IMG/VR virus record: IMGVR_UViG_3300013231_000003
Location: 1 to 21,342 of that record
Source: a virus
Length of the DNA stretch: 21,342 nucleotides
Strand: one strand, 5' to 3'
Shown: positions 1 through 21,342 of the stretch, piece by piece
How the letters are laid out: each line of letters begins with the position of its first letter
How positions within the stretch are numbered: the stretch's first letter is position 1
Position numbers and translations under genes: made by a program
Notes under the pieces: generated by a model
Seen by the model: the letters and a program-made list of their open reading frames with translations, nothing else
Database searches by the model: none
What the model was told of the DNA's origin: nothing

Positions 1-10
1 TAGTGGTGTA

Positions 11-28
11 TACCCACGTTACCCACGT
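11..28. repeat. tandem 9-bp direct repeat
   Basis: TACCCACGT occurs twice head to tail (11-19 and 20-28), followed by GTTACG. It contains CGTTACC, the reverse complement of the GGTAACG core of the repeats at 69-93, so both groups may be binding sites of one protein. That link is inferred. Confidence 0.6.
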
Positions 29-68
29 GTTACGAGAAAAGCCAGTGTTTATGCGGCCTTCAGGCCAA

Positions 69-93
69 GGTAACGCGGTAACGCCGGTAACGC
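69..93. repeat. three GGTAACGC direct repeats (iteron-like)
   Basis: GGTAACGC occurs at 69-76, 77-84 and 86-93, a spacing of 8 and 9 bp. The array directly abuts an all-A/T tract. Short phased repeats beside an A/T tract are typical of initiator-binding sites at replication origins of plasmids and phages. No initiator gene is adjacent within the window, so origin function is a hypothesis. Confidence 0.6.
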
Positions 94-94
94 C

Positions 95-125
95 TATTTT
101 TAATTTATTTTTTATTTTTTTATTT
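95..125. other. A/T-only tract, possible DNA unwinding element
   Basis: 31 consecutive bases contain no G or C, mostly T runs broken by single A residues. It starts one base after the GGTAACGC array. It could be an unwinding element of an origin, an UP-like promoter element, or simply intergenic A/T sequence. Confidence 0.5.
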
Positions 126-160
126 CTCTGGGAAAACACTATATAGATAGCGAAATTAAG

Positions 161-219
161 ACCGTGGCCCGTGGTCCGTGCCTGCTGTCTCGCGACATGG
201 GGCTCGTGGACCACGGACC
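161..219. repeat. two GC-rich dispersed repeats in inverted orientation
   Basis: 161-180 reads ACCGTGGCCCGTGGTCCGTG, built from the 7-bp unit GYCCGTG. 205-219 carries the reverse-complement type, CGTGGACCACGGACC. GGTCCGTG (173-180) can pair with CACGGACC (212-219) around a 31-base loop. The 15-mer at 166-180 recurs exactly at 15433-15447. These are two members of the dispersed family listed elsewhere. Confidence 0.7.
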
Positions 220-230
220 CCGGATCAGGG

Positions 231-326
231 TCAAAGGATCAAGAGGAACAGTACGCCGAGGATGACGCTTATCCCGGCTACGGCGATAGCCGCAGCGAGA
301 AGCAGTTCACCTATTCGGTTACTCAC
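231..326 (-). CDS. 31-residue membrane microprotein
   Basis: This short gene starts with GTG, overlapping the TAA stop of the upstream 59-residue gene within GTGAGTAA. AAGGA lies eight bases before the start, a good ribosome binding site. After a short polar start (SNRIGE) the product is almost wholly hydrophobic, with alanine, isoleucine, valine and leucine running to the C-terminus, so it is predicted to be a single membrane-spanning peptide with no loop or catalytic part. Its role is unknown; a holin-like or membrane-signalling role is possible but nothing proves it. It is the last gene of a three-gene coupled cassette. Confidence 0.55.
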   Translation of the reverse strand: MSNRIGELLLAAAIAVAGISVILGVLFLLIL

Positions 327-498
327 CTGCCGCGTCCTTGGTCTTTTGTTGTTTCACGAGGGCTTGTATGTCCTCGGGAAGGCTGTCGAGGTCGAGGATA
401 CGGTAGCCAGCGGAGCTATAGCAGTCCACGCGGCCATCGTCCCTGAGAACCAAGGTGCTGTTCATGACTTCCACCGAGCCATCCTCTTTGTCCTTCAT
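319..498 (-). CDS. 59-residue hypothetical protein
   Basis: The ATG lies in an ATGA overlap with the stop codon of the 81-residue gene, so translation is probably coupled. The protein is charged and has no Cys or membrane segment. It reads like a small beta-rich domain (STLVLRDDGRVDCYSSAGYRILDLDSLP) followed by a charged helical end (EDIQALVKQQKTKDAAGE). I do not recognise the family. Its stop overlaps the GTG start of the membrane microprotein. Support comes from the two junctions and from the absence of better frames on this strand. Confidence 0.6.
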   Translation of the reverse strand: MKDKEDGSVEVMNSTLVLRDDGRVDCYSSAGYRILDLDSLPEDIQALVKQQKTKDAAGE

Positions 499-740
499 GC
501 ACCCTCCGGGATGGTTCCGGTGGAGAAGACGTTCATGTCGTCGATCTGAGCGATGAGGTTAGCGAGTTCCTTCTTATGTTTTTTGGTGCGGATAGACAGG
601 GAACATTTTTCGCAGATATCGTGAAAGACTTCATCCCGGCTGAATCCTAGCTGGAGCAGCTTAACGATGCGGTCTTGGGGCTTGCCGTACTGATAGTCCG
701 ACGCCATAAATGGAACGTCGTTAGTTGTTTCTGGTTTCAT
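495..740 (-). CDS. 81-residue protein, possible helix-turn-helix DNA-binding protein
   Basis: This is the first gene of the three-gene microprotein cassette. Residues about 23-60 read as a helix (QDRIVKLLQLGF), a turn, a second helix (SRDEVFHDICEKC) and a basic third helix (SIRTKKHKKELANLI). This resembles the helix-turn-helix of small phage DNA-binding proteins, but I cannot assign a family. The N- and C-terminal tails look flexible. The start has only a weak GGGA-type ribosome site. A sigma70-like promoter and an 18-bp palindrome lie just upstream, so this protein could bind its own operator; a host ParB is the alternative binder. Function is inferred only. Confidence 0.65.
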   Translation of the reverse strand: MKPETTNDVPFMASDYQYGKPQDRIVKLLQLGFSRDEVFHDICEKCSLSIRTKKHKKELANLIAQIDDMNVFSTGTIPEGA

Positions 741-766
741 GATTAAATCCCAAAGTGGTTAAAAGA

Positions 767-784
767 GTGTTCCACGTGGAACAC
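767..784. promoter_or_regulatory. parS-like 18-bp perfect palindrome
   Basis: GTGTTCCACGTGGAACAC is a perfect palindrome. Its inner 16 bases (768-783) match the known chromosomal parS class TGTTYCACGTGRAACA that ParB/Spo0J proteins bind, in the C/G variant common in pseudomonads and other bacteria. A given 16-mer is expected about 5 in a million times in a window this size. It sits at the predicted transcription start of the microprotein cassette, so a bound protein would also affect that promoter. No parA or parB gene is in the window. An operator for the adjacent 81-residue protein is an alternative. Confidence 0.75.
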
Positions 785-789
785 CCCAT

Positions 790-818
790 AGTATCGCATA
801 CCCTGGGATTTAAATCAA
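790..818 (-). promoter_or_regulatory. sigma70-like promoter of the microprotein cassette
   Basis: Reading leftward, TTGATT (818-813) and GATACT (795-790) are separated by 17 bases. The -35 box overlaps the stop codon of the oxygenase gene upstream. The predicted start of transcription falls next to the parS-like palindrome. The -10 area carries GTATGCGATA, which recurs exactly upstream of the minus-strand operon at 3.5 kb. Confidence 0.5.
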
Positions 819-1501
819 GCGGGAGATCTAAGCGTCAGGTTAGCTATGACAACCAGCCGGTTAGGGTCGCCCGCCTCGGGGCTGTCATTGAAGTGGAACC
901 GTCGGCCATCAAAAAGGATGGCTTTGCCTTCTTCCGGGGTAATGGAATCTTCAATGGTGGCTTCTTCCAGTGTCATTCTTTCGGGAGGAATTTGGTCAGT
1001 CGGCCACTGCCACGTGCCGTTGTTGTCGTCAGTCAAGTCCTCACAGATGTGCGTTGCTCCGCTGGTAGTGTTGAGATAAAGAATCATGACAAGATGAGGG
1101 ACCGGTAAATCTATATGGGGAAGTGCCGCAGGCTTGCCGTGCTTTTGCGGCGTAAAATTGATGGCGGACCGGTAGATAGTGTCTATCGCCATGCCGTTTT
1201 GCTGCAAAATCTCGTTAAACGCCATATAAACCAAGCCCGTTAATTTAGCGTCTTCCGGTGGGGTTCCTTCATAGGCCTTAAACCGTATGTCACCGCCCTC
1301 TTTAATACCCTCTAAGCGTCTATGTTGTTGTGGTGCAGTTAGCACGTACCTCCAATCGGGGTCGGTCATGTTCGGAGGAACAGTATGTTCTATATGATTA
1401 GGATCGTGCATTTTGTAGACTTCGCCGGGTGCGCGTTCTTTTAGCTCCAACCACAGCCCGTCTTTAGGCACATCTAAAATAAAGTGTGAAGGCTGACTCA
1501 T
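815..1501 (-). CDS. 2-oxoglutarate/Fe(II)-dependent oxygenase (HxD type)
   Basis: This 228-residue protein is a likely oxidative enzyme using Fe(II) and 2-oxoglutarate to hydroxylate an unknown substrate. The double-stranded beta-helix core shows an HxD metal motif (His129, Asp131 in LPHIDLP), strand VMILYLN after it, a distal His203 in RRFHFN, and Arg215 (NRLVV), the probable 2-oxoglutarate carboxylate ligand. The N-terminal 100 residues are of unknown fold. The start is the ATG in an ATGA overlap with the upstream oxygenase gene; an in-frame extension further upstream would overlap that gene by almost 100 bases and is not favoured. It is the last gene of a coupled operon. Substrate is unknown. 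Confidence 0.75.
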   Translation of the reverse strand: MSQPSHFILDVPKDGLWLELKERAPGEVYKMHDPNHIEHTVPPNMTDPDWRYVLTAPQQHRRLEGIKEGGDIRFKAYEGTPPEDAKLTGLVYMAFNEILQQNGMAIDTIYRSAINFTPQKHGKPAALPHIDLPVPHLVMILYLNTTSGATHICEDLTDDNNGTWQWPTDQIPPERMTLEEATIEDSITPEEGKAILFDGRRFHFNDSPEAGDPNRLVVIANLTLRSPA

Positions 1502-2190
1502 GAGTACATAAACTCGATCCATCCGGTAGCGATATACTTTTCTCCGGAGAGGGGCGGGTTTCCTCTGTGCAGGTGGGTAAAGTGTGCGGGCCAAATAACT
1601 AGACGGCCTGTTTTTGGCTCTACTCTTCTTGATTGGTACAAAAACTCTGTTTCGCCGCCCTCAAAATCGTCGTTCAGGTACATCATTGTGGCGAGAACCC
1701 TGCGAGTACAGGTTGGCCCCGCATTTTCGCAGTGCCAAATGTGGTAGCCCTGCTTCGGCAACGTCCTCTGTATGTTGAAGAACGTGTGCGCCAACGGCAT
1801 TTCCACTAAAGCTTCATACTCTTGTGCGTAATGCTCAAAGCAGCGGTTGAACGCTTGGTTGTAGCCCGACACATACTTATTGTACTGATTGTAGGGCAAC
1901 TGAAAGCCCGACTCGGGGTCCATGGCTAATTGCATCTGGTCAAAAAAGTCTGTGCTGGTGCCGTTGTCGGTTCTGGTGTTCATGATCGCTGGAGCGGTGT
2001 GCTGAATCTGCCCGTCCAACGTTGCTTGAGGTACGCCCCGCCGGGTGACCGTGACCCCGGCTTGTAACGAATGATTGTAATACTCCATCAGCGGGCCAGT
2101 ATCAAAGTCCGTGTCGAAAACGCCAATAAAATCAGAGATTTCCATGGTTTCAATATTAAGCTCCGGGGGAATAGCAAAGTTAGGGTCCAT
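1498..2190 (-). CDS. prolyl 4-hydroxylase-like 2-oxoglutarate/Fe(II) oxygenase with HxE metal motif
   Basis: The 230-residue protein has the prolyl 4-hydroxylase signature in its C-terminal half: a metal-binding segment WHCEN (His153, Glu155), strand YLNDDFEGGETEF (171-183), a V-x-P-K-x-G-R-L-V-I-W strand, distal His208 in HLHRG, and Lys218 in SGEKY as the likely 2-oxoglutarate ligand. The usual HxD is replaced by HxE, which is less common. The N-terminal part carries an Asn/Tyr-rich region without a known motif. The start overlaps the stop of the 257-residue gene by 11 bases, with AAGGA ten bases upstream. Phage members of this family may act on protein, nucleic acid or small molecules; the substrate here is unknown. 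Confidence 0.8.
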   Translation of the reverse strand: MDPNFAIPPELNIETMEISDFIGVFDTDFDTGPLMEYYNHSLQAGVTVTRRGVPQATLDGQIQHTAPAIMNTRTDNGTSTDFFDQMQLAMDPESGFQLPYNQYNKYVSGYNQAFNRCFEHYAQEYEALVEMPLAHTFFNIQRTLPKQGYHIWHCENAGPTCTRRVLATMMYLNDDFEGGETEFLYQSRRVEPKTGRLVIWPAHFTHLHRGNPPLSGEKYIATGWIEFMYS

Positions 2191-2953
2191 CTTTTTTAGA
2201 TCCTTTTTTGGTGTGTGTTAAAGCACCGCAAGCAAATTTACCAAAAGAAAGGTAAAGGGGAGCAAGCCGGTCATAATTCTCTGGCGTTACGCACTCGACA
2301 ACAAGTTCAATTTTTCTTTCGGTCAAAGGAATCAACTGCCAGAATGGCTCCCCCGCGGGGATTAAAAATTCTTTTGTTGGGACGTGCTTGTTAACCATCA
2401 TGTTGATGTTTACTTGCGGCGAATACCGCAGGGGCACCATCCCCGAAGGAACAAAAAAAGTTTCGGCATAGGTGTTGTCCGCAAAGGAAGGTTGCATCCC
2501 CAACCAATTTAAATTTTCCTCACAGCGCACCCGCCACGGGAATACAAACTTCAGGGGGTGCCAGCTTTCTCCCAGCCAACCGTCCCACGGCACGGGATTA
2601 TGTTCTTCAACGCGCATAAATTGTGGGGATCTGGCGGCCATGCTTGGCATTGTGGTGGTTACAACACCTTGATCTACGGCCATACCGATGTCAGCGGGGC
2701 TGGGAACAATGATGCCACTGTTGTAAAGCTCGCGCAGACCGTAACAGCCTTTCATTGTCCCTTGTGAAAAAGCTTCGATGCCGTTGAACTGTTTCATTCG
2801 CAAACAGTCTTTCCAACTAACCGCGTAGGTCTCTAGCTTTTTCCACCAGTTGGGCAGAAATTTCTTGGCAGAGGCAACGGGATAAAACTCCGCAACCGAA
2901 GCGTGGGTTGTATAGGCGGTCACACGAACCGGCTTTCGTTTTAAAAAAGCCAT
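2180..2953 (-). CDS. 257-residue conserved phage protein of unknown function
   Basis: I do not recognise a named family with certainty. The protein has no Cys-rich site or signal peptide. Near the N-terminus it has a segment rich in aromatic and basic residues (FLPNWWKKLETY), and later beta-type segments with FVPSGMVPLRYSP and EFLIPAGEPFWQLIPL, giving an impression of a globular, mostly beta fold. The start at the TAATG junction with the zinc-knuckle gene is preferred over an ATG five codons upstream, because GGGGAG is placed eight bases before it. It is coupled to the two oxygenases, so it may supply or bind their substrate; this is inference. Confidence 0.7.
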   Translation of the reverse strand: MAFLKRKPVRVTAYTTHASVAEFYPVASAKKFLPNWWKKLETYAVSWKDCLRMKQFNGIEAFSQGTMKGCYGLRELYNSGIIVPSPADIGMAVDQGVVTTTMPSMAARSPQFMRVEEHNPVPWDGWLGESWHPLKFVFPWRVRCEENLNWLGMQPSFADNTYAETFFVPSGMVPLRYSPQVNINMMVNKHVPTKEFLIPAGEPFWQLIPLTERKIELVVECVTPENYDRLAPLYLSFGKFACGALTHTKKGSKKDGP

Positions 2954-3174
2954 TAGCTGTCTCCCCACTTAGACATCAGTATTTTGCGAACCTCTTGGCG
3001 TTGTCTTTCAAGACGGTCAATCGATGTTTGTGCTGCTGAAGCGCGGCGAACAGGATCACGTTGAAACATAGGGACATGGTCAGGGCCCAATCTATAACGG
3101 TCATTAAAACACCTCTCGCATAAAGCGTTTTTGATGGGAACGCCGGGTTTGTTACAAACGTAGCAGTGACGCAT
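2953..3174 (-). CDS. 73-residue zinc-knuckle protein
   Basis: Two CxxC pairs (Cys4/Cys7 and Cys19/Cys22) are spaced as in a small treble-clef or rubredoxin-like zinc site. A basic, helical tail (RLERQRQEVRKILMSKWGDS) follows, so nucleic acid or protein binding is likely. It is placed between the first gene of this operon and the 257-residue gene, with TAATG overlaps at both ends. The function is unknown; the zinc site is predicted from Cys spacing only. Confidence 0.65.
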   Translation of the reverse strand: MRHCYVCNKPGVPIKNALCERCFNDRYRLGPDHVPMFQRDPVRRASAAQTSIDRLERQRQEVRKILMSKWGDS

Positions 3175-3455
3175 TAGTGCAAATGCTTCTTTTCAAACCC
3201 CGCGTAAGCATCCATGAGGAAGTCGGTGTAGACGATGTAGCCCATCTGGCACAGCTTAAAAATGAAATCCTCGTCCGTGCTTGCGTAGGTAAGTGCCTCC
3301 ATGATCTTGAACTCCTCGGATGCAGGGGACTCGTTAGCCCGCTGTTCCAACATGTCCATCACATAGTCCCGAAACCCTTCATTGTCTTCAAAGGACTTAG
3401 CGGCCTCGACGCGGTCAGCTTTACGGGTAATGCGCAACATGGGGTTGAATTTCAT
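3174..3455 (-). CDS. 93-residue hypothetical protein, first gene of oxygenase operon
   Basis: A mostly helical, acidic protein with one Cys. No motif is recognised. GAGG lies a proper distance before the ATG, the best ribosome site in this operon, which supports the start. Its stop overlaps the next ATG in a TAATG junction. A divergent promoter region at 3456-3527 separates it from a plus-strand gene. Confidence 0.65.
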   Translation of the reverse strand: MKFNPMLRITRKADRVEAAKSFEDNEGFRDYVMDMLEQRANESPASEEFKIMEALTYASTDEDFIFKLCQMGYIVYTDFLMDAYAGFEKKHLH

Positions 3456-3497
3456 TCTTTTTCCTCTGTTATGTAGTAGTCTTAAAGACAGAACAAT

Positions 3498-3526
3498 ACT
3501 TTATCGCATACACGAGTCGTATACAA
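3498..3526 (-). promoter_or_regulatory. putative promoter of the oxygenase operon
   Basis: Leftward, TTGTAT (3526-3521) and TAAAGT (3503-3498) are 17 bases apart; both are partial matches to sigma70 boxes. GTATGCGATA (3511-3502) overlaps the -10 side and is shared exactly with the promoter at 790-818. Just downstream of the predicted start is a short inverted repeat GTCTT-A-AAGAC (3479-3489), an operator candidate. Confidence 0.4.
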
Positions 3527-3527
3527 G

Positions 3528-3785
3528 ATGAACACCAAACTTTATTTAGTTGAGTGGCGTGATGCATGTGGGGGAACGAAAGAGGGCTGGAGGCCGCTTG
3601 AAGATCTAAAGCAGATCCGTGAAGCGACGATCCTGTCTGTTGGCGCAGTGATTCACATGGATGAAGAGCGCTTGATTGTCTGCCCGCACATCATTCCAGA
3701 TGCAGACGGAAACGTAGTCGAGGGTGACGCAGAGATTGCCATCCCCATGGGCTGGGTCATGAGCATTACGGAGCTAGACCCGTGA
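3528..3785 (+). CDS. 85-residue hypothetical protein
   Basis: This plus-strand gene is divergent from the oxygenase operon. The product has alternating hydrophobic strands (ATILSVGAVIHM, RLIVCPHI, AEIAIPMGWVMSI) and looks like a small beta-barrel domain, with two Trp near the N-terminus. I do not recognise the family. There is no Shine-Dalgarno sequence before the ATG, so it may be translated from a short or leaderless message. Its stop overlaps the GTG of the next gene (GTGA). Confidence 0.65.
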   Translation: MNTKLYLVEWRDACGGTKEGWRPLEDLKQIREATILSVGAVIHMDEERLIVCPHIIPDADGNVVEGDAEIAIPMGWVMSITELDP

Positions 3786-3955
3786 GCCGTGATCCGGGGG
3801 ACGAGTGGGAAGACGCGCTGGAAGAGGCGCTGGAAGAGGCGGAGAACTACGTTGATGAAGATCTGATGTCCGAGGTCGGTGATGAGTCGTTATCGTTTTA
3901 CGAGAAGCGGCTCAAGCTAATTGAAGACGCGGCCAACAAGCTTCGTAGGCGTTAG
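3782..3955 (+). CDS. 57-residue acidic hypothetical protein
   Basis: The GTG start overlaps the stop of the 85-residue gene, a coupled arrangement. The N-terminal half is strongly acidic and contains a tandem five-residue repeat (ALEEALEEAE); the C-terminal half is a basic helix (YEKRLKLIEDAANKLRRR). It looks like a helical or coiled-coil protein with opposite charges at the two ends. Function is unknown. Its 3' end overlaps the 3' end of the opposing HNH gene by four bases. Confidence 0.55.
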   Translation: MSRDPGDEWEDALEEALEEAENYVDEDLMSEVGDESLSFYEKRLKLIEDAANKLRRR

Positions 3956-4467
3956 AGCTTCCTAATACTTGAGGCGATTTGGGCGCACCAGAAATAGAGG
4001 TCGGTGTCGTCCATGTTGGATCGTATTTTGTTGACGCGGTCACAGACTAAACGAACGTTGTCCGGGCTATACATTTGATCTGAGTTTATCCGGTCTATTG
4101 ATATGTTGGTGCCGCGCCGGTTGCCGCTGTTGCCGTGTTGGTTTTCGTGGCCCCATGTCATGGGCAGTCCGGTGATGGCGCATAGTCCCTGTTGCGCGTC
4201 AAACAACTCCAAGAAAAAATCGACGGTGCATTTGACTGAGATCTTGTGGCCGTCTTTTTTTGCGCGGCGTTCGATGTCCCGCAACTTCGTATTGAGGAAG
4301 TTGATACGGTTTTTGTGGATGCTTTCGGTTTGGCGCTTACTGTCGCAAGCAGAGCAGCTTGGCGCTTGGCTTCGATAGCGAACAAGCTTGCCGCCTTTTT
4401 TGAAGCGGGCCGCAAAGTCTCTATATAGTTTTTCTTCGCCACACCAATGGCATGGGTATTTTTTCAA
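3952..4467 (-). CDS. HNH family endonuclease (free-standing)
   Basis: The 171-residue protein has an N-terminal zinc ribbon (Cys6, Cys9, Cys38, Cys41), a basic linker, and a C-terminal HNH-like nuclease core: GLCAITGLPM, then ISIDRINSDQMYSPDNVRLVC with the SIDRI strand, Asn137 and the following helix (RVNKIRSNM). In this subfamily the first His of HNH is replaced by the D-R pair. Such proteins are phage homing endonucleases or packaging/recombination nucleases; no intron is seen around it, so it is free-standing. The start is TTG, because no ATG occurs in frame before the first zinc Cys; this start is probable, not proven. Confidence 0.75.
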   Translation of the reverse strand: MKKYPCHWCGEEKLYRDFAARFKKGGKLVRYRSQAPSCSACDSKRQTESIHKNRINFLNTKLRDIERRAKKDGHKISVKCTVDFFLELFDAQQGLCAITGLPMTWGHENQHGNSGNRRGTNISIDRINSDQMYSPDNVRLVCDRVNKIRSNMDDTDLYFWCAQIASSIRKL

Positions 4468-4497
4468 CCGCCTGCCCCCACGTGCGATTAGGTGCGT

Positions 4498-4581
4498 TCA
4501 TACTAAGGTCATAATTAATAAAAGCAACCCTATGATCAAATAGTCTTTCCAATCGGGCTGAATGCGTTTTTCATCCTCCAT
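4498..4581 (-). CDS. 27-residue single-pass membrane microprotein
   Basis: A short charged N-terminus (MEDEKRIQPDWKDY) is followed by one hydrophobic segment (LIIGLLLLIMTLV) that ends the protein. AAAGGA lies eight bases before the ATG. The gene overlaps the 3' end of the zinc-ribbon microprotein gene by 11 bases. This layout, soluble charged head then one membrane helix, suggests an inner-membrane peptide; its role is unknown. It lies between the zinc-ribbon gene and the HNH gene on the same strand. Confidence 0.5.
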   Translation of the reverse strand: MEDEKRIQPDWKDYLIIGLLLLIMTLV

Positions 4582-4771
4582 TGTTTTCGTCCTTTAATCG
4601 ATAGTAAATAACGTGTGCGCCGCAGTCCGAACAGGTGAGGTTAGTGGACATGTCGAAGAACTCTTCTTCTTCCGAAATGTCGTGATCGCCGCCCCAGATC
4701 AAGCGGCCCCGACACCACCAACAGACATCACCGGATTGGACCGTGGGCCGTGAAACGTCGCGCATACTCAT
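4571..4771 (-). CDS. 66-residue zinc-ribbon protein
   Basis: Two Cys pairs, CWWC (Cys17, Cys20) and CSDC (Cys47, Cys50, followed by Gly), are joined by an acidic loop containing DISEEEEFF, which is the pattern of a zinc ribbon. The C-terminal strand HVIYYRL completes the fold. The start is the ATG in an ATGA overlap with the nuclease gene; an in-frame upstream extension would lie inside that gene and is not used. The N-terminus includes a copy of the dispersed GC-rich repeat, read as SRPTV. A role as small transcription or nuclease accessory factor is possible but unproven. Confidence 0.65.
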   Translation of the reverse strand: MSMRDVSRPTVQSGDVCWWCRGRLIWGGDHDISEEEEFFDMSTNLTCSDCGAHVIYYRLKDENNGG

Positions 4772-4823
4772 TCTTCTGTAGACTCCACTTTGTACCAGTG
4801 TGAACAGGGGTCCGTGGCCCGTG
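4738..4823. repeat. two dispersed GC-rich repeats inside coding sequence
   Basis: GGACCGTGGGCCGTGA (4738-4753) lies in the zinc-ribbon gene, and GGGTCCGTGGCCCGTG (4808-4823) in the 3' end of the nuclease gene. The second is an exact 16-base match to 10431-10446. In the nuclease frame it encodes the SRATDP part of the C-terminal Cys cluster. Confidence 0.7.
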
Positions 4824-5583
4824 ACTTGTGCAACGTGCAAAACCACTTGCGCTTACCAACTGGTTTGCTGTGTTTACATGTCCGGCACTCTACGGGGAGG
4901 GGTAGGGATACTTCCCCCTCGGGCCAGCAGTGCGGACGGTAATTGCAATAACGGCAATGGAAGTTTCGGGGGTCGCTCGATATCTTCTTTGCCGACAAGT
5001 CCCGGACCACGGACATAACCTTGTAGATTAGGAATACGTAGTCGTTATGGTTGTAAGGTACGTGTTCTGCGTGATAGGTAGAATTGTTCTTGTTATAAGC
5101 AACGAGCCACGCGCCCTTTGCTCCGGACAGGCCCATCAGTAATTGCATTTGGTAATAGTAGATTGGGTGGCTTTTGTAGATTCCCCGGTCCCTGAACGTC
5201 ATCCACTTTTTATCGTTCATGGATTTGATCTCAAGGATCTCGGCAACCGGCTTGTCGTTGTCTATTGAAATGATCCCGTCCGCGTGGCCGCGCAAGTGTC
5301 CGCCAAACGAGGTGTATTCAAACTGCGCTTTGGTTTTAGGATCGACTTCGTAGACGGTGGCCCCACCTTTTTTCAAATCCCTGACAACGAGGTCTTCAAT
5401 AATGTGACCTATTTCAAAGATTCTCTTTACTGCGGGGGGCACTTTTTTCTGTGGGTAGCCACGAAGGCTAAACTGTAGGTAAGCGCGGCAGGGGTGACCG
5501 ACGTTACTTGCGCCAATATAACAGCGGCGCTCTGTCTCTGATCCGTTCTCTGTCCCAAGGTCAATGGCTTTGATTAGGTCCAT
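4768..5583 (-). CDS. Cas4/RecB-like PD-(D/E)XK exonuclease with Fe-S cluster
   Basis: The 271-residue protein probably resects DNA ends during phage recombination or replication. It has the nuclease motifs GHADG (Asp102), EILEIKS (Glu118, Lys120) and YYYQMQ (Gln145). Cys32 near the N-terminus (GHPCRAYL) plus Cys210, Cys213 and Cys219 match the Cas4/AddB/Dna2 arrangement that holds a 4Fe-4S cluster. After this come four more Cys (233, 236, 249, 260), a second metal site. The start is the ATG at 5583; an in-frame upstream extension would overlap the divergent gene at 5645. A dispersed-repeat copy encodes SRATDP inside the C-terminal Cys cluster, and another lies at 5001-5014. Confidence 0.85.
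   Translation of the reverse strand: MDLIKAIDLGTENGSETERRCYIGASNVGHPCRAYLQFSLRGYPQKKVPPAVKRIFEIGHIIEDLVVRDLKKGGATVYEVDPKTKAQFEYTSFGGHLRGHADGIISIDNDKPVAEILEIKSMNDKKWMTFRDRGIYKSHPIYYYQMQLLMGLSGAKGAWLVAYNKNNSTYHAEHVPYNHNDYVFLIYKVMSVVRDLSAKKISSDPRNFHCRYCNYRPHCWPEGEVSLPLPVECRTCKHSKPVGKRKWFCTLHKSRATDPCSHWYKVESTEE
5001..5014. repeat. dispersed GC-rich repeat inside nuclease gene
   Basis: CCCGGACCACGGAC is the reverse-complement form of the dispersed unit. It lies in the nuclease gene around residues 190-194, in another frame and orientation from the copy at 4808-4823. Confidence 0.55.
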
Positions 5584-5617
5584 GTTAAAATTGGTTCCGT
5601 GGGCAGCAAAGTATGTT

Positions 5618-5633
5618 GTATACGATAATATAC
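5618..5633. promoter_or_regulatory. palindromic site in divergent promoter region
   Basis: GTATA (5618-5622) and TATAC (5629-5633) form an inverted repeat with a six-base centre, in the 61-base gap between the divergent nuclease and 87-residue genes. GATAAT within it is a -10-like box for the plus strand, and TATTAT on the minus strand for the nuclease. No clear -35 boxes are seen. It may be a shared operator. Confidence 0.4.
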
Positions 5634-5644
5634 GTTGGGGTTTA

Positions 5645-5908
5645 ATGCAAATGATTGGGCCGGAAGGGTTTGATGAAGCCATCCTTGGAATCGGTACGGT
5701 TTCCACAAAAGAAGGCGACGAAGAAGTGTTGGTGTACGACGTTCAGAAGATGATCAAAATTGTCATGGACGATAGCATCGACATGACATGGGACGAAGCA
5801 AAAGAGTTCGTTGAGTTCAATATTCTTGGGATTTACTTGGGGGAAACCGGGCCCTGCTTTTTGCAGGTAGGCGTTCTTGCACCCGGCGATGGGGATACCA
5901 TCCATTGA
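5645..5908 (+). CDS. 87-residue conserved phage hypothetical protein
   Basis: The ATG at 5645 has GGGG six bases upstream; a longer reading frame from 5564 overlaps the nuclease start and is not favoured. The protein begins with IGPEGFDEAILGIG, then a strand segment (EEVLVYD), a helix (VQKMIKIVMDD), a segment WDEAKEFVEFNILGIYLGE and a short beta end. This pattern (a G-F-D-E-A-I-L start, then V-Y-D and E-A-x-E-F-x-E-F-N) looks like a small protein family found in many tailed phages; function unknown to me. It is the only plus-strand gene between two minus-strand blocks and ends four bases before a minus-strand terminator. Confidence 0.75.
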   Translation: MQMIGPEGFDEAILGIGTVSTKEGDEEVLVYDVQKMIKIVMDDSIDMTWDEAKEFVEFNILGIYLGETGPCFLQVGVLAPGDGDTIH

Positions 5909-5910
5909 TG

Positions 5911-5936
5911 AAAAAAGCCCCGCGTTGCGCGGGGCT
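5911..5936 (-). terminator. rho-independent terminator of the replication operon
   Basis: The 9-bp stem AGCCCCGCG/CGCGGGGCT with loop TTG is followed, in the minus-strand sense, by a run of six T residues. It lies between the plus-strand 87-residue gene and the end of the replication module at 6027, so it stops minus-strand transcripts from the right. A weaker hairpin (GAGTTG/CAACTC, 5939-5959) is next to it. Confidence 0.85.
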
Positions 5937-6026
5937 GGGAGTTGGGTTCATTTCAACTCACTTTGGGAGAAAAGCCTTCCTGAACCCTAAAGCCATATCA
6001 ATTTACGTTTGAGACGGGAGTGACCG

Positions 6027-6290
6027 TCAAGGCGTAGTATACCAATCAGGCCTCACCACCTCAAGAATCTCTTTAGTCGCTTCTGCTTCAGGAACCACCG
6101 ATAAGTCGTGCTGGATCGCCATACTTTGGTTAAACCGATCCGCCATCTGGTGCGCGGCTTGTATCGCCAGTTGAGCATCGCTTGAGTCTACTCCATGGTG
6201 CCATTTACTAGCTCCATAATAAGACGGTCCAAGTACCAACGGGCCTTCCGAAGGTCCTCTACAGGTTCTTTTTTTATCTCGTATCTCCAT
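6027..6290 (-). CDS. small hypothetical protein, start uncertain
   Basis: The longest reading frame gives 87 residues but overlaps the DUF3310 gene by about 100 bases, so a shorter product is likely. The in-frame ATG at 6146-6144 gives 39 residues beginning MADRFNQSM; it lacks a clear ribosome site. The C-terminal part (AIQHDLSVVPEAEATKEILEVVRPDWYTTP) is the most protein-like. No family is recognised. It is the last gene before the terminator. Confidence 0.45.
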   Translation of the reverse strand: MEIRDKKRTCRGPSEGPLVLGPSYYGASKWHHGVDSSDAQLAIQAAHQMADRFNQSMAIQHDLSVVPEAEATKEILEVVRPDWYTTP

Positions 6291-6427
6291 ACGTACTTTT
6301 GAATGTTCCCCTTGAGATACCCCTGAAAACTTTCAGGAGACATGCTGGCCTTGATGCCGTCGATACACTCGACATCACCTTGGTTGTAATGCGAAGGGCA
6401 GGTTACGTTGTCAAAGTTCTTTGGCAT
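6188..6427 (-). CDS. DUF3310 family protein
   Basis: The 79-residue product has the DUF3310 pattern: P-S-H-Y near the start, ECIDGI, then GYLKGNIQKYVWRYEIKK, and DLRKARWYLDRLI. DUF3310 proteins occur in many phages and are sometimes called nucleotide kinase-like; the true activity is not established. I prefer the ATG at 6427, which overlaps the 56-residue gene by 17 bases and has GAG nearby, over a further upstream ATG (6469) without a ribosome site. It belongs to the late part of the replication operon. Confidence 0.8.
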   Translation of the reverse strand: MPKNFDNVTCPSHYNQGDVECIDGIKASMSPESFQGYLKGNIQKYVWRYEIKKEPVEDLRKARWYLDRLIMELVNGTME

Positions 6428-6581
6428 TTTTTTCTCGCTCTGCGTCAACCTTTGCTTTGAGAAATTCATGCCAAATGTGCAACTTGTCGAAGTCAGCCTT
6501 ATCTACTTTGCCTTTTTCGTAACCCTTCTCTAGTTTTTTCAAGGCCTTGTCGAACTCGGCCTGCATAACACTAAACGTCAT
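6411..6581 (-). CDS. 56-residue helical hypothetical protein
   Basis: An ATGA overlap with the stop of the ribbon-helix-helix gene sets the start. The product is strongly basic and acidic in alternation (Lys-rich: FDKALKKLEKGYEKGKVDKADFDKLHIWHEFLKAKVDAEREKNAKEL) in segments, and is predicted to be two helices, perhaps a coiled-coil hairpin. Function unknown. Confidence 0.55.
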   Translation of the reverse strand: MTFSVMQAEFDKALKKLEKGYEKGKVDKADFDKLHIWHEFLKAKVDAEREKNAKEL

Positions 6582-6811
6582 ATCGAATAACTTTTTGAAG
6601 TTAGCGCCTGACCGCCAGATTCTTTTTTAAACTCAGAGACTTGGTCCACGATGTACTCTTGATCGCGGTTAGACAAGTTTTCTTGTTTCCATGCCTCGTG
6701 AATATAGCGAAGTTGACCACTAATTGTTCGTCCTTCTACCCGAGCGATTACTACAAGCTCTTCGTAAACATCGCGTGGAAGCAACACAGACTTCCATTTT
6801 GTTGTATCCAT
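6578..6811 (-). CDS. ribbon-helix-helix (CopG/Arc-like) DNA-binding protein
   Basis: The 77-residue product begins with a short strand (KWKSVLL), then helix DVYEELVVIARVEG and helix ISGQLRYIHEAWKQ, the pattern of a ribbon-helix-helix repressor, with a charged C-terminal tail. AGGAG (6819-6823) lies before the ATG, one of the best ribosome sites in the window. A sigma70-like promoter lies just upstream inside the 3' end of the polymerase gene, so this gene can be expressed apart from the rest. It may repress its own promoter or other phage promoters; this is inferred. Confidence 0.65.
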   Translation of the reverse strand: MDTTKWKSVLLPRDVYEELVVIARVEGRTISGQLRYIHEAWKQENLSNRDQEYIVDQVSEFKKESGGQALTSKSYSI

Positions 6812-6838
6812 GGGATATCTCCTACAACGGTATGGGAC

Positions 6839-6867
6839 AGTATAGGGCCATTTTACGCCCTATTCAA
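6839..6867 (-). promoter_or_regulatory. sigma70-like promoter upstream of ribbon-helix-helix gene
   Basis: TTGAAT (6867-6862) and TATACT (6844-6839) are 17 bases apart in the minus sense. The -35 box lies inside the 3' end of the DNA polymerase gene. The start falls about 20 bases before the regulator gene, which has a strong AGGAG. Confidence 0.55.
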
Positions 6868-8767
6868 GCTCTTCGCACTCGCCCCAGCTAGGCCCAACTT
6901 CCACATCGCATTTGTTTGGAACTTGTAAAGGAACGGACTGCTCCATAATTTCGGCCAATTCTTTTGCCTGCTCGGCGCTTTCGACGGAAAAAGCAAGCTC
7001 ATCGTGCACCTGAAGCATTGGAACGCTCCCTGCGGAACAAACGTTTACCATCGCCTGCTTGGTCATGTCCGCAGCCGAAGCTTGTATGAGCCTATTCAGG
7101 GCCTTGTACGTGTATGCGCGTCGAAGCCGGGTAGTAGGCCCGTGGACCGCGATTGCTTCTTCCCGAGGAAGAGCCTTGTGCATATCAAAGCTGTCCGGCT
7201 CCCATAAATCAAACCGGCACTTGCGGCCCCGCAATGACCGGAGACTGCCCGAGGACCGCGGGTCGTCAAGCTTGTTCTGTACGCCGCGCATCAGGCCTTT
7301 CACAAAAGGAACTTTCTTGTGGTATTGCTGGGTCAAGGCCTTTGCTTCTTCGACACTGAGGTCAAGTTGGTCGGACAGTTTGTTCACGCCCATGCCGTAC
7401 ATCATGCCGAGGTTGATGACCTTAGCCTGCTTTCGCGGGATGCCCGCCATCTCGCTGACCATGCTATGGAAGTCCATGTTGGGGTCATTGCGATACCCGT
7501 CTACAAACTCTTCTACTCCGGGCATTGGCATGTTTTTATAGTCGCCGTAGTTTTTGGCGAAGTGAACCAAGATCCGTGGTTCCTGTTGCGAGAAATCAAT
7601 TGCCGCCCACTGCTGGCCTTCTTCCGGGAGGAATAGGGATCGGATCATGGGGCCTAGCTCTGGATCGCGGGCCGGGATCTGTTGAAGGTTGGGCGAGTTC
7701 ATAGAGATTCGGCCTGATACCGTACCGCCGTCATCCGAGCGTAACTGATTGATATGGCTGTGTATTCTCCCGTCATGAGTGAACTTCAGTATGCCGTCAA
7801 TAAAGTTACCGTTGGTCTTGTTAAGGTTGCGAGCCTTGACAATTAGCTGTGCAAGCTCATGTTGGTGTTCCATCAGAAACTGTTTTGTGAAGCTGGGCGA
7901 ACCTTTGTCTGTCTTGGGGTAAGGCAATCCCAACCCGTCAAACGCCTTGGCTATGGATTGCGCCGCCCAGATTTCGACGTTGCTCCCTGTCATCGCCTTG
8001 ATCTTTTTGATGACCTCTTTTTCTTGCTTCATTAGGACTTGCTTGGTCCGTTCAGCGCGGTCAATGTCTACTCGTATTCCGCGCATAGTCATCTCTACCA
8101 GATGCGGGAGCAGGTCGATTTCAAGCCGCCACACGTCCCAAAGGTCTTCGCGGTTAAGCAGAGTCTTAAAGTGGTTCCAAAGCTCCAGTGTGATCTCGGC
8201 ATCCGTCTCAGCGTAAGGCCCCACGTACATGGCGGGTAGCTTCCACATCTCGCCTTTCGGATCTACGCCAAATTCCTTTGCAGCTTCCACCAGAGTCTTT
8301 TCGGATTTTGTCTTACCCAAATGGTCGTAGCAGAGGGCGTTCAAGCTGTAGCTGAACCGGTTTTCATCAATCAGGCTAGCCGTAATCATTGTGTCGATTA
8401 CTCGGCCTTTTACTTCAAAGCCCATGGCACGAATCCAACCAAGGTCGTACTGGGCGTTGTGCATGATCTTGTCAGCAGGTGACTCAAAGACTTTTTTAAG
8501 CCACTTGCTCACAATGCGTTTGTCGAGGTTACCCCCGCCAGCATGGCCGACGGGGATGTAGCATTTCCACCCGGAAACTGCGATGGCGTAGCCCACCACT
8601 TCACCATCACACGTAGGCCAGCCCGGTCCCTTCTGCTTTAGATTCGGGTCGCGAGTTTCTACGTCGATGGCAATTTCGTCCGCATCGAAAATGTCGGGAA
8701 GCTCAACAGGGGGCACCCAATCGCTCTTCGGCGGGAACATAGCCATTTGCAGTTTACCGGTTGTCAT
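6860..8767 (-). CDS. family A DNA polymerase with 3'-5' exonuclease
   Basis: The 635-residue enzyme copies the phage genome. The N-terminal proofreading domain is intact: Asp35/Glu37 (IAIDVETRD), Asp108 (NAQYD), Tyr185/Asp189. The polymerase domain has motif A (AIDFSQQEPR, Asp391), motif B (RKQAKVINLGMMYG, Arg445, Lys449, Tyr457) and motif C (QVHDE, His588, Asp589). There is no 5'-3' exonuclease domain. Residue Leu453 aligns with E. coli Phe762; marine phage surveys link this Leu variant to slower, possibly temperate lifestyles. AGGTGG precedes the start, in a TAATG overlap with the zinc microprotein gene. The 3' end holds the promoter of the next gene. Confidence 0.95.
   Translation of the reverse strand: MTTGKLQMAMFPPKSDWVPPVELPDIFDADEIAIDVETRDPNLKQKGPGWPTCDGEVVGYAIAVSGWKCYIPVGHAGGGNLDKRIVSKWLKKVFESPADKIMHNAQYDLGWIRAMGFEVKGRVIDTMITASLIDENRFSYSLNALCYDHLGKTKSEKTLVEAAKEFGVDPKGEMWKLPAMYVGPYAETDAEITLELWNHFKTLLNREDLWDVWRLEIDLLPHLVEMTMRGIRVDIDRAERTKQVLMKQEKEVIKKIKAMTGSNVEIWAAQSIAKAFDGLGLPYPKTDKGSPSFTKQFLMEHQHELAQLIVKARNLNKTNGNFIDGILKFTHDGRIHSHINQLRSDDGGTVSGRISMNSPNLQQIPARDPELGPMIRSLFLPEEGQQWAAIDFSQQEPRILVHFAKNYGDYKNMPMPGVEEFVDGYRNDPNMDFHSMVSEMAGIPRKQAKVINLGMMYGMGVNKLSDQLDLSVEEAKALTQQYHKKVPFVKGLMRGVQNKLDDPRSSGSLRSLRGRKCRFDLWEPDSFDMHKALPREEAIAVHGPTTRLRRAYTYKALNRLIQASAADMTKQAMVNVCSAGSVPMLQVHDELAFSVESAEQAKELAEIMEQSVPLQVPNKCDVEVGPSWGECEELE
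7137..7148. repeat. weak dispersed GC-rich repeat in polymerase gene
   Basis: GGCCCGTGGACC matches part of the dispersed unit (GGCCCGTGG) but lacks its tandem form. It falls in the region between motifs B and C of the polymerase. It may be chance. Confidence 0.35.
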
Positions 8768-8907
8768 TAGGCCACCTTTCGCTCGCGGTAGATTGCTTTA
8801 TGAAAGTGGTTGCACACCGTACACCACCAGCCCACACGGACGTTCTTTTCAGCGTTAATGACTTCTTCTGCCTGCTTGGCACATTTTGGACAAGGTATTC
8901 GACTCAT
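8767..8907 (-). CDS. 46-residue zinc-ribbon microprotein
   Basis: Cys6/Cys9 (CPKC) and Cys29/Cys32 (CTVC) form a four-Cys zinc ribbon; the C-terminal tail HKAIYRERKVA is basic. AAGGA lies seven bases before the ATG at 8907. An in-frame ATG at 8925 overlaps the helicase stop as ATGA and would give 52 residues, so either start is possible. The stop overlaps the polymerase start (TAATG). The position between helicase and polymerase suggests an accessory role in replication, which is inferred. Confidence 0.65.
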   Translation of the reverse strand: MSRIPCPKCAKQAEEVINAEKNVRVGWWCTVCNHFHKAIYRERKVA

Positions 8908-8921
8908 TTCTGTTTCCTTTT

Positions 8922-10424
8922 TCATAAAGCGTATGCTCTTAAATAATCTTCAGGTTCTAGGATGTAGAGGTTCTGAAGGGCCCGCGTTACCCCCACGTAA
9001 AAAACGCGGTGAAGATCGTCCCCCGGCGTATCCAGCGCCGCCGCAGTCAAATCCGGAAGGATTACAACGTTTTCTGCCTCTCCACCTTTTGTTCCGTGGA
9101 TCGTGGACAATCTTATTCGGGGCTTGGCGTTGAACTTCTCGCCTCGCCGGAGAAGGGCCGTGATGTATGCCCTGTCCCCCTCTGGTATTTTATCCATGGC
9201 CTCGTGCCAGATCATCTCGTTCGTGGCCAATAGACCAAAATGTTCTTGTAAGTCGGTCAGTCCAAACATTTCGTTATCGTGGGCCTCTATCTTTTTATGG
9301 CCCCGTTTGATACGCACCCCGTTGCCAGACATGTAAGAGTAGATAGCTTGCGCCGTGCCGCAGGTGATCACGCGCCCTTTCCGCATAGCCTCCCAGCCAT
9401 TAATAGCCAGCGACATTTTTTCCGGTATAGATCTTCCGCCGTTTTGGCGCTCAAACAGATAGCCGCCGTTTTTTAACTCCTGCTCTATCGGATAAAGCAT
9501 GAACCGAGCTTGTGCCATAACAAGCCAAGAACCTTGCGACATATCTATGGAGCGGATGTCCGGCACACGCAGTATTTGTCCGCGCTCTTGCCGTGGGCGG
9601 TACACCTTGGGGAACCGGTTTTGAATGCGCCCCGCAATTTTTTCTGCAAGCTCATGAATCGCCGCAGGCACCCGGTAGCTTTGTTCTAATACTTCTGCGC
9701 CTCCGGGAAGATTGATGAAGTGATCTACGTCCGCCCCCGCCCACCGGTAGATAGCTTGGTCGTCATCGCCTGCTACGAACATTCGCTCTGACCTACCGTC
9801 TAGCTTGTGAGCAATGTCCCATTGAAGTGGAGAAAGATCTTGGGCCTCATCCAAGAAACAAATTTTCATGTGCGGGACAAGGTGATCGGCCTGCTCTACA
9901 AACATTTCCAGCATGTCTGTAAAGTCGATCAAGCCAAAAGCTTTTTTGTAATTCTCATAAGAATCTGCAACATACTTCACTTCTATCCACGTGAAATTAA
10001 CTTCACTGTGGTTGTACTCTGTGCGCAAAGAAGTCTTTTTAGTTTTTGCAAGGTTGATTAGCTGAAGGATTGGATGATCTGTCGCTTTAAACGACACATC
10101 CTCTTCCTCGCTCATAGCGCCGCTCAAGTTAAAACCGATGGCCGCGGACAACTCTTTATAGTTCTGCGGGCCCATCATTTGGTTTTCTTTGACACCCATC
10201 AAACGGTAAGCCAAAGAATGTATGGTGCGGAAGTACGGTAGGTCTTTGTCGGGGTCCAAATCAAAACGCTTTGCCGCTCGCTCTTTGGCCTCGTTAGCGG
10301 CTTTTTTAGTGAATGCAAAAAACCCCACTTGTGATGGGGTTATTCCGCTGTCTAAAGACTTCTCTACCATGTTCAGCAAAGTGGTCGTCTTCCCGGTCCC
10401 GGGTGGCCCAAAAATACGAAACAT
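8922..10424 (-). CDS. UvrD/Rep-like superfamily 1 DNA helicase
   Basis: The 500-residue protein has all core motifs of a 3'-5' SF1A helicase: Walker A GPPGTGKTTT (6-15), motif Ia (FFAFTKKAANEAKERA), DEAQD (192-196), GDDDQAIYRWAGA (219-231), SYR (249-251), STIHGTKGGEAE (440-451) and VFYVGVTRA (474-482). The N-terminus starts almost at Walker A, with no Q motif, and the size is below the usual 670-720, so the 2B-type insertions are reduced. It likely unwinds DNA for the phage polymerase. The start overlaps the primase stop in TGATG, and a dispersed repeat (10431-10446) covers the place of a ribosome site. Confidence 0.9.
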   Translation of the reverse strand: MFRIFGPPGTGKTTTLLNMVEKSLDSGITPSQVGFFAFTKKAANEAKERAAKRFDLDPDKDLPYFRTIHSLAYRLMGVKENQMMGPQNYKELSAAIGFNLSGAMSEEEDVSFKATDHPILQLINLAKTKKTSLRTEYNHSEVNFTWIEVKYVADSYENYKKAFGLIDFTDMLEMFVEQADHLVPHMKICFLDEAQDLSPLQWDIAHKLDGRSERMFVAGDDDQAIYRWAGADVDHFINLPGGAEVLEQSYRVPAAIHELAEKIAGRIQNRFPKVYRPRQERGQILRVPDIRSIDMSQGSWLVMAQARFMLYPIEQELKNGGYLFERQNGGRSIPEKMSLAINGWEAMRKGRVITCGTAQAIYSYMSGNGVRIKRGHKKIEAHDNEMFGLTDLQEHFGLLATNEMIWHEAMDKIPEGDRAYITALLRRGEKFNAKPRIRLSTIHGTKGGEAENVVILPDLTAAALDTPGDDLHRVFYVGVTRALQNLYILEPEDYLRAYAL

Positions 10425-11962
10425 CAGAACGGGTCCGTGGCCCGTGTTTCAAAGTTCTTGGACTCTACCTGATCGTGCGGGATCTCACTGATCGGCACTC
10501 GCCAAACTCTTATGGGCTTACCCTTTACTTTTAACACCGTAGACTCGCCGTTGATGTCTCGTAGCCGCTGTGCCACCTTGTGTGTCTTGAACTCGCTGAA
10601 GCGGTTCTTGCGCAAAAATCCTTCAAAGTCTTTTAACCGGAAATGCACGGCGTTTGTTTCGTCGTCTACCCATGGCCTGCGCAACAAAATCTCTTCACGG
10701 TCTTCCGCCTTCTGAGTCGAAGTGCAGAACTCGTCAAGATACTCGTAGAACTGGCCGTTGATGCTGGCGTCTTCTGACACCTCCATGATAGACCCGTCGG
10801 TCTCAGACATCTCTTTCATCAACTGATTGATTCGGGCTTCCCAGCCGCGCTTCGGCATGGTCTGGGGCATGAAGTTAAGTTGCTCAATACACGCCTTCTG
10901 AAACACCGTCTGGTTTTGCAGCGCATCGGTGTCTAGCTCCAGAGGCACACCGTTAACGTCCAGAAACCACACGGGCGGGATAGAGTTGTACTTCCGCAAG
11001 TTGGCGACTGCCATATCACTAACTGCCGCGCCAATCCCGAACTTTCGGGTTTGACACAACTCGCGGTTACAGTACGGCTGAATGGGCGCGTCACTACACC
11101 GATACGCGTAGTCCTTCTTCTCCAACTGCTTGACCACGAGGTTGACCTCGTTAAGCGGCAACGGCGGGTCAATGTAAGCCATGTTGTGGTGCAGGATTTC
11201 ATCCTGCCACGTATCCGGGTACGCCTTCCGGAGATAGACCCCTATGCTGAAGAGTCCGTTGTTTCGTCCCCCTTCGCTGATTTTTTGGGCGCATAGGGTT
11301 TGGAGACAGGGCGGACCGTCCACAATTGCGGTGTCTTCAACTTTTTGATGCGTAATTGCTTGGAGTTGTTCTGGCGTTTGTACGTGCGTTTCATATAACG
11401 CAAAAAACTCATGTAACGTCGCCGCACTACCATCATCATTCAAGGCATACCTCAACCCGTCCTCCGCATCGAAGTACGGCATATTGAGGAAGTTGCCTAT
11501 ATCGCCACGATCTAAAAAGAGTTTGATTTGTTTGGGGAAGATCTCGCTTCCGCCGTACCCCAGACCACTAGCTAAATGCTGTAACGTGGACTGCATTGTC
11601 TTTGCAGTTACCCATTCGCTACAGAAAAGAAAACAATGTGCGCCCCCCGACTTTGAACGACATACTACCAAAGGCATCTTGCTACGGCGAATTTTCTCAA
11701 CCAGCCGCGTGAGGTCTAACGGGTATTCGTCAATGTCGATACAACCCCATTTACAGGAGTCGTCTTCGTTAATTGGGATGATCCCAATCCCTGCCCCAGA
11801 ACCGGCTAAATGCTGCTCAAAATGTTCCGTGGTCCGTGGTTCGCGGACGACTCTTGCTTTGCCGGTGTTCTTGCCACTTGCTTTTGTACTGTCGATTTCA
11901 AACGTGCCGTAGGCTTGCTTGAGGCCATCGAAGATAGCCGCAAATCTTTTTGCATCAGACAT
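10424..11962 (-). CDS. archaeo-eukaryotic-type primase (AEP/PrimPol-like)
   Basis: The 512-residue protein makes primers for phage replication. The catalytic core shows GCIDIDEY (Asp76, Asp78), then CRSKSGGAHCFLF (Lys104 to His109), then GSEIFPKQIKLFL and GNFLNMPYF, the motifs of the AEP primases found in phages and in TOTE-type systems. A PriCT-like domain follows (EGGRNNGLF, 230-238), then a Cys motif (Cys289, Cys298, Cys303) that may bind metal, and a C-terminal region of about 190 residues without a known motif, perhaps winged-helix. No ribosome site is clear before the ATG. The N-terminus includes a dispersed repeat read as PRTTEH, and the last codons a copy read as TRATDP. Confidence 0.8.
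   Translation of the reverse strand: MSDAKRFAAIFDGLKQAYGTFEIDSTKASGKNTGKARVVREPRTTEHFEQHLAGSGAGIGIIPINEDDSCKWGCIDIDEYPLDLTRLVEKIRRSKMPLVVCRSKSGGAHCFLFCSEWVTAKTMQSTLQHLASGLGYGGSEIFPKQIKLFLDRGDIGNFLNMPYFDAEDGLRYALNDDGSAATLHEFFALYETHVQTPEQLQAITHQKVEDTAIVDGPPCLQTLCAQKISEGGRNNGLFSIGVYLRKAYPDTWQDEILHHNMAYIDPPLPLNEVNLVVKQLEKKDYAYRCSDAPIQPYCNRELCQTRKFGIGAAVSDMAVANLRKYNSIPPVWFLDVNGVPLELDTDALQNQTVFQKACIEQLNFMPQTMPKRGWEARINQLMKEMSETDGSIMEVSEDASINGQFYEYLDEFCTSTQKAEDREEILLRRPWVDDETNAVHFRLKDFEGFLRKNRFSEFKTHKVAQRLRDINGESTVLKVKGKPIRVWRVPISEIPHDQVESKNFETRATDPF
10431..10446. repeat. dispersed GC-rich repeat at the primase-helicase junction
   Basis: GGGTCCGTGGCCCGTG is identical over 16 bases to 4808-4823. Read in the primase frame it encodes RATDP near the C-terminus, ending just before the stop codon that overlaps the helicase start. 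Confidence 0.7.
11825..11846. repeat. dispersed GC-rich repeat in primase gene
   Basis: Contains TTCCGTGGTCCGTGG plus a degenerate third unit TTCGCGG. It lies in the N-terminal coding part of the primase and reads REPRTTEH. Confidence 0.6.
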
Positions 11963-11976
11963 TTTTTATAAACCAG

Positions 11977-11998
11977 AAAAAGGGGCCGCAAGGCCCCC
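11977..11998 (-). terminator. intra-operon terminator between SSB-like gene and primase gene
   Basis: A GC hairpin (GGGGCC, loop GCAA, GGCCCC) is followed, in the minus sense, by five T residues. It lies between the stop of the SSB-like gene and the start of the primase gene, so only part of the transcripts should reach the primase, helicase and polymerase. No new promoter is seen downstream. Confidence 0.7.
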
Positions 11999-12005
11999 GT
12001 AACAC

Positions 12006-12779
12006 TTAAAACGGCGCGTCGTCAGATGCGTCGTCGCCCTCTTTGGTGTGCTTCACTTCGACATCGCCAGCTTGGATGCTCTCTGCAAACTGCTTGGCTT
12101 GTCCATATACAGCGGCGTCGTCTACGACACCCTCAAGGGTAATGTCCCACCCATGCCATGAGCCTTTGGAATTTTCCTCAGACACAGTCTTCAGGAGATA
12201 GACATGGCTGAACCGAGGCGGCGTGAACGGGCCGTTTTTGCCGACGAGGGTTCGTTGGGCAATCGTGCTGTTCCACTTACGGCTTTTTTTAAGCTGTGTG
12301 GCTTTCATTGGAATCAGCGCGGTTGTGGTGGTCCCGTCAGGCTCAAGAATCAACACAAAGTGCTGGTGTGTCTCTTCAAGATAGGTGCCGTTACCGCCAA
12401 CCACATAGTCCTTGTTGTCATCGCCACGCTCGGTGTTCGGACGGCTGTCCTCCGGCGTGTAAATGTTCAAAGGAGCGCCGTTACCAGAGCCCCGAGGAGC
12501 CCACTCAACAAAGCGCCGCTGATAATGGCAAGGTACGACACGAATACCTGTCTTACCAGTATAGACTTGGTTCGATACGGTATTGAGAATGTCGCCCGCT
12601 TTAGCCCCATCCAAATCGTCCAAAATTGGATCTTGGCGGCTGAGAACTTTGAGGAAAGGCAAAGCCAAGTCGTCTTGGCCCATGTTCTCCAATCCTTTAC
12701 CAGCGTCTTGCTCAAAGATGCTCGCGTCAAACGTGACAATCCCATTGTTTGTTTCCTTTTCTGCTACTGCTTTACCCAT
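12006..12779 (-). CDS. SSB-like protein of phage replication module
   Basis: The 257-residue product is likely a single-stranded DNA-binding protein. It has an N-terminal segment (DLALPFLKVLSRQDPILDDLDGAKAGDILNTVSNQVYTGKTGIRVVPCHYQRRFVEW, quoted in short parts only) recognisable as GDILNTVSN and VVPCHYQRRFVEW, a basic middle region (MKATQLKKSRKWNS) and an acidic tail ending DDASDDAPF, a usual SSB feature. The family is common in marine phages next to replication genes; I recognise the pattern but not a formal name. It starts in a TAATG overlap with the coiled-coil gene and is followed by a terminator, which would give more of this protein than of the enzymes. Confidence 0.6.
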   Translation of the reverse strand: MGKAVAEKETNNGIVTFDASIFEQDAGKGLENMGQDDLALPFLKVLSRQDPILDDLDGAKAGDILNTVSNQVYTGKTGIRVVPCHYQRRFVEWAPRGSGNGAPLNIYTPEDSRPNTERGDDNKDYVVGGNGTYLEETHQHFVLILEPDGTTTTALIPMKATQLKKSRKWNSTIAQRTLVGKNGPFTPPRFSHVYLLKTVSEENSKGSWHGWDITLEGVVDDAAVYGQAKQFAESIQAGDVEVKHTKEGDDASDDAPF

Positions 12780-13351
12780 TACTTTTTCCTCGCAATGTTT
12801 GCTCGTTGCCCGACATAGGCCCCGAAAAGTTCCATGGGGAAGGTTTCCCCGTTTTGTACCCGCTCTTTAACCCAAGCCTTCAGAGTACTAGGATGGACTT
12901 CGGTCTTTTGCTCCGCCGCGTAACCGAGGCCCTGCGCATAGTCGATAAACTCTGCGGCTTCTTGGTCCTCGCCACGGCCAAAGTTACAGCTAACCGTGTT
13001 CTTGATGATGTCATCGAACCCGTTAGCACGTAGCCAGCCAAAAGCTGTTTCACGGTTTTCCGCCTTGATGTGTGCGCCAAATGTCGGACGCACGGTTACC
13101 TTAGAGCCGTCCTCAAGTTCAAAAGAGTTGAGGCCAAGCTCTTGAAGCATAGCGGGGAGGTCTTCGTCGGTGAGTTTGAGCAGTTCTCGCTTCGCCGCCT
13201 TTAACTGGTCTTCAAGTTTGTTAACCAAGTCTTCGTGGTTGCGAACAGCGCGAGCAATTTCTGCCACGCTAGATAAGCCGGTGTTATCCATCTGTTCGAT
13301 GGAGGAAGCAGTGGCTTGATCCGCTTCCATATCAAAGAGCAATTCGCTCAT
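12779..13351 (-). CDS. 190-residue coiled-coil protein, first gene of replication operon
   Basis: Residues about 25-75 form a predicted coiled coil (EIARAVRNHEDLVNKLEDQL, then KAAKRELLKLTDEDL), followed by a compact domain (LNSFELEDGSKVTVRP). This layout recalls Gp157-like or Gam-like phage proteins, in which a coiled coil is joined to a small DNA- or nuclease-binding part, but I cannot assign the family. The start at 13351 has AGGAG five bases upstream; a longer frame from 13426 would cover the promoter region. The place at the head of the replication operon suggests early expression and a role in DNA handling, which is inferred. Confidence 0.7.
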   Translation of the reverse strand: MSELLFDMEADQATASSIEQMDNTGLSSVAEIARAVRNHEDLVNKLEDQLKAAKRELLKLTDEDLPAMLQELGLNSFELEDGSKVTVRPTFGAHIKAENRETAFGWLRANGFDDIIKNTVSCNFGRGEDQEAAEFIDYAQGLGYAAEQKTEVHPSTLKAWVKERVQNGETFPMELFGAYVGQRANIARKK

Positions 13352-13371
13352 ACGTTCTCCTTTCGTGTTCA

Positions 13372-13388
13372 AGCCCTTGTTGAGGGCT
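13372..13388. promoter_or_regulatory. hairpin in the leader of the replication operon
   Basis: AGCCCT (13372-13377) and AGGGCT (13383-13388) pair around a five-base loop in the message leader just before the first replication gene. It lies about 20 bases upstream of the start codon and might affect stability or translation of the leader. No T run follows. Confidence 0.45.
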
Positions 13389-13416
13389 GGACGGCCAGTG
13401 TAGGGTCCTATATGAT
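13388..13416 (+). promoter_or_regulatory. sigma70-like promoter of SNF2-like helicase gene
   Basis: TGGACG (13388-13393) and TATGAT (13411-13416) are 17 bases apart. The predicted start is about 20 bases before the helicase ATG. It faces away from, and overlaps, the minus-strand promoter of the replication operon. Confidence 0.5.
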
Positions 13417-13426
13417 CGCATGTCAA
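13397..13426 (-). promoter_or_regulatory. sigma70-like promoter of replication operon
   Basis: A perfect TTGACA (13426-13421) is followed, after 18 bases, by TACACT (13402-13397) in the minus sense. It would drive the coiled-coil, SSB-like and primase genes. ATGCGAT, shared by two other minus-strand promoters, starts one base into the -35 box. It overlaps the plus-strand helicase promoter, so the two may compete. Confidence 0.55.
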
Positions 13427-13442
13427 GGGTTTGGGGAAATTT

Positions 13443-14894
13443 ATGTACGACTACAAGACTGAGCCTTACGAACATCAACGGACAACGTTTGAAGATTCTT
13501 GGCAGCGCCCGTATTACGGACTGTTCATGGAAATGGGTACGGGTAAATCTAAAGTCGCCATCGACACGATGGGCGCTTTGTTTGAAGCAGGCGACATAGA
13601 CACCGCACTGATCATTGCACCGAAAGGCGTCTTTGATAACTGGGTTAAAAAAGAAATACCGGTTCATCTACCAGATCGGGTGCAACACAAGCTGGTGAAG
13701 TGGCAACCCAACTTCACGCAAAAATTCCGCGCCGAGATCCAATCTATTGCGGACCCCAAGGACCGTGAGCCGGGGTTCTTGCACATTCTGGTTATGAACA
13801 CCGAAGCCTTCTCCACGCAGAAGGGCGCGTCTGCCGCACAGAAGTTTGTGAAGCTCAACCCCAACTGCCTGACGATTTTGGACGAAAGCACCAGCATCAA
13901 GAACAAGGGCGCACAGCGGACCAAGAACCTCATCAAGGTGGGGCAGGCGTCAAAGTATCGACGCATCCTGACCGGTTCGCCTATCACAAAAAGCCCCATG
14001 GATCTGTTTAGCCAGTGCATGTTCTTGGATCAGGACGCGCTTGGCTTTGCCAGCTATTACTCCTTTCAGGGCCGCTACGCTGTTGTACAGCGCAGGAGCA
14101 TGGGAGCGCACAGCTTCAATCACGTGACGGGCTACCGCAGGCTGGATGAGTTGGGCGAAAAGTTGGACCGCTTCAGCACCCGGATACTCAAAGAGGAATG
14201 CTTGGACTTGCCCGAAAAGGTTTACCAGCGGCGCGAGGTAAACTTGAGCAAAGAGCAGGTGGTTTTATATAAGCAAATGAAGGACTTAGCGCTGGCTCAG
14301 TTGGAGCAGGGTAAGCTGGCAACGACGGCGTCGGTGCTGACGCAGATTATGCGGCTACAGCAAATCTGTTGCGGCCACCTTCAACCTGACGAAGGGCCGA
14401 TCCAAGAAGTTAAAAATAACCGCCTTGATGAACTGATGGATGTCATCGAAGAGGTTAATGGTAAAGCCATCATCTGGGCCACGTGGACTTATGACATCCA
14501 CAGGATAGAAAAAGCCCTAAAGAAAAAGTGGGGCAGTGGCGCAGTAGCATCCTACTACGGTGAGACTGACCAAGATGACAGACAAGACATCATCGAAAGA
14601 TTCCAAGATCCCGACTCCGAGTTACGTTTCTTTGTTGGACAACCCCGGACAGGTGGATACGGCATTACTCTGACCGAAGCAAACACAGTGATTTACTTCA
14701 GCAACAGCTACGATTTAGAGATCAGGCTGCAATCAGAGGATCGCGCACACCGGATTGGCCAGAAAGACAACGTGACCTACGTTGATCTGGTCAGTCCCGG
14801 GACAATTGATGAGCGTATTTTAGCCGCTTTACGCGACAAGATAAATATTGCCGGGGACGTTTTAGGCGAAAGCGCCAAAGATTGGCTTATTTAG
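13443..14894 (+). CDS. SNF2-like superfamily 2 helicase
   Basis: The 483-residue protein is a DNA-dependent ATPase of the SNF2 family. It has a Q-type motif (EHQ at 10-12), Walker A EMGTGKSK (30-37), motif II LDEST (146-150; DEST in place of the usual DEAH), TGSP (177-180), a motif V region (GGYGITLTEANTVIYF) and motif VI QSEDRAHRIGQ (about 430-440). Phage members are thought to remodel or restart replication forks or to act in recombination. I use the ATG at 13443 with GGGG upstream rather than an in-frame TTG at 13431. It is the only replication gene on the plus strand. Its stop overlaps the stop of the opposing virion gene by three bases. Confidence 0.9.
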   Translation: MYDYKTEPYEHQRTTFEDSWQRPYYGLFMEMGTGKSKVAIDTMGALFEAGDIDTALIIAPKGVFDNWVKKEIPVHLPDRVQHKLVKWQPNFTQKFRAEIQSIADPKDREPGFLHILVMNTEAFSTQKGASAAQKFVKLNPNCLTILDESTSIKNKGAQRTKNLIKVGQASKYRRILTGSPITKSPMDLFSQCMFLDQDALGFASYYSFQGRYAVVQRRSMGAHSFNHVTGYRRLDELGEKLDRFSTRILKEECLDLPEKVYQRREVNLSKEQVVLYKQMKDLALAQLEQGKLATTASVLTQIMRLQQICCGHLQPDEGPIQEVKNNRLDELMDVIEEVNGKAIIWATWTYDIHRIEKALKKKWGSGAVASYYGETDQDDRQDIIERFQDPDSELRFFVGQPRTGGYGITLTEANTVIYFSNSYDLEIRLQSEDRAHRIGQKDNVTYVDLVSPGTIDERILAALRDKINIAGDVLGESAKDWLI

Positions 14895-17800
14895 GCAGGT
14901 CCCTGTCGCATCATCAACTCTGACGCCAACCGTCCGATCTCATCGTATGGTCCTAACACCTGCGCGGTTCGCTGTAACGACTGCGGGGTAAGTGGTGCCG
15001 GGGACGGAGGAGCCGGAGGCATGGGCGGCGGAGCCGCTTGCGCCAAGGGGGGCCGTTGAGGAGCTTCTGCCTCGGCGCGTTGCTGGCCGTAAAAGTAATC
15101 TACCGCCTCTTGGCCGCCTTCCATTCTTACGATAGCCCTAACAAGCTGGGGAACCCTTGATTCTGGAACTTTTCCTTTGGCATCAAGGCCCGTTTGCCGC
15201 TCGACAAACGCAATGTACTTGTTGGTTTCGTTCTCAGAGGGCGGTGCATACTTGTTCAAGAAGTCCTCAAGGCTCATGTCGCGAGTCTGCGTATCCAGAA
15301 CCACTTGCCGAGTTAGCGCTCGCAAGCCTTGGCCCGGGGAAGCAAATGCCGCAAATCCGCCCTCACCCTCAACTGCACCGGGCTGTCCTGCAAGACGCAA
15401 GTTCCCGGGGTTGTTGTTTACAACAGACAGCGGGCCCGTGGTCCGTGGCTCGGGGGCCGTGGGCTCTGGTTGTGGTTGTGGTTGTGGTTGAGGAACAACC
15501 TCGCGGTAAACCTCTTCGGCGTAATCGATAGGGATTGGACCGGTCTCGGTTTGTTTTGCGGATTCCGTGACGCCACGAACACCAGAGGTGTAAAAGATGG
15601 CCGGTATGCTTCCAAAGAACCGTCGTGCGGCAGACTCTGTTTTTGGCGCTTTTTCCAAAAGAGTTTTAATTACCTGCGGGTCTATCATTGCTTCGGTAAA
15701 GATGTCTTGCACCTTCATGGCAGGCATATTAAGGCCAAGCTCTGCGGTAGCGTTTGAGGTTGTCTGAGCAACCGACATCGAAGCTCCGGGCACGTTTCCT
15801 ACAATTCCTTTCAGCCGATTAAGCGCAACGTTAGCGCCAATAGCACCAAAAGCTCGTACTAATATGTTAGCCAACATAGCGCTTTTATCTTTTAAAGCAT
15901 CAACAGTCTGTGGTCCCGCTGTTCTCATTACGTCAGCAATGGATGCCGCTTGAGTAATCAATGTCTGATAGTCATCAAAAGCGTCCGCAGTAATAAAGTC
16001 TTTACTTAACAGAATATCCGCTACCGAGTCGCCCTGTTTGTTGTCCAACGGGCTAAACAAGAATTGTCTAAATTTTAAGAAGTTAAGTTCCTGCTCGGGG
16101 TTTGCCCCGCCTGCGTAAATCCATGCGGAGTCCAAAACCCCCGAGACCAGCGCTTTCCTAGCGGCCATTTTTTCTTCCGGTTTCCCAGTGGTGGCTCGGT
16201 TAATTTCAGTCAGTAACTGAGCAAAGTTGCGTTCCGGGTTATCTGGCCTGCCCCCGGGGGTCCCAAGTATTGCCTTTAAACGTTTAGACGGGTTGTCATA
16301 CACGCCGCTAAATTGAGAAAGAATGGTTTCTTCTCCCAATCTTTTTTCAATAACTTTTTGTTCTGCCTGTAGGTCGGCAAAACGAATCCTTCCTTCAACG
16401 GCGTCATTTATATCTCGGAAAACATCTGGAAAAATAGGGCCTAACGCTTCTTGGTTTCTATCTAAAAACGTCCGAGCTTTTGCGGGACTGACCATGTTAA
16501 ACGTTTCAGATTCAGGATCGGTGTCTATAACGCTCCTGAAAAACGTTTTTAGCAAATCGTTTTTCCCCGCACGATATGTTCCGATTCGCGATACAGCAGA
16601 GTCGGAAAGCTGATCTAGTTCCGCCTGTGTCAAAGCTCGTTTGGGCGCATCAAACCCGCCAGTATTAATCCAGTTGATAGCGTCTTCTACTTGATCCAGC
16701 TTGATAGCTACTTCGTCAGCGCTTCCAGTAAACAACCTCTGAAATGCAAGCTTGGGGTTTACTCGCAAAGCGCCTTTCCTGTCTTTTTGGCGTAGGTCGC
16801 CAACAAAACTTCGCGTAAAAACATCGTGCTTCGCACGGTTAAATGCGTTTGCTTGTCTGAGTAATATCAACCCTTCTTCAACGCCAGTTCGCCCTTCCTC
16901 AGAAATACGGTCAAGCAAAGATTCAAACGATTGATAACCTTCCGTTCCGCCCTCCAAAAGAGAGCTTCCGCCAGACATTCGCTCAAAATCACGAACCATC
17001 CCATCTTCTATACGGCTGTAGTAAAAGCCAAGCTGGGCATTATTCGGGTCGGTAACGTTTCTCGCCGCACGACTCAAACGACTACGGTAATCCAGCAACT
17101 CTCCCATTGAAATCTCAGCAGCGTCCATACCGCCCAATCGCGCCCTTTCGTCGGCAATCCGATTGGATATTTGAGCCAATTCATTTTCCGCACGAAGCAC
17201 CGGCAGGAGCCTACGAATGTAGGCGGCTTCGGATCGAACATCACCGCCTTTAAATGTTGAGGGAGCAGTCAGGAAATCCAACTGCTCTCGCAACATTGCT
17301 ACCTTTTGCTCATACGGCACAGACTCAATGCGAGCCAATAACGGTTCTAGTTCTCGCTCTACTCTTGGAGGAGCAGTAAGCAAGTAGTTTTCTGCGTTTG
17401 TTCTTGCCCGGGTAACTTCTAACATCGCCTCTTCTTCTAGTTTAGACAGGCGGCTAATGTTAGCTTCTAAGCCCGAAGCGTCCGGGCTAAGTACGCGAAT
17501 AAGCTCCGTAAGCAAAGGCGGCAAGTTTGTAGCACCTTGGTCTTGAAGCTCTTTAATCGCGGCAAGTGTTTGCGTGGGCGCAATGCTTTCGCCTGCCAAA
17601 CGTTCTTTTGCACGAGTGTACAAAGCATTAGTTGCGGAATCCGCATCTTCCAACGCTTGATTTACATAGGTGACTAAAAGCTCGCTTTGATCTGCCTTTC
17701 GCAAAGGAGTTTGCACCTTACCCGCAGTATAAACCGCCGCTTCTTTCGCAGATTCCAATTGTTGAGTCAGCAGTGAAGAATAGATTGCTTCTTGAAGCTC

Positions 17801-19207
17801 TGCCGCTTCTGCTAAAGCTCTAGGGTCACCTTGCGCTTGGCTAAGAAGTTCTTCCATCAAGCGCGAAGAAAAAATCTTAAAGTCATCGTAAAGTTGTTGC
17901 GCGACTTCTCCATACCCGCCGTTTTTAGTGTTCATGTTGCGAAGGCCACGGTCTAGCGCTTCTAATGCAATTAAGGGATTAACGCGCTTAAACTCTCCCT
18001 CTGCGCCCGGTATTAACTTTTGTGTTCCCGCTGTTCTTTGCGCCACGGTCAATGGAGGAGTAATCAATTCCTGCCGCCCTTCCGGCAGACTTTTGTTTAC
18101 ACGTTGAACCAACTCTTCTAATGGAGCATCTTCTAACGCGGCCTCTAAATCCGCCAAAAAAGTTTCTCGGTCAAATTCAATGTCAGCGTATTTTTTGTCC
18201 AAGGTCTCTAACGAAGAAACAATCTGCTGGCTTGCAGAATCCTCTCGGCCAGACCGGCTAAACATGTTTCTCAAGCCTTGAATTAAAGGACGAGCAGTCT
18301 TGTCGGTAATGAAAGAAGCAATTCGTAGCGTAGGCACCGCGCTGGCCGTTATTTCTGCGCCAACTCTAGTCAAAGGATCGTATGGATCTACGGTTTCAGC
18401 AAGAAACGCTCCCGTTGCGGGAGCCCCCGATGTCACTGCCGCTCGGCCAGCGGTTAAGACCGCTTCTGGCCGCGTCTTAGGCATACCGTAAGGTTTAGCC
18501 ACGCCCTCCAAAACACGCTCCGTGCCAGAAACAACCTTTCGCCCCCCTTCCGTAACGCTTCGTTTTAGGCCCGGGGCCATGTTTTCAATGTTACGAGCAA
18601 GTTTCTCCGCGCCCAAATCTACGACGCCTTGCTTAAGAAAAGCCGGTAACGCAAATAACGATAAAAGCGTCCCACTATAAGTTCTAGCGGCTTCTGCGGT
18701 GGGTCTTTGAGAAGGCAACGGTTCTGAGGGAAATATGCCTTTAAAGTTTGTAAGCCCCGTTGGATCGCCTCGGGCAATGATCTCCCCCGGGGTATAACCC
18801 GCTACTCCGCCTACCGTACCGCCCACAAGTCCGCCAACCAACTTCGCCGGGATTGGTCCCGGGGTGCGAATAAAACCTTCTTGTGCGCCTCGGGCAAAAC
18901 CCAGCCCCGCGGGCACATCAATTAACAGGGCTTCTGTTACGCCGCGTTGAACAGGATCATCCACGCGAGCATACTTGCCGCCGCTTAACTCCGTCAGGAT
19001 TGTTTCGTTAGCAAAAAGGTCTAGCTCTTCTTCAGAAATGTTTTCTGGAGAAAGGCCATCCTTCATGATTTCGCCGCGCCGTGCTTCTTTTATGTCAGCA
19101 AACGCCGCGTCATAATCAAACCCCTTTTGCGAGGCTAACTCTCGGTTAATCTCAGAAAGGGGTACTTGATCCTGAAGTGCTTGAGTAAGGTTAAACTGCG
19201 TCGCCAC
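14891..19207 (-). CDS. 1438-residue internal virion protein with muramidase-like domain
   Basis: This very long protein is probably a capsid-internal or ejection protein, like T7 gp16, that enters the cell with the DNA. The N-terminus has a Gly-rich segment (AKLVGGLVGGTVGGVAGYT, about 121-139) and a hydrophobic stretch (about 180-196). Long helical, Glu/Ala-rich stretches fill the middle. Residues about 1262-1372 look like a lysozyme/lytic transglycosylase-type domain (NNNPGNLR, GFAAFASPGQGLRAL, a KYAPPSENETNKY segment). A PQ-rich linker just before it is coded by (TGGTTG)4, and the C-terminus is Pro-rich. It starts with GTG, three bases after the upstream stop. The family name is not certain. 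Confidence 0.7.
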   Translation of the reverse strand: MATQFNLTQALQDQVPLSEINRELASQKGFDYDAAFADIKEARRGEIMKDGLSPENISEEELDLFANETILTELSGGKYARVDDPVQRGVTEALLIDVPAGLGFARGAQEGFIRTPGPIPAKLVGGLVGGTVGGVAGYTPGEIIARGDPTGLTNFKGIFPSEPLPSQRPTAEAARTYSGTLLSLFALPAFLKQGVVDLGAEKLARNIENMAPGLKRSVTEGGRKVVSGTERVLEGVAKPYGMPKTRPEAVLTAGRAAVTSGAPATGAFLAETVDPYDPLTRVGAEITASAVPTLRIASFITDKTARPLIQGLRNMFSRSGREDSASQQIVSSLETLDKKYADIEFDRETFLADLEAALEDAPLEELVQRVNKSLPEGRQELITPPLTVAQRTAGTQKLIPGAEGEFKRVNPLIALEALDRGLRNMNTKNGGYGEVAQQLYDDFKIFSSRLMEELLSQAQGDPRALAEAAELQEAIYSSLLTQQLESAKEAAVYTAGKVQTPLRKADQSELLVTYVNQALEDADSATNALYTRAKERLAGESIAPTQTLAAIKELQDQGATNLPPLLTELIRVLSPDASGLEANISRLSKLEEEAMLEVTRARTNAENYLLTAPPRVERELEPLLARIESVPYEQKVAMLREQLDFLTAPSTFKGGDVRSEAAYIRRLLPVLRAENELAQISNRIADERARLGGMDAAEISMGELLDYRSRLSRAARNVTDPNNAQLGFYYSRIEDGMVRDFERMSGGSSLLEGGTEGYQSFESLLDRISEEGRTGVEEGLILLRQANAFNRAKHDVFTRSFVGDLRQKDRKGALRVNPKLAFQRLFTGSADEVAIKLDQVEDAINWINTGGFDAPKRALTQAELDQLSDSAVSRIGTYRAGKNDLLKTFFRSVIDTDPESETFNMVSPAKARTFLDRNQEALGPIFPDVFRDINDAVEGRIRFADLQAEQKVIEKRLGEETILSQFSGVYDNPSKRLKAILGTPGGRPDNPERNFAQLLTEINRATTGKPEEKMAARKALVSGVLDSAWIYAGGANPEQELNFLKFRQFLFSPLDNKQGDSVADILLSKDFITADAFDDYQTLITQAASIADVMRTAGPQTVDALKDKSAMLANILVRAFGAIGANVALNRLKGIVGNVPGASMSVAQTTSNATAELGLNMPAMKVQDIFTEAMIDPQVIKTLLEKAPKTESAARRFFGSIPAIFYTSGVRGVTESAKQTETGPIPIDYAEEVYREVVPQPQPQPQPEPTAPEPRTTGPLSVVNNNPGNLRLAGQPGAVEGEGGFAAFASPGQGLRALTRQVVLDTQTRDMSLEDFLNKYAPPSENETNKYIAFVERQTGLDAKGKVPESRVPQLVRAIVRMEGGQEAVDYFYGQQRAEAEAPQRPPLAQAAPPPMPPAPPSPAPLTPQSLQRTAQVLGPYDEIGRLASELMMRQGPA
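15432..15464. repeat. dispersed GC-rich repeat cluster
   Basis: 15432-15448 reads GGGCCCGTGGTCCGTGG, and 15452-15464 GGGGGCCGTGGGC. The first shares 15 bases with 166-180. Both lie in the 1438-residue protein, in the linker between the PQ stretch and the muramidase-like domain, giving PRTTGPLS. Confidence 0.65.
15467..15490. repeat. (TGGTTG)4 hexamer tandem repeat
   Basis: Four perfect TGGTTG units, read on the minus strand as a Pro-Gln repeat (PQPQPQPQ) in the linker of the 1438-residue protein. Repeat number may vary among relatives through slippage. Confidence 0.8.
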
Positions 19208-19210
19208 GTA

Positions 19211-21259
19211 TTAGCCGCCTGTTCGTTGGTAGTATTTACTCATGTCAAAACTAGAGGGCGGTAAGTCTACGGTGCTTTTCAGATACGCATCTAACTGCTC
19301 GGGAGTCTGAATGTTTGTTGGAATATCTTTACCCGAAGGCCCTTTTTCGTAGTTTTCATATATTGCGTTAAGAAGGCCCTTCAAATTAAACGCTTGCATC
19401 AACCGTCTTCGCGTCTTATCTAACGTACCGGGGCGATACAATTGAGCCTCTTTAAGAGTTTCTTGAAGCACCGCAATGTCCGAGGAAATCAAGTCACGAT
19501 AGTTTCGTAGCCCCTCTTTAGCCGCAGCATCGGTCTCAAACATGCTTGGTCGAGGAAGTTGATCCACAAGACGCTCATACTGCTGTTGTAGCAATCGACT
19601 TTCATCCGGTGCGCCAGCAACATAGCGATCTACGCTTTGCATGACAGAATCTAACATTCGTCTAGCTTGATCAGAGTCGCTAATTCCGTTACCTAGTTTA
19701 AGCCCCGGCAAAATGTATCCGCCAAATAAATCCGCAAAACCTTGAAGGGTTCCTTCCATCGCAGACCAAAAACCGGAGGGTAAGCCCGTTCCGGCTTCCA
19801 TGTCTATGTTGGCCGCAGTGCCGATCCTTTCATCTATGAAGTCATAAAGCTCTGAAGGATCTTTTACGTTATTCGCAATGTCGGTAGCCATGGCTTCCAT
19901 GTCCGCTTTAAACGCTTCCCTTGTTTCAGCGTTCTTAGCTTGAAACTCCCTTAAGGCGGTAGGGTCGTTAATCAAGCGCACAAACCCCTGTAAGTGCAGA
20001 GGCACAATAGCCGTCGCTTGTCCCGTTTGATCGCTAAACTCTTGTATCTCCGCAAGGTCACTCAAGCCTAACATAGCCTCTGGCGTTCTCTCTCCAAGCA
20101 AGCCCATTATTGCGCCTTGGACTCCCTCTGGAGTAGATAAACGTTCCACAGCTTGTCCCCGGGCACCCGAGCCATAAGAGCTTGCTTCTTTGCCCTCTGT
20201 GACAAATCCGCCACTTTCGATGGCGGCACGGTATTCTGGCAATTGCCGTTTAAGATCAAACACTGTTGTAGTGCCATCCGGCATTTTTACGATAACGTCA
20301 TCCACCGTCGTGGTGCCACTTAAACTGGCATCTAGCACGGCAAGGTTTACTTTTCGGTTGTAATCCTCGTCCGCCAACGCCTGTTGCATGGCAGTGCCTA
20401 ACGCACCCTGCTTGATTCCGCGCCGCTCTTGATCCAGCGCCGCGCCGCGAGCTTGAATGTTTGCCGCCACAGGAGCCGCCGCACCTGCTAGCTGTGAAGC
20501 AAACGAACTGCCTGCTCCGGGTACGCCTGCGGCTAAAGCCAATCCGCCCTGCGCAATGTCAAATAACATTTGCGCCTTAGTAGCGTCTTCTGACTCTTGA
20601 TCAGCCCCCAGTATTTCTTGATATAGCGGCAACAAATCTTCGTACTTTGCTTTGACCGTGTCGCCAAAGCTTAGTACGTTTTCTGAAGCGAGGTCCGTGG
20701 GCCCTGACATCATACTAAGGGACGGCGAAGTAGGGGCCGTAGCGAACGGAAGACTTCCGCGCTGTAGATGTGCTACCTCGCCGCCATATCTAAAATTTTG
20801 AGGGGTGGGAGCCCCCTGCGCTCCTGCGGCCATCAGACTACCTACCCCCATCGCCATATCGGTAGGAGCGCCGCCGTCCGTAGTCATTTCTACGTCACCC
20901 ACGATTTGTTGAACCAGAGCGCCGATCCCGCTGTCCATCATCCCCTCTTCCGTCATCATAATGACCGGTTGGACCATGGCGAGAACGGACTCTGGCGTCT
21001 GGTTTGCGTCGTTTTGGCCGACAAAACTGGCAAGCTCGCCACGGCGAGCCTCCAAAGTCTTGTCGTTACCGCGCAACGCATTGATCAGATCCTCGGTGGA
21101 CTGAGCCTGATCAATGCCCTGCATCATTTGTTGGGCGTACTGTGCGCCTAGCTTTTCGCCTTGCGCCATGGCCCCTGCTTCAGCTTCCTGCAACATTGCG
21201 GCCTCGGGGCCTGCTTCGCCACCGGCCTGCAAGAACATAGGTCTATTCAGTATGGTCAT
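19211..21259 (-). CDS. 682-residue virion-type structural protein
   Basis: The protein is rich in Ala, Gln, Gly and Met at the N-terminus (NRPMFLQAGGEAGPE) and has an NFRYGGEVAHLQRG segment (about 155-168), a type of motif seen in internal or appendage proteins of marine phages. A Gly/Ala-rich hydrophobic stretch lies at about 238-270. The C-terminal half is helical with no known catalytic motif. The ATG overlaps the upstream stop in TAATG, with AGGA nearby; a second ATG seven codons later is possible. Together with the 1438-residue gene downstream it forms a virion module. Exact role unknown. Confidence 0.6.
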   Translation of the reverse strand: MTILNRPMFLQAGGEAGPEAAMLQEAEAGAMAQGEKLGAQYAQQMMQGIDQAQSTEDLINALRGNDKTLEARRGELASFVGQNDANQTPESVLAMVQPVIMMTEEGMMDSGIGALVQQIVGDVEMTTDGGAPTDMAMGVGSLMAAGAQGAPTPQNFRYGGEVAHLQRGSLPFATAPTSPSLSMMSGPTDLASENVLSFGDTVKAKYEDLLPLYQEILGADQESEDATKAQMLFDIAQGGLALAAGVPGAGSSFASQLAGAAAPVAANIQARGAALDQERRGIKQGALGTAMQQALADEDYNRKVNLAVLDASLSGTTTVDDVIVKMPDGTTTVFDLKRQLPEYRAAIESGGFVTEGKEASSYGSGARGQAVERLSTPEGVQGAIMGLLGERTPEAMLGLSDLAEIQEFSDQTGQATAIVPLHLQGFVRLINDPTALREFQAKNAETREAFKADMEAMATDIANNVKDPSELYDFIDERIGTAANIDMEAGTGLPSGFWSAMEGTLQGFADLFGGYILPGLKLGNGISDSDQARRMLDSVMQSVDRYVAGAPDESRLLQQQYERLVDQLPRPSMFETDAAAKEGLRNYRDLISSDIAVLQETLKEAQLYRPGTLDKTRRRLMQAFNLKGLLNAIYENYEKGPSGKDIPTNIQTPEQLDAYLKSTVDLPPSSFDMSKYYQRTGG
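20692..20704. repeat. dispersed GC-rich repeat in 682-residue gene
   Basis: GGTCCGTGGGCCC matches the dispersed unit in part and encodes GPTDL in the 682-residue protein. Confidence 0.4.
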
Positions 21260-21342
21260 TAAAATAATCCTGCTGCTTGTGCGCCACCGAGTGCGCTAAG
21301 TCCGGCGATACCCAAGCCTGCCACTTGCTGGTACGGCGGAGC
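21259..21342 (-). CDS. C-terminal fragment of a gene cut by the right edge
   Basis: Only the last 27 residues are in the window: APPYQQVAG, then LGIAGLSALGG, then AQAAGLF. The stop TAA overlaps the ATG of the 682-residue gene (TAATG). The Ala/Gly-rich end is typical of phage virion proteins. Identity cannot be judged from this. Confidence 0.6.
   Translation of the reverse strand, partial: APPYQQVAGLGIAGLSALGGAQAAGLF

Follow-up and report, generated by a model that had tools for sequence, protein, structure and literature searches.

In passages of PMC4234260, P4 alpha is described as a protein that carries a primase and uses a winged helix to bind short repeats of the origin, after which it unwinds the DNA and primes; its primase is of the bacterial (TOPRIM) type. 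The same passages describe ORF904 of pRN1 as the archaeo-eukaryotic primase of a mobile element, with a C-terminal winged helix, while excerpts of PMC8718748 report that the NrS-1 PrimPol starts de novo at TTTGGTTA. For TcpK, which binds tandem 9-nt repeats at oriT of pCW3, sections of PMC6137059 place the beta-wing in the major groove and give the recognition helix a single backbone contact. Origins and initiators that change together have also been described: according to extracts of PMC2974675, begomovirus strains that do not support each other's replication differ jointly at a single base of the iteron core and a single residue of Rep, and extracts of PMC8263062 on PLE RepA with its origin and on ICP1 Odn indicate that origin and initiator binding domain covary and that origins diversify to evade an origin-directed nuclease. 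The initiators of SaPI and SCCmec bind direct repeats, as stated in parts of PMC7581432.

The DNA analysed here is the virus record IMGVR_UViG_3300013231_000003, which was taken at its full length of 21,342 bases (positions 1 to 21,342) and is called the window. At its beginning, it carries a cassette of short repeats next to an A/T-only tract. From the data presented below, we infer binding and origin function, and consider it quite probable that this cassette is an iteron-type replication origin whose initiator would be the phage's own archaeo-eukaryotic primase. The likeness to P4 alpha would lie in the combination of short origin repeats with a primase-bearing protein that has a winged helix, here a predicted one. 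P4 alpha has a fused helicase. Unlike P4 alpha, the window primase is archaeo-eukaryotic and without a recognised helicase domain, and a UvrD-like helicase is encoded by a separate gene; the window primase may therefore work like P4 alpha without being a member of that type. ORF904 of pRN1 and the NrS-1 PrimPol are, as the window primase, archaeo-eukaryotic primases of mobile elements, but both carry a fused helicase domain, pRN1 is without iterons, and priming by the NrS-1 enzyme was assayed on short synthetic templates. TcpK is the best structural match of the predicted winged helix and shares with it the tandem sites and, as envisaged for the primase, a wing in the major groove; it differs in being a stand-alone conjugation protein without a primase, and the sequence identity is about 10%. 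In begomovirus Rep, core base and initiator residue differ together, as do the core and a residue of the proposed initiator here; Rep is a rolling-circle initiator of a plant ssDNA virus and an unrelated protein. The PLE/ICP1, SaPI and SCCmec systems differ in that they are satellite or island elements with other binding domains, and in that whole domains are exchanged instead of one residue.

Results

Gene order of the window

To judge from its sequence, the window is a piece of a DSL-LC04/HTVC023P-like marine phage genome. Its polymerase A is closest to that of DSL-LC04 (56% identity) among the GenBank phages, followed by 023Pt_psg01 (54%) and the pelagiphages HTVC023P (50%) and HTVC027P (49%). 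Most of the genes lie on the minus strand. Read in this direction, two long proteins come first (the DSL-LC04 gene at the corresponding place is labelled DNA transfer protein), followed by an opposed SNF2-type helicase gene, and then by genes for Pam3 gp33-like and Pam3 gp34-like proteins, the primase, the UvrD-like helicase, polymerase A, a Cas4-like exonuclease, a 2OG-Fe(II) oxygenase with a related neighbour, and small proteins; the repeats come last. The oxygenase gene (1498-2190) and its neighbour (815-1594) together occupy 815-2190 of the window. The only match of the 815-1594 product is a PHROG labelled DNA endonuclease V, which the oxygenase matches as well, and this label may be wrong.

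The repeat cassette

The repeats and the A/T tract that an earlier note had reported at the start of the window are indeed present there, with two copies of TACCCACGT (11-19 and 20-28), three copies of GGTAACGC and a 31-nt run without G or C (Table 1). This run is the longest of its kind in the window, the runner-up having 13 nt. In 300 dinucleotide shuffles of the window, the longest A/T run was 23 nt, and no shuffle (0/300) contained an 8-mer three times in 30 nt, when 8-mers were counted that consist of at least three letters and whose first two copies lie 6 nt or more apart. Thus, by dinucleotide shuffling, neither the repeat cluster nor the A/T run is expected by chance. The unit kept in relatives is not the 9-mer TACCCACGT but the 5-nt core GTTAC, which is found on the plus strand at 18-22 and 29-33, and on the minus strand at 70-74, 78-82 and 87-91. 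The inverted repeat that adjoins arm 1, and the same place in relatives, is hairpin-like and rich in CCGTGG/CCACGG.

Table 1. Features of the repeat cassette and of the primase in the window.
Feature	Position	Strand	Basis
Iteron R1, CGTTACC, in opposite orientation to the left group	17..23	+	Inverted copies kept in relatives
Iteron R2, TGTTACG	28..34	+	Window sequence and relatives
GGCCTTCAGGCC, short palindromic spacer separating both iteron groups, imperfectly kept	55..66		Window and relatives
Iteron L3, GGTAACGC on the plus strand, GCGTTACC on the minus strand	69..76	-	Window sequence
Iteron L2	77..84	-	Window sequence
Iteron L1	86..93	-	Window sequence
A/T-only run, candidate unwinding element, arm 1	95..125		Longest A/T run; shuffles; very similar in close relatives
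Conserved outer part of arm 1, CTATATAG box	126..161		Inverted copy before TerS in relatives, beyond window position 1
Imperfect inverted repeat, 21-nt arms, fast changing in relatives	160..232		Window and relatives
Codon of Val476, covarying residue	10535..10537	-	Column 476 (counted from 0) of the primase alignment; printed protein
Archaeo-eukaryotic primase, proposed initiator	10424..11962	-	PF22548, E 1.1e-11; PHROG 21866, E 4.8e-105; Foldseek CAPP Prim-Pol, E 2e-9
C-terminal winged-helix domain of the primase, about residues 398-495 (predicted)	10478..10771	-	AlphaFold2 models; TcpK match

Conservation of the cassette in relatives

Absence of the repeats from close relatives had been named in the earlier note as grounds for rejecting an origin; the cassette is present in close relatives, and it is kept in all ten loci (10/10) found via the neighbouring 81-aa gene. 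Read on the minus strand, an A/T arm with the CTATATAG box is followed by three direct repeats, a short GGCC palindrome and two inverted repeats; beyond a spacer, the A/T arm recurs in inverted orientation, and next to it a Terminase_2 TerS gene begins; the array therefore extends past position 1 of the window, since the second arm and TerS are seen in relatives. The general plan consists of three direct and two or more inverted GNNAC cores, usually flanked by two A/T-rich arms. Among 15 loci read by eye, whose TerS proteins are 61-78% identical, 13 have this layout with at least two inverted copies, and the arrays of the other two (L036 and L053) are degenerate. In a wider set, 116 of 133 distinct arrays upstream of TerS-like hits scored as having three direct and at least one inverted copy after A/T-rich DNA; the remaining 17 include degenerate arrays, arrays below the scoring thresholds and four GenBank phages. 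The standard cassette was found neither in the degenerate arrays L053 and L157 nor in the four GenBank relatives. By eye, other repeats stand beside TerS in the GenBank relatives (L199 13512-14010, L200 11320-11870, L201 14740-14955), namely TGGCAC repeats in 023Pt_psg01, ACTAGGAAA in HTVC023P and GTGTTTCAC/GTGTTACA in HTVC027P, and the primase C-termini of these phages are divergent.

The same plan before TerS was found in a second clade, whose primases are 38-41% identical to that of the window. Here, the array has three direct and three inverted copies, which read GTACTC in L182 and GTCCTC in L190, with all copies (6/6) changed jointly. Upstream of TerS in relatives of this clade (L363-L442), the cores GTACTC, GTCCTC, GTCCTA, GTAAAC, GTAATC and GTAAATC occur in a comparable arrangement, and some arrays are mixed. 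The primases of L443 and L444/L449 differ in 11 columns, of which a single one, with Asn or Thr, belongs to the wing, and from this one contrast no residue can be singled out. The TerS of the second clade was not found in 23 further records searched, a search that shows nothing about its absence.

Direct repeats beside an A/T-rich region, as in an iteron-type origin, are thus found in the window and in its relatives. The cassette is also intergenic and directly before TerS, and its arms bear TATA-like boxes in opposite directions, as could be the case for an operator, with the primase or a regulator bound to the repeats and governing transcription of the TerS operon or of the preceding small genes; the CTATATAG-boxed A/T arms would then be promoters, and replication would start elsewhere. 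Against this speak the base composition of the arms, one of which ranks first or second for A/T content among the 60-mers of all four long records examined (4/4), and the several mirrored copies beside A/T-rich DNA, which have the look of iteron origins. A primase acting as a gene regulator would also be unusual. The covariation described below indicates a binding partner and not the purpose of the binding, and an operator is, on balance, considered unlikely.

Concerted change of the core

The core types TTAC, TAAC, GTAC, GGAC and GAAC were seen, assigned by hand from alignments of loci that were listed as the best 80 and that include many near copies. Nearly all copies within an array switch jointly: among close relatives, GTTAC, GTAAC, GGTAC or GGGAC stands in all three direct copies (3/3) and its complement in nearly all inverted ones, and the A/T arms are much alike while the core differs. 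In GGGAC arrays, one inverted copy often deviates (L026, which also has GGTTAC; L143 and L145, with GGTCAC; L133, with GGGTCAC). A GGAAC core is present in two records of another clade (L280 and L277), and arrays are mixed in L064/L249, L243, L241 and L261, that of L064 having one GTAC and two TTAC. The TTAC and TAAC types each occur in more than one clade, and the core change thus happened repeatedly.

As left and right copies change together, their complementarity is preserved, which would also be expected if they paired as a hairpin in RNA or as a cruciform. Three left and two right copies at unequal spacing do not form one stem, however, and pairing leaves the change of a primase residue with the core unexplained, so that such a structure hardly comes into consideration. 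A link to the NrS-1 start site TTTGGTTA was tried as well; TAAC-type repeats do contain GGTTA, but since the cores are variable, the link was kept as an analogy only.

Residue 476 of the primase follows the core

In a first screen, core type was compared with neighbouring protein families, 24 of the 35 queried having enough contigs to score. Column 476 of the primase showed a normalised mutual information of 0.78 with core type, compared to 0.49 for the next primase column. Four families of 6-10 contigs reached 1.0 and one of 15 contigs reached 0.82; these five covered few contrasts, and none of them surpassed primase column 476 in the contrast test, which was applied to families of at least 8 contigs. 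Val is paired with TAAC, Leu with TTAC, and Gln with GTAC and GGAC, and this rule holds in 21 of 22 contigs, the misfit being the window; Lys is paired with GAAC.

The contrast test comprised six sister-group contrasts of differing core type, with the window left out. Among 3077 variable columns of the neighbouring proteins, primase residue 476 was the only one to follow all contrasts (6/6; runner-up 4/6, with overlapping residue sets), where the sister groups had been chosen by hand after column 476 was noticed, two of the six contrasts share the TAAC group, and the column was selected from the same data as used to test it. The sole other column with at least 12 contigs and disjoint TTAC/TAAC residues belongs to the gene at 13431-14894 (13 contigs), and it followed one of two contrasts.

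In a 43-contig primase tree made without the wing columns, TTAC/TAAC and Leu/non-Leu shifted together in 6/6 independent pairs when the window was excluded (p 0.031); when it was included, the joint shift was seen in 5.7 of 6 pairs on average, and the opposite direction never. The Gln link is represented by two independent pairs. Among the 43 rows, TAAC occurs with 19 Val and 4 Ser, TTAC with 11 Leu and 1 Val (the window), GGAC with 5 Gln, GTAC with 1 Gln, GAAC with 1 Lys and the mixed array of L064 with 1 Gln. The four contigs with TAAC and Ser are an exception to the rule and belong to one clade; the mixed array of L064 with its Gln is another. L064 and L350 are in the tree and were absent from the binary tests; left out of the tree were the degenerate L053/L054/L159/L160 and L157, the GenBank phages L198-L201, and L203, whose primase fragment has Val with TAAC. 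Outside the first 22 contigs, a set that is not a blind test, Leu was found with TTAC in 4/4, Val with TAAC in 11/15 and Ser in 4/15, and Gln with GGAC in 1/1. In the 15 loci read, Leu is encoded by TTG, CTG or CTT, and Gln by CAA or CAG, and these varied codons suggest that both residues arose repeatedly at this position. For a binding of the repeats by the replicon's own initiator, this covariation with residue 476 is an indirect sign.

The gene that follows the cassette encodes a Terminase_2 TerS (PF03592, E 1.1e-7), and the cassette precedes it in the ten loci found via the 81-aa gene and in the other loci read. The repeats could accordingly be TerS-binding sites of a packaging (cos or pac) site, a reading modelled on the R sites of lambda cosB. 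The same TerS sequence (201 residues, without the first few), however, is found in L089, L009, L010, L095, L093 and L107, which have TAAC repeats, and in L016/L116, which have TTAC repeats, and no TerS column fits the contrasts (best 3/6); repeats and TerS specificity do not change together. In addition, three contigs that end inside the cassette (the window, L020 and L105) break at different places, and in G011, whose two contig ends are close to the primase and to TerS, respectively, the distance between these genes is about 9.7 kb across the join, as in relatives, so that nothing here indicates a shared terminus. The map of G011 appears closed at this join. TerS-binding repeats, the first rival considered, were dropped because identical TerS proteins go with different cores, and a packaging site is regarded as very unlikely.

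The predicted winged helix of the primase

Sequence and structure comparisons revealed an archaeo-eukaryotic catalytic domain in the primase, with PF22548 above the cut-off and a match of the N-terminal part to the CRISPR-associated Prim-Pol CAPP. A Pfam scan with E up to 0.01 yielded no helicase and no TOPRIM domain, in contrast to the P4 alpha type with its TOPRIM primase and fused helicase. The AlphaFold2 models (mean pLDDT 82.3 for the whole primase and 82.7 for the last 115 residues) predict an N-terminal catalytic part and a C-terminal winged helix, with residue 476 in the first strand of the wing. When solved structures and Pfam were searched with profiles of the winged helix, no convincing match emerged, and no solved origin-binding domain was matched in sequence. 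The best structural match of the predicted domain is TcpK, with a Foldseek E of 0.0055 at best (probability 1.00), and with Z 9.6 and rmsd 2.6 over 89 residues against Z 7.3 for the best non-TcpK entry, a match that was obtained after residue 476 had been found. Binding of tandem 9-nt repeats by the wing of TcpK agrees with the direct repeats being spaced by 8-9 nt and with the location of residue 476.

GC skew and the parS-like palindrome

GC skew, a check proposed in the earlier note, gave a divided result. In two records, the minimum of the detrended cumulative skew is close to the cassette, at distances of 0.6 and 1.0 kb (G001, 46,193 vs 45,609; G011, 6,217 vs 7,194), but in two others it is 5-6 kb off (G042, 36,237 vs 42,254; G041, 35,633 vs 30,535), which makes it mildly supportive, as a weak sign, of an origin at the cassette.

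A perfect palindrome, TGTTCCACGTGGAACA, is located at 768-783, 27 nt before the 81-aa gene, and we take it to resemble the bacterial parS site. With C/T and G/A allowed in the middle of the site, it is present in 12 of 22 loci and absent from 10, all of which keep the cassette; these loci are partial, and the palindrome may lie elsewhere in those genomes. It also occurs upstream of other genes, such as that of the large terminase, and is not tied to the cassette. Two long records have 2 and 3 copies, including one at about 170 nt upstream of a large-terminase-like gene, against an expectation of 5e-5 per 57.7 kb. A joint origin/partition locus with this site is not supported by this distribution. 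The array as initiator-binding sites next to an unwinding element agrees with the kept layout, the extreme A/T arm and the covariation of the core with the predicted DNA-binding domain of the primase.

The window as an exception

The window combines Val476 with TTAC repeats. Compared to L082/L083, which have TAAC repeats, it shows 3 differences in 116-900 and 18 in 16-115. When compared over 1-204 with L099/L109/L110, which have TTAC repeats, it is identical over 1-59 and 62-204. The terminal 100-200 bases of the window thus look like a different strain from its backbone, and the cassette end may be a recombinant, or a chimeric join via shared sequence at the contig end. If the end is chimeric, the Val476/TTAC exception disappears.

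Discussion

In the proposed model of an iteron-type origin, the C-terminal winged helix of the primase would bind each iteron, with residue 476 of the beta-wing reading the two bases in the centre of G-N-N-A-C. As three iterons point one way and two the other, they would load primase molecules facing the two A/T-rich arms. The arms would then open and the primase would prime the strands thus exposed; extension of the primers, probably bidirectional, would be the task of the phage helicase and polymerase A.

No report of such a rule between core and residue was found in the literature searched, most subscription papers being outside its reach, and the accessible part of the text of PMC9599517 on HTVC023P-type phages contains no mention of 'iteron'. 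If the model is true, both origin and initiator would be in hand for a widespread group of marine phages that is known mostly from metagenomes. It would also provide a natural series of phages whose origin specificity appears to be set by a single residue, and thus a test bed for how initiator and origin change together without loss of replication.

A more tentative extension, which we regard as possible but doubtful, is that marine phages keep several mutually exclusive origin 'dialects', in which the wing residue and nearly all repeat copies switch together repeatedly, and which would bar co-infecting relatives, satellites and origin-directed nucleases. A pressure from origin-directed nucleases on these phages is speculation. 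If the dialects are real, a replication-compatibility code would be contained in one amino acid and two bases, with a like concerted change of the core in the second clade, and phages, like satellites, may face pressure to keep their origins private.
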